DNA of 64,000 bases. Source: Paraniabella hibiscisoli (GTDB taxonomy: Bacteria; Bacteroidota; Bacteroidia; Chitinophagales; Chitinophagaceae). The notes under the pieces were generated by a model that saw only the letters and a program-made list of their open reading frames with translations, was not told the origin of the DNA and did no database searches. The DNA is taken from contig NZ_JAKWBK010000001.1 of assembly GCF_022512515.1 (NCBI RefSeq), forward strand, positions 4,402,001 through 4,466,000. Reading direction: 5' to 3'. Shown here in pieces: positions 1-64,000 of the stretch. The position numbers and the translations under genes are program-made. Within the stretch, counting starts at the first letter, position 1; each line of letters begins with the position of its first letter.

Positions 1-693
1 TTTTATGTTTCGTATTGTTTCCTTCAGCCCAGCCTGATGAAGCCTATATGACCATGGTTACCCAGTTACTGCCTACCGGAGTTATAGGTCTTGTGATCTG
101 TGTATTGATCGCCGTATTGGTAGCTACCATTGGTTCCTCGCTGAATGCGTTGAGCACGGTTTTTACCAATGATATCTATGTAAAAAAATGAACCCCGAAG
201 CCTCGGTAAAAAAACAAATACAGGTGGGACGGATCGTAGTTGTGGCTGGTTGTTTTATTGCTGTGTTAATGGCAATTGCACTTGATAATGTTAAGGGGCA
301 AAGCCTTTTTATATTTTCCAATCGATATTGGGATTCTTAGCGCCTTCTTTATCTGTAGTCTTCCTGTTGGCAGTATTCTGGAAACGGTTGACAAGAACAG
401 CAGTGAACATTACTTTAAGCTGGGGTTCGGTATTTAGTCTTTCGGTAGGATTGGTGTATTTATGGATATTACCGAAAGATGGTAATCCATATTTTACCTG
501 GCCCCATCCTTTTATGATTTCTTTTTACATTTTCGCTATCCTTTTTGTATTGGCTATTATCATATCATTACTAGGCAAAGCGCCAGAACCTAATGCGATA
601 GAAGCAGAGGCGATCCCGCCAACCAGCAGTAAGGTAAAATGGTTATTTGGTTTACTCGGATTGATTATCCTTATTATTTACATCATATTCTAA
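1..693 (+). CDS. Sodium:solute symporter (SSS family), C-terminal part, frameshifted
   Basis: This is the 3' part of an inner-membrane Na+/solute symporter; the 5' end lies outside the window. Seen: the first piece reads PDEAYMTMVTQLLPTG followed by a membrane helix and then STVFTNDIYVKK, a typical SSS-family segment. The frame breaks in the A-run near 188 and again in the T-rich stretch near 310-325. The last piece (328-693) has four or so hydrophobic helices, ending in one at the extreme C-terminus. Its position 20 nt ahead of a GH78 rhamnosidase gene suggests that it imports a sugar released by the neighbouring hydrolases. The substrate cannot be told from the sequence. The breaks look like assembly indels, because the protein reads normally on either side of each. 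Confidence 0.8.
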
Positions 694-713
694 AAATATA
701 ACGGTTACTTTTT

Positions 714-2910
714 ATGAATAAAGGTTTACAGAATTTAAAATGCAGCATTCAAAATTTAAAATGGGCAATTTCGTTGATGGTCTTGATGCCTTTTGGGCAA
801 ACAGCAATTGCCCAAAAAGCAGAGTGGGTGTGGTATCCGGGCGATTATGAAATATGGTTATCGAACCAGATGCAGAACCGTCGTACAGAACGCGGTGTGT
901 TTTTCCCGGTATTCTGGAAAATAGATAACCATTACCCGCTGATCGATTTTCATAAAGTATTTGAATTGACTGAACCTGAAGAAGTGGAGATCTATGTGCA
1001 GGGGCAATACAATATAAAGTTGGATGGTAAGGCTTTTGAAGGCTATCCTAAAAAGATAACCGTGCCGGCTGGAAAGCATAAGATCAATATTAAAGTGTTT
1101 AACCAGGCGCAGGTACCGGCCATTTTTGTAAGAGGAAAAAAAGTAGTGAGTGATAATACCTGGCTGGTAACATTTGAAGATAAAGAATGGATTGATGAAA
1201 CAGGTAAAACCTCTGATGTGTCTACCACCAAATGGATGAATGCGGTGTTTGGGATTTTCAGGATCCAAAACAATTACCATCTGAATTTAAGCTACCTGTA
1301 AAACCGGCCGAAGCAGTATCTACAAGCAAGGAAGCCGGGGGAACAGTGATTGACTTTGGAAAAGAAACATTTGGTTATATTAAACTCCATAACCTGAAGG
1401 GTAAGGGAAAACTGGCTATCTACTATGGCGAAAGTCGCGAAGAAGCCCTTGATACCGCACATACAGAAACCTATGATAAATTGGCTATTGATCAGGCTGG
1501 AGGAGATTATACCGTTGATCTTTCCAAGGCCTTCCGGTTTATAAATATCATTGCAGATGCGGGTATCAGTTTTGATAAAGCTTCCATGTTATATGAGTAT
1601 GCTGATCTGCAGGATAAGGGGTCTTTTAAATGTAATGATGAAGAGATTAACAAAATTTATGATGTAGCTAAGTACACATTTCATTTAAGCACCAAAGAAT
1701 TTTTTATAGATGGTATTAAAAGAGATCGTTGGGTATGGAGCGGCGATGCTTATCAAAGCTACCTGATGAATTATTACCTGACGAATGATAATGGCACTGT
1801 AAAAAGAACCACGCTGTCTTTGAGGGGAAAAGATCCGGTAACCAGCCACATCAATACCATTATGGATTACACTTTGTACTGGTTCCTGGGGTATACGACT
1901 ATTACTTGTACAGCGGCGATGCGGCTTTTGTAAAAGATAATTATGATCGTATGAAATCTTTGATGGCATATGTGTTGGGCCGCAGAAATAAAGACGGTTT
2001 GCTGGAAGGCCTGCCCGGAGACTGGGTGTTTATCGACTGGGCCGAAGGATTAAGCAAGCAGGGAGCAGTGAGTTTTGAACAACTATTATTCGCCCGCAGC
2101 CTGGAGACGATGGCGTTGGTGGCAGAACTGGTACAGGAGAAAGAAGATGCTGGCATGTATGCGAGCCTGGCTAAAGATGTTAAGAAGAAACTATTTGATT
2201 TGTACTGGAACGAACAGAAGCAGGCTATTGTGCACAGCTATGTAAATGGCAAACCAACAGATCATGTAACCCGTTACTCCAACATGTTTGCTATATTCTT
2301 TGACTACTTAAGCGATGCGCAGAAAAAGAATATCAAGAATACTGTTTTATTAAATAATAGTGTACCGCCTATTACAACGCCCTACATGCGGTTTTATGAA
2401 ATGGAAGCCTTATGTGCTTTGGGCGAACAGGATTATGTAACCAAAGAAATGAAATCTTACTGGGGTGGTATGCTAAAGCTGGGCGCTACTTCTTTCTGGG
2501 AAGAGTATAATCCAAAGAAATCGGGTGCAGAACATTACGCTATGTATGGCCGTAAATATGGCAAAAGCCTTTGTCATGCCTGGGGTGCCAGTCCTTTGTA
2601 TCTGCTGGGGAAATACTATCTGGGTGTAAAACCAACGGGTGCCGGTTACAGCGCGTATACTATTGAGCCCGCATTAGGTGGTTTAAAATGGATGGAAGGT
2701 AAAGTGCCTACACCAGCCGGAAATATTGAACTGTATTGTAGCACAACTAACATAAAGGTTAGTTCGCCGGTTGGTACGGGTAAGCTGGTGTTGAAAAGCA
2801 AAAGGGCGCCGTCTTCCAAAGAAGGTAGTTTCATCAATAAGGGTAATAATGTGTATGAGCTGACTTTGGAAAAGGGAAAGAACTATGATATCAAGTACCA
2901 GGCGTTGTAG
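714..2910 (+). CDS. Alpha-L-rhamnosidase-type glycoside hydrolase (GH78), frameshifted
   Basis: This secreted or periplasmic hydrolase is expected to release terminal alpha-L-rhamnose from pectic or glycan side chains. The start ATG at 714 is followed by a signal peptide ending near TAIAQ. A beta-sandwich N-terminal part leads to a catalytic (alpha/alpha)6 region with the acidic motif DGIKRDRWVWSGD, characteristic of GH78, and a Bac_rhamnosid_C-like end. Three reading frames carry it: 714 to about 1240, about 1240 to 1887, and 1887 to 2910. Joining them restores continuous homology-like sequence (for example VWDFQDPKQLP and YDYYLYSGDAAF). About 730 residues is short for GH78 but usual for the compact Bacteroidota type. 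The leader begins with odd QNLKCSIQNLK repeats (see findings). Family confidence is good; the exact linkage is unknown. Confidence 0.82.
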
Positions 2911-2995
2911 GCGTGAATGGTGAATAGTCAATAATAAAAGGGATATTGAATAAGATCGTCATCTCGAACATAGGGAGAGATCTCTCGAATAAAAA
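2911..2995. repeat. Intergenic short repeats (GTGAATGGTGAATAGTCAAT type)
   Basis: The gap between the GH78 and GH127 genes begins with a degenerate 7-bp periodic stretch (GTGAATGGTGAATAGTCAAT). It continues with TCATCTCGAACATAGGGAG and GAGATCTCTCG, which resembles a dispersed intergenic repeat I remember from other Bacteroidota genomes. Related words recur at 8334-8372. No gene is seen. Confidence 0.45.
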
Positions 2996-2998
2996 GTG

Positions 2999-5029
2999 AT
3001 GAAAAAAATGATACAGATGAAAAAGGAATTTAAATTATTGGTAGCGGGTATAGTTTGCAGCGCTGCTGTAAACGCACAGAACGCATTGGTAAACACTTCG
3101 CAAAGCAAATTTGCAAAGTTGTCTGGTGTGGGATTAGGTGATGTGCATTGGACAAAAGGATTTTGGGCTGAGCGTTTTGATGTATTAAAGAATTCAATGG
3201 TGCCTACTTTATGGCGTACCTATACCAGCGATACCATTTGTTATTCTTTCCAGAATTTCAAAGTGGCCGCTGGTTTACAGGATGGTCGTTTCAGAGGCCC
3301 TTCCTTTCATGATGGTGATTTCTATAAAACACTGGAAGCAGTGGCCTCATTATATGCTTCTACCAAAGACCCGAAACTGAATGGTTGGATGGAAGACGCT
3401 ATTACAGTAATCGGCAAAGCTCAGAGAGCTGATGGATATATCTATACCAAAAACATCATTGAACAAAAGAAAACCGGCGAGCAAAAAATGTTCGATGATA
3501 AGCTAAGCTTTGAAGCTTATAATTTTGGTCACCTGATGACAGCCGGATGTGTACATTACAGGGCTACCGGTAAAAGTAACCTGCTGGATATAGCAAAAAA
3601 GCATCAGACTTCCTGATCGTCTTTTATAATAAAGCTACGCCCGAGCAGGCACGCAATGCCATCTGCCCTTCTCACTATATGGGCTTGGCGGAAATGTATC
3701 GTACCACCAAAAAAAAAATACCTCGATCTGCTGAATAAACTGATCGATATAAGAGGTACTGTTGAAGGTACAGATGACAACAGTGACCGTGCTCCCTTCA
3801 GGGATATGAAAAGAATTGTGGGACACGCGGTGAGAGCCAATTACCTGATGGCTGGAGTAGCAGACCTGTATGCTGAACAAGGCGATAAAACTTTATTGAA
3901 TACCCTGGATACTTTATGGAATAATGTGATCCATACTAAAATGTATGTAACGGGCGCTTGTGGCGCTTTATACGATGGTGTTTCGGTGGATGGAACTTCC
4001 TATATTCCTGATACCGTTCAAAAAGTGCATCAGTCTTATGGACGGGATTATCAACTGCCTAATTTCAGCGCGCACAATGAAACCTGCGCCAATATCGGGA
4101 ATGTGTTGTGGAATTATCGCATGTTTCTTTTAACAGGAGAAGAAAAGTATTTTGATATTGTGGAGCTGGCTCTCTACAATAGTGTATTAAGTGGCATCAG
4201 CATGGATGGTACCAGGTTCTTTTATACAAACCCATTAGCGCATACGGTAAACTACCCTTATCATCTGCGTTGGGAGGGTGGCCGTGTACCTTACATCAGC
4301 AAGTCAAATTGTTGTCCTCCGAATGTCGTGCGCACCATCGCTCAGATCAGCAATTACATGTACAGTACGGGTAAAGATGGTTTGTATATAAATATGTATG
4401 GGGGCAATAACCTTCAAACCGTATTAAACGATGGTAGTAAGATCGCTTTACAACAAACCAGTAATTATCCCTGGGATGGGGCTGTGTCATTGGCAATAAC
4501 TGAAGCTCCCGCCAAGCCATTGCCGGTTCATCTGCGTATTCCCGGTTGGTGTAACAAAGCTTCGGTTAAAGTAAATGGCAAGCTTGTTAATGCGAACCTT
4601 ACAGGTGGACGATATTTTACCTTAAACCAGGCATGGAAAAAGGGAGATAAAATCGAACTGGTGCTGGATATGCCAGCTACTCTGATCGAATCTAATCCGA
4701 TGGTAGAAGAAACCCGTAACCAGGTAGCAGTGAAAAGAGGTCCGGTAGTGTATTGTATAGAATCAACGGATATCCCTGCTCAGAAAGTTTTCAATATAGC
4801 GATACCATCCAATATACAACTGAAACCAGTACCTACCACTATAGCCAATGGTAACATGATGGCACTTACGGGTGAAGCCAGGCTTTTAAATAATGGCGAC
4901 TGGACAAGGAACCTGTATAAGGAAGTCAGCAAAAAACAAACACCGGTAAATGTTAAGTTAATACCTTACTATGCCTGGGCCAACCGCGGTGAAACCGATA
5001 TGAGCGTTTGGATGCCATTAGTAAGATAA
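2999..5029 (+). CDS. GH127 (DUF1680) beta-L-arabinofuranosidase-type hydrolase, frameshifted
   Basis: This is a retaining hydrolase whose nucleophile is a zinc-bound cysteine. Characterised GH127 members act on beta-L-arabinofuranosides, and one Bacteroides member acts on aceric acid in rhamnogalacturonan II. Seen: a signal peptide (SAAVNAQ) after ATG 2999, the Glu-x-Cys ligand pair in HNETCANIG, and the double Cys in SNCCPPNVV. These match the Zn ligands and catalytic Cys known for HypBA1. The frame shifts near 3600 and returns at an A10 run (3709-3718). The segment between reads DFLIVFYNKATPEQARNAI in the alternative frame, so the gene is probably intact in the organism. The total is about 676 residues, near the family norm. 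It is co-directional with GH78 and the sugar-acid operon. Confidence 0.85.
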
Positions 5030-5039
5030 AAGTTTCAAA

Positions 5040-5756
5040 ATGAGAATGCTGACCATCATTTGTTTATTAATAGTAGCTTCGACCACTGTTGATGGTCAGA
5101 CACCTTTAAATGGCAGGCCTTACAAAAGGCTGGAGCCCGGAAATAAAGCTCCTTTTAATTATCGTATGATTGTGGACCTTCCATATGTTATTGATTTCTC
5201 GGTAGACAGTAATCAACAAACGGATGTTGGAAAGCGATATGACAGCATTTTAGCTGAAGATCCAAAACTAGATAGGAATTTTGATTTTAGGTTTCAATTA
5301 AAACAGTATCATCTCCAGGCGAATTTCGATAATGTGTTTGTACTGACCTTAAAGGACAACAAATGGAAGGCGCAATATTTTACTATGGATGTTAAACCGA
5401 CAGCTGATAACGAAAGCCTCAATATTAAATTTATCGAACAATTGGAAATAGAACAATCCGGAGTAGATCAATTGTGGGAGCTGCTGGTTCAAAACAACCT
5501 GTTGAACTTACCCAGTCAGCTCAACATTAGGGAGAAAATGGTAGAGTATGTCATCGACAACACTGATTTTCAGATTAGCCAGAAAAGTATGTATATAGGA
5601 GACGGTGTTTTATACGAATTTGATCTTCAAAAATATGGAAAACAAAGGCATTATCAGTATGGAGAACCTTTTACGTATTTTAAAAAATATCTGCATATCA
5701 AAGAGTTAGCATATGCTGTAGTAAATATTTCATTGGTGCGAAAATTTTTAAAATAG
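5040..5756 (+). CDS. Hypothetical secreted protein
   Basis: This is an uninterrupted 238-residue reading frame starting 10 nt after the GH127 stop. A clear signal peptide (MRMLTIICLLIVASTTVDGQ) precedes a mainly polar mature chain rich in Asp, Asn, Lys and aromatic residues, with no further membrane helix. I do not recognise the family. A tract of alternating hydrophobic residues (FNYRMIVDLPYVIDFSV, and later FDNVFVLTL) suggests beta structure. Its place between a GH127 hydrolase and the RuBisCO-like protein suggests co-expression with the polysaccharide locus, but no function can be assigned. Confidence 0.7.
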   Translation: MRMLTIICLLIVASTTVDGQTPLNGRPYKRLEPGNKAPFNYRMIVDLPYVIDFSVDSNQQTDVGKRYDSILAEDPKLDRNFDFRFQLKQYHLQANFDNVFVLTLKDNKWKAQYFTMDVKPTADNESLNIKFIEQLEIEQSGVDQLWELLVQNNLLNLPSQLNIREKMVEYVIDNTDFQISQKSMYIGDGVLYEFDLQKYGKQRHYQYGEPFTYFKKYLHIKELAYAVVNISLVRKFLK

Positions 5757-5788
5757 CCGATGAGGTCATATTAAATTAAATAAACAAG

Positions 5789-7032
5789 ATGGAAAGAATT
5801 TTTGGAACCTACTATATAGAAACGCCTTATGATCCTGAAAAAGCAGCGGCCGTATTGGCTGGGGAGCAATCTTCCGGAACTTTTGTTGCAGTGCCGGGAG
5901 AAACAGAAGAGCTGAAGGAGCGATTTGCGGCAAGGGTAGAGCAGGTGGAACTGTTGGAGACTGTTGATCTTTCGGCCATTCCCGGTGCTGTTAGTGATAC
6001 CGGTAAGTACCATAGAGCGAAAGTTAAAGTGTCCTGGAGTATTGAAAACTTCGGCCACAACCTGCCTGTAATGGTGTCCACTTTGCAGGGTAACCTGTAT
6101 GAAATTACACAGTTTACCGGGTTGAAATTAATGGACATAGAATTGCCCCCTTCTTTTGGCCAACAGTTCAAAGGACCGGAGTTTGGGATAGCAGGTTGCA
6201 GGCAACTAACCGGCGTAGTAGAGCGGCCGTTGATCGGTACCATCATCAAGCCCTCTATTGGCCTTACTGTTGAGGATACGGCTGCTATGGTTCAAACACT
6301 GGCAGAAGCCGGAATAGATTTTATAAAAGATGATGAACTCTTATCTTCCTCAGCTAATTCCCGTTTTGAGGACAGGGTTGCCGGTATCATGGAGGTGATT
6401 AATAACCATGCTGACAAAACAGGTAAAAAAATAATGTATGCTTTTAACCTGAGCGGCGAGATTGATGAAATGTTATCGCGCTATGAAACAATCGTTCTAC
6501 ATGGCGGTACATGTGCAATGATCAGTATTAATAGTGTGGGCTTAAGCGCTGTTAAAAAATATGCGACCAACGCCAGTTGGCTATACATGCGCACAGAAAT
6601 GGATGGGGCATGCTTACAAGGCATCCTTTGCTGGGCATCGATTTCAGGGCGTATCAAAAAATATGGAGATTAGCAGGCGTGGATCAACTGCATGTAAATG
6701 GAATAAAGAATAAATTCTGGGAAACAGATGATAGTGTGGTGAATTCGATTGAAGCCTGTTTAACGCCCTTATTCGATCACAATAATGTTATCCCGGTTGT
6801 TTCGTCGGGCCAATGGGGAGGACAAGCTTTTGAGACCTGGAAGCGTACACAAACCCAGGATTTATTGTATATGGCCGGTGGAGGTATTATGGCTCATCCG
6901 ATGGGACCCGCTGCCGGCGTAATTGCGTTGCAACAGGCCTGGACGGCTGCTGTGGAAGGACTGACATTGGAAGAAGCTGCCACTGCCTACCCTGAATTTG
7001 CAAAGAGTGTAGAGAAATTTGGTAAAAAATAA
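5789..7032 (+). CDS. RuBisCO-like protein (form IV), probable sugar-acid-phosphate decarboxylase, frameshifted
   Basis: This is a cytoplasmic RuBisCO large-subunit homologue of about 414 residues. Seen: IIKPSIGL with Lys154 (the Lys175 equivalent of true RuBisCO), and DFIKDDE with Lys180, Asp182 and Glu183 (the carbamate/Mg site Lys201, Asp203, Glu204). After the frame break near 6560 come HAHRNGWGMLTRHPLLG, the second His in DQLHVNG, VVSSGQWGG and AGGGIMAHPMGPAAG. The second Lys of the usual KPK motif is Ser156, so CO2-fixing activity is not expected. Known family: RLPs next to DUF1537 kinases include 3-oxo-isoapionate-4-phosphate decarboxylase (OiaX) and a related transcarboxylase/hydrolase (OiaT). 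The kinase gene follows after 1 nt, which supports such a role. Which of the two reactions it performs is inference. Confidence 0.82.
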
Positions 7033-7033
7033 T

Positions 7034-8350
7034 ATGTCGGTTCTATCTCAAATACAATTGGCTTTTTATGGGGATGACTTCACAGGCTCTACCGATGCAC
7101 TGGAATTTGCCTGCAGAGCAGGTGCAAGGGCTGTATTATTTATAGAGCCACCTGACGCTTCTGTATTGGCCAGGTTCCCTGGTATCGATGTAATTGGAGT
7201 AGCTGGTAAAACAAGATCGCTGGATCCTGCTGAAATGGAGGAAGTATTAACCGAAGCTTTTGGAAAATTAAAAGACTTCCATCCAAGGCATATACATTAT
7301 AAAGTATGTTCCACATTTGATTCTTCGCCTTCCGTTGGAAGTATTGGTCGCGTAATGGATGTTGGAAGCCAGGTTTTTTCAAGCCCGTTAATACCGGTTT
7401 TAGGTGGAACACCCTCTTTAGGCCGGTATTGCGTATTTGGAAACCTGTTTGCAAGAATGGGTATTGGCAGTAACGGTGCTATCTATCGCTTAGACCGGCA
7501 TCCGTCCATGACGAAACATCCTGTTACACCGGCTGATGAGAGCGACCTTCGTTTACATATACAAAAGCAAACCATCAAACGGCTGGCACTGATCGATATG
7601 GTTCAAATGCAAAAGCCGGTAACAGAATGGCATCATGCAATACAAGGAGAAGAAGCTGTATTAATTGATGCTGCTGAGGAGCAGCAGTTGGGAAAAATAG
7701 GTGAATGGCTGGATGCACAGGTTATTGATAACACACCTCTGTTTTCGATAGGGTCTTCAGCGGTCGAAGTGGCTTTAGGTACCGTATGGAATAAAAGAGA
7801 GAACATAGAGTCTGCTCAAAAATGGTCTGAGCCGGGAAAGGCAACACCCTTATTGGTGGTTTCAGGAAGCTGTTCACCCGTAACCGCCGTCCAGATCAAT
7901 TGGGCCATAGAAAATGGATTTGAAGCGATTGTATTAGATGCCGCAACCGTTTGTAATGATGGGGTTTCTGCGTCAATCCAAGAAAAAATAAATGATATAT
8001 TGAAGAGCAGGAAAAATGTACTGGTGCATACCGGATCAAAAGATGGAGCTAACCTGTCCTCGCAAAAATTAGGAACTGCCTTAGGTAGAATGGCGAGGGA
8101 GGCCGTAGAAGAATCTAAGATTAAGCGGGTAGTCATTGCTGGCGGCGATACCAGCAGCTATGCTGCAAGAGCTATGCAAATTGAAGCTGTGGAAATGATT
8201 GCACCATTGGTGGCAGGAGCGCCTTTATGCAAAGCCTATTCAGTCAACCCGGCTATAAACGGACTTGAAGTAAACTTTAAAGGCGGACAAGTAGGTGCGG
8301 CTGACTATTTTGGTGTGTTGAGAGACGGAAGAATGATGAATAATGAATAG
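7034..8350 (+). CDS. Four-carbon acid sugar kinase family protein (DUF1537), possible 3-oxo-isoapionate kinase
   Basis: This is an ATP-dependent kinase for a sugar acid or ketonic acid, acting in the cytoplasm. I chose ATG 7034 (one base after the RLP stop) because the N-terminal motif FYGDDFTGSTDALEF should lie close to the start. This is the substrate-side signature of DUF1537 kinases. The C-terminal nucleotide-binding half shows VVSGSCSPVTAVQ, then VVIAGGDTSSYAA and VNPAINGLEVNFKGGQVG. The length of 438 residues is normal and there is no frame break. In apionate pathways the DUF1537 kinase OiaK supplies the phosphorylated substrate for the adjacent RLP, so the pairing suggests the same order here. 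Other DUF1537 kinases act on erythronate, threonate or tagaturonate-type acids, so the substrate is not certain. Confidence 0.85.
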   Translation: MSVLSQIQLAFYGDDFTGSTDALEFACRAGARAVLFIEPPDASVLARFPGIDVIGVAGKTRSLDPAEMEEVLTEAFGKLKDFHPRHIHYKVCSTFDSSPSVGSIGRVMDVGSQVFSSPLIPVLGGTPSLGRYCVFGNLFARMGIGSNGAIYRLDRHPSMTKHPVTPADESDLRLHIQKQTIKRLALIDMVQMQKPVTEWHHAIQGEEAVLIDAAEEQQLGKIGEWLDAQVIDNTPLFSIGSSAVEVALGTVWNKRENIESAQKWSEPGKATPLLVVSGSCSPVTAVQINWAIENGFEAIVLDAATVCNDGVSASIQEKINDILKSRKNVLVHTGSKDGANLSSQKLGTALGRMAREAVEESKIKRVVIAGGDTSSYAARAMQIEAVEMIAPLVAGAPLCKAYSVNPAINGLEVNFKGGQVGAADYFGVLRDGRMMNNE

Positions 8351-8415
8351 TCAATTGTGAATGGTGAATCTTGGCATTTGAGCCAGCTACTAGCCACTCG
8401 TCAAAAAATAAAAAT
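8334..8415. repeat. Intergenic degenerate 7-bp repeats overlapping kinase 3' end
   Basis: From 8334 the sequence runs as ATGAATAATGAATAGTCAAT and GTGAATGGTGAATC, a near-copy of the words at 2911-2935. The repeat encodes the last residues of the kinase (MMNNE) and fills most of the 65-nt gap before the racemase-like gene. It also carries AGCCAGCTACTAGCCACTC. No coding function is seen. Confidence 0.4.
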
Positions 8416-9108
8416 ATGGAAAAGAATAAGAACACCTCTACTGGAGCTGGGGGTAAAACATTAGGATTAGTTCATACGTCGGCTACACTGGTACCCGTGT
8501 TTGATGAATTATGTAAGAAATATTTGCCAGGTGTAAAAGTGTTTAATATTGTAGATGATAGTCTCATTAAAAATACTATAGCCTGCGGCGAATTAACACC
8601 ACAAACTTCCAAGCGCGTGGTAAACTATGCAAATTCCGCAGAAGAGGCCGGCGCTGACTATATCATGTTTACCTGCTCTTCTATTGGTGCCGCAGTTGAA
8701 ACAGCGGCAACCTTAGCCGGAGTTCCTGTGTTACGTGTAGATCAGCCAATGGCAGACAAAGCGGTTGCTTCCGGAAAGAGAATAGGTGTAGTGGCTACCT
8801 TATCTACAACATTAGAACCCACAAGCGACCTGGTAAGACGGCGGGCTATAGTTGCCGGTAAAAACATAGAGCTCGTATCCCGGCTTTGCGAAGGTGCTTT
8901 TGAAGCATTAATGGGCGGCGACGCGCAAAAGCATGACGATATCGTGGGAGCTGCGTTAAAACAACTGGCTCAGGAAGTAGATGTCATTCTTTTGGCCCAG
9001 GCCTCTATGGCTCGTGTGGTGGGTAGCTTATCTGAAGAAGATAGGAAAGTACCGATATTGGCCAGCCCGCCTTTGGCTATGGAGTATTTAGCAGAAGTAT
9101 TAAAATAA
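8416..9108 (+). CDS. Aspartate/glutamate/hydantoin racemase-family protein
   Basis: This is a 230-residue protein of the two-cysteine racemase/isomerase fold. ATG 8416 is preferred over an in-frame start upstream because the intervening sequence is repeat-like. The two catalytic-type Cys are in FTCSSIG and RLCEGAF, and the first strand motif LGLVHTSATLVPVF is family-typical. Members racemise amino acids or hydantoins, isomerise maleate, or decarboxylate arylmalonates. Its place between the DUF1537 kinase (65 nt upstream) and a BASS transporter (17 nt downstream) argues for a step in the same sugar-acid pathway, not amino-acid racemisation. I know of no described apionate pathway using this family. 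The assignment to the family is firm; the reaction is unknown. Confidence 0.82.
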   Translation: MEKNKNTSTGAGGKTLGLVHTSATLVPVFDELCKKYLPGVKVFNIVDDSLIKNTIACGELTPQTSKRVVNYANSAEEAGADYIMFTCSSIGAAVETAATLAGVPVLRVDQPMADKAVASGKRIGVVATLSTTLEPTSDLVRRRAIVAGKNIELVSRLCEGAFEALMGGDAQKHDDIVGAALKQLAQEVDVILLAQASMARVVGSLSEEDRKVPILASPPLAMEYLAEVLK

Positions 9109-9125
9109 ACCAAACGATTGCTGCC

Positions 9126-10427
9126 ATGATTAAATTATATCGAATCGGTTTATGGATTTTCATTGTTGCTGCTGCCGGGCTACTTATTGCCTTGTTGCTA
9201 CAGCAAACAGACCTTAGCAAAATACTCTCGGTAATTGCTGCGGTTTCATTGGCATTAGGCCTGGGCTCGGTGCCAGGGCTCAAAGGCTATCAATACACAG
9301 CCTGGATCATTGCCGCGGTGGTGGCCGGGATGGTTTATCCGCAAGCTTTTATGCACTGGGGACCGGTGAACCTGAGAGATAAGACCCTAATATTGGTCAT
9401 TATACAATTGGTGATGTTTGGAATGGGCACACATATGAGCCTGAGAGATTTTAAAGGCTTGGCAAGTACAGGCAAAGGTGTGGCAGTAGGGCTATTATGC
9501 CACTTTTCGGTAATGCCTTTAATGGGTTTACTCCTTACTAAAGTCTTTCATTTTGAACCGGAGATTGCTGCAGGTATCATATTGATTGGTAGCTGTAGCA
9601 GCGGCCTGGCTTCCAATGTAATGGTATACCTGGCAAGAGCCAACCTGGTGTTGTCGGTAATTGTAACAGCTATGGCCACATTGGCAGCGCCTTTTTTAAC
9701 ACCGTTATTGATGAAAACTTTCGCTGGCACATTAATAGAAGTGAAGTTCGTGGATATGATGATCGAGATCATTAAGATCGTTATCGTACCGATCGGTGCG
9801 GCTTTATTGCACGATTATCTGAAAGGTGCCGGTAAAGCAAGAGCTAAGGGCATCGCTGTATTTTCTGTTATTGGTGCGTTGTATGCGCTGGCAGTTTTAT
9901 TTTGGATATATCCGGTTGTAGCAGCGGGCGGTGCATCACATGCGGTTTTGCAATCTCTGGAATTATCAGGTTTCCTGGCGGGTGCAGTTGTGGCGGGCAC
10001 ATTATATCACCAGCTGTATAAAGCCTATCCGAAAATAGATCAACTAATGCCTTTCATCTCGATGTTTGGTATTATCTACTTCACTACTGTTACAACAGCG
10101 GCGGGTAGAGACAACCTGATGAAAGTTGGGTTCTTATTATTCATTGCCTCAGTCATCCATAATGCAGCGGGTTATTTCTTCGGCTATTGGTTGAGTCGGT
10201 TCTTCGGATTGGACAAAAATTCCAGTCGTACTGTAGCCTTTGAGGTTGGATTACAAAACGGAGGTATGGCTAGCGGTTTGGCCGGATCGATGGGTAAACT
10301 GGGTACCGTAGGACTTGCAGCTGCCGTGTTTAGTCCGTGGATGAATATCAGCGGTAGTATACTGGCTAATTACTGGAGGAAGAGACCTGTTGAGCCTTCG
10401 AAGGAAAAAGAGGCAGGGGGATTGTAG
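9126..10427 (+). CDS. Bile acid:sodium symporter (BASS/SBF) family transporter
   Basis: This is an inner-membrane transporter of 433 residues with about ten hydrophobic helices. Seen: FGMGTHMSLRDFKGL and the crossover-type motif GSCSSGLASNVMVYLARAN, followed later by FEVGLQNGGMASGLA; both are typical of Na+-coupled BASS carriers. BASS proteins move organic anions such as bile acids, pyruvate, pantoate or keto-acids. Here it is the last gene of the RLP-kinase-racemase operon, which suggests uptake of the sugar-acid substrate or a related carboxylate. The frame is intact. The C-terminus ends in a charged tail (WRKRPVEPSKEKEAGG). Confidence 0.85.
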   Translation: MIKLYRIGLWIFIVAAAGLLIALLLQQTDLSKILSVIAAVSLALGLGSVPGLKGYQYTAWIIAAVVAGMVYPQAFMHWGPVNLRDKTLILVIIQLVMFGMGTHMSLRDFKGLASTGKGVAVGLLCHFSVMPLMGLLLTKVFHFEPEIAAGIILIGSCSSGLASNVMVYLARANLVLSVIVTAMATLAAPFLTPLLMKTFAGTLIEVKFVDMMIEIIKIVIVPIGAALLHDYLKGAGKARAKGIAVFSVIGALYALAVLFWIYPVVAAGGASHAVLQSLELSGFLAGAVVAGTLYHQLYKAYPKIDQLMPFISMFGIIYFTTVTTAAGRDNLMKVGFLLFIASVIHNAAGYFFGYWLSRFFGLDKNSSRTVAFEVGLQNGGMASGLAGSMGKLGTVGLAAAVFSPWMNISGSILANYWRKRPVEPSKEKEAGGL

Positions 10428-10443
10428 TGCTTAATGTGGAGAA

Positions 10444-10575
10444 GTTAACCGTAGAGAAATAAGTGCTCAGAGGATTACGCGGAGTTTAAATGCCCAATTC
10501 AAAGAGACCTAATGGGTAATAGGATGTTAATAAAACGCTCTGCGTAATCTCTTTTCTCTTGTTCTCTGCGGTGAA
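10444..10575. repeat. Long imperfect inverted repeat (REP/MITE-like) in intergenic region
   Basis: Two arms of about 46 nt face each other. The left arm (10444-10489) contains ACCGTAGAGAAATAAG and GAGGATTACGCGGAG. The right arm (10530-10575), read on the other strand, contains ACCGCAGAGAACAAG and AGAGATTACGCAGAG. By eye roughly three quarters of positions pair, leaving a spacer of about 40 nt. There is no ORF inside. It lies between the BASS transporter stop and the GH2 start. It could be a non-autonomous repeat element or a strong mRNA hairpin; no U-run marks it as an ordinary terminator. Confidence 0.6.
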
Positions 10576-10630
10576 TAAACGACATCAGGGATAAATGAGC
10601 AGAATTAAATATAGAATAGTATAGAAGTAA

Positions 10631-13895
<3,265 letters not shown>

Positions 13896-13971
13896 ATAGC
13901 GTTATTTTTGCCTTCAGTTTATAATGTGGCTAAACGATTGGGATGCCATGCTTGTCAAATAAAATTCGGGA

Positions 13972-16900
13972 ATGGTTAGATTTACAAAGATCATAGGTTT
14001 TGCGATTGCTTTTTCTTAATTAGTTGGACCGCGGGCGCTCAAACAAAAACGGGCGGCTCCCTGGAAGATGTTTTTAAAAATCCACCTGAGTCTGCCCGGC
14101 CCTGGGTACTTTGGTATTGGATGCATGGCGCTGTTTCAAAGGAAGGAATTACAGCAGACCTGGAAGGAATACAAAAGAATGGCATTGGCGGCGTATACCT
14201 GGCTTGCATTTATGATACAGTTGCCCGTATACCTTTCGATAAACCCGCCAGGCAATTAAGTCCTGAATGGTGGGGCATGGTTAATCATGCAATGAAAGAA
14301 TGTAAAAGACTGGGACTGAAAATGGCCTTTCATGTAAGTGATGGTTTTGCCTTGGCCGGCGGGCCGTGGATCAAGCCCGAACAGTCTATGCAAAAACTGG
14401 TATGGACCAAAACCTATATAAAAGCGTCTGACGAAGCCGGGATACAATTAGAGCAACCCGAAACGAAAGAAGGTTTTTACAAGGATGTTGCAGTGTATGC
14501 TTACCCGGCCAATTCATCCAATGCTTTTAGTGAAACGGTAACCATCCCCTCGGTAACTACCAGTACCGGTGAAAAAGCGCCCTACCTTGCTTTCCCTGGC
14601 GATGATAGCAAAACATTCAGAAGTGATAGCTCCTGCTGGATCCAGTATAAGTATCCAAAAGCATTTACACTGCGTTCTTTGACTACGCATACAGGGGCCC
14701 GCCAATACCAGGCTCAAAGGTTGGTGGTCCAATCCAGCAATGATGGCATTGTTTTCAATACGGTAATTAAACTAACGCCTCCACGGCATGGCTGGCAAAA
14801 TGATGACGAAGATAATACCTTCTCCATTCCGCCGACCACTGCAAAGTATTTCCGTTTTGTATTTGATAAAGATGCTACCGAAGCCGGATCGGAAGACCTG
14901 GATGCCGCCAAATGGAAGCCTACCTTAAAGGTGATGGGTATTTATCTGAGCGATGAGCCCGTGATCAACCAGTACCAGGCAAAAAATGCCAGCGTATGGC
15001 GGGTGGCCGAAAATACAACCGATCAGATGGTTCCTTCGGCTGATGCAGTTCCTTTTAAAAACATCATCAACCTCTCCCATAAAATGGATAAAGAAGGTAA
15101 CCTGAAGTGGAAGCCAGCCTCCGGAGAGTGGGTAATTGTGCGTATGGGTCATACTTCAACGGGGCATACGAATGCTACAGGGGGTGCCGCCAAAGGACTT
15201 GAATGTGATAAGTTTGACCCGGCTGCGATAAAACTTCAGTTTGACAGCTGGTACGGCAAAGCCTTTGAGAAAACTGATCCGGGACTGGCTAAAGAAGTAT
15301 TAAAGATCTTTTACATTGATAGCTGGGAAGCCGGCAGCCAGAACTGGAATAAGACTTTTGCGGCTGAGTTCAAAAAAAGGAGAGGGTATGACCTGATGCC
15401 TTACCTGCTGGTGATGACAGGTACGCCCATTAATGATGCTGCTACTTCGGAAAAGATATTACACGATGTACGCGAAACCCTTGCAGAATTAGTGAATGAT
15501 GTTTTTTATGTAACGCTTCGTAAGCTGGCAGATCAGAAAAGTTTGAGCTTTACCGCTGAAAATGTAGCTCCTACTATGGTGAGCGATGGACTGTTGCATT
15601 TTAAAACCGTGGACTTTCCCACCGGTGAATTCTGGCTGAAAAGTCCCACACATGATAAACCCAATGATATGTTCGATGCCATTAGTGCCGCACATATTTA
15701 TGGAAAGAATATTGTACAGGCTGAGTCATATACCAACCTCCGGATGGAATGGAATGAACATCCGGGTAATATAAAAGTAGTAGGAGATCGCAATTTTGCC
15801 ATGGGTATGAACAAACCTATTGTACATGTAATGACACATAATCCCTGGATCGATCGTAAGCCGGGGATGACCCTGGGTAGCATTGGTTTATTTTATCAGA
15901 GAGATCAAACCTGGTTTAGCCAAAGTAAAGCCTGGGTAGAATATATGGCGCGGGTATCTGCTTTATTGCAACAGGGAAAACCAGCAGCTGATGTAGCCGT
16001 ATTTATTGGAGAGGAAGTGCCAAGACGTTCTATATTACCCGATCGTTTGGTTGGTACGTTGCCAGGGATATTTGGGAAAGAAAGAGTAGCTTCCGAAAAG
16101 TTAAGACTAGAAAATAAAGGGCAGCCTCAAAGAGTAATACCTGTTGGGGTAGGGCACTCTGCTAATATGGCAGATCCGGAAGATTGGACGGATGCCTTGA
16201 GGGGGTACAAATACGATTGTTTTAACAGGGATGTGCTGCTGAACGCTAAAGTAGCTAATGGTGAAGTAGTTTTTCCTTCAGGAGCCAGCTATAAAATATT
16301 GGTATTCCCCGGCAAAATACTGATGAATCCCAATAGCAACCTGATGTCGGCGGAAGTTGCAAAAAGATCCTGGATTTAAAGCAAGCTGGCGCTACCATCA
16401 TTATTGAAAAAGGTCGTTAAATACAATTGGTTTAAAAGAGAAGGATGCCGCACTTCAGAAATCCTGGAACCAACTATTTGTAGAATCGGACAAGGGACGT
16501 GTTATCGAAGCGCCCTACACAAAGGAAACTTTTGAAGATCTGGGCGTAACAAGGGATATAGATGCAACCGGCAGTAACCAACCCATAGCCTGGACACATA
16601 GAAAATTGGAGGGAGCAGATCTGTACTTTATTTCCAATCAGCAAAATAAGAGCGTATCTATTCCTGTTTCTTTCAGAATAACGGGTTTTGCACCTGAAAT
16701 ATGGGACCCGGCATCTGGCACCATTAAAAAAATGGAAAACTGGCATATAAAAGAGGGAAGAACCTATATTGATTTGAATTTGCATGAAAATGCATCAATG
16801 TTCTTGGTATTCAGGGAAAGAACAAGTGACCTTAGTATCATTACAACTCGTGATACGCCTCGACGCCCGAATGTACCTTTAAAGTTAAACAGTAACTGGG

Positions 16901-17352
16901 AAGTAAAATTTGATCCGGCCTTTGGCGGACCTGAAGAGAAAATTTTGTTTCCAAGACTTACCTCCTGGAGTGAACACAACAATGAAAAAGTAAAATACTA
17001 CTCTGGTATTGCAAACTATAAGAATACTTTCGTTATTGTAAATCCAGATTTTAGCACGCCATTTTATCTTACGATTGATAGCATTCACAATATTGCGTCA
17101 GTGTATATAAACGGTATCGATTGCGGTACGCTTTGGACACCTCCTTACCAACTGGATATATCCAAAGCAATTAAAACAGGAGACAATACTATTGAAATTA
17201 AAGTAAGCAATACCTGGGCCAATCGCCTGATTGGAGATATGGCACTGCCCGAAGAAAAACGGGTTACCTGGACAACCGCGCCTTTAAATTTACTACAGGG
17301 CAAACCTCTGTTAAAAGCAGGATTAGAGGGAGAAATAAAGATTTGGCAATAA
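13972..17352 (+). CDS. GH106 alpha-L-rhamnosidase-type glycoside hydrolase, frameshifted
   Basis: This is a secreted enzyme of about 1,125 residues. The signal peptide (MVRFTKIIGFAIAF) is cut by a frame break in the T-run near 14008. In the restored frame come ARPWVLWYWMHGAVSKEGI, the GH106 hallmark start of the barrel, and then FHVSDGFALAGGPWI. The C-terminus has a jelly-roll sugar-binding module (VYINGIDCGTLWTPPYQLDI, VSNTWANRLIGD). Further frame breaks lie near 16360 and 16418. Known family: GH106 members remove alpha-L-rhamnose from rhamnogalacturonan I/II and related glycans. With GH78, GH127 and GH2 upstream the context is rhamnose-rich pectin. The family call is strong; the linkage is inference. 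Confidence 0.85.
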
Positions 17353-17435
17353 TACTAACGATTATGCCCGAAGATTTGTACAATGATTAATGGTAGCGTA
17401 TGAGCCAAGCTTGCGCCTGGATATATATATGGGCC

Positions 17436-17539
17436 TGCTGGAAATAAAACAGGTTAGTAAGACTACCAGACTTTTCGATCAGGACGGTGGAAAACCTCTT
17501 TTAAAAACAGGTTTGGAGGAAATAACGTATGATATCTAG
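17436..17539 (+). pseudogene. Relic of a hydrolase 3' end (GH106-like tail)
   Basis: Shortly after the GH106 stop, one frame reads LEIKQVSKTTRLFDQDGGK, then PLLKTGLEE, then a stop at 17537. This parallels the end of the GH106 protein just upstream (VTWTTAPLNLLQGKPLLKAG). It has no start and is too short for a protein. It looks like the remaining tail of a second, deleted gene of the same kind, or a partial duplication. The rest of 17353-17673 shows no gene. Confidence 0.5.
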
Positions 17540-17673
17540 CGCCATTTTAGACGCTGCGTGGCAGTGACAAAGAAGCAACTTTAGCTAACCATAATGATCT
17601 GCTATTCTCCTGTTCCGGTTCCGCCTCCCAGATAAATAAGCATCCTATATCAGTAAGATAGCTCCATGCACCA

Positions 17674-19289
17674 TTACGGCGCATCACTTACGTATTGGCA
17701 TACATACACTGTATCAACTGCTCTTTTCGATAGCTTCCATCCCGGTTTTCCAAACTGGCCGCTGTAAAGACTGGCGCCATCGCTTACACAAAAATAGCTC
17801 AGGAGCGAGGGTTGTCCCCATATTTTAGCGAGCACTGCAAATGGCTTTTCAGAGCTTACCCGGTAAGCCGGCAAGCCCCTGGCTATCACCAGGTATTCTC
17901 CGGGCTTTCCCTGTTCAGTTTGCACAGTATGCCTGATCATACCGTTTTGTTGTGCATACCACTGCCAGGCTCCTGTTCCTGTGGCCCATACCGTACTTCC
18001 TGGTGGCATGCCTCTCATAATACCACTCGCTGTATTTTTATAGTAGAAGGCGTATTTCCAATCGGATATTCCGAGTAATAAGCTCAATACGACAGAAGCT
18101 GTTAAAGAAAATTTGACCATCCCCAGGCCGGCTTTTTCAATAATGGGCTCTGCCAGCAATAACAGAAAAGGTATGATCAATAACAGGTGCCGGATACCCA
18201 TAAAGGGGGCAAATAGTATCAAAAAGGAAGATAAGGCCGCAATAAATAATACAAGAATGAACTGGGGCGATTGAACAAAGACTCTAATGGTACCCGCTTT
18301 TTGAAAGCTCTTACTTACAAAAAGGATCGTAACAAATAAGATCATTACACCATGAATGAAGAAGGAAGCATCAAGAATTGCGGTAAGATCTTTTTCATAA
18401 TTACCACTGCTCATATAGTGCAACAACGCAGTTAACAGAAATATTCCGGTAATGAAGTAAACGACATAGTTTCCCGCTTTTTCTTAATAATATAAGTTAG
18501 AAAAAGGCATCCAAAAGAAGCGATGCACCCCAATGCTGAAAAATAGGTCCAGGCACGGTCCTGCAGCGTACTTCTGGTTCCTGGCCTGCGCGCAAATAAA
18601 TGGCTGCCTCCAAATTCCCAGAAGTTCCAAACTGTCCACAATGCTATTAGTGCTATCGGTATGAGCAACCACAGGAGTTTTTTATATTCCGTTCTTAATA
18701 AAAACAATAATGCTACTGCGGCAAGTACGGGCAATACAGAGTATTTAATAAACAGGCCGATCGTTAAAAGTACGATAGCCATCAGGGTATTCCGGTTTTC
18801 CTGCCGGGTTGACGACAGCAGGAGGTAGTAAAAGGCCCCGATCATTAACGCCATAATGGGCACATCTGTCATTACATTCTGGCTTACAACAAATGCCGGG
18901 CACAAGCCTAACAGCGCTACCAGCAGGAGTGGTCGTTTTACTTTTAAAAGAACACAAGCTTTATAAAACCAATATAATGCTAAAAATGAGAAAGCGGCAA
19001 TGAGTAAGTGCATCACAACCTCATTAAATCCAAATACGGTTGCCAGGCCTGCGATCATATAAAATAAAAGAGGAGGTTGATTTGCATGATGCATGGGCTC
19101 TGGCTCATCATTATCCCAGCGAATCATTCCGGACATGGGACGAAGCGGCTCTTCGGCTATATGTTGGGCAGCTTCCATGTGAAAGCCATCATCCATTTGA
19201 AAAGCTTTTTCAATATTTATAGCAGTGAGAAACACCCAGATCGTTAGTATGAAGACGATGGGCTTTTGAAAGTATTGTTGTAGTTTCAT
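17674..19289 (-). CDS. Glycosyltransferase family 39-like membrane protein (ArnT/PMT type), frameshifted
   Basis: This is a polytopic inner-membrane protein of about 538 residues in two frames, with the break near 18475. The N-terminal helix is followed by a periplasmic loop with the acidic pair MDDGFHMEAAQHI, the DxD/DE-type motif of ArnT/PMT glycosyltransferases that use polyprenyl-phosphate sugars. About ten further hydrophobic helices follow, and a soluble C-terminal domain ends the chain. It is the last gene of a minus-strand operon and starts 12 nt after the DUF5703 stop. Its partner genes are degradative, so its role in glycosylating a lipid or protein in this context is not obvious. 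Confidence 0.7.
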
Positions 19290-19301
19290 CAGTTTTGGTT
19301 C

Positions 19302-21625
19302 TTAGTAGGGCGGTGGTATTTTATTCAAACTGAATAATAATGTCTTTTTTCTTTCTGCTGGTACTACTTCCAGCGAAATAACTTTTCCATTTCTTAGTGT
19401 CGCTTCCACTGTTGTTTGTTTAGGAGCATGTAGTTTAAAATGGACGTCCCAGTTTTTGGGCCACGCCGGGAACAAATAAATCCGGTCATCTACAGTTTGC
19501 ATCAGCATCTCCTGTAAGCCTATCATGCCGCTGCCGCCCCAGTTATGATCGGGCACCCAGTCAAAGCCTGGTCCCCAGAATGCGGGGAATCTCCGCTCGC
19601 TGTTTTTAAGTTTGAGACTGGTTAATCGTTGCGCTTCTTCTGTTAAACCCAGTCTTGCCGCAAATATATTGTCTTGTTTCCATCCTATATGACTACGGAA
19701 TTTCAGGGCGAAGCTGTCGTTCCAATAAGTGTTCCTCGCAGTGTCAAGGCCCGCTTGTCCTACACCATATAAGCCCCACGGATATACCGGATATAGTTGC
19801 GAAGATTCTACATTGTTTACGCGGCTCCATACAGTGGCAGGAGCGATGGTAGGCTTTTCATTAAAAGTTGAAAATGGTAGGGGAGGAATACGGCTTAACA
19901 ATCCTTCAAAATACGTACGTTCCGTTGCATTTAAGTTGGCGGCACTTGAATTTAAAAGTGTTGTTGTTACCACTTTTAATGCAGCAATGGTTGAACTGGC
20001 GTTGTAAGACATTTTAAAAGTTTCAGCACCGGACCCCGGGTAAAGGATCAGGCGCCCTTTTCCATCCAGGGCTTTATTGCTTAGTTTTTTTGCCTGGTAC
20101 TGGTAATGCTCGTCAAAAAAATCAACGCATTTTTAATAAGAGGAAGATAGGCTGTAATGTTTTTACCGGCATAAGATTCGGTTTGCAGTATCATCATACA
20201 AAACTCCAGCACTGTGTCCCATTCATATTCCAGCCAGGCATTGTATTCAACACCTGCATCAAAACCGGCTGGCCGTTTCCATCCGTATTCTGTTGGATTG
20301 GGAAAACCGAAATTTTCTATTTGTTCATTAAAATTAGCTCCGCCATGGCCCCAATAAACTTTGGTACGTAAACGGGCTGTTGGTAGCAGACGGTTATAAA
20401 AGTCAAACTGCGGTGTCATCATATCTACATCGCCGCTTCTCAACATAGGCCAGTAAACCAGTCGTTGATTTTGCGCAGTAAATGTACCGCCGCCCCAATT
20501 GCGGTGATCGGGCGTTCCTTTTATAGAAGTATCCGTCAACACCGGATCTACTGTAAATAAGCCACCGTTAAATTTGGTAGGGTATTTCCCATAGGCATTA
20601 CAGCCCAGCATATACCGGAACAACTGGTAATTACGTCCCAGCTGCCAGCTTTCGCTCTCGGTTTTTGACGGATCAATAAAAATGAAGCTTCTTTTCCAAT
20701 AGTCGTTCCACCAGTCTATTGTTTTTTTAGAATCGGCCTTATAATGCTTACTGATATTTTTGAGTTGAGTTTTCCAGTCGTCTATAGTATTGGTCTGGTC
20801 ATTATGTAAATAGATCTGTATTGACTGCTTTTTGACCGGTCGTTTACTGACAAGGCTCCAGCTTTTGAAAGCCGTATTCAGGTACTGTCCTTCGCCATTA
20901 GTACCTCTAACAAAATGATCGCCTTTGATCAGGCCCCCGCTTGTTAAACCTTCCAACGGATTGAACAACTGGCTTTTTAAGGAGTCTAATCCCTGTTGCT
21001 TTACCGTAGCATCAAATACGGTAGGCGATAGATTACGATGTGAGAATACGATTTCATCCTGGTCAAATACTACCTGGTCAGGGCGTGTAATGATGGGGAC
21101 ATGAGCAGCCCATTTCCAGGAATTAGCATTATTTTCTTTTCCTTTCTGAACACGATCGGTAAAGCGCCAGTTTTCATATACTGCCTCGGCTTTAATAGCC
21201 TTATTAGCTGAGATATCAATGTGTATTACCGGGTTAAATACATCTACCCATATCCGGAGTAAAGCATGGATGCCGTTATGCCCTGATCGTATGTCAACAT
21301 AGCCATTTTTTACAATCAGCTCCTGTTTGAAATCGGCATTATTAAAGGGGTTGGGAGAAAGCCTCAGTCTTAATCTGCCACTTTTTAAGAAGGAATTATT
21401 TTCATCAAAACTGCCGCTTTGTGAGAAATAGAGCAATAATTCATCATTTTCCACCCATACATTACAACCAATACCGCCACCACCTACGGGCATCGATTCT
21501 CCGGCATTTTTACTGGGGCCTGACCATGTAATATTGTAATCATTCAGTTGTGTTTCCTGCGCAAACGCTGCAACTGAATGCAAACATAATATCAATAACA
21601 CCCCATACCCGTATGCCTTCCTCAT
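19302..21625 (-). CDS. DUF5703 domain-containing glycoside-hydrolase-like protein, frameshifted
   Basis: This is a secreted protein of about 775 residues. A signal peptide (VLLILCLHSVAAFAQ) follows ATG 21625. The N-terminal region matches the DUF5703 style: NITWSGPSKNAGESMPVGGG, then FSQSGSFDENNSFL. An alpha-helical toroid-like region resembling GH95/GH65-type barrels follows (WWNDYWKRSFIF, QLFRYMLGCNAYG), with WGHGGANFNEQI. The C-terminal beta domain holds IYLFPAWPKNWDVHFKLHAP. The frame breaks near 20110. Members are usually annotated as hypothetical or candidate glycosidases in PULs and I know of no fixed activity. The start lies 13 nt from the end of the esterase gene, so the two are surely one operon. 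Confidence 0.75.
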
Positions 21626-21638
21626 CAATAATTATATT

Positions 21639-23074
21639 TTATTTAAGTTCTGTAACAATATCCCAGTCATCTGTTCTAAAGGACGATGCAGGGAGCCCGG
21701 CGGTATTAAATAGCTCTCCGGGTGAATCATCTTTAAAAGCATAGCGAACGGCTACCGGATTTTTTACTTCTTTGGCTGTTACTTCTACACCACCATTTAC
21801 CAGTTGTGCTGTAGCCGGGTAAAACTTCTTATCGTCACCCGCTATTTCAAATTGGGTAATGGTTTTACCATAAGAAGTAAGTCCCACCGGTGCATTTTTA
21901 AACTTCACCATAGCTTTGCCATCTTTAATGGCCATAGATTCATATAATGGACTCTCGCTCGCAAAACCTTTATAGTGGTAGGTTTTAGTCAAAGCCTGAA
22001 GTGCCAATCTTTTACCGATTTCCTGCTTTTCACGCGGATGAATGAAATCAGCATCACCTATATCCATGGTTACCGCCATACCGCTATTGGGTATTTTGTC
22101 CAGCGATTTACGTTGTGCGTCTCGCAAAAAAGCAGAATTCAGTAAAGTATCTCCTTTTTTCTTACCCCGGTTGTAGTCGAACGGGGCAATCTGTACAAAA
22201 TAAAAAGGCAGCTCTCCCTGGTTAAACTGGGTTCTCAGCATTTGCACAAATTCAGGGAATAAAGATTCATACTGCTTGGGACGGTCAGCATTTGACTCGC
22301 CCTGGTACCATATAAATCCCTTTGCACCATACCCAATCAGTGGATGTATCATGCCATTATATACAACAGTAGCAATTTTGTTATTTAACCTCGATTTGTC
22401 ATTAGGGTCCGGCAAAGCAAAATTATATCCTTTAAGCGATGCTATGTCCATGAACGACTCAACGGGGTGCCACCATAGCTCACATTGATCAAACCTATAG
22501 GAACCTTCAGTTGATCGTATAAGAATTTTCCAAAAGTATAACCGGTAGCACTAAAATTGGCTACATCCTCAGGGTTAGATATTTTCCAGCTAAAATTCTT
22601 ACTCGTGTCTAACGGTGTGGGTTGTGTTGACCTGGGAACATTATACAGCCGGATCTGGTCGTTAGTAGAATTAAAAACAATATCATTTGAATGATTAATA
22701 GGTTGATTGTTAAATCCTTTCAACGGCATTTCCATATTCGACTGCCCGCTGCAGATCCATACTTCACCGATCAAAATATTTCTAATTTTTATGATTTGTC
22801 CATCGCTAATGCTGATTTCGTAAGGTCCACCCGCCTTAGGCGTAGCTATCGCAACTTTCCATTTTCCTTTATTGTCGGGCTGAGCCGTATATTTTTTATT
22901 GTTCCAGGACGTAGTAATGGTAACCGCGTTCTTTTTGTCCGTCCATCCCCAAATAGCAGGAGTAGACTGTTGCTGAAGTACCATATTGTCACTAAAAAAC
23001 CAGGGTAATTGTAGTTTTGCCTGCGATATAAACGGCGCGGCAACTAAAAGGCAGAGTGCTGTAAAAAATTTCAT
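21639..23074 (-). CDS. Sialate O-acetylesterase-type SGNH esterase, frameshifted
   Basis: This is a secreted carbohydrate acetylesterase of about 478 residues. ATG 23074 is chosen because a signal peptide (MKFFTALCLLVAAPFISQA) follows at once; an upstream in-frame start would add an unlikely extension. Seen: DNMVLQQ, an Ig-like insert, the nucleophile block GEVWICSGQSNMEMPL, IWYQGESNADRPKQY, and the Asp-His pair in DIGDADFIHPREKQ. The frame breaks near 22450. Bacteroidota use these enzymes to deacetylate sialic acid, xylan or pectin. With the following DUF5703 gene this suggests deacetylation before glycosidic cleavage. It is divergent from an AraC regulator 230 nt away. Confidence 0.82.
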
Positions 23075-23304
23075 AATCGTTTTTAAATGGAAGCCCGAAA
23101 ATAAGAAAATTAAAAGTGGGATTAACATTTATTGGCCCCGGCTGTTTATGATAACGTATTGTTCATTTTACCGGGTAAACAATTGGTTAAAAAACGGTAA
23201 TACAAATATTTTAACGTAATTTATCGTGGTTCTGCAAAATACTTTAATTTAGTTTTGCAAGAAGCGTTTTAAGGATAACTTTTGTTTGACATATATTGCC
23301 AAGT

Positions 23305-24207
23305 ATGGATGAAATAAAGCAAGGCTCTCATAAAAATATCTGGTATGGGGTGGGAAGGCAGCGCATAGAAATTCCACGTCCTGTTATCAAATCCAATGTA
23401 ATCAACAACCCGTTGTTGAACTCCCTTTACATAGCAAGTCTTGGATTTTACCCCAAGGCCAAAGGGCATTTAACCAAACGGAAGCATGGATTACACGAAA
23501 ATTTTCTCTTTTACTGTGTAGATGGTTACGGCTGGTATGAGATAAACGGAGAAAAGCACGAAGTAGGACCCAATGAGTTTTTCATCCTCCCTCAAAATGA
23601 AGAACATGCTTATGCAAGTGCTGCACATGATCCCTGGAGCATTTACTGGGTGCATTTCGGCGGCATTACTTTACCCGATCTTAATAACCTCCATACGGTA
23701 AAAGAACATTTTAAGCCCCGACATATAAAAGATAACGGGGAAGCGGTAACGGTTTTTAATAAAATGTACAAAGCATTGGAGCTGGGATATAGCCTGGACA
23801 ATTTGCTTTTCGCCAATCTATGTTCGCAATTTTTGTCCTTATTTATTTATAATTCAAGGCACCATCCTGCTTCCAAAACCACTAAAACCGATTGTGTGGA
23901 TAATGCTATTTTGTATATGCAGGAGCATATTACTGATATGTTAACACTTAAGGATATTAGCAACTATTCTAATTATTCCGTATCACGCTTTTCTAATTTA
24001 TTTAAGCAAAAAACAGGTTATGCGCCTATGGATTACTTCATGCAAATGAAGATACAGCAGGCTTGTCAACAACTGGATTTTACCGATAAATCGATTAAAG
24101 AAATCGCATTAACGCTGGGTTTTGATGATCCCTATTATTTTTCCAAAAGATTCAAGCAGGTAACAGGTATGCCGCCTATAAAGTACAGGTCGGTGAATAA
24201 GGACTAG
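23305..24207 (+). CDS. AraC family transcriptional regulator
   Basis: This is a 300-residue cytoplasmic regulator. An N-terminal cupin-like sensing domain (YGWYEINGEKHEVGPNEFFI, then LPQNEEHAY) precedes a C-terminal double helix-turn-helix (LKDISNYSNYSVSRFSNLFK and IKEIALTLGFDDPYYFSKRF) that is textbook AraC/XylS. ATG 23305 is used; a TTG start 9 nt upstream is possible. It is transcribed away from the esterase/DUF5703/GT operon and is the obvious candidate to control it, as AraC proteins next to hydrolase operons usually sense the released sugar. TTTG near 23252 and ACTTTTG near 23278-23284 could be its own promoter, but this is weak. Confidence 0.88.
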   Translation: MDEIKQGSHKNIWYGVGRQRIEIPRPVIKSNVINNPLLNSLYIASLGFYPKAKGHLTKRKHGLHENFLFYCVDGYGWYEINGEKHEVGPNEFFILPQNEEHAYASAAHDPWSIYWVHFGGITLPDLNNLHTVKEHFKPRHIKDNGEAVTVFNKMYKALELGYSLDNLLFANLCSQFLSLFIYNSRHHPASKTTKTDCVDNAILYMQEHITDMLTLKDISNYSNYSVSRFSNLFKQKTGYAPMDYFMQMKIQQACQQLDFTDKSIKEIALTLGFDDPYYFSKRFKQVTGMPPIKYRSVNKD

Positions 24208-24296
24208 GAGGAATATGGCTCATCGATAATGGATCATGGCCAGTTTGATATCAGTATCGAACATGAACTATGAACGATCAACTATGATCTTTCTTC

Positions 24297-25059
24297 TCAA
24301 ACAACGGTTACTTCTACGCCCATTTCTTCCAGCGTTTTAACCGTATGCGCAGATATATTACTATCGGTAATCACCTGTTCAATATCTTCTATACCACAGA
24401 TTTTACCAAACCCACGTTTTCCGAATTTGCTGGAATCGGCCAGGATAATTGTTTTCTGGGAAGCACCGATCATCTTTTTATTCAACAGCGCTTCCATCAT
24501 ATTGGAGGTAGTAAGACCGAAGTCAGTATCAATACCATCCACACCCAGGAATAATTTACTGCACGAAAAATCCTGTAAAATAGATTCTGCATATATACCT
24601 GTTACCGAAGCCGATGTTTTTCGCATTAAGCCTCCAAGCTGTATCACTTCTATGTTGTCTCGGTCCATTAGTTCCAATGCCACATTTAATGCAGAAGTTA
24701 CTACCGTCAATCCTTGTTTGGCCAGCAGGTTCCTTGCAAAAAACTGAACCGTAGTTCCTGATGCGATCAAAATACAATCGTTGGGTTGAACCAGGCTGGC
24801 AGCATAGGCGCCAATCCTTTTTTTCGCTGGCCTGCAACGTAACTTTTTCATCAACGTGCCTGTCTGCTATATAGGGATTGGTCAGTGTAGCTCCTCCATG
24901 GGTACGAAACAATAATTTCCTGTCTTCGAGAAACTGCAGGTCTTTCCTGATGGTCACCGATGACACATTCAGGTCCGTACATAGATCAGTCACTTTAATA
25001 CTTCCTTCTTTCTTAATCAGTTCGATAATATGTTGATGCCGCTCCAGTAAATTGCTCAT
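24297..25059 (-). CDS. DeoR/GlpR family transcriptional regulator, frameshifted
   Basis: This is a sugar-phosphate-responsive repressor of about 254 residues. The N-terminal winged HTH (MSNLLERHQHIIELIKKEG, VSSVTIRKDLQFLE, FRTHGGA) is characteristic of DeoR. The effector domain has the phosphosugar-binding pattern IASGTTVQFFARNL, and then LFLGVDGIDTDFGLTT. A frame break sits in the A7 run near 24825, where DEKVTLQASEKK joins RIGAYAASLVQ. No carbohydrate kinase or isomerase lies beside it, so the regulated genes are not evident. The sugar-acid operon upstream in the window is one candidate. Confidence 0.85.
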
Positions 25060-25162
25060 GTGTACGTTACAATTGAATATGAGAATGTCAAAAATAACGA
25101 AAATACATTTCTATGTTTTGAATCTTCGTTATACATTTAACGCGGTTTAAATAACCTTAAAT

Positions 25163-25951
25163 ATGAATAAAAATCTTTACTATGTTTTTTTAGCACCATT
25201 CTTTTAATGGCTGCTTTTTCACTAAATGCTCAACAAACCATAAAGGTAATGACCTACAATATACATCATTGTAATCCTCCGTCAAAGCCGGGTATTATTG
25301 ATATAGATGCTATAGCCAATGCTATAAAAAAGAAAATCCTGATATAGTGGCTTTACAGGAGGTGGATATCAATACCGAAAGAAGTGGTAAAGTAAATCAG
25401 GCCGCTCAACTGGCGCTTAAAACAGGTTTAAAGTCTTTTTATTTTGCCAAAGCTATCGACCACGAAGGAGGCGATTATGGAGTTGCCATTTTATCAAAGT
25501 ATACTTTGGACGATATCAGAACCTACAGGCTGCCTATGGATTCTGCAACAAGAGGAGAACCCGGGTGTTAGCAGTTGCCATAGCAACACTTCCCGGAGGC
25601 AAAAAAATAAGAGTAGCCAGTACGCACCTGGATGCGCAAAAAGCGCCTGTTAACAGGCTGCTGCAAATAAAAGCTATTGACAGTATTGCCAGATCTGAGT
25701 CGTTACCTTTTATTATTGCCGGTGATTTTAATGCAGAAGAGAGCTCTGAAATAATAAAGACGCTGGATAAAGGCTTTACAAGAACCTGTAGTAATTGCGC
25801 ACCTACCATTCCTGTCATTAATCCTAAAAAGGCAATAGACTTTATTGCTTACAAACCGGGAAAACTACTGGCTGTTAAAAGTCACCAGGTGATCAACGAA
25901 ACATACGCCTCCGACCATTTACCGGTTATAGCCGTATTTTCGGTACAGTAA
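25163..25951 (+). CDS. Endonuclease/exonuclease/phosphatase family protein, frameshifted
   Basis: This is a secreted member of the metal-dependent EEP fold (about 262 residues). The signal peptide follows ATG 25163, interrupted by a frame break near 25185; further breaks lie near 25328 and 25560. Joined pieces show the expected order: IKVMTYNIHHCNPP (metal-binding Asn), IVALQEVD (catalytic Glu), HLDAQKA, PFIIAGDFNAEESSE (Asp/Asn) and YASDHLPVIAVF (Asp-His). Secreted EEP proteins in Bacteroidota often act on phosphodiesters or phospholipid-like substrates, but the substrate here cannot be told. It stands alone before the two-component genes. Confidence 0.8.
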
Positions 25952-25993
25952 TTAATAGGTATAGATAAACCGGAAAATGCATTAAGTTTACAT

Positions 25994-26677
25994 ATGCCTG
26001 CCACAGCGAAAAATACATCGAAAGCGATTAATGTGTTGATTGTAGATGATCAGCAGATTATTATCGAGGGACTTTGCGCTTTATTGAAAGATGTAAATGA
26101 TATTAATATTGCTGGTTCCTGCAGTGATCCTTTGCTGCTGATGAATATGGTTCGCAAGTACACACCTGATGTTATTTTAATGGACCTTAATATGCCGGGG
26201 AAAGACGGGATAGAATGTACCAGGGAAGTACTTGATTCGTACGCTGACCAAAAGATACTAATGTTAACGGGCTACGATGATATCGCCCTGATAAGAGAGG
26301 CGCTTAAAAATGGCGCAACAGGCTATGTATTGAAAAATATAGGAAAAGATGAGTTGGTGAAGGCCATACAAACCGTAGCCGGCGGCACCCGTTTCCTCGA
26401 TGCACATGTACAGGATAAAGTGATACAATCTTTTATGGATACCGATAGCAATAGTGCTGAAAACATTTCATCTAATGCAACTCAGGCCCTGCTATCAAAA
26501 AGAGAACAGGAGGTTTTGAAAATGATATCAGAGGGAAAGAAAAGTGCAGATATAGCCTCTTTGCTTTTCATTAGTATTAACACGGTAGATACCCATCGTA
26601 AAAATATACTGGCTAAATGCGAAGTAAAGAATACAGCGGAGCTGATTTTGTTTGCAACAAAAAACGGCTTAATCTAA
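25994..26677 (+). CDS. NarL/LuxR-type response regulator
   Basis: This is a 227-residue two-component response regulator. The receiver domain has the acidic pair Asp18-Asp19, phospho-acceptor Asp64 in VILMDLNMPGKDG, the Thr in MLTGYDD and the Lys in YVLKNIGKDEL. The C-terminal LuxR-type HTH (SKREQEVLKMISEGKKSADI, then INTVDTHRKNIL) occupies about residues 165-227. The gene is intact. It converges on the histidine kinase gene, the two stop regions overlapping by 9 bp, so the pair is probably a cognate system. Targets are unknown. Confidence 0.9.
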   Translation: MPATAKNTSKAINVLIVDDQQIIIEGLCALLKDVNDINIAGSCSDPLLLMNMVRKYTPDVILMDLNMPGKDGIECTREVLDSYADQKILMLTGYDDIALIREALKNGATGYVLKNIGKDELVKAIQTVAGGTRFLDAHVQDKVIQSFMDTDSNSAENISSNATQALLSKREQEVLKMISEGKKSADIASLLFISINTVDTHRKNILAKCEVKNTAELILFATKNGLI

Positions 26678-28553
26678 ACTTTTGAGGGGCACCGAAACAG
26701 ATACAAAGGTTCCGTTCTGAGGAGAAGAGTCCATATATAAACTTCCTGCTAACATTTGTACCCTTGATTCCAGGCTGGTGATACCTATTCCGGTTTTAAC
26801 TTCGCGTGTATCAAAACCAATACCGTCATCTTCTACCGAAATCACTAATGCGTCCGGGTGGTCGATAAGTTGAAGAGAAACCTCGTTGGCATTAGCGTGT
26901 TTTACTATATTGGTAAGTAGCTCCTGTATGATCCTGAAAATATTGATGGTCGCATTTTCATTAAGCCTGCGCACCGAGGTTTTACGGTAATAATGAAACC
27001 TGGTTTGAGGCGCCGCAATCCTAAATTGGTCCAGCAGCTCATCAAGAGCCGGGTAAAGGCCCAGTTTGCTCAGGGTTTTCGGCATTAGATTATGAGAGAT
27101 GCTCCTGATATCCTCATAAATGCGGTCTACCTCTTTCATCAGGTCATTAATATTACCCGTTGAATCTTGTTCACTAGCTTTATCTTTCAAAAGATGCAAT
27201 TTCATTTTAAGCGTCGATAAGGAAACCCCGCTGCCATCATGTAATTCCTGGGCAATCCGCTGTCTTTCTTTTTCTATGCCCGTTAAAAGTGTTCTCATGT
27301 TTTTTCTTTCTGCACAGCCAACTGCTCTATCATCATATTGTTTTCTTCATATAATCTTCTCAACCTTTTAATAATCAGCCAAAAAACAATAATCACCTCC
27401 CAAAGTACAGACCAGAAGAGGAAATTAGGTGGATGAATGGTATCAATATAAACAGGAGCTATGGCTTTAAACCAGGACTCATGATTGTTATTAAACAGGC
27501 CGAAAGGACGCAGGCAGAGTTGCAGAATGCTGATGGCATGGGGAGTGAATCCTACCATAAACCAAATACCATCAGACTTTAACGTTTTAAACCGGCTTGA
27601 AACAAATGCAACAATAAAAACCGCGACACCCGAACATATAAACATTGCCGTATTTACCTGTGCCAGCCACGGAGGAAGGCTGCTCTTAAGCAATAGTGCT
27701 ATAGCTACTATTATCTCGAATACAAGTCCGCAGAAGATCAGCGCGGTCAGTACCTTATCGTAGAAAGGACTTTTGACTGCTGTGTTAAAATATCTTCTCA
27801 CAAACAGCAAACCGAATACCTGGTAAATATTGGCAACAAGCAATATGCTGGCATTCTGTAAAATTGGATCGTTGGGCCAGATGTTTTTAAAAGCAAGTCC
27901 CACTTCTACATAGATATAAATAAACCCAAACAAGGCATAAATGAAATAATACCAATGGTAGCGCTGCCGCGTAAGCAAAATGGCAATACCTATTAAAAGG
28001 AGAAAGCTGATATTGATGATGAAGAAATAGCTTAGGTACTTGGTTTCCATAACCTGGTAAATGGTGCGTTGTTCCTTATCCCAGATCAGCAGGCGGAAGT
28101 CACCCGATGTAGGGCCCGCATCAATACGTAACCGGCAGGTAAGGATTTGGCCTGGTTGAAGCGAAACGAGGTACTGAAAATTGGGGTGATCCTTGGGGCG
28201 TTGGAAAAAAGGAAACATGCTACCCATTATGAGGCTGTCTTTAACCACGGATGAGTCGATTGTGTAGAACTTTACCCGCTTCAGGAACGGATTAGTGAGT
28301 TCTATTACTGCTTCTTTGCTTACAGTATCGGCATTTACTAAAAAGAATTGCACCTGGTAGTCCGTGGCACCCAATTTCAGGTTAAACCCGTATGGTTTTG
28401 GGTTGCCGGCTGTGTTATTATCTAAATAGAAACTGTCTTTAATGATGTGTAGCTTATGCGTTTGCTGTTTTTCCTGCTCTTTTTTTGCGCAGAGGTACTA
28501 AAGGCAAATAGTGTTGAAACAGCAACCAGGAGTATAACAAGCTTGCAATCCAT
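26669..28553 (-). CDS. Sensor histidine kinase with 7TMR-DISM sensor, frameshifted
   Basis: This is a membrane kinase of about 627 residues. A signal peptide follows ATG 28553 (VILLVAVSTLFAFSTSAQ); the frame then breaks in the A-run near 28490. Next come a 7TMR-DISMED2-like periplasmic beta domain (YGFNLKLGATDYQ, LQPGQILTCRLRID), about seven membrane helices, a short coiled stretch (RLRRLYEENNMMIEQLAVQ), a second break in the A6 run near 27300, the HisKA_3 box RQRIAQELHDG with phospho-His, and an HATPase domain (ELLTNIVKHANA, VEDDGIGFD). It lies convergent to, and overlaps, the NarL-type regulator it presumably phosphorylates. The 7TMR-DISM class is thought to sense carbohydrates or other extracellular ligands. 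Confidence 0.85.
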
Positions 28554-28737
28554 AACTACAAATTACAAGGATTAGACACAAATACCATCGTTATTTTAAA
28601 AATACCGGAAAATGGTGATTTATTTTAAGAAGGCATAAGGCCGCTAAGTAATGGTTTAATAGGATTGGTACGATTTTTAATAAGTATTAATCATATATCT
28701 TTATTGTAAATAACTAAATAATCTTATCCAAATCTAT

Positions 28738-29826
28738 ATGCCTCAAAAAATATTTAACGAGCGAATCAAACAAATATTAATACTGGCAATTATACTGCTG
28801 CTAATCATCACCATTATCAAAGAACTGGTTGGCTTTTTGCCCGGTCTTTTGGGTGCTATCACTTTATATGTCGTGAGCCGGAAAAAATACTTCAAGTTGG
28901 TTTATGATAAAAAATGGAAGAAAGGCTGGACCGCCATGGCATTTATATTATTTTATTTGATAGTAGTGGGTATTCCTATCAGCATGGCAGTTACGCTGAT
29001 CAGTCCAAAGATCAATAGTGTATTAGAAAATCCCACGCAAATATTGAATTCTGCGAAGAAAACCATTGATGTGATTCAAAATAAAGCAGGATTTGACCTC
29101 ATATCAGATAACTCCATATCCAATGCCGTAAATAAAATAACCGCTTTCGTTCCAAAATTATTGAACAGCACTTTGAACCTGGTGTCCAACCTGGCCATTA
29201 TGTTGTTTATTTTATATTACATGTTGTATAATGGCGCTTCTATAGAAAAGTATCTACGCAAAGCGGTGCCGCTTAAAAGAAGAAACATTAAGATACTTTC
29301 CGATGAAACCAAGAAGGTGGTGATCGCCAACGCGCTGGGTATCCCTATGATTTCTATTATACAAGGTATTGTTGCAACAATCGGTTATGCGCTGTTTGGT
29401 GTGGAAGATTGGGGATTGTATGGTTTTTTAACCGGTATATGTGCTTTCTTCCCGGTAGTGGGTACCATGATCGTGTGGGTTCCCATAGTGATATACATGT
29501 TTGCAACGGGAGATACGCTGAATGCAACCTTACTATTATTGTACCATGCTATTGTGACTGGTAATGTTGATTACATCGCCCGTATCACATTGTTGAAAAG
29601 GATAGGGGATACGCATCCGGTTATTACCATTATGGGGGTGTTGGTAGGTTTGAGCCTGTTTGGTTTTGTGGGATTGGTGTTCGGACCTTTACTGATCAGT
29701 TATTTAATTGTTTTGTATGATATTTACATGAACGAATTCGTACATAACCATCCTGATGACGATGAAGAGGCCAACCCCGAACCGTTATCACCGCAACTGG
29801 TGGAAGATAATCCTAAAAAAGCCTGA
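28738..29826 (+). CDS. AI-2E family transporter
   Basis: This is an inner-membrane protein of 362 residues with an intact frame. The AI-2E/PerM layout is clear: two or three N-terminal helices, a long amphipathic middle (residues about 90-140), then helices ending with ALFGVEDWGLYGFLTGICAF, then FFPVVGTMIVWVPIVI, and a hydrophilic acidic tail. The name comes from an E. coli member linked to AI-2 export; other members are Na+/H+ antiporters or have unknown cargo. It has no link to the surrounding sugar genes. Confidence 0.88.
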   Translation: MPQKIFNERIKQILILAIILLLIITIIKELVGFLPGLLGAITLYVVSRKKYFKLVYDKKWKKGWTAMAFILFYLIVVGIPISMAVTLISPKINSVLENPTQILNSAKKTIDVIQNKAGFDLISDNSISNAVNKITAFVPKLLNSTLNLVSNLAIMLFILYYMLYNGASIEKYLRKAVPLKRRNIKILSDETKKVVIANALGIPMISIIQGIVATIGYALFGVEDWGLYGFLTGICAFFPVVGTMIVWVPIVIYMFATGDTLNATLLLLYHAIVTGNVDYIARITLLKRIGDTHPVITIMGVLVGLSLFGFVGLVFGPLLISYLIVLYDIYMNEFVHNHPDDDEEANPEPLSPQLVEDNPKKA

Positions 29827-29839
29827 CGGGTTCGCCAGG
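29814..29839 (-). terminator. Rho-independent terminator of the NUDIX gene
   Basis: On the minus strand CCTGGCG, loop AACC, CGTCAGG forms a 7-bp stem with one G-T pair, followed by C and six T. It begins immediately after the NUDIX stop codon and lies inside the end of the AI-2E gene on the other strand. Confidence 0.6.
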
Positions 29840-30286
29840 TTAGTATTTCTCACGCAATAGTTTTGCTACCACTTTATCTATAGGAAGCGTCATTACTTCC
29901 TCATTAAAATATTCCCAGTCTACAAACCTGAAAATTTCTGAAACCTGTTCGGGATAAACAGCTGCTCCGTTATTAACGGGTATGTCTAGTTCCTCCAATG
30001 GCTTTATCAGGTAGTATACGGATACGATCTGGTGTTCGGGGTTAAAGGCCGATTGCTGGAAAAAATCGGTAGTATAAATATGGTCAACAACTTCCACATC
30101 AATACCGATCTCCTCCTTACATTCCCTTATAACACAATCCCGTGTACCTTCTCCCAGCTCTAAACCTCCACCCGGAAATTTGGTTACTTCCAGGTTATTA
30201 TAGTAAATGCGCTCATCGCTTACCAGTACCTGTTTTTTATCATTCACCAATACGCCATATACACGCAGGTTGATTGTAGTGATCAT
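29840..30286 (-). CDS. NUDIX hydrolase
   Basis: This is a 148-residue cytoplasmic pyrophosphohydrolase. The complete Nudix box (G-x5-E-x7-REUxEExGU) spans residues 40-62, with Arg54, Glu55, Glu58, Glu59 and Gly61 all present. The N-terminal sequence INLRVYGVLVNDKKQVLVSD and a central loop TTDFFQQSAFNPEHQ are typical of small Nudix proteins acting on nucleotide derivatives. The frame is intact. It follows dapF on the same strand (17 nt), so the two are likely co-transcribed. The exact substrate is unknown. Confidence 0.9.
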   Translation of the reverse strand: MITTINLRVYGVLVNDKKQVLVSDERIYYNNLEVTKFPGGGLELGEGTRDCVIRECKEEIGIDVEVVDHIYTTDFFQQSAFNPEHQIVSVYYLIKPLEELDIPVNNGAAVYPEQVSEIFRFVDWEYFNEEVMTLPIDKVVAKLLREKY

Positions 30287-30303
30287 CGTTGTTGGTTTAT
30301 TAA

Positions 30304-31076
30304 TTAAAAACGAACGCTTCCTTCAAATACCTTCAAAGCAGGACCTTTCAGCCAGATATTGTCATAAGATCCATCTGCATTACGGTTGTAGCTTACATTG
30401 AGTTTACCCCCGAGCACTTCGATATCTACTGAATTAGGTCCTGTTTCCTGTTGATAGAATACCAGTGCAGCAGCCGTAACACCAGTACCACATGAAAAAG
30501 TCTCGTCTTCCACACCACGCTCATAGGTTCTTACTTTTAGCGAACCGGTATCTGTTGGCTCCACAAAATTTATATTAATGCCCTTTTCTTTAAACTCCTC
30601 GTTATACCTGATGCTTCTACCTTCCGTATAAACATCCATGTCAACCAAACCCGTTACTTTTTTACATAGTGAGGTGAGCCGGTATTTAATACGGCATGGG
30701 TTTCAAATGAATCTATGCCGGCAACATCCACCATTTTTAAAGATACCAGTCCATCCGCAATATCTGCAAGATGCTCTCCGTCAACTGCCAGGAATTTGAA
30801 GTTGGTTCTGTCTATTCCTATATCGTGCGCGAACTGAACTATGCAGCGTCCTCCGTTTCCGCACATACTGCCTTCACGGCCGTCGGCATTATAGTACACC
30901 ATTTCAAAATCGTAACCGGGCTTATTATTCAATAGCATAAATCCGTCTGCTCCGATGCCAAAACGGCGATCGCAGATCCTGTGAATGCGCTCCTGGGAAA
31001 GGGTGCTGTGGTTCACTGCTCTGTTGTCTACAATTACAAAATCGTTCCCGGTTCCCTGGTATTTATAAAAATGCAT
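30304..31076 (-). CDS. dapF: Diaminopimelate epimerase, frameshifted
   Basis: This enzyme converts LL- to meso-diaminopimelate for peptidoglycan and lysine synthesis. Seen: MHFYKYQGTGNDFVIVDNR at the start; the first catalytic Cys in MCGNGGRC; LNTGSPHYV; the second catalytic Cys in FSCGTGVTAAAL; and a final GPALKVFEG. The total is about 257 residues, the normal length. The frame breaks at the T-run near 30655-30662, between the two halves of the pseudo-symmetric protein. The gene is essential in most bacteria, so the break is almost certainly an assembly error. Confidence 0.93.
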
Positions 31077-31134
31077 GTAATAACTTTATCTCGTATTTAA
31101 ATATTCTGTTGTAATTCAATCAACAATTCAATTA

Positions 31135-32003
31135 TTAAAAATGTTGCACAAAAGTAGAAAGGAATGTTTTAACAAGGCTTTCTACTGCAGCTTTGCCATC
31201 TTTACTAAATTCTTTTTTAACCCTGTTGGCAACAATGGCATTTAATGCAAGGCAATGATGACCGAGTAATTTGCCCAGGCCGTAGATCGCCGAGGTTTCC
31301 ATTTCGAAATTGGTAATGCGATGCTGTCCAAAGCTAAAGTCTGTAAGACGATCTATTAAGTTGGGATTGCTGATGCCTAATCGCAGTACTCGTCCCTGCG
31401 GGCCGTAAAAGCCGGGACAGGTCACTGTAATACCCTGGTGAAAACCCTGGGCGAAATGTTTGAGCAGGGAAGGAGCCGCGCCGGTAACATAGGGTTCTCC
31501 TTTAACCTGGGTATGTGTAATAAATGATTGGAGCAATTGAGCTTCTTCATCATTTTTTCATGCAGGTAAAAATTAAGCAGGTTATCAATACCCAACCCAT
31601 GTGTAGACGCAACGAATTCATCAACACCGATATCGCCCTGTAAGGAGCCTGAAGTGCCCACACGGATAATATTCAGCGTTGTAAGGTTTTCTTTCACCTG
31701 GCGGCTTTCAAAATCGATGTTTACCAGCGCATCCAGCTCATTCATCACAATGTCGATATTATCCGGACCAATACCTGAGGATAGAACAGTAAGTCTTTTA
31801 CCGCCAATAGTTCCGGTATGGGTTACAAACTCACGGTGCTGTTGTTGTACTTCTATATGATCAAAATATTTGCTGAATTCTTTTACGCGGTCTGGGTCTC
31901 CAACCGTTACAACAGTACCGGCCAGTTCTTCAGGTCGCAGGTCTAAATGGTACACGGCACCACGGTTATTTAATATCAGTTCGCTTTCTGCTATCCTGCT
32001 CAT
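31135..32003 (-). CDS. Nucleoside phosphorylase (uridine phosphorylase type), frameshifted
   Basis: This is a cytoplasmic nucleoside phosphorylase of about 289 residues involved in pyrimidine salvage. Seen: VYHLDLRPEELAGTVVTVGD (phosphate-binding start), then DPDRVKEFSKYFD; LNIIRVGTSGSLQGDI; and in the second frame CPGFYGPQGRVLRL and ITNFEMETSAIYGLG, the purine/pyrimidine-nucleoside-phosphorylase Glu-Met-Glu signature. The frame breaks near 31555 in the A/T-rich stretch. It is adjacent to dapF (58 nt) on the same strand. Confidence 0.87.
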
Positions 32004-32070
32004 AATATTTTAGGTATTAGTGATGAAAATTTATCAAAAATACCCTATTTTTGCAAGCCTTCAAAGAAAA

Positions 32071-32141
32071 GGTCTCGTGGCCGAGTGGCTAGGCAGAGCT
32101 CTGCAAAAGCTCGTACAGCGGTTCGAATCCGCTCGAGACCT
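32071..32141 (+). tRNA. tRNA-Cys (anticodon GCA)
   Basis: A full cloverleaf folds by eye. The acceptor GGTCTCG pairs with CGAGACC, the D-arm is GCC/GGC, and the anticodon stem GAGCT/AGCTC has loop CTGCAAA (anticodon GCA). The variable loop is GTAC and the T-arm AGCGG/CCGCT has loop TTCGAAT. The discriminator base is T, as expected for bacterial tRNA-Cys. CCA is not encoded. Confidence 0.95.
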
Positions 32142-32156
32142 CAGAAAATAAGAAAG

Positions 32157-32185
32157 CCGTCTCAAAAGATTGAGGCGGTTTTTTT
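32157..32185 (+). terminator. Rho-independent terminator after tRNA-Cys
   Basis: CCGTCTCA and TGAGGCGG form an 8-bp stem with one G-T pair around the loop AAAGAT, followed by seven T (32179-32185). It begins 16 nt after the tRNA. Confidence 0.8.
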
Positions 32186-32231
32186 ATTACAGGTAAATTG
32201 GAATTGGTCATGTGTTGAAGAAGTAAAAAGA

Positions 32232-32723
32232 TCAGTACGCCGTTATATTAACCTTAATACCCATTTCAAGTGGTAACACAATAGCGCCATTCAACTCCCG
32301 GGTTATTTTATATAGCTGTGCAAATATTTTATGGAGCGTGACATCGTACAGCAGGACATTTCCATTGGGCCCTCTTTTAGGGTCTTCAATATATACAATC
32401 GGCATAATAAAGCTGGTCTCTTTTCCATTGCCCATTGCATACAAATAAGGTACTAATTTCTCGACATCTTTTCTTTCAAATACTATGGTGTCGGAAGCTG
32501 AGCCTGCATTCAGCAAGCAAGCTGTTTTGATTTGTTTATCTTTTAATTCAGCTATCAAAAAGTAGGCTTCTCCTAGGTAACTATGTTTGAGTTTCAGAGG
32601 AGATACCAGTGCTGCAACAGCAAAAGAAAGACTATCGGAACTTGCTACTTTCCCGGCAGTTTGAGCTTTGAGTGCTAGTTGAAAAAGGATTAAACAGATG
32701 ATCAGGGAAAATTTGTTAGCCAT
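32232..32723 (-). CDS. Hypothetical secreted protein
   Basis: This is an intact 163-residue reading frame with a signal peptide (MANKFSLIICLILFQLALKA). The mature part has mixed alpha/beta character, with the segments VFERKDVEKLVPYLYAMGNG and NVLLYDVTLHKIFAQLYKI, and no cysteine pair or membrane helix. I do not recognise a family. It stands alone between tRNA-Cys and a divergent oxidoreductase gene, with 286 nt of AT-rich spacer upstream. Confidence 0.65.
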   Translation of the reverse strand: MANKFSLIICLILFQLALKAQTAGKVASSDSLSFAVAALVSPLKLKHSYLGEAYFLIAELKDKQIKTACLLNAGSASDTIVFERKDVEKLVPYLYAMGNGKETSFIMPIVYIEDPKRGPNGNVLLYDVTLHKIFAQLYKITRELNGAIVLPLEMGIKVNITAY

Positions 32724-33009
32724 TGTAGTTTTAGGTTAGTAGTCTATATTTTGTTTGGATACCATTTGACTAAACGGGTCTGATAATTTTGTAATATAAT
32801 CAATTTTATTTTACCGAATAAAGCCTTCTTTTATGATCAAGGAGTATGGCCCATTGTGTCTTTTTTTGATATTATGTTTTAATACGTTGAAATAAAAGCA
32901 AACTAGCATTATCTTTAAGGACTTGTCAATAAGAAAAGAATTGTTTGTCGTTATTGTATTAATTTTTTAACGATTTTATATTAGTTCCCAATATCATTAA
33001 AACCAACTG

Positions 33010-34289
33010 ATGAAAAGAAGAAAATTTATCGGCCAAACCTCAAAGGCTGCTCTGGCTCTTACCATTTTGCCTTCTTATGTAATGGGTGGAAAACCTAATG
33101 TAGTGGCCCCAAGTGACCGGATCAATGTAGGGTATATTGGCCTGGGTAAACAATCGGGTACCTTGTTGAGGGGTATTAGTAACTGTAAAGAAACTTATAT
33201 AAGCGCTGTTTGCGATGTTGATACAAAAAAGCTGGCTGCTTTTCACCAGCTTTCTTTAAAGGCTAATGAAAATAAAGGTAGCGCAGGTGTTCAGCAGTTT
33301 AAGCACTATCGCGAACTGCTTGCCATGAAAGACCTGGATGCTGTGGTTATTGCCACACCGGATCACTGGCACGCCCAGATGGCGGTAGATGCCGCCGCCG
33401 CAGGTAAAGATATTTACTGCGAAAACCACTGGCGCTCACTATTGCAGAAGGAAGGGCCATGGTAGATGCTGCCCGAAAACATAAACGTGTTTTTCAAACG
33501 GGAAGTATGCAGCGGTCTTCCTACAATTTCAGGCAAGCGGCAGAATTAGTTTCCAATAATTACATAGGAAAGATCAAAGAAATTAATGTATCAGTAGGAG
33601 AGCCTGTAATGCAGTGCGACCTGCCTTCCTTGCCTACACCTGATTATCTTGATTGGGATCTCTGGATCGGTCCCTCGATGTATAGGGGATATAACCCGGT
33701 TTTGGCTCCACCTATCGAAGACCCTAAATGGGCCTGGTGGCGGGGATACCAGGGCTTTGGTGGCGGATATATTACCGATTGGGGGGCTCACATGTTTGAT
33801 ATTGTACAGTGGGCGCTGGGAATGGATCAATCGGGTCCGGTGGAATTTGTGGCCCCGGAAACACCTGCTGCCAAAACGGGCTTGTACTATGTATATGCCA
33901 ATGGTGTGAAAGTGCACCACAAGAATTGGGGAGAAGGCAATGCGATCCAGTTTATAGGAGAAAAAGGCACTATTGAAGTGAGCCGATCCTTTTTGCGTAG
34001 CAATCCTGCGGATATTGTGAACACTAAACTTGGCTCGGGCGACAAGCGGCTTTACTTTAGCGATAACCACTACCAGGATTGGATCGATGCGATTAAGAAA
34101 AGATCCAAACCCATCTGCGATGTTGAAATAGGTCACCGTACGGCCACTATTTGTAATGCAGTCAATATTGCTTATGAACTACAACGCAGCTTGAAATGGA
34201 ACCCTAAAAAAGAAGTTTTCAATGATGCAAGCGCCAACATGATGAGATCAAGAGCTTATCGGGGAAAATGGGATTTTAATAAGTTTTAA
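33010..34289 (+). CDS. Gfo/Idh/MocA family oxidoreductase (secreted, Tat-type leader), frameshifted
   Basis: This is an NAD(P)-dependent sugar oxidoreductase or GH109-like enzyme of about 426 residues. The N-terminus KRRKFIGQTSKAALALTI is a Tat-type signal. The Rossmann motif GYIGLGKQSG, then ATPDHWHAQMA and (after the frame break near 33430) PLALTIAEGRAMVDAARKH follow, the usual substrate-lysine region. Further on come WRGYQGFGGGYITDWGAHM and a C-terminal Bacteroidota-type DUF4955-like end (MMRSRAYRGKWDF). Many relatives oxidise or epimerise sugars, and GH109 members cleave alpha-GalNAc by an NAD mechanism. The choice cannot be made here. Confidence 0.82.
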
Positions 34290-34444
34290 AAATTTTAGAC
34301 AGATGATTGCTTTGTTCACCTACCAAAAACAGTCTTCTAAAATAGTTGATTGGGATTACTAGGTAAAAGCGCCTATCTTTTTTACGCGCTCTTCAAAATC
34401 TTCCCGCGCAACTTTTGACTTGTTTTCCATTTTGGAAATGGTTA

Positions 34445-34881
34445 TACAGGATGCAATAAGGCGGATAACGGTTTAGGAGGTACTGCGCGCCTGATGTGGT
34501 ACAATGCCACAGGTAGTAACACAAACGCTGTTAATTCAGGAACCTATTTTCGCCCCTATGTCTATTATAAAGATATGCCTGAAATCTGCGGAAACAGTTT
34601 TGGAAAGCAAAGTAAACAGTTAACTACCAATACCTGGTACACTATAAAGATCAGGGTGAAAAGTAATACCGGGTCTAATACAGATGGTTTGGTCTCTTAT
34701 GAAGTAGATGGGGAGAATTTGCTGACACAGGCTAATTCGCTGGACAACCAATTATGCCTACTGGAAAATAAAATATATCACTTTTCATACTTTCAGGGGC
34801 GGCAGCCAGGACTACTGGCAGGCTACAACAGATGGTTTTATTTATTACGATGACCTGGTTTTTAAACGTATTGCTGAATAA
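34445..34881 (+). pseudogene. Remnant of a polysaccharide lyase 14-like protein (C-terminal part)
   Basis: One frame reads ADNGLGGTARLMWYNATG, then YFRPYVYYKDMPEICGNSFG, NTWYTIKIRVKSNTGSNTDG and, after a frame change near 34795, GGSQDYWQATTDGFIYYDDL to a stop at 34879. This is the beta-jelly-roll end typical of PL14-like lyases and their relatives. No start, signal peptide or N-terminal half precedes it: 34290-34440 is non-coding. Unlike the other split genes here, real sequence is missing, so this is a true relic. Confidence 0.6.
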
Positions 34882-35100
34882 CATACCCGGATCGATAATA
34901 TATAGATCATTTTCACGGCATCGACAATCGAATACTTCGATGCCCTAATGACCGTTCGCAAATATCTTGTTTGATCGGAAATCGGTATTAATAATATGGG
35001 CCAACACAAAGAATGCAATTATGGGTGGTTTATAGAAATGGTGTACAATTAAATTTACAGTTTTCTTTTAATTGGCTGATATTCAATAATATTTATTTCC
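34882..35100. other. Non-coding spacer upstream of the GH18 promoter
   Basis: This AT-rich region has no credible ORF and no repeat or structured RNA that I can recognise. It separates the PL14-like relic from the regulatory element at 35101. The only long frames belong to the opposite strand and lack any protein-like composition. Confidence 0.4.
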
Positions 35101-35165
35101 GCTGATGCATTTTTGACGTACCATGTTTTTTGGAAAACAACCAATTGTCAATGCATATTTGTAAG
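35101..35165 (+). promoter_or_regulatory. Shared promoter/operator element, copy A (upstream of GH18-GH3)
   Basis: GATGCATTTTTGACGTA is followed 7 nt later by TTTTTTGGAAAAC and, after TTTG plus 21 nt, by CATATTTG. The TTTG ... xAnnTTTG arrangement fits the Bacteroidota -33/-7 promoter, and the upstream GACGTA block is also present in copies B and C. It lies about 210 nt ahead of the GH18 start. Confidence 0.6.
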
Positions 35166-35376
35166 CTGGTAAACGAAATGAGAATTGCTTGTTATGTGTT
35201 GAGACAATCTTTGGTAGGTGGCTTAGAAAATACCGACTTACCGCATTTAGCTCTGATATAAAATATTGTCTAATCCATTCAGCTATTCCCATGCAGGAGC
35301 AGGCCAGCCTGCTTTATTGTAGCATATCGTTCCGGTAACATGATTATTTTATTAACTGTATTATAAAAAACTAACG

Positions 35377-36409
35377 ATGGTAAGAGTAAGCAGCTTGTTG
35401 GTAGCAATGTTATTATTATGCGCTTCAATTTGGGCCCGGCCTATTGATAAAGAAAAACCACAGAAGGTTGTTGTAGCCTATGTTACTTCATGGACACAGG
35501 CGCTGCCCGACACAAGGTTTGTAACCCATATTAATTATGCTTTCGGGCATGTTACAGAGACTTTTGATGGAGTAAGGATCGACAATCCTCAGCGTTTAAG
35601 GACAGTATCAGCTTTAAAAGCAGCGAATAAAGAATTAAAAGTGCTGCTTTCTATTGGTGGCTGGGGTAGCGGGCGGTTTAGCGAAATGGCTGCTGATGAT
35701 AATTACCGCAAAAAGTTCGCCGAAGATTGCGCCCGCGTAGTTAAAGAATATGATCTGGATGGTATTGATATTGACTGGGAGTATCCAACCAGTAAAGCGG
35801 GTGGCATTTCAGCTTCTGACGATGACACAAAGAACTTTACCTTACTAATGGAGGATATACGAACAGCTATCGGAAACAAAAAGCTATTGACGCTTGCAAC
35901 AGTGATGAGTGGCAAGTATATCGACTTTGCAGCCATTAAGGATGTGGTAGACTTCGTAAATATTATGGCCTACGATTCGGGAAATCCCCTAAACACCACG
36001 CTGCATTATTCCGGTCAGAAATGACAGGTTCCGGATCAGGAGAAGAGGGGTTAAAGCACATCATGCAGCCGGTATGCCCTTAGATAAATTGGTACTAGGT
36101 ATACCTTTTTATGGAAGGGGTAACAATAAAGATATAAAGGGGTTTGTACACTACCGGGACCTTATCAAATTAACCGGCTTCGAAACCCAATGGGACACTG
36201 TGGCTAAAGTACCTTACCTGGTAAATGCTGCCGGAGAAATGGTATGCAGTTATGAATCGCCCGAGTCTATAAAACACAAAGCCGCTTTTATTATTGCCAA
36301 TAATTTGCGCGGCGCTATGTACTGGGAATATGCAGGCGATACAGATGATCACCTTTTAAGCAGGACTGTTTTCGAAGAAGTGATGAAAACTGCACCAAAG
36401 AAAAAATAA
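35377..36409 (+). CDS. GH18 chitinase-like hydrolase, frameshifted
   Basis: This is a secreted retaining hydrolase of about 345 residues. The signal peptide (LLVAMLLLCASIWA) is followed by VVVAYVTSWT, LLSIGGWGSGRF and the catalytic motif DGIDIDWEYP (Asp128? Asp131, Asp133, Glu135 in the DxxDxDxE pattern). NIMAYDSG and, in the second frame, DKLVLGIPFYGRG and AMYWEYAGD come later. The frame breaks near 36022 and 36055. GH18 enzymes cut chitin or the chitobiose core of N-glycans by substrate assistance. It is the first gene of the second utilisation locus and sits behind regulatory copy A. Confidence 0.87.
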
Positions 36410-36527
36410 TAGCTTAACCCAATATAGCAGATAGACCTTCTATTGCAATGAATCTGTTGCGAAGAAGCGTATAGTGTCACTTATTGTACAGGAATTACCA
36501 TTATTAATAAATCAATTAGTATTTTCA

Positions 36528-38791
36528 ATGAACCGGGGAAAACTTGGATTATTTTCAGTTACATTTTTAGCCTTCTCAATCAACATGTCGGTCTATAGCC
36601 AAAATAAAGGTATTTATAAAGATAAGGTCAGATCGGAGTCAGAAAGAGTGGAGAGTTTAATCAGCCAGATGACTTTGGCCGAAAAGATCGGGCAAATGAA
36701 CCAGTTAAGTTTTGATAGGATCAGCAAAGAGGTTGAGGATAAAATAAAAAGGGGAGAGATCGGTTCATTATTAAACGTCACCAATCCGGAAGAAGTAAAT
36801 AAGCTCCAGGAGCTGGCATTACAACAAAGTCGCCTGGGTATTCCCTGATCATAGGTCGCGATGTTATTCACGGACTGCATACCATATTCCCTATTCCTCT
36901 TGGGCAGGCAGCATCTTTTGACGATGAGCTGGTAAAAAATGCGGCAAATATAGCGGCCGTAGAGTCTCGCGAAAAAGGCATTAACTGGACTTTTGCGCCT
37001 ATGCTCGATATCAGCCGTGATGCCCGATGGGGGCGGATTGCAGAAAGTTTGGGTGAAGACCCCTACCTGGCCGGCCGTTTGGGTGCAGCCATGGTGCGCG
37101 GGTTCCAGGGCAATAAATTATCAGATCCTACGTCCATCGCAGCCTGTTTAAAACACTTTGTGGGCTACGGAGCGGCTGAAGGCGGCAGAGATTACAATAG
37201 TACCAATATACCCATACATTTACTACGGAATGCGTACCTGGAGCCTTTCAGGAAATCGGTGGAAGCAGGTGCTGCAACCGTGATGACTTCTTTTAACGAC
37301 AATGATGGCATACCTGCTTCGGGAAACAGCTTCCTGCTAAAACAAGTGCTAAGGAAAGAGTGGAAGTTTGATGGCTTCGTGGTTTCAGATTGGGCTTCTA
37401 TGTCGGAGATGATCCCGCATGGTTTTGCTGCGGATAGGAAGGAGGTAGCATCTCTTTCCGCTAATGCCGGTCTTGATATGGAAATGGTAAGCCAAACCTA
37501 TATCCAGAATTTAGCCCAATTGGTCAAAGACGGAAAAGTATCCCTTCAAACAATCGATGAATTGGTAAAAAATATTCTGCGTATCAAATTTCGTATGGGT
37601 TTGTTTGAAAATCCCTTCGCTCCAACAGGGCAGCCTACTAAAGTTTATTCAGCAGCTCATTTGGCCGCAGCCAGAGATGCCGCTATCAAATCAGCGGTTC
37701 TATTAAAAAATAATAATCAGCTATTGCCGCTTGATGCCGGCAAAAAGATTGCTGTTATAGGCCCTATGGCGGATGCGCCACATGACCAAATGGGTACCTG
37801 GGTTTTTGACGGACAAAAAGAACATACCGTAACCCCGCTTAAAGCGTTACAGACGGAGTATAAAAACATCAATTATGTATACGAGCCGGCGCTGGCATTT
37901 AGCAGGGATAAAAATAAAGGCAATTTTGATAAAGCAATAGCTGCAGCCAAACAGGCTGATGTGGTAGTTGTTTTCCTGGGAGAAGAAGCTATTCTTTCGG
38001 GTGAAGCGCATTCTCTATCCAATATAAACCTCATAGGTGTTCAATCAGATCTGCTCGCCGCGCTAAAAGCAGCCAATAAGCCGGTGGTATTGGTGATTAT
38101 GGCGGGTAGACCATTAACTATTGAGCGTGATTTACCTTACGCGGACGCCGTATTGTATAATTTTCATCCTGGTACCATGGGCGGGCCTGCTATTTTAGAC
38201 CTGCTTTACGGAAAAGCCACCCCGGGTGGAAAGCTCCCCGTTACATTTGTTAGGGAAGTGGGACAGATCCCTATGTATTATAATCATAATAATACCGGCA
38301 GACCGGGGCCTAAAAATCCGATGAAGCTGGATGATATTCCCCTGGAGGCAAAACAAAGCTCACTGGGCAACAGTTCTTTTTACCTGGATTCAGGAAGAGA
38401 TCCGCTTTTTCCTTTTGGCTATGGACTTTCCTATACCAGTTTTGAATATAACGATCTGAAGCTTTCAGCCGCAAAGATAGCGCCCCGAGAAAAATTGAAA
38501 CTGTCTGTAACCCTGAAAAATACCGGCAAGTACGAGGGGACAGAAGTAGTGCAGCTATACGTTCAGGATGTTGCCGGATCTATAGCCCGCCCGGTTAAAG
38601 AATTAAAAGGGTATCAGAAGATCAGTTTAAAACCAGGCGAGTCGAAACTGGTGACATTTGAATTGAGCAGCGCCGACCTGGCTTTTTATGGATTAGATCT
38701 CGTAAAAAAATATGAAAGCGGCATGTTTAATATATGGGTTGGGGGTAATAGCGACTCAGGTCTTAAATCCTCTTTTTCTTTGACAGAATAA
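36528..38791 (+). CDS. GH3 beta-glucosidase (BglX-like), frameshifted
   Basis: This is a periplasmic exo-acting beta-glucosidase of about 755 residues. ATG 36528 is chosen because a signal peptide (LFSVTFLAFSINMSVYSQ) follows. Seen: MTLAEKIGQMNQL; after the frame break near 36848 IIGRDVIHGLHTIFPIPLGQ; then FAPMLDISRDARWGR, CLKHFVGYGAAEGG, and the nucleophile motif GFVVSDWASM. The C-terminal domain has YGLSYTSFEYNDL, then a fibronectin III-like end. GH3 enzymes of this size release glucose from beta-glucans, xylo-oligosaccharides or related chains. In Bacteroides a GH3 and a GH30 form the core of a beta-1,6-glucan PUL, matching the two GH30 genes here. Confidence 0.9.
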
Positions 38792-38895
38792 TTTAAGCAG
38801 CGCATACAGCTGTCATTTAAAGACTGCATTTATCCGTAAAAACAGGAGCGGGGTTCATAAATAAATATATTTACGCTCTTTTGAGATATAAGCCA

Positions 38896-41798
38896 ATGGT
38901 TGATTATAAGTATAACGGTTTCTTGCTGCTATTCATCGTATGGTGGATACTTCCCTGTACGGGGCAAAATGTAATAGGAAATCCTTCTATTATCAATTAT
39001 TCAAAAAAGGCCTACAAGGGAGGCAATCAAAACTGGGATATAGACCAGGACGAAAGAGGCATCATGTACTTTGCCAATAACAATGGATTGCTCACTTTTG
39101 ATGGTGTATATTGGCAAACCTATCGCTTACCTAATGGAATTGCGTTGCGCTCTGTTATGGTTTCAAAAAACAGGAATATTTATGTAGGAGGGCAGGGGCA
39201 GATTGGCTATTTTAAACCGGATGAACAAGGGCGCCTGGTATATCATTCGCTTAATTCCCTCTTGTCGCCTGAAGACAATTCATTCACAGATGTATGGAAT
39301 ATTTGTGAAAAAGATAATGCTGTTTTTTCAGAATCAACTCCAAGGTTTTTGTACTAAGCAAAGGGAAAATACAGGCGTATACCAGTAACTATTGGTCTTT
39401 CCTTGGCGATGTAGGGAACAATGTTATAGCTCATGATGCTACCCAGGGACTGCTGGTATTTGAGAAGGGTAAACATTGGAAACCGCTGCCTTTTGGAGAT
39501 CAATTACCGGTCGGTGTGGCGGTACGTTCAATACTACCGGTTGGTAAAGACTCTTTGCTGATAGCAACCCAGCAATTCGGTTTTTTTATACTAGATGCTA
39601 AAGGTCTTAGAGCATTTGAAACGCCCGCCATTAAAGAGGTCGCCGGGCAAAGCATATACCAGGTGCTCATACTACCCGATAAAAACCTGCTGGTTGCAAC
39701 CCGGCTAGGTGGTTGTTATGTATTGGATCAGCAGGGACAGTTATTAGAGCGTATCACGACAAATGAAGGCTTACAGAGCCAGAACACGCTTTCAGTAAAA
39801 ACAGACCGACAGGGTAATATTTGGCTCGGATTGGATAATGGTATCGATGTAGTCAATTACACGGATGCGATCAAACATATTTTTCCTGAAAAAGAGAATC
39901 ACAATACAGGGTTTGCTTCGGCAATATATAATCAGTATTTATACCTTGGCACTTCCGCCGGTGTTTATCATACACAGCTGGGAACTGAAACAGACATAAG
40001 CAGAACGCGCGGGCAATTTGGCCTGGTAAAAAATTCCAAAGGTGAGATATGGGGGCTTTCAGTGGTATATGATAAACTGTTTATCGCTCATGCTTCAGGA
40101 GCCTACTATGTTAATAATGGAGAAGCAGTTTTGCTGGACAAAAGTATCGGATACTGGGGGTTTCAGCCTTATGGTAATGGGAATTCCAAACAGATAATGG
40201 CCGGAACTTATAACAGCATCAGTTTTTTTGACCAGGTTAATGGAACGGTGAAGCTCCATGCTGCCGGATTACACAGCGAATCTGCCAGGTTTGTAGTTCA
40301 ACATAACGGTGTAATCTGGATCGGGCATCCTTACAGAGGAATTTTCAGAGTGTTGCCTGATAAAAACCGGGCACTGGTAGTGACGGCCTATACGGATAAA
40401 GAAAAAGTCATCAGCAATAATAATAACCGGATATTTAAAATAACCGGCAAACTGATATTGGCAGATGATAACGGCATTTTTGAATATGATACAAAAAGGG
40501 ATAAGTTTATCAGATCGGCATATTTCGAAAAAATATTCGGGAAGACCCCTTTAAATTACCTGATGGAAGACCGGTACGGAAATATCTGGTTTACCCAGGG
40601 AAAAAGAATTGGCGTTGCCGGCAAATCATCGGATTTACACGTAAAACCTATTTTACTGAGCTGGAAGATAAGTTTACTTATAATTTTGAACACATCAATG
40701 TTATAGATAGCAGTAATGTATTGATAGCCGCTGAAAAAGGCTTCTTTCACTTAAACCTCAGGTCTTATAACAACAGCAGAACAAAACCGGTTGTACTGAT
40801 CAGAAGTGTGAAGACCCTGATTAATGAAAAGGATAGTTTGTTGTTTGGTGGTTATGCTTACGATCCGGCAAGTCCTCATATCAGGTACAGCAAATCGGGT
40901 GTCACCCTTAGTTTTACAGCCCTTGAGTATAGCCATCCGGAAGATGTAGCGTACAGTTATTTCCTGGAAGGGTTCGATCAGCAATGGTCTGGATGGGGAG
41001 AAAAAACCGAGAAGGAATTTAGTAATCTTCCTGCCGGCAAATACACGTTTTGGGTAAAATGTAAGCTGGGAGACGAAGAATCAAAACCAACTTCTTATAG
41101 TTTTATCATATTGCCTCCCTGGTATCAAAGCTGGTGGGCCTTTATTTTATACATTCTTGCAGCGATCGGGTTGTTTGGGTTGCTCTTAAAATACCAACGG
41201 CTGCGGGATTTTAAAGACCAGCAAAAAAGCTATTACAACAAAAACGGGAGCACGAAGAAAAGCAGCGCAATTTGGAACTGAGGCTAGAGCTGGAAGCCCG
41301 GGAGAATGAAAAAAGATCATACAGCTTACTGCCGATAAATTACAATCTGAATTGGACCATAGCAACAAGGAACTGGCTTCCTCCGCAATGAATCTGGTAA
41401 GAAAGATCGAGGTGATGTCTAACTTAAAAGAGAGTCTGCAATCTTATAAAAGTATGCCCGATCTTGAAAAGTCTGGCAAGGAGTTTCAAAAGATCATCAA
41501 GACAATTGATAAAGAACTCGATCAGCAACAGGAATGGGAACAATTCTCTTTTCATTTCGATAAAGTACATAATAATTACCTGCAGCATCTAAAAGATAGC
41601 TACCCCTCCTTATCAGCCAACGATCTTAAACTTTGTGCCTACCTGAAATTAAATATATCTACCAAAGAGATAGCGCAGCTGATGAATATTTCTGTACGCG
41701 GGGTAGAAACAGCCCGTTTTCGGTTACGCAAAAAGTTCCTGCTGCCCGGCGATATTCACCTGGCTGATTTTTTGATCAGGTTTGAAGGAGAATCGTAG
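38896..41798 (+). CDS. Membrane-spanning propeller/triple-tyrosine transcriptional regulator with LuxR-type HTH, frameshifted
   Basis: This is an about 967-residue one-component sensor-regulator. ATG 38896 is followed by a signal peptide (FLLLFIVWWILPCTGQ), then Reg_prop-type propeller repeats (ENKGIMYFANNNGLLTF-like units such as WDIDQDERGIMYFANNNG and TDRQGNIWLGLDNGIDVVN). A Y_Y_Y domain (SYFLEGFDQQWSGWGEK) precedes one membrane helix (WWAFILYILAAIGLFGLLL), a charged coiled coil, and a C-terminal HTH (LSANDLKLCAYLKLNI, STKEIAQLMNISVRGVETA). No histidine kinase or receiver domain is seen, so ligand binding outside would act directly on DNA. Frames break near 39350, 40690, 41250 and 41310. 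Its position between the GH3 and GH5 genes makes it the likely controller of this locus. Confidence 0.82.
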
Positions 41799-41908
41799 GA
41801 GGTAATATCAAATATTTAGGATGTTCATTATTCTTCACAAAAGCAGAATGGCGTGGCTGAAATTTTAATACAGCTTACAACTGTTTGATTTTCAATTATT
41901 ATTTTACC
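41799..41908. other. Non-coding spacer before copy B
   Basis: This AT-rich stretch after the regulator stop has no ORF or recognisable terminator. It leads into the element at 41911. Confidence 0.35.
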
Positions 41909-41910
41909 GG

Positions 41911-41975
41911 TTGATGCATTTTTGACGTAGCATATTTTTTGGAAAACAGTTAAACACCCGGCAAATTTGTACACT
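41911..41975 (+). promoter_or_regulatory. Shared promoter/operator element, copy B (upstream of GH5-GH30 operon)
   Basis: TTGATGCATTTTTGACGTAG, then CATATTTTTTGGAAAACAG, and CAAATTTGTACAC with 20 nt between TTTG and CAAATTTG. It matches copy A at 25 or more consecutive or near-consecutive bases and copy C in the TTTG/CAAATTTGTAC frame. The GH5 start lies about 120 nt downstream. Confidence 0.65.
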
Positions 41976-42089
41976 CTAAATAGTCTTTGCCTTTTACCAT
42001 AATAAGAATATAAAAAAGTAAAGAGTAAAAATTGCCATAACTAAGTCGGCCGTCTTCCGGGACAGTTGCAAAGAAAATCTAACGATAAT

Positions 42090-43837
42090 ATGATAAAGTT
42101 TGTCAGGGGACTTTTGCTGGTTACCATTAGCCTCCCAGGTATTTCTTCTTCCATGGGTCAGGGCTTTTTGAAAGCCGAGGGGAAAAGAATAGTAGATAAT
42201 AAGGGGAAAGAAATCATACTGAGGGGCATGGGCCTGGGTGGTTGGATGTTGCAGGAGGGCTACATGTATAGCTTAAGCAATTTAGGTCAGCAATACCGTA
42301 TCCGGGAGAAAATCGAAGCCTCTGTAGGAACCGAAAAAGCTGCTGAGTTTTATGAAAGATGGTTAACAACGCATACTACAAAAAAGGATATTGATGCATT
42401 GGCTTCGTTGGGTTTTAATTCTATCAGGCTTCCCATGCACTATGCTTTATATACGCTACCGGTAGATAAAGAGCCCGTAGCCGGAAAAGACACCTGGCTG
42501 GAGAAAGGCTTTGCTTTAACAGACAGTTTGCTGAAATGGTGCGGCGCCAATAAGATATACCTGATACTGGACCTGCACGCAGCGCCGGGTGGGCAAGGCA
42601 ACGACCTTGCTATTGCCGACCGGGATCCTGCTAAGCCATCATTATGGGAAAGTGACGCGAACCGGAACAAAACCATTGCACTCTGGAGAAAACTGGCAGC
42701 ACGTTATGCAACAGAACCCTGGATAGGTGGATACGATATTTTGAACGAAACGAACTGGGGATTTCAGGATGCAAAAGATACAAGAGGAACCAATGAGCAG
42801 CAAAATATCCCGTTAAGAAAACTATCAGAGGATATTACCAAAGCCATACGGGAAGTTGATACCCAACATTTGATCATTATAGAAGGAAACGGTTTTGGAA
42901 ATAATTACAGGGGAATGCTACCTCCATGGGACAGCAATATGGCATTAAGCTTTCATAAGTATGGCAACTTCAACACTACTAAAACGATCCAGCATTTTTT
43001 AGATCTGAGAGATCAATACAATATTCCAATATGGCTGGGTGAATCAGGCGAAAACTCTAATACCTGGTTTAGTGAAGCTATAAAATTGTGTGAAGAAAAC
43101 GGCATTGGCTGGGCCTGGTGGCAGCATAAGAAAATGAACATTAATAATCCATTCGAAATTAAGAGGCCTGAAGGATACGATAAATTACTGGCAGACTGGT
43201 CAGGTAAAGGACCTAAGCTACCTAAGGAAGAAGCCTGGAATATACTCGATCAATGGTTGAATAATGCAGTATTGGAGCATAACGTATTTCACGCAGATGT
43301 TGCTGATGCTATGTTCAGGCAGGTACAAAATAACACGGCGATACCGTTTAAGCAGCATGAATTAAACACGGGTTCTCTTATTATTAAAGCAGTAGATTTT
43401 GATATGGGTGCTCAAAGGGTAGCTTATTTCGACAGAGATACTGCCAGCTATCATTATACCCCAGGTGTTAATACGGCCGGTAACCGGGGATGGACCTACC
43501 GCAATGATGGCGTTGATATAAAACGGGAAAACGATGATCACTACATCTTTCATATTGAAGATGGTGAATGGCTGCAATACACGGTTTCGGTGAAGAAAGC
43601 CGGCAATTACCGGTTTGAGTTTCGCACAAGGTCAGATAGCGCCCGGGGAGCGTTGACAATTTTGGATAATGAAAAAAGCTGGCCCGGGTTGATCTGCCTG
43701 CATCATCCGCAAAACAGTGGGGCAAAACCTCAACCACAGCGGTACGATTAACAAAAGGAGTACATGGGTTAAAGATTTATATAGAAAAAGGCGGATTTGA
43801 ATTCCTGGATTTTACGGTGTCACCGTCATCCAAGTAA
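42090..43837 (+). CDS. GH5 glycoside hydrolase with C-terminal CBM6-like domain, frameshifted
   Basis: This is a secreted endo- or exo-beta-glycanase of about 582 residues. ATG 42090 precedes a signal peptide (GLLLVTISLPGISSSMGQ). Seen: GKEIILRGMGLGGWMLQEGY, LGFNSIRLPMHYAL, DLHAAPGGQ, acid/base Glu in YDILNETNWG, nucleophile Glu in IWLGESGEN. The C-terminal part (YHYTPGVNTAGNRGWTYRND, DGVDIKRENDD) has the look of a family 6 carbohydrate-binding module, ending at 43837 after a frame break near 43680. GH5 covers many beta-linkages; relatives of this layout occur in beta-glucan loci. It is the first gene after regulatory copy B. Confidence 0.85.
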
Positions 43838-43937
43838 AGCGCGCCAGGTTACGCTTCTCATTGTTTGTTCAAATATGCGTGATGGGTCGGAGAACATGAT
43901 AATTTCTGTTGCTGATCTTAAATAATAAATAAATTGT

Positions 43938-45381
43938 ATGACTTATAAACGAAATATAGCGGCCATCAGCTTGATTGCATTGGTGTCGATTTATGCGCAA
44001 TGCAACAAATCTGCCAGTCCCGGTGCTGGTACGCCGCCTCAGCCGCCATTACCGGGCAAGGGTTCTTTAACTGTTTGGGCAACCAGGGCTGATTCCTCAG
44101 TGTTGCTAAAAAAATAAATACGATCCAGTTCGTGCCAGGTACTGCTACGGGCCCGGTCTTCCAGATAGATACAGCACAGTCTTTCCAGGGTATAGATGGC
44201 TTTGGTTATACGCTCACAGGCGGAAGTGCAACATTGATCAACCAACTCAGTCCCTCCGTAAAGACAGCTTTATTACAGGAACTTTTCGGTAATGATGAGA
44301 ATAGCATCAGTGTTAGCTATCTGCGTTTAAGCGTTGGCGCATCTGATCTTGATCCTGCTGCTTTCAGTTATAACGACCTGCCCTCCGGACAAACGGATAT
44401 TAACCAGGACAAGTTCAGCATCGCTCCGGATAAAAAGGATCTGATCCCGGTATTAAAAAACATACTCGCTATCAACCCAAAAATCAAAATACTGGTATCA
44501 CCCTGGAGTCCGCCTGCCTGGATGAAAGACAATGGCGCCACGAAGGGAGGCAGCCTGAAAAGAGAATATCATGAATCATATGCCAGGTACTTTGTAAAGT
44601 ATATACAGGCGATGAAGGCAGAAGGTATTACAATCGATGCGCTAACTATTCAGAATGAGCCGTTACATCCGGGTAATAATCCCAGCTTATTAATGCTGGC
44701 AGATCAACAGAGGGATTTTATTAAAGAAGCGTTGGGCCCCGCTTTCAGTACAGCAAATATTAAAACCAAGATAATATTATATGATCACAACCTCGACCGG
44801 CCTGATTATCCCATCAGCATTCTCAATGATCCGGACGCAAAAAATACATCGACGGTTCAGCATTTCATTTGTATGCGGGCAATGTAAGTGCCATGAGCCA
44901 GGTGTATAACGCGCATCCTGATAAGAATCTCTACTTTACTGAACAATGGACCGGCTCTACCGGTACCTTTAGCGGTGACCTGAAATGGCATACAAAAAAT
45001 GTGATCATAGGTACTATGAAAAACTGGAGCCGTGTGGCTTTGGAATGGAACCTTGCCAGCGATCCGGCTTATAAACCCCATACCCCGGGAGGTTGTACAC
45101 AATGTAAAGGTGCATTAACGATTAATGGAGATCATGTAAACAGGAACGTGGGGTATTATATTATTGCCCATGCTTCAAAATTTGTACCCGATGGCTCTAA
45201 GCGTATATTCAGTACAGAAGTTGAAGGCTTATCTAATGTGGCCTTTGTAACACCGCAGGGCAAAAAGGTTTTATTGGTACTAAACGAGCAAAATACTGAT
45301 AAAGATTTCTTTATCAACTTTAACGGCAAACAGGCCTCTTATACTGTAACAGCTAATACGATAGTCACTATAGTTTGGTAA
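43938..45381 (+). CDS. GH30 glycoside hydrolase (paralogue 1), frameshifted
   Basis: This is an exported retaining enzyme of about 480 residues. The leader (AAISLIALVSIYAQCNKS) has a Cys that could be a lipoprotein site, though the residue before it (Gln) is unusual. Frames break in A-runs near 44108 and 44845. Restored sequence shows FQGIDGFGYTLTGGSA, SPWSPPAWMKDNG, acid/base Glu in TIQNEPLHPG, nucleophile Glu in LYFTEQWTG, and a C-terminal beta domain. Family members include glucosylceramidases and endo-beta-1,6-glucanases. It and the next gene are clear paralogues (shared SPWSPPAWMKDN) but differ widely elsewhere. Confidence 0.85.
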
Positions 45382-45429
45382 TTCAGCGTCATTCAAATTT
45401 ATTATTAAGAATTTAAAATTGTTTTATTA

Positions 45430-46865
45430 ATGAGCAAGTGGATCTCATTGTTTACAGCTTTTGTATGTATAGCAGCCAACGCGCAACAAGTACCGTTGTC
45501 TAAAAGAACGATCAATGTATTTACTACAGCGGAGAGTACCGGGGAAAAGATAAGCAAAACGGTATCAGGAAAAGCTTTTTGCCATTAGAGCAACCGAAAG
45601 AAACGCAGGTTTGTGTTTTTGTTGATCCCACCAAAACCTTCCAGAACTTCGTAGGCATAGGAGGCGCTATTACTGATGCATCGGCTGAAACTTTTGCTAA
45701 ACTTTCAAAAGATAAACAACAGGACTTATTGACAGCCTATTACGATTTGAACAAGGGTATAGGCTATTCCCTTGCGAGAACAAATATCAACAGCTGCGAC
45801 TTCTCCAGTGACATGTATACTTATGTGAAAGATAACGATGTATCACTAAAAAGTTTTGATATATCGCACGACAAGCAGTTTAAAATTCCTATGATCAAAC
45901 AAGCTATGTCAGCTACAGGTGGTAAGCTTAATTTATATGTAAGTCCCTGGAGCCCTCCGGCCTGGATGAAGGATAACAATAATATGCTTTCCGGTGGCAA
46001 GTTACTGAAGCAATATTATCAACCATGGGCCAATTATTATGTAAAATATATAAACGCGTTAAAGCAGGAAGGCGTTCCGGTTTGGGGGCTTTCGGTACAA
46101 AACGAGCCTATGGCAACGCAGCGCTGGGAAAGTTGTATTTACACAGCAGAAGATGAAGCCGATTTTATAAAAACAGCTTTAGGACCTACCCTGCAAAAAG
46201 CCAATATGGGCGACAAAAAATTAATCATTTGGGATCATAACCGCGACCTGATTTACCAGCGGGCCAGTGTTACTTTAAAAGATCCCGCGGTTGCCAAGTA
46301 TGTTTGGGGTATCGGTTTTCACTGGTACGAAACCTGGACGGGTAGCGATATGATGTTTGACAACCTGAAAAGAACCGCAGAAGCATTCCCCTCCAAGAAC
46401 CTGATATTTACAGAAGGCTGCAAAGAAAAATTCTCCATGGATAGTATCAATAACTGGAGCCTGGGAGAACGTTATGGCATGTCGATGATCAACGACTTTA
46501 ATGCCGGAACGGTTGCCTGGACAGATTGGAATATACTGTTAGACGAAAATGGAGGTCCTAACCATGTGGGTAATTTTTGCTTTGCACCTGTACATGCCGA
46601 TACAAAAACTAATAAGCTCATTTATACCAATGCCTATTTCTATATCGGTCATTTCTCTAAGTTCATACGCCCAGGCGCTAAACGTATTATAGCTTCTGTA
46701 AATCGTACTAATTTGCTGACTACAGCTTTTAAAAATCCCGATGGTACAATCGCCATTATAGTGATGAATAAAAGTAATGAAGCATTAACGTATAACCTAT
46801 GGATAGCCAATCACGCGGTTGAAGTGCGGTCACCGGCACACTCCATTCAAACGATTATGCTGTAG
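45430..46865 (+). CDS. GH30 glycoside hydrolase (paralogue 2), frameshifted
   Basis: This is a secreted GH30 enzyme of about 478 residues, 48 nt after paralogue 1. The signal peptide (SLFTAFVCIAANAQQ) is followed by a frame break near 45575. The catalytic barrel shows FVGIGGAITDASAETFAKLS, TNINSCDFSSDMYTY, SPWSPPAWMKDNNN, acid/base Glu in SVQNEPMATQ, GIGFHWYETW and the nucleophile Glu in LIFTEGCKEKF. This is the GH30 subgroup with a wide cleft. It resembles fungal/bacterial beta-1,6-glucanases and glucosylceramidases more than the GH30 xylanases. A beta-sandwich end (HAVEVRSPAHSIQTIML) completes it. Confidence 0.87.
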
Positions 46866-46866
46866 T

Positions 46867-48647
46867 ATGAAAAAGATCTTGGCGGCGCTTTGTTTTTATT
46901 TTTGATTTACCCTGGCTTGTGTGCTGGTGCCGGTGGGGTAGAGATATTTGTTAACCAGGTAGCCTATGAGCAAAACGGTTATAAAACAGGCATTGTAAAA
47001 ACCAATAACCCCGCTACCATTCATACCAGGTTTGAGCTGGTAGAAAAGAGCAGTGGTAAAGTAGTGTTTAACGGCTTACTGCAGGCTTCACAGCAGGTAA
47101 AAGATTGGTCAGATAAAGACTGGTATGCGGTGGCTGATTTTTCCGCCTTCAAATCACCCGGAACTTACTGCCTGGTGGTGAAGCTGGCAGAGAAGGCGGA
47201 TAGCTCTTATTATTTCTCTATTCAACAGCATGCTCTTCCAGCAATAGGTATTCCGGCTATCCTGCAGTTCTTTCAGCATCAAAGGGCTGCATCTCCCGAA
47301 GAGTTGGGAGCCGACAAGCATGTGTTGCTATATGGATCTGAGAAACGGGTGGACCTGCGTGGGGGCTGGTGTGACGCATCGGGTGATGTAAGTAAATACT
47401 TTTCCCATTTGGCTTACACCAATTTTATGCTGCCTCAACAAATACCCATGGTTACCTGGTCTTTTATTAATACAGCTGAACAACTTCCGGGTTTTATACG
47501 GCAAGCCGGCATTGAAGCCGCCTTTAAGGATGAAGCTTTATACGGAGCTGACTATTTACTACGCTCACTTTCTGATGAAGGTTATTTTTATATGACGCTC
47601 TTTTCTTACTTTAAAAAAGACCCTGAAGAAAGAAGGGTAGTAGGACTACTGGCTGATAGTAAAACAACCTCCGATTACCAGTGTGCCTGGAGAGAGGGCG
47701 CAGGAATGGCTATCGCCGCATTAGCGCGTATCTCCACCTGGAAAAAGAACCGGGACTACAATTCGGCCCAATATCTTGCCGGTGCCGAAAGAGCATTTGC
47801 GCATGTAATGGTTAATAGTCTGAAATATGCTGATGACGGTAAGGATAATATTATCGACGATTACTGTGCACTGATGGCTGCCAGCGAACTATGGCTGGCC
47901 ACCGGCAGAAAGGTTTACCAGGCGGAAGCCCGGCAACGAGCATCCAATCTGAACAGGCGTTTATCAGCCGACGGTTATTTTATTGCTGATGATAAAAACA
48001 GGCCCTTTTGGCATGCAGCTGATGCCGGATTACCTGTAATATCATTAGCCCGTTACCTGGATATGGAAAAGAACGCAGACTTCCGAAAGCAGGCATTGCG
48101 TACTATTAAGACGGCTATTGATTATAATTTGAAAGTTACTGCGGGCACTGCTAATCCGTTTGGTTACGCACGTCAGCACTTCAGTGTAAATGGCAGGTTG
48201 AAATCAGGCTTTTTTATCCCGCACCAAAATGAAAGTGGCTGGTGGTGGCAGGGTGAAGATGCCCGGCTGGCCTCACTTACAGCAGCGATGATCGTTGGCG
48301 GCCGCCTGGTATATCCTTCTAACAACGAATGGGGTGTTCAATCTCAATTGCTGAAATATGCATTCGACCAGGTAGCATGGATCCTGGGTAAAAATCCATA
48401 TGGGATGTGCATGATGTATGGATATGGCCATAAGAATGTGCCTTATATGGCATCTATGTACGGGCACGGATCGGGTAAAGGCGGTATCTCTAACGGTATT
48501 ACCGGTAAAGATGGAAATGCTGACGGCTCAGGCATCGATTTTAAAGTGGAGGATAATGGGAACGAATGGCGCTGGAGCGAGCAATGGATTCCGCATACGG
48601 GTTGGTTTCTGCAGGCTGTAACTGCTTTAGCGCCAAAAGAAAAATAA
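46867..48647 (+). CDS. GH9 glycoside hydrolase with N-terminal Ig-like domain, frameshifted
   Basis: This is a secreted inverting beta-glucanase-type enzyme of about 593 residues, starting 1 nt after the GH30 stop. The leader is cut by a frame break near 46890. Seen: an Ig-like CelD_N-type domain (IFVNQVAYEQNGYKTGIV), then GGWCDASGDVSKYFSHLAYT (the catalytic-base Asp region), a long alpha/alpha barrel, FAFDQVAWILGKNPYG-type segment, and EWRWSEQWIPHTGWFLQAV with the general-acid Glu. GH9 mostly holds endoglucanases, with exo-acting glucosaminidases also known, the latter fitting a chitin-containing substrate. It lies in one operon with the GH5 and GH30 genes. Confidence 0.86.
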
Positions 48648-48677
48648 CTGCAATTTTCTGATCAAAAAAACTTGTAC

Positions 48678-49445
48678 ATGAAACGAGTCTTCTTTACTAT
48701 TTTAATTAGTTGGATTGCGTGCATTTCATTAAATGCCGCGCTGCCTCATCCTCCGGCAAAAACCAAAGTATTGGTATTAACGGAAAGAGGAGGAGGACAT
48801 GAGGGTTTTGTTGCTGCTGCATTAGATTGGTTAAAAGCATTCGCGGACAAAAACAAGCTGGAGTTAAAAGTGATCAACCATCCGCGCGAGATAGAGCATG
48901 ACTCGCTTGCCTGCTATCGTCTTTTTATACAACTAAATTATCCTCCATACAATTGGACACCCAAAACAATGGCAGCTTTTGAAAGGTATATCGATCAGGG
49001 CCTTGGATCATGGATCGGTTTTCATCATGCTACACTCTTGGGCGAATTTGATGGTTACCCTATATGGAATTGGTTCTCAGATTTTATGGGAGGCATTCGC
49101 TTCAAATCCTATATCGCCAAAAAAGCTACAGCAAATGTATGGGTGGAAGCAGCTGGTCACCCAGTAATGAAAAGCCTGCCACGCTTGTTTTCCATTCCGG
49201 ATGATGAATGGTATACTTTTGATAAGAATCCCCGCACCAACGTAAATGTACTGGCAACGGTAGATGAATCCAGCTATCAGCCTGCATCTGACGTAAAAAT
49301 GGGCGATCACCCGGTGATCTGGAGCAACAGCAAGAAGAAAGCAAAGAATGTTTATTTCCTCATAGGTCATAGCGCTTCGTTGGTAGCAACACCAGCGTTT
49401 ACCCAAATGTTTGCCAATGCTATTAAATGGGGTTTAAAGAAATAA
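48678..49445 (+). CDS. ThuA domain protein (secreted), copy 1
   Basis: This is a 255-residue exported protein with a glutamine-amidotransferase-like fold. ATG 48678 is favoured over a TTG two codons upstream. The signal peptide (ILISWIACISLNAALPHP) is followed by LVLTERGGGHEGFVAAALDW, GSWIGFHHATLLGEFDGYP and HPVIWSNSKKKAKNVYFLIG, all typical of ThuA-like proteins. The family was named after a trehalose-utilisation gene, but its biochemical activity is unsettled. The gene is intact, 30 nt after GH9, and is followed by a paralogue. Confidence 0.85.
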   Translation: MKRVFFTILISWIACISLNAALPHPPAKTKVLVLTERGGGHEGFVAAALDWLKAFADKNKLELKVINHPREIEHDSLACYRLFIQLNYPPYNWTPKTMAAFERYIDQGLGSWIGFHHATLLGEFDGYPIWNWFSDFMGGIRFKSYIAKKATANVWVEAAGHPVMKSLPRLFSIPDDEWYTFDKNPRTNVNVLATVDESSYQPASDVKMGDHPVIWSNSKKKAKNVYFLIGHSASLVATPAFTQMFANAIKWGLKK

Positions 49446-49507
49446 TAGCAGGCGATCTTTCCTTGGTTCCTCAACTCATACATCCATTCAATCAAAATAG
49501 ATATAAA

Positions 49508-50292
49508 ATGAAAAAACTAGTTTCATTGATCTTGACAGTTGCCCTTATGAGTACCTGTATTAATGCACAGGCACAGCGTTATCCTCGTTTTAAAGTGCTC
49601 GCCTTTTATAATAAACATGTAGAACGGGCACATGTGGAATTTGCAGATGATGCTATAAAATTTTTTAAGGGACTTACCATAGGAAATGGCTTCGTGTTCG
49701 ATACTACCAGCCGCATGTCTGACCTTACTGACGAGAAGATAAAGGACTACCAGTTGCTGATGATGATCAATGATTTTCCCCACAGCAACGAACAACGAAA
49801 AGCCTTTGAAAAGTATATGGAAACGGGCGGCGGATGGTTGGGATTTCATGTAGCCGCCTATAATGATCGTACCACTAACTGGCCCTGGTTTGTCAATTTC
49901 CTGGGCGGCGGCGTATTCAACCGCAATAGCTGGCCTCCTTTACCGGCCAAGCTGGTGGTAGATGATAACAAACACCCTGTAACTAAGGCTTTGCCATCTA
50001 CTTTTATTGCTCCGCTAAATGAGTGGTACCAATGGAAACCCAGCCCACGCGAAAATAAAAAAGTAAAAGTGTTGGCCAGCCTATCAGTAGATAATTATCC
50101 ATTAGGTCTTAAGGATATTTTACCGGATGGAGATACGCCCGTGGTTTGGACCAATACGGATTATCGCATGATATACCTGAATATGGGCCATGGCGATAAT
50201 ATTTTTTCTGATGCTACACAGAATAAATTAATTATAGATGCATTTCGTTGGGTTGTAGGTGCTGATAAAAAGGCGATCCATTTAAAAAATAG
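49508..50292 (+). CDS. ThuA domain protein (secreted), copy 2
   Basis: This is a paralogue of the preceding gene, about 260 residues. ATG 49508 is followed by a signal peptide (LVSLILTVALMSTCINAQAQ). Seen: FKVLAFYNKHVERAHVEFAD, GGGWLGFHVAAYNDRTTNWP, DGDTPVVWTNTDYRMIYLNM and a C-terminal IIDAFRWVVGADKK. The reading frame as given runs on into the next gene without a stop. A TAG at 50290-50292 in the neighbouring frame would end it normally if a single base has been lost in the A5 run near 50270. I annotate that end, but a real fusion is not excluded. Function is unknown. Confidence 0.75.
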
Positions 50293-50296
50293 TATA

Positions 50297-51494
50297 ATGA
50301 CACAGGCTACCACACCTTCAGGCAGGGTTTTTTCGATCGATATTATGCGGGGCATAACCCTATGCCTGATGTTATTGGTGAATGATCTCTTTGAGCCAGG
50401 CGTTCCTTCGTGGATGGTGCATACAAAGGCCGAAACAGACGGTATGGGATTGGCCGACTGGGTGTTTCCGGGGTTTCTTTTTATGGCAGGGCTTTCCATC
50501 CCTTATGCTATGGCAGCCCGGCAGAAAAAGGAGATACCCGGTTCCGGCTGTTATTGCATGTGTTATTTCGAGCGGTTAGCTTACTCATCATAGGTGTTTT
50601 GATGTTGAACGGCAGCCGGGTCAATGAAGAGCTAACAGGTATGCCTGAACTACTTTGGAAAGTGTTGATGTATAGCTGCGTGTTCCTGGTATGGAATGCC
50701 TATCCCCGTAAAAAGGGTTTACAACCATTGTTTGTTATACTGCAATTGGCTGGGTTTGCCGGATTAATATACCTGGTTGCGATTTTTAAGGCAGGTTCGC
50801 CTGGTGATATCCAATGGCTGGAAACAGGCTGGTGGGGTATATTGGGTTTGATCGGTTGGGGATATCTCACCGCAGCACTGGTGTATTTACTGATAGGAGA
50901 GCGATTGGTTATGGCTGCTGTATCATGGGGGCTATTTGTTGTACTAAATATTCTAGCACAATCCGGCCAGCTACATATCGGAGGTGTTGCCGGTAACATC
51001 TTTGGAGTAGTGCTTAATGGTAATGTTCCATCTATTGTACTGGCGGGTTTGACCATAGGCATATTGATCAAACAACAGCAGGCAGAAAAAAACGACTATT
51101 AAAGTGGCTGCTGCTGGCTGGCATTCTAGCTGTTATAGGCGGTTTTATGCTTCGTAATTGGTTTATTATATCTAAGATCTATGGGACTCCCAGTTGGGCA
51201 ATGCTTTGTAACGGTATCAGCATACTACTATTTGCCATTGTATATTATTGTACCGATGTGCTGAAAATAGTAAAATGGGCAACACTCTTTAATATAGCCG
51301 GCAGAAACTCTTTGACTACTTATTTAGCGCCGGATCTTATTTATTTTGCCTGCTGGGGCTGGGGTATCCCGTTATTTTTTTATAAGCAAAGCGAAAATAT
51401 GTTACTGGCCATTGGCGGCTCAGTTGCCTGGACTATATTAATGGTATTGTTTGCACATGGCTTGTCTAAAATCCATATCAAATTGAAACTATAA
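50297..51494 (+). CDS. DUF5009-type acyltransferase-like membrane protein, frameshifted
   Basis: This is a polytopic inner-membrane protein of about 398 residues resembling heparan-alpha-glucosaminide N-acetyltransferase relatives. Seen: RVFSIDIMRGITLCLMLLVN, then SWMVHTKAETDGMGLADWVF and PGFLFMAGLSIPYAM at the start, then ten or so helices, and a last part GRNSLTTYLAPDLIYFACWG. Frames break near 50530 and 51095. Members are common in Bacteroidota PULs and are thought to acylate released or periplasmic sugars. Here it closes the GH5-GH30-GH9-ThuA operon. The function is inferred from family only. Confidence 0.78.
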
Positions 51495-51910
51495 GATTAT
51501 TGGCCAAATTATTTGATCAGAGCTATCGCGTAAAGCATACCATTTAACCAGAGAAACTGATTGCAATGTAATGGCATGCTTTATACCTGACCATCTTATT
51601 ATTTTTCAATTTAATTTATCCAGGTTATAATGGCAGCTGTCTCCGGTATAGCCTGTTTAAAGGTCGATCTCTTTACCGGCAGCCAATGCCGTCTGCGATT
51701 CTTATATCGTTATTTCAGTCCTCCTGTTTGTCGATTTGTTTGTGCAGCATAGTATGTCCGTCCGTTATAGTTGAAGATCGGCATGATCATATTTTACAAA
51801 AGGGCTTAATTAGATCTTGAAACCAGCGATCTGAGCAAAAAACGGGAAAGCGTAGTGTTGAAAAACAATAGACGCACTTAACATATTGAAAATCAATCAA
51901 TAAATTTCCT
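51495..51910. other. Non-coding spacer before SusC promoter
   Basis: About 415 nt without a credible ORF, tRNA or CRISPR repeat. It follows the acyltransferase stop and ends at the regulatory element near 51911. I see no strong terminator in it. Confidence 0.4.
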
Positions 51911-51980
51911 GTTAACGTATTTTTAACGTAGCCCTTTTTTTGGAATAGGGTGCTTGAAACACCAAATTTGTACCAGACTT
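51911..51980 (+). promoter_or_regulatory. Shared promoter/operator element, copy C (upstream of susCD)
   Basis: GTATTTTTAACGTAGC, then CCTTTTTTTGGAATAG, and CCAAATTTGTACC, with 20 nt between TTTG and CAAATTTG, exactly as in copy B. The upstream block differs from A/B in a few positions (AACGTA against GACGTA). The SusC start is about 500 nt downstream, which implies a long leader if transcription starts here. Confidence 0.62.
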
Positions 51981-52473
51981 TTAAATGATGATGCTTGCTT
52001 TAAGCCGGAATTGTTGCCAGGATCGTTCTTAATCAAAAATTGCTTTGGGTAAAAAGGAGATTGTAATAAAAGGGAATAAAGCGTTTTGAAAAGTCTGAAA
52101 ATCCAACGATTGCAAAAATATTTTCAGAGATGGAAAAGATAGTCCCGGCGTAACAGTCAGGCCGGTAATTAACTGCTTGTTCAAAATTTCAGCATCGGAA
52201 TGAAGGATGAACAACCGGTAACTAAACAGTATCGGCTGGCGATGTTGTCGTTAAACTTAAACGCCGCGGTTACGACAATCGGTAGAGGGACCATTGATAA
52301 AAGTATTGTAAAGCCATTGATAAATCAAAATTGAGAAAATGAGAAAAAACCAACATTGAATTGCCGATCCCACTAAACGCGATCTGCATGTTGCAGAACG
52401 TTTGCATTGCTTAAGCTAAACTTTTTAACAAAAAATGTAAAGAACCTCTTTACGATTACAAACACAAGAAATT
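51981..52473. other. Long presumed 5' leader of the susC gene
   Basis: About 490 nt lie between the promoter-like element C and the SusC start. The region has no protein-like ORF. A stretch near 52240-52330 (CGTTAAACTTAAACGCCGCG and following) is GC-richer than its surroundings. I cannot fold a known riboswitch or name a leader RNA in it. Confidence 0.4.
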
Positions 52474-55400
52474 ATGTTTTATAAGGTGTATGCTGATTTA
52501 AAAAGGCGAAAAGCTAAAAGAACGCCTAACAGGTTCTGGCGGCTTTTTCTATCAACCCTGCTGTTACTAACAACGGCCTCTTGTATCCAGGAGGCATCTG
52601 CTGAGGTTGAACCGCTCAAAAAAGATAAAAGTGCTATTCCCCGGTCTTACCAAAAAACAAATCAAATGCCGCTTTTACGGTATTGGATATAGTTGGTCGT
52701 GTTACTGACACAGCGGGCGTAGCGCTGAGTGATGTATCTGTAGCTGTTAAAGATTCGAAAGTAGGTACGGCTACTAATACTTCGGGGCAGTATTCGCTAT
52801 CCGGCATCAGCGAAAATGCTGTCCTGGTATTTTCCTACGTAGGATACACTACCCAGGAAGTGCCTGTGGACGGGCGAAACCGTATTGACGTGGTAATGCG
52901 AACTGTTGAAGACAGCCTGAATGCCGTAATTATCAACGTGGGTTATGGTCGTCAACGAAAGGAATTCCTGACTTCTTCGGTAAGCACTGTATCGGGTGCC
53001 GAGCTGGTAAAAGCGCCGGTTCCTAATATCAGTACGGCTTTAAAAGGCCAGTTAGCCGGCCTTGTGGCCATTCAGAGCTCGGGTAAACCCGGATCAGATG
53101 GCGCATCATTAAACATACGTGGTACAGGTACTTACACCGGCCAAACATCTCCACTCATTATGGTGGATGGTATCGCGCGGGATACCTACGATGATATTGA
53201 TCCGAACGAAGTAGAAAGCATCAGTATTTTAAAGGATGCTGCTGCAACATCGGTTTATGGTGTACGGGGCGCCAACGGTGTAATCCTGATCACCACTAAA
53301 AGAGGTCTGAACAGTACAACCCCTCCATCAACTTCACGGGTCAAACAGCCCGGTCATCTTTTACCAATTTACCGCGCTTTGTGAACTCCTACGAATATGC
53401 AACCCTGCTTAACGAACAGGCTTTAGGCGACTACTGGGTAAAACATGCAAAAGATCCGGACATCAAAACCTGGGACGATTTTGTACGGAAGCGGGATGCT
53501 AACTGGCGCACAGATGGGTCTATTAACTTTAGCGATAATGATCTTCGCTATTTTCAAAATGCGCATACGCCCACACTGGCTAATGGAGAGCGCAACCCCT
53601 GGTATGATCCATACTTTCATCCTGATACTGATTGGAAGAAAATGTTATTCAGAGATGCCACCAGCACTTCGCAGGCTAACGTAAATATGCGCGGCGGCAG
53701 CAAGTCGATGCGGTACTTTGTATCGCTGGGATATTTAAACCAGGACGGTTTGTTCCGTACAGATTATATGGCCTATGATAAAGACATGCAGTTTAACAAA
53801 AAACGCTATAACCTGCGTGGTAATCTTGACTTTGATGTGACGGAAGATTTTAAAATCGAACTCAATCTCGGTACCCAGTTCGTTACCATCGGCGGTATGG
53901 ATAATGATGCCTATATCTGGGAAAAAGGATTCTATGGGCTTTTCCAATGAGCTCGCCGGGCCTGGTGAATGGAAAATATGTAGTTCCGTTAAACGCCAAT
54001 GGGGATGATCGTTATAATCCCATGTATGCAACAGAAAACTCCAACTATTGGAACAAAACCAATAACAGTATTTTAAACTCAGCCGTGTTAGCAACCTATA
54101 AGCTCGACAAAATTACACAGGGTCTGCAGGTACGCGTGATCGGCTCTTATGATAGCTATTTCGCCAGCAGAAGTTACGGCCGTTACCTGCCGCTATTATA
54201 TGATATGCGGCCCAACCCAAATGGCGATCCGCTAGATCCGATTTTATCTCAGCGAAACGAACTGCAGCCACCTACTATTAATTCCGACTTTTTCCTGGGC
54301 AAATGGCGTAAGATGTACCTGGAAGGAACCATTAATTACAACCGCAGCTTTGGTAAGCATGCCGTTTCTGGGATGTTGCTTGCCAACAGGGAAAAGCGTT
54401 TTGACCCTAATCTGCAATTTCAACTGCCTGCTGGCTATCAGGGCACAACAGGTCGTTTAGGTTATAACTATAACGGCAAATACCTGTTTGAGTACGCAGT
54501 TACTTATAACGGTTCTGAGAACTTCCCTGAGGGTAGCCGCTATGGACTATTTCCCTCCTATTCCGGTTCATGGATCATAACCAACGAAGGGTTCTATCAA
54601 AAAAATGATATTGTTAGCTTCCTTAAACTCCGGGGTTCTTATGGTGAAGTGGGTAACGACCGTATTGGTGGTGCGCGGTACCTGTACCTCCCTGATACCT
54701 GGAAAAATAATACGGGCTATACTTTTGGCGATCGTAACACGCCACGTTATATCAATGGAGTGGATGAAGCAGCTTTAGGAAACCCCAATGTAACCTGGGA
54801 AGTGTCTAAGGAAATAAACCTTGCCGTGGATACCCGGTTTTTCAGGAGCAAGCTTTCCATAACATACGAGTATTTCATCAGAAATCGTTCTGATATTCTT
54901 TCCTACAGGGGTACAGTTCCTTCGATCGTTGCTGCAAACCTGCCCCCATACAACCTGGGTAAGGTAAAAAGTTGGGGACATAATTTCGAGGTTCGCTATA
55001 ACGAAAATATCGGAGGCTTTAATTTCTTTTTAAATGCCAATGGTGCGATACAGAGAAACAAGATCATTTTCAGAGACGAGGCTGTTTTCCCTGGCCTGGA
55101 GTACCAGGCATCTACGGGCAGGCCCAATGGTCAGCAGCTTTTGTTAACGGCAGATGGTTTGTATACTTCCTGGTCGCAGTTTTATGCTATTGATGGTAAT
55201 GGTAATCCTATTCTTTCTCAACCGGTATTGGCTTTAAAAGATGGTAAAACCTATAACGACGTAAATGGTAACCCGGTTTATGTTAAAGACCTGGGCTTTG
55301 GCGGCCGCTCTTTACAACCTGGTGATATTCGCCTGGTAGATGTTAATGGCGATGGCCTGATCAATGAGAAAGATCGTGTAAGACAAGGTTACTCAACTGC

Positions 55401-55887
55401 GCCTATTTATAGTTATGGTGTAACCCTTGGTTTCCGGTTTAAAGGTTTCGACGTATCAGCTCTATTTGCAGGAATGGCCGGCGTAGCAAGAGGCGCTATG
55501 AATACCTATCATTTCGATAAACAGCAAGCCTTGTTTGATGTAGATATGTATCGCTTCAGCCTGGATCGTTATAATAATGGAGATCAAATTATTTTCCCTT
55601 CTCCCAGCTACGACAAAGGTGCTTCGGGCTTTGGGGCAGAGAATGCCGGCAATACTTATTTCCTGATCAATACTTCCTATACCCGTTTACAGAACATGAC
55701 TATTGGATATACGCTTACCAAAGCCTTTATGACCCGCCTGGGTGTGAAGTCCGCCCGCATTTATGTAAATGGAGACAACCTGTATACCTGGTCGAAAGCA
55801 AAGATCTGGGGCGACCCGGAGAATCTGGGAAACCAGGGATATCCATTGTATAAAACATATAATATGGGTGTCAATTTGAATTTCTAA
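52474..55887 (+). CDS. SusC/RagA family TonB-linked outer membrane protein, frameshifted
   Basis: This is an outer-membrane glycan importer of about 1,138 residues. The long N-terminus (KRRKAKRTPNRFWRLFLSTL, then a signal-peptide core LLLLTTASC) leads into the carboxypeptidase-regulatory-like domain (IVGRVTDTAGVALSDVSVAV, YSLSGISENAVLVFSYVGY). The plug follows (PLIMVDGIARDTYDDIDPNE, SISILKDAAATSVYGVRGAN), then a 22-strand barrel ending in aromatic YNMGVNLNF. Frames break near 52650, 53320 and 53935. It pairs with the SusD lipoprotein gene 138 nt downstream and depends on TonB. It sits behind regulatory copy C. Confidence 0.9.
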
Positions 55888-56025
55888 AGAAATCAAAGAT
55901 TCAGACTAAAAGAACGATTGTTTGATTTTTAAACTTAACAAATGAAACGAAACGTACATAATTCACACAACGATTATATAAACGATAACTGTTCGGACTC
56001 CTCTTCGGAAGAGCCTATTGTTTCG

Positions 56026-57875
56026 ATGAAACTAAAACAGACACACTATTGGGTGATTGCTGCTGTTCTGATAAGTGCTGCTTTGCTTTGTGTTGGGTGC
56101 AATAAGAATTTCCTGGAAAAACCGAATGGCGGCACTTTTACAGTGGATACAGTTTTTAGTACACAAATTAATGCGGATATGGCTGTAGCCCGTATGTATA
56201 ATCTTTGCATCCCTTCCTGGTTTCCGCGTGATAATGGTAATGAAATGCCACGGCCGGATATGCTAACAGACGCTGTTTATTATATATTCCCCACTTATAG
56301 CTGGGTAGGGCTGTCTAACAATGCAGCGGCTTATACAACCGGTAATCAAACTGCAGATGGTAACGTAGATCGTGGCGGTTTTGGCAATCATTACTCAGGC
56401 ATTCGCCAGGCCAATATCATTTTAAAGAAGATCGATGATGTAAGCGATGCTTCTCAATCCTGGAAAGACCAGGTAAAAGGCCAGGCGTTATTTTGCCGCG
56501 CCTTCCAGCATTTTGAATTGTTTCGTCAGTATGGAGGTATCCCTATTGTGGTAGAACCGCTGGATGGTACAAAAAAACTGGATGTGCGGCGCAGCGCGGT
56601 TAAAACGGTAACGGATAGCATTGTTAGCTGGTGCGATCAGGCAGCCCGTTTATTGCCTGCCACCTGGGGACCAGCCGATTTTGGCAGGATCACAAGTGTA
56701 GCTGCAAAAGCGCTGAAAGCCCGTATGCTGCTATATGTTGCCAGTCCATTATATAATACGCCTGTTAGTATGACCGCTGAGATAGCGGAAGCCCGTTACG
56801 GAGATGGACGTGATACGGTATTGGCTTATCCATCTTATGATAAAGAGCGTTGGAAGATTGCTGCAGATGCGGCTAAAGAGGTGATTGACGCAGCAATTGC
56901 GGCAGGCGGAGGCATTTACCAAACGGGTAAAGCTGAAACAACGCCACGGACAGATAATTTCGAAGGATTGGGTGATTATGAAGCCACTTTTAATGTGAAT
57001 GCCAATAAGGAGCTGATTCTTGTAAACACTGCTCACATGTGGATATCGAATAACGGATGGCTATTCGGCAAATACCTTATGTCGAAAGTGCGTATGGGCG
57101 GCTGGGCTGTTAAAAACAATGTTCCTATTGAGTTTGCGCAGCTGTATGAAAAAAGGACGGTACTAAATGGACAATACCTTTAACAGCTACCGGCGTTGAC
57201 TTTCCTACCTGGATACAGGAACAGAATTTAGATCCCCGCTTTTATCAAACCTTTACCTATGATGGCATGTGGTACAATAGCCAGATAGGTACTATTCCGT
57301 ATTATATCGGTGATGGCGGTAAATCACCCACCACTGATTACGGACGTAGTGATGCGGGTGAAGATGGCTATGCACTGGAAACGTATAAATATGTTGCCCG
57401 TATCAATAACTGGGATGACCGGAATTTTGCCTGGACTATTTTTCGGCTGGCTGAGTTCTATCTCAATTATGCCGAAGCTATGAACGAATATGCCGGACCG
57501 GGTGGACTGCCGACAACCTACCTGAACATGATCCGTAAAAGAGCGGGTATGCCTGATAAAAATCCGGGATCAGTAGAAGCCTTCAGAGAAGCTGTACAAA
57601 ATGAAAGATCCGTTGAGCTGGCTTACGAAGGGCACCGGCTGAATGACCTGCAACGTTGGTTGAAAGCCTATTCTACGCTGAATGTTGTTTTACACGGGTT
57701 TCAAACCAAAGCAAACAATACTTCAGGTGCCTTACAACGCAACTGGAAGATTGTTTCATTTATGAACAGGGTTTGGCCAAAGAAATATTATTACCTGCCT
57801 TTCTCTAACGCACAGGTAAGCAATAATTATTTGGGAGATGGTGCAGGCTGGTTGGGACAAAATCCTGGTTGGTAG
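56026..57875 (+). CDS. SusD/RagB family glycan-binding lipoprotein, frameshifted
   Basis: This is a surface lipoprotein partner of the upstream SusC, about 617 residues. ATG 56026 is chosen over 55942 because it places a lipobox (LLCVGC, Cys25) correctly behind a signal peptide; the extra 28 residues upstream are polar. Seen: ADMAVARMYNLC, KGQALFCRAFQHFELFRQYG (the family helix), AAKALKARMLLYVASPLYN, and after the frame break near 57160 the C-terminal SusD pattern RLAEFYLNYAEAMNEY, ERSVELAYEGHRLNDLQRW and QNPGW at the end. It captures glycan at the cell surface. Confidence 0.9.
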
Positions 57876-57911
57876 CAGGTAATCATTGACATAATTCTAA
57901 TTCAATATCAA

Positions 57912-60771
57912 ATGATAAAAAAATATAGATCGCTGCTTGCTTTATTGGGTGTGTTATGTAGTGTAGGTGTTGTTAATGCACAGACAGTTGCTACAGACCG
58001 CTCAAAAGAAGAGCAGTTTAAAGACAGCTCGGAGTTGAACCGCCTGGTAGACCTGGGCTTAAGAAAGGAAAGGAGCTGGAGAAATACAGCGGCCACTTTC
58101 ACACTTTCCGGCAGGGAGCTGGAAAAAATGTTTTCAGGCAACCTGCTGAACACACTACAGGGTCGTATTCCGGGCCTTACGGTTAATACGGGTTCTGGCG
58201 AGCCAGGATATGATAATCCTAATTTGTTTATGCGGGGACGAACCACCTGGAATAATGGTGCTGCTCAGCAGTTGATTTTGCTGGATGGGTTCCAGGTAGA
58301 TCTAAGTGCTCTAAGCGCTTTTTCTCCTTACGAAATCGAATCCATTACGTTATTGAAAGATGCAGCGGCTACAGCAATGTTCGGCCTGCAGGGAGCTTCC
58401 GGTGTTATTAGCGTTTCAACAAAAAGGGTAGGGTGTCAACAAAAAATGAGTTGACGATCAATGCCCGCTATGGCGTCCAAACGCCGGTGAACCTGCCCGA
58501 AGCCATGAGTGCATACGATTATACCAGGCTATATAACCAGGCATTGGCTAATGACGGATTGCCTCAAAAATATCCCGATCCCGATTTATATAAATCAGCC
58601 AATGATCCTTTTCATCCCAATGTAAACTGGTACGATGAATTGCTGAAGAAGAACTCAACCATTCAGAATTATAACCTTTCCTTTAGAGGAGGTAACAGAA
58701 CCGCACGTTACTATGTGTTAATGGATTACATGAACTATGATGGTTTATATAAAAATGCAACTGCTATTAATAAAGATTTTGGAACCAACGCTAAATACAG
58801 CAAGATCAATTTACGTGCAAATGTAGAATTGGATCTAACCAAAAGTCTTTATGTAGCAGCAAACGTGTCTGGTATTATTGAAGATCGTAACACCCCTTCA
58901 GGTTTTACCGCTTCCCAGGTATTTGACAACCTGATGCGTATTCCGGCAGCTGCCTTCCCGGTGAAGAATCCAAATGGTACCTGGGGAAATAGCTCCGTAT
59001 ATAATTTTAATCCCATCCAGTTGCTGCAACAAAATGGAATATACAGTGCTCATACCCGAACCATACAAACCAATTTTAAAATACGGGAAAAACTGGATCT
59101 GATCACCCCGGGCTTAGCAGCAATCGGAGGCGTGTCGTTTAACAATCAATATACAGGCACCCGGCAAACGCTGTATTCGGTTATGTCTTTTGAGATCCTG
59201 AAGGATAATAATGATCAGCCGGTTTTGGATGGGCAGGGCAATCCTACCTATCGTACTATCGGCACCAACACGCCTCAAACAACCAATGAAAGCGGTAATG
59301 GTCACTGGAACCGCAATACATTCCAGGCAGGGCTAGATTATAATAGAAGTTTCGGTAAAAGTACTTTCAGCGGGATGTTGTTAGGCAGAAGAGTGAATTA
59401 TACCCGCATTGGCCAAACCTACGCAGTAAGGGTGCAAGGTATTGCCGGCAACCTTACCTACGACTATGCAAAAAATACATACTCGATTTTATCTCTTCTT
59501 ACATGGGATCAGCTGATTTTGCACCTGGAAATAAATACGGTTTTTTCCCTGCATTAAGTGCTGGCTGGATACTGTCTAACGAAAGTTTCCTGCAGAGCAA
59601 TGAGATAATCAACTTTTTAAAATTGAGAGCTTCTTATGGCAGCGCCGGAAGCATCAATGATGCTTATCGCTTCCTGTATCAGGAACGAGCCGGTGGCGCA
59701 TCCGGTTGGATCACGGGAACCAGCAATACGGGCCGTGGCGGTATGACCGTAGGAGCATTTGCTAACCCCGATGCTACATGGGAGCTAAAAAAGACTTTCA
59801 ATATAGGCTTAGAGGCTACACTGTGGGACAAACTATCTGCAACTATCGATGTATTTAATGAAAACCGCAGCGGCATTTATGAAATTCCTTATGCCAATGT
59901 TGCAGCTTATACCGGTTTTAACCTGCCTTTCTTAAATACAGGCAAGGTAAATAATAAAGGATTCGAAACGGTATTGACTTATAATAATCAATCAAACGAG
60001 TTTAAATATTTTGTTACGGGTACTGCAACCTTCGCCAGGAACAGGATTATGGAAAAATCAGAAACAGCCCAGCCTGCCGACCGGCTTTATGAAAGAGGAT
60101 TTTCTATTGGCCAGGTGAAGGGCTTAGTATTCGATGGCTTTTACCAATCGTCTGATTTCGACGCCAATGGCAGCCTGAAACAAGGTATTACTACATCTTC
60201 TTATGCCCAGGTAAAACCGGGCGATCTGAAATTTAAAGACCTCGATGGCAACGGGGTAATCAACGAATATGACCGCGCTCCATGGGGATATAATAATGTA
60301 CCAGAAGTTACGCTTGGATTTAATCTGGGTTTTAATTACAAGGGATTCGATTTCAGCGCTTTTGTACAGGGAGTAATGAATCGCACCATTAGTATGCTGG
60401 GAGCCGCTTATAACTACACGCATCCTTTTGTAAACAATAACAATATCTCTGCCTTTTCCAACAATGCCTGGACTCCTGAAACAGCTGCTACAGCAACCTC
60501 TCCCAGGCTATCCACTCTGGCCAATCTAAACAATAATGTAGGCGCGGATTTCTGGTTCCGGAACGGTAATTTTTTCAAACTACGCAGTATCGAATTAGGA
60601 TATACAATTCCGCAAATCGGTGTATTGAAAAAAATTGGCGGTATCCGTGTATTTGCTAATGGAACCAATTTGTTTGTATCCAATATGATCGACGGCCTGG
60701 AGCCGGAGAACCTGTCGATGGGTTACCCTGTGACAAAGGTGGTGGATTTTGGATTTAATGTAAAATTTTAG
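57912..60771 (+). CDS. Short SusC/RagA-type TonB-linked outer membrane protein, frameshifted
   Basis: This is a second SusC-like barrel, about 953 residues. The signal peptide (LLALLGVLCSVGVVNAQ) is followed almost at once by the plug (RELEKMFSGNLLNTLQGRIP, GLTVNTGSG, ILLDGFQVDLSALSAFSPYE, ESITLLKDAAATAMFGLQGA). The usual N-terminal carboxypeptidase-regulatory-like domain is absent, which explains the short length. The barrel ends with VVDFGFNVKF, an aromatic C-terminus as expected. Frames break near 58430 and 59480. It starts 36 nt after the first SusD and is followed by a second SusD. Confidence 0.87.
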
Positions 60772-60792
60772 AACAACGTTGAATTATCAGCC

Positions 60793-62482
60793 ATGAAAAG
60801 AAATATAATAATCGTTCAACTTTTAGCAGTTGTCCTGTTTTTCTCTTCCTGTGAGAAAGATTTTATGACAGTTAACCGGGTGGACGCGTTCATCCCTTCG
60901 GACCAGTTTTATACCAATTATAATTATGCGCAGCAAGCTGTCTGGAACGTCTACAGCTATCTTCCCAACGGACTGGGCACGCTGAATTATGAAGCCATCA
61001 CCGACAATGCCGAAGCAACTAATGTTACAGATATGTCGAATGTCTTTAACCAGGGCGTATGGAATCAATATGTCAACCCGGAAGATGTTTGGAACAAAAA
61101 CTTTAATGCCATAAGAGCAGCCAATCTATATCTGAAAAATAAGGATAAAGCTGATATTGAATACATTAAAAACCGTATTGTTACCAACGACTCTACTCCC
61201 TATTTTAATGCCAGAAATAACGTAAAGTTTATGGAAGGAGAAGTGCTTTTCCTGAAAGCTTATTTCTACCTGGAGTTGATCAAAAGATATGGAGGTGTGC
61301 CCATTCTAAGAGAGGCCTTCGAATACAAATCTGACGACTGGAAAAATGTACCAAGAAATACATTGGATGAATGTGTAAGGTACATTGTAGAGCTGTGTGA
61401 TGCAGCCTCCACTATTATCCCCCAAAACCTAAGTACCTATTCCTGGTACGATATAGGCCGTGTTACTTACGGGGCGATCAAAACCTTAAAAGCAAAAGCC
61501 CTGCTTTATAGTGCCAGTCCGTTGTTTAAGGGCGCTGGTACAACTGCAACCTGGGAAGATGCTGCCAAAGCTTACAGCGATGTTATTGCATTGAATGTAT
61601 ATACGCTTGATGCCAATTTCAACAATGTATTTGGAGCTGGTGGTCTTAACTCCAAAGAGATGATCTTCTTCCGCCAGTATGGCAACAACAACTCGGTAGA
61701 ATTTGCTAATTTCCCCATCAGTTTCAGGGGCTAATGGAAACAGTGTAACGCCTACCCAGAACCTTGTAGATCAGTTTGAGGTATTGATAAAGGACGGTTC
61801 GGGTGTAGTAACCGGCTCCAGGCCTTTTAGCTGGTCGAATCCCGCCGACGCTGCCAATCCATACGCTAACAGGGACCCTCGTTTAAATAATACAGTTATA
61901 CTAAATAGTACCACCTTTTCAGGTGCTGTTATTGAAACCTTCGAAGGGGGTGCCGCCGGGTTTCCCAAATTAAATGCTACAAAAACCGGCTACTACCTGA
62001 AAAAATGGGTAAACCCTTCCATCAACCTGGTAACCAGTACCAGCGCGGTTCATACCTGGGCCTATTTCAGGTATGGCCAGTTGTTACTAGACTATGCGGA
62101 AGCGGCTTTTAATGCTTATGGAGCCGAAGGCAAACCGGTAGGCGCATCATTAACCGCTTTGCAGGCTATTAACCTGGTGCGGGCCAGATCAACCATGCCC
62201 GCGCTTACCGCAAGCCAGGTCAACCAGGCCAGCATAGAACATGAGCGCAATGTGGAAATGGCTTATGAAGATCAGCGGCTATGGGATGTAAGACGCTGGA
62301 AAAAAGGAAGCAACTATTTCAATCAGCCAGTGAATCGCATTAAGATAACTAAAACAGGTACCACCTTTACTTACCAGGTAAATAAGTTAGAGGACCGGAA
62401 ATTTGAAACCCGAATGGATTGGTACCCGATTCCTCAGGATGAAATTGTTAAAACGGGTTGGACACAAAATCCTGGATGGTAA
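60793..62482 (+). CDS. Second SusD/RagB family lipoprotein, frameshifted
   Basis: This is an about 563-residue surface lipoprotein. The signal peptide MKRNIIIVQLLAVVLFFSSC has its lipid-attachment Cys at 20. Seen: the N-terminal YAQQAVWNVYSYLPNGLGT, EGEVLFLKAYFYLELIKRYG (family helix), GAIKTLKAKALLYSASPLFK, then after a frame break near 61725 FRYGQLLLDYAEAAFNAYG, ERNVEMAYEDQRLWDVRRWK and a final TGWTQNPGW. It pairs with the short SusC 22 nt upstream. It is divergent in sequence from the first SusD, so the pair probably binds a different glycan or part of it. Confidence 0.9.
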
Positions 62483-62520
62483 CAATAATCCTTAACCATT
62501 AATTTTTAAAAGAAAGTATT

Positions 62521-63553
62521 ATGAATAAAAAGCTTCTACTGGCATTTTCAGGGATTGGATTCGCTATGATGGTGCTATTCACAGGCTGTAAACAAGATGC
62601 TATTATTGGTGAGCGTGTGCCGGAAAACGGCAAAGTGTTTTTTCGCTTGCTGACAGTACCGGAACCAGGGGGATCAATGGGGTAAGTACCTGGGCACATG
62701 ATACAGTTGCCAAAACAGTGGCAATTGCTGCTACCATTTATAGAGGTGGTTTTACCGAATTAAGTCCCTTTAACGTAAAGGTACAGGCAGATAATAGTGC
62801 TGTTGATAAGTTGATCAGCGCAGGAAAATTACCTGCCAATACGGTAAAGCTGGCGGCTGCTGATTACGTATTGGATGAGCTGTCAACCATTGAGTATAAA
62901 GATGGCGTAATGAAAGGTACCGTACTACCCAAAATTAAAATATCCAGCTTGAGCGCCAACCAGGGTAAATACATTGCATTGGGCCTTTCAATTGCATCCG
63001 CTGAACGATTTGGTATCAATGAAGCACGCAATAAAATAGTCGTTTATGCAAACGTAGATTCTTTACTGGATGCTATTATACCCCGAAAAACCAGATATTG
63101 AACGATGCCTGGCAGGTGCTGAAGATAGCCAATAATGAAAATGTAACTGTAACACCGGCGGCTAACGGATCCTTTGTATTCGCGGGTGGCAGTGGCGGTC
63201 ATGTCGGTATTTATCAATCCGTAGATGTACAAGCCGGCAGAAAATATTCTTTCACTTTTAATGTGAAAGGATCAGGCGCTACCGATACCTGGTTTGAAGT
63301 ATACATTGGATATGGAGCGCCTGTTACCGGTGTAGATTATAACGAAGGTGGCGCACGCATGGGTTTAAATACCTGGACGGGTTGTGGTAAAACACCGTTC
63401 GATGACTTATTATCCAAAGTAGGTTGTGCAGGATCGGGGCCGGTCTTTACGGCGCCTACAACGGGTAAAGTATACCTGGTGATTCGTACAGGAGGAGCCA
63501 ACCTCGGAACCGGAGGTATTACCGCTTCAAAATTTGTGTTTATACGGCAGTAA
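62521..63553 (+). CDS. DUF1735-like surface lipoprotein (probable glycan-binding protein), frameshifted
   Basis: This is a lipoprotein of about 344 residues (lipobox TGC, Cys23) following the second SusD by 38 nt. The N-terminal half (TVAIAATIYRGGFTELSPFN, NTVKLAAADYVLDELSTIEY) has the DUF1735/BT_3987-type beta domain. The C-terminal half (YQSVDVQAGRKYSFTFNVKG, WFEVYIGYGAPVTGVDY) resembles a carbohydrate-binding jelly roll. Frames break near 62640 and 63085. Proteins in this position are normally SGBP-like: they hold glycan at the cell surface beside the SusCD complex. No enzyme motif is seen. Confidence 0.78.
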
Positions 63554-63578
63554 GCATAATATTCAAAAGATTTTTAGG

Positions 63579-63611
63579 AATGGGATGTCAAAATTGGCAT
63601 CCCATTTTTTA
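63579..63611 (+). terminator. Rho-independent terminator of the susCD operon
   Basis: AATGGGATGTCA and TGGCATCCCATT form a 12-bp stem (one G-T pair) around AAAT, followed by four further T (the T-run is six T, two of them in the stem). It lies 26 nt after the lipoprotein stop and between two convergent genes. Confidence 0.82.
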
Positions 63612-63712
63612 AAGGTCAGGCTCTTTCTTTATTTGGCATGGTGCTAGTTGCTTTATCTGGTAAACCCTCAAGCAAAGCGTTTTCTATTGAAAGTGAATGG
63701 CCACAAATATTC

Positions 63713-64000
63713 TTATTGAAGTATCACTTCTTTCGCCTTATCCAGTATTTCATCCCTACCTGCTATTATTCCTGCTACGGTAGGTCGTACAATGATATCC
63801 GGTATAATTCCTATTCGTTGTGTCGGTCTTCCGTCCGGATAGAATATGCCAATGCCGCTAAACCTGGTTTTTACAAAGCCTGGAAGTATGATCTCGAAAC
63901 ATTTCCGTCTGCACCGGCAGAATGTGTACCAATAACCGTACAATCAGCGGCAGTTCTATAAGCCATGGCATGATATTCTGAAGAACTTTGCGTCGTTTCA
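63713..64000 (-). CDS. S41 family peptidase, C-terminal part, frameshifted and cut by window end
   Basis: This is the end of a tail-specific serine protease on the minus strand. Restored frames read ETTQSSSEYHAMAYRTAADC, holding the catalytic Ser region of S41, then TVIGTHSAGADGNVS, and after a frame break near 63870 GIGIFYPDGRPTQRIGIIPD and IIAGRDEILDKAKEVI to the stop at 63713. This is the usual end of Bacteroidota S41 peptidases. The N-terminal and PDZ-like parts lie beyond the window. It converges on the susCD operon and is not part of it. Confidence 0.8.

What the first reader, a model, noticed from the sequence alone, without database searches (positions are those of the whole stretch)
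5789..10427. RLP / DUF1537 kinase / racemase-like / BASS transporter operon inside a rhamnosidase-rich locus
Seen: four co-directional genes with gaps of 1, 65 and 17 nt, flanked by GH78 and GH127 upstream and GH2 and GH106 downstream. Known: RLP with DUF1537 kinase forms the oiaK/oiaX or oiaT branch of D-apionate catabolism, and GH78/GH106/GH127/GH2 members act on rhamnogalacturonan II, which carries apiose. Inference: the locus ties pectin side-chain removal to catabolism of apiose-derived or another branched sugar acid, with a transporter and isomerase not in the described pathways. The lactonase and oxidoisomerase (apnL/apnO) are not in the window, nor is a GH140 apiosidase.
Basis: partly seen in the sequence, partly recalled or inferred. 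Interest (0 to 1): 0.75.

Follow-up and report, generated by a model that had tools for sequence, protein, structure and literature searches.

The report
Predicted operon for eating aceric acid
Soil bacteria that strip the plant-wall pectin rhamnogalacturonan II carry a four-gene set, including a RuBisCO relative, that probably digests aceric acid, a rare branched sugar acid for which I found no described breakdown route, rather than apiose as first guessed.

Summary
The four co-directional genes are real (RuBisCO-like protein RLP, DUF1537 kinase, Asp/Glu-racemase-fold protein, PanS-like BASS transporter; gaps 1, 65, 17 nt); the RLP and several neighbours are frameshifted, probably by assembly error. 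The cassette is a conserved unit: of 80 named loci found through the RLP, 76 have the kinase, 75 the racemase and 75 the transporter (four phyla). The apionate reading is weak: the RLP forms a group apart from OiaX and scores far under its cut-off; no OiaX-pathway gene flanks the cassette in 80 loci; apionate lactonase was found in 0 of 16 genomes; and the window's own genome has GH140, an isomerase, a split transketolase, ABC genes and an FGGY kinase together on another contig, like the known apiose route. What tracks the cassette is the BT1003-type GH127, NCBI's 'aceric acid hydrolase': next ORF upstream in 28 of 79 loci, in the locus in 42 of 80, elsewhere in the genome in 37 of the other 38; background 10 of 295 genomes. 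The ketose form of aceric acid equals 3-oxo-isoapionate plus one methyl group. I propose import, isomerisation, phosphorylation and RLP decarboxylation (or transcarboxylation/hydrolysis) of aceric acid. Substrate confidence about 0.57; nothing was assayed.

The parts
5789..7032 (+). RuBisCO-like protein (proposed aceric-acid ketose phosphate decarboxylase or transcarboxylase/hydrolase); frameshift near 6575
   Evidence: Pfam RuBisCO_large; OiaX model 280.5 + 227.2 bits, cut-off 700; own group in trees
7034..8350 (+). DUF1537 kinase (OiaK-like), proposed to phosphorylate the C1-OH of the ketose form of aceric acid
   Evidence: SBD_N/NBD_C; OiaK model 386.3 bits, cut-off 700
8416..9108 (+). PF01177 Asp/Glu-racemase-fold protein, proposed isomerase or epimerase
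   Evidence: Pfam; AlphaFold2 model of the homologue L026:11819-12481 pLDDT 95.7, best PDB match 1jfl Z 21.2, rmsd 2.5, 209 aligned
9126..10427 (+). BASS-family transporter, nearest NCBIfam model PanS (pantoate/ketopantoate), proposed aceric acid importer
   Evidence: PF01758; PanS 211.7 bits, cut-off 400
2996..5029 (+). GH127 of BT1003 type, aceric acid hydrolase (two ORFs, frameshifted)
   Evidence: NF049879 760.3 bits over 441 of 657 positions for 3656-5026; 2996-3613 GH127 N part
714..2910 (+). GH78 alpha-L-rhamnosidase (frameshifted)
   Evidence: Bac_rhamnosid-like_N, Bac_rhamnosid6H
5040..5756 (+). hypothetical protein between GH127 and RLP, no counterpart in the related loci clustered with it
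   Evidence: no Pfam match; unclustered
10637..13895 (+). GH2 beta-galactosidase-like (frameshifted)
14121..17352 (+). GH106 alpha-L-rhamnosidase (frameshifted)
   Evidence: PF17132 450.4 bits
20081..21628 (-). GH139-type 2-O-methyl-fucosidase (main ORF; a further piece is probably 19302-20012)
   Evidence: DUF5703_N; PDB 9hyq 530.5 bits, a code deposited by the GH139 paper
21639..22451 (-). SASA-family carbohydrate acetylesterase piece
   Evidence: PF03629 45.4 bits

Best explanation
The cassette is the intracellular part of a pathway for aceric acid (3-C-carboxy-5-deoxy-L-xylose), the branched acidic sugar of rhamnogalacturonan II. A BT1003-type GH127 cuts aceric acid off side chain B. The BASS transporter imports the free acid. 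The racemase-fold protein (or another isomerase) turns the aldose into the ketose HOCH2-CO-C(OH)(COO-)-CH(OH)-CH3, which differs from 3-oxo-isoapionate, HOCH2-CO-C(OH)(COO-)-CH2OH, only by one added methyl group. The DUF1537 kinase phosphorylates C1. The RLP then either decarboxylates the beta-keto acid to a 5-deoxypentulose 1-phosphate, which an aldolase can split to DHAP and acetaldehyde, or moves the carboxylate and hydrolyses, giving 3-phosphoglycerate and lactate. Shown here: operon, conservation, separate RLP group, linkage and co-occurrence with the aceric acid hydrolase, an apiose-type operon of its own. Inferred: substrate, every catalytic step, direction of transport.
For: (1) Conservation: in 80 named loci picked by their RLP, kinase 76, racemase 75, BASS 75 by tblastn; same order and strand in 65 of 80 by ORF calling. 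(2) Adjacency: GH127 is the ORF next upstream in 28 of 79 loci (27 on the same strand) and in the locus in 42 of 80; the next commonest glycosidase profile is GH2, 28 of 80 at any score; GH140 3 of 80. (3) It is the aceric acid hydrolase: of 10 proteins scanned 7 pass NCBI's cut-off of 950 (1044-1196), two from Verrucomicrobiota/Planctomycetota score 888 and 899, the window's partial ORF 760 over two thirds of the model. The nearest solved structure is 5mqo (recalled to be BT1003), 781 bits, next 382. BT1003 is called aceric acid hydrolase in PMC10850190 (legend) and PMC5698469 (passage). (4) Of the 38 genomes without GH127 in the locus, 37 have one elsewhere at 844 bits or more, 31 over the cut-off: 79 of 80 in all. 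Background by a protein query: 10 of 295 class genomes above 700 bits, all 4 with the RLP among them. GH140 is in 69 of 80. (5) An apiose-type operon exists apart: GH140, FucI-like isomerase and split transketolase within about 10 kb of each other in 7 genomes, the window's among them, with FGGY kinase and ABC genes in the same stretch where looked at. (6) Chain B context: GH139, GH127, GH78, GH106, GH2 in the window; GH137, GH141 and BT_1020-like genes in relatives. A GH2 of B. thetaiotaomicron, BT_0993, cuts galactose from aceric acid in RG-II (PMC11739564, passage); whether this GH2 is of that type was not tested. (7) RLP group apart from OiaX, 98/92. (8) The transporter is nearest PanS, a branched-acid carrier, and free apiose is neutral (inference).
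Against: No activity is shown. GH140 also goes with the cassette in 69 of 80 and 16 of 16 genomes, so co-occurrence alone says 'RG-II degrader'. GH140 is on the RLP's contig 12-61 kb away in 10 of those 16 (G002, G003, G008, G011, G016, G019, G020, G086, G212, G226), i.e. often in one wider RG-II region, and in G020 and G212 the hydrolase (27 and 52 kb) is no nearer to the RLP than GH140 (23 and 35 kb). The FucI-like isomerase is in only 12 of 16 RLP-positive genomes; G019 and G226, both nearly complete, lack it, and only 7 of the 12 have it within about 10 kb of GH140. 38 of 80 loci have no GH127 in the stretch seen; in L033 the cassette stands alone, and G034 was not searched for the hydrolase. 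Six of ten class genomes with the hydrolase lack the RLP. No protein of the cassette is a known aldose isomerase, and the racemase-fold protein seems to lack one of the two catalytic cysteines. ApnL-like genes stand beside RLPs outside the annotated OiaX group (L138 312.8 bits; others by label only), so apionate use may reach beyond OiaX. The Croceibacterium RLP next to a GH127-like gene gives no support (87 bits on the hydrolase model).
Confidence: 0.57

Rival explanations
1. D-apionate catabolism: apiose released by GH140 is oxidised to apionate and then 3-oxo-isoapionate, which this kinase and RLP consume.
For: The RLP and kinase match OiaX and OiaK best of the NCBIfam models; RG-II carries apiose; GH140 is in 16 of 16 RLP-positive genomes, within 12-61 kb of the RLP in 10 of them, and in 69 of 80; a Gfo/Idh/MocA dehydrogenase stands in many loci; G019 and G226 lack the FucI-like isomerase.
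Against: Scores under the OiaX cut-off, separate group; ApnL in 0 of 16; ApnO, ApnL, TPI, RpiB near 0 of 80; the window's genome has an apiose-type operon at GH140; GH140 within the stretch seen of only 3 of 80 cassettes.
Confidence: 0.15
2. Another acidic RG-II sugar (Dha or Kdo), or a breakdown product of one, is the substrate.
For: BT_1020-like genes (recalled: Dha hydrolase) lie in 8 of 80 loci; Dha and Kdo are RG-II acids (passage of PMC12168206).
Against: BT_1020-like genes are far rarer near the cassette than GH127 (8 against 42 of 80); in G004 such a gene sits with the apiose-type operon. Neither sugar gives the alpha-hydroxy-beta-keto acid that the known RLP chemistry uses (inference).
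Confidence: 0.1
3. A general branched or four-carbon acid-sugar scavenging operon that sits in RG-II loci by shared regulation, without serving one RG-II sugar.
For: DUF1537 kinases act on several acid sugars (recalled: Zhang 2016, whose title was seen in reference lists); RLP-kinase pairs with TRAP transporters occur in other bacteria and haloarchaea; L033 has the cassette alone.
Against: 79 of 80 cassette genomes carry the aceric acid hydrolase, often directly upstream.
Confidence: 0.12

Closest known systems
OiaK/OiaX (or OiaT) branch of D-apionate catabolism (Carter 2018; seen only through a passage of PMC6302742, the names OiaK/OiaX also through NCBIfam; OiaT recalled)
   Same: RLP followed by a DUF1537 kinase; branched alpha-hydroxy-beta-keto acid chemistry proposed
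   Different: Own RLP group, scores under the OiaX cut-off; no ApnL, ApnO, TPI or RpiB near the cassette; racemase-fold protein and BASS transporter instead of an ABC transporter; linked to an aceric acid hydrolase
B. thetaiotaomicron RG-II degradation enzymes (BT1001-BT1003, BT0984, BT0996, BT1020)
   Same: A similar glycosidase set for RG-II chain B, including the GH127 aceric acid hydrolase
   Different: B. thetaiotaomicron itself was not searched. At the strict threshold the RLP is in none of 14 control genomes, which include Bacteroides ihuae; the hydrolase model rings in B. ihuae and Thermotoga maritima, over the cut-off in one of the two, the output does not say which
Non-oxidative D-apiose pathway (isomerase, kinase, split transketolase; recalled from Carter 2018)
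   Same: Like genes are present in 12 of 16 cassette genomes, within about 10 kb of GH140 in 7
   Different: A different operon with a different transporter; in the window's genome on another contig
PF01177 racemases and isomerases (1jfl aspartate racemase, hydantoin and allantoin racemases, maleate isomerase)
   Same: Fold, first catalytic cysteine motif (TCSSIG)
   Different: LAQASMAR where the second cysteine is expected, so two-cysteine racemisation looks unlikely; no known aldose isomerase in the family (recalled)

Membership tests
OiaX, 3-oxo-isoapionate-4-phosphate decarboxylase (NF042437) | Score over the curated equivalog cut-off of 700 bits | tested here: not met
   Window pieces 280.5 and 227.2; 11 intact relatives 487.8-534.2; Rhizobium OiaX 777.8 as control
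OiaX, 3-oxo-isoapionate-4-phosphate decarboxylase (NF042437) | Groups with OiaX in a tree | tested here: not met
   Cassette rows one side of a branch, 98/92; OiaX 100/100 (4 rows, all Rhizobium); unrooted
OiaX, 3-oxo-isoapionate-4-phosphate decarboxylase (NF042437) | Activity on 3-oxo-isoapionate 4-phosphate | not testable with these tools
   needs assay
D-apionate pathway | Apionate lactonase ApnL in the genome | tested here: not met
   0 of 16 (which warns that nothing rang anywhere); repeated with controls: W02 and W03 over 1040 bits, 0 of 8 genomes
D-apionate pathway | ApnO-like oxidoisomerase next to the RLP | tested here: not met
   0 of 80 loci with a home-made profile from genes I take to be ApnO; genome-wide not searched
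OiaK, 3-oxo-isoapionate kinase (NF042436) | Score over 700 bits | tested here: inconclusive
   386.3, but the kinase beside an annotated OiaX scores only 471.7, so the cut-off does not decide
Aceric acid hydrolase (NF049879, BT1003 type) | Score over 950 bits for the GH127 beside the cassette | tested here: met
   7 of 10 over (1044-1196); two from Verrucomicrobiota/Planctomycetota at 888 and 899; the window's own, a partial ORF, 760 and so not over
MtnW (methionine salvage RLP) | Score over the MtnW model cut-off | tested here: not met
   TIGR03332 111 and 21 bits, cut-off 513.6
PF01177 two-cysteine racemases | Second catalytic cysteine in the C-terminal half | tested here: inconclusive
   LAQASMAR invariant in 20 rows; its Q falls on the C of LGCTGM of a hydantoin racemase in an alignment of only 2.7 bits
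Aceric acid catabolic pathway (proposed) | Turnover of aceric acid by cassette enzymes | not testable with these tools
   needs assay

The most novel reading that the evidence does not exclude
A complete aceric acid pathway not described before in which a PF01177 protein is an aldose-ketose isomerase (a new reaction for that superfamily) and the RLP is a transcarboxylase/hydrolase that yields 3-phosphoglycerate and lactate directly, so that four genes suffice; RG-II degraders without the cassette release aceric acid but leave it to organisms that have it.
Probability: 0.15. Interest if true: 0.88.

Novelty: new variant of a known kind. Interest (0 to 1): 0.74.

Why it matters
Aceric acid is an RG-II sugar for which my paper searches listed a hydrolase but no catabolic route. 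A four-gene candidate conserved over four phyla, with a precise chemical prediction, would make it testable, would add a substrate to the RLP family, and would suggest who can and who cannot finish RG-II.

Tried and rejected
Considered and rejected: apionate as the likeliest substrate (tests above); the Croceibacterium plasmid locus as independent support (its GH127-like protein scores 87 bits on the aceric acid hydrolase model; its RLP lies outside the cassette group); the NCBIfam OiaK cut-off as a discriminator; residues separating the cassette RLPs from OiaX plus ApnL-linked RLPs (four positions passed my filter; no functional reading). OiaX-type and OiaT-type chemistry could not be told apart; in the alignment with a type III RuBisCO most active-site lysine, histidine and arginine positions look kept and the second lysine of KPK is replaced (reading by eye).

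Limits: the GH127 count in the 80 loci uses a profile I built from family members: 40 of the 42 score 759 bits or more, L054 and L063 are cut by contig ends; only 6 of the 42 were scanned with the NCBI model. Nineteen of the 80 loci are no longer than 20 kb or so. ORFs were called by script; spurious opposite-strand ORFs hid the racemase in L120, L121 and L128 until tblastn. Missing by tblastn: L056, L061, L074 and L124 on short contigs; L062 lacks kinase, racemase and transporter, L066 the kinase. The tree used 35 of the cassette loci plus the window and Rufibacter, and 17 other RLPs; one search used 110 rows, two of them one distant G106 protein. Loci L037-L048 were fetched but not analysed. 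Some of the 80 genomes are incomplete MAGs, so absences of GH140 or the hydrolase there are soft.

Odds: on rechecking, the distance of GH140 to the RLP (12-61 kb in 10 of 16 genomes) had been left out; I lowered the aceric acid reading from 0.60 to 0.57 and raised the apionate rival from 0.13 to 0.15.

Papers: Carter 2018 and the 2017 RG-II paper in Nature are not held; I know them by recall and through other papers. In other papers I saw search listings, abstract starts and passages, no whole text. No paper with aceric acid and either DUF1537 or RuBisCO-like was listed.


Full report
What is there. Four genes run in one direction: an RLP (5789-7032), a DUF1537 kinase (7034-8350), a PF01177 protein (8416-9108) and a BASS transporter (9126-10427), with gaps of 1, 65 and 17 nt. 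The RLP and the flanking GH78, GH127, GH2 and GH106 genes are broken by frameshifts. Of 13 other family genomes with this RLP 11 have it intact and two (G002, G003) do not, so assembly error is likely.

Surroundings. Upstream of the window's start the same genome has a GH141-type protein, a Gfo/Idh/MocA dehydrogenase and a sodium symporter (domains, with an RhaM-like C-terminal part on the GH141 protein, read on the relative L032). Many relatives repeat the order GH141-Gfo-SSS-GH78-GH127-RLP-kinase-racemase-BASS followed by GH2 and/or GH106. The GH139-type gene at 20081-21628 matches PDB 9hyq at 530.5 bits; 9HYQ and 9HMB are the codes of the GH139 paper (PMC12282258, passages), whose enzyme BT0984 removes 2-O-methyl-fucose from chain B. 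GH137 (BT0996-type) and BT_1020-like genes occur in other loci. A GH2 of B. thetaiotaomicron, BT_0993, acts on galactosyl-beta-1,2-aceric acid in RG-II (PMC11739564, passage); the window's GH2 is beta-galactosidase-like but was not compared with it. I read this as an RG-II chain B locus.

Conservation. A scan of named genomes with the RLP kept 80 loci of 559 confirmed. By tblastn 76 have the kinase, 75 the racemase, 75 the transporter, in the same order and strand in 65 of 80 by ORF calling, in Bacteroidota, Balneolota, Verrucomicrobiota and Planctomycetota. One locus labelled Williamsia groups with a genome of the window's family, probably a binning error.

Is it OiaX? The 11 intact RLPs score 487.8-534.2 bits against a cut-off of 700; an annotated Rhizobium OiaX scores 777.8. 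In a careful, unrooted tree of 54 RLPs the cassette rows form one side of a branch (98/92), OiaX another (100/100), other proteobacterial and haloarchaeal RLPs a third (99/95). Rhizobium OiaX loci carry (L129, L166, L167) a triose-phosphate isomerase, RpiB and a 6-phosphogluconate dehydrogenase-like gene (probably ApnO) and ABC transporter genes; TPI, RpiB, this ApnO-like gene and ApnL lie near none of the 80 cassettes in the stretches seen. ApnL was found in 0 of 16 cassette genomes; two OiaX plasmids used as control ring at over 1040 bits.

Where does apiose go? In the window's own genome a GH140 apiosidase lies on contig C2 (354821-355814) with a FucI-like isomerase (350253-351650) and a split transketolase (349388-350199), and the same stretch holds an FGGY kinase and genes that cluster with ABC transporter genes. 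G004 has the same set intact, with the transporter domains confirmed. The isomerase is in 12 of 16 RLP-positive genomes, within about 10 kb of GH140 in 7 of them, and in 0 of 6 genomes that have the aceric acid hydrolase but no RLP. That this is the known isomerase-kinase-transketolase route for apiose is recalled, not tested. G019 and G226 lack the isomerase, so the argument does not cover every genome. GH140 is on the RLP's contig 12-61 kb away in 10 of 16 genomes, so cassette and apiosidase often share one wider RG-II region.

What tracks the cassette? Of the neighbours profiled or clustered, GH127 is by far the commonest: 42 of 80 loci, next ORF upstream in 28 of 79 (27 on the same strand), gaps -24 to 200 bp; GH140 is in only 3 of 80. 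The GH127s are the aceric acid hydrolase: 7 of 10 scanned exceed NCBI's cut-off, and the nearest solved structure is 5mqo (recalled: BT1003) at 781 bits against 382 for the next. The 38 genomes without GH127 in the locus were searched: 37 have one elsewhere, 31 over the cut-off, six (Verrucomicrobiota or unnamed) at 844-911; the exception, G436, gave a locus on a 5.5-kb contig. In a class-wide sample 10 of 295 genomes have it above 700 bits (protein query), and all 4 with the RLP are among them. GH140 is in 69 of the 80 and in all 16 family and class genomes searched, so genome-level co-occurrence separates the two hypotheses only weakly; close adjacency separates them better, though not in G020 and G212, where the hydrolase is 27 and 52 kb off and GH140 23 and 35 kb.

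How it would work. Free aceric acid is an aldose with a carboxylate on C3 (name from PMC5698469, passage). Isomerisation of C1/C2 gives a beta-keto acid that differs from 3-oxo-isoapionate only by a methyl group (my own drawing from the names). The kinase and RLP could then act as in the known route. RLPs are reported to decarboxylate or to transcarboxylate and hydrolyse 3-oxo-isoapionate-4-phosphate (PMC6302742, passage). The first would give a 5-deoxypentulose 1-phosphate; another passage of that paper proposes an aldolase splitting 5-deoxyribulose 1-phosphate to DHAP and acetaldehyde. The second would give 3-phosphoglycerate and lactate and need no further gene (my deduction). I cannot choose between them. 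The racemase-fold protein (homologue model pLDDT 95.7; best match 1jfl, Z 21.2, rmsd 2.5 over 209 residues) keeps the first cysteine motif (TCSSIG) but reads LAQASMAR where the second cysteine is expected, so an isomerase role is a guess.

Novelty. Searches for aceric acid with catabolism, isomerase, DUF1537 or RuBisCO-like listed no paper on an aceric acid catabolic route, judged from titles, abstract starts and passages. The library lacks most subscription papers, so an unread description is possible. Verdict: a new variant of the known RLP/DUF1537 branched acid-sugar pathways, most likely for aceric acid.

Noticed in passing
window, e.g. 714-2910, 2996-5029, 5789-7032, 10637-13895, 14121-17352: Many genes are split into overlapping frames (GH78, GH127, RLP, GH2, GH106): probable long-read assembly indels.
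   Followed up: partly
window 5040-5756: A 238-aa hypothetical protein between GH127 and the RLP with no Pfam match and no counterpart in the relatives compared.
   Followed up: no
window 36000-64000: Second carbohydrate locus: GH3, GH5, GH30, GH9 and a SusD-like gene, probably for another polysaccharide.
   Followed up: no
L077 2401-9994; parts of it in L075, L078, L080, L092, L102, L106, L116: Upstream of the cassette in Sphingobacteriaceae and Marinoscillum: CoA-transferase-like proteins (L077, L116), a solute-binding protein, a Gfo/Idh/MocA dehydrogenase, a MaoC-like hydratase and an MFS transporter, perhaps a second sugar-acid route (the set varies by locus).
   Followed up: partly
L131, L133, L134, L135, L170: RLP-kinase pairs with TRAP transporters (four of five with pyruvate kinase or enolase nearby) in Proteobacteria and haloarchaea: another uncharacterised RLP subgroup, perhaps making 3-phosphoglycerate.
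   Followed up: partly
L132 (Croceibacterium plasmid) 5175-9528: GH127-like gene directly before an RLP and kinase outside the cassette group; the GH127-like protein is not an aceric acid hydrolase by the NCBI model (87 bits).
   Followed up: partly
L066 10001-14921 and L062: In Flectobacillus the kinase gene is missing between RLP and racemase, where a BT_1020-like gene and a gene of a GH43-like cluster stand; in the MAG L062 kinase, racemase and transporter are all missing locally.
   Followed up: no
L089: A locus titled Williamsia (Actinomycetota) carries the Chitinophagaceae-type cluster: probably a mis-binned contig.
   Followed up: no
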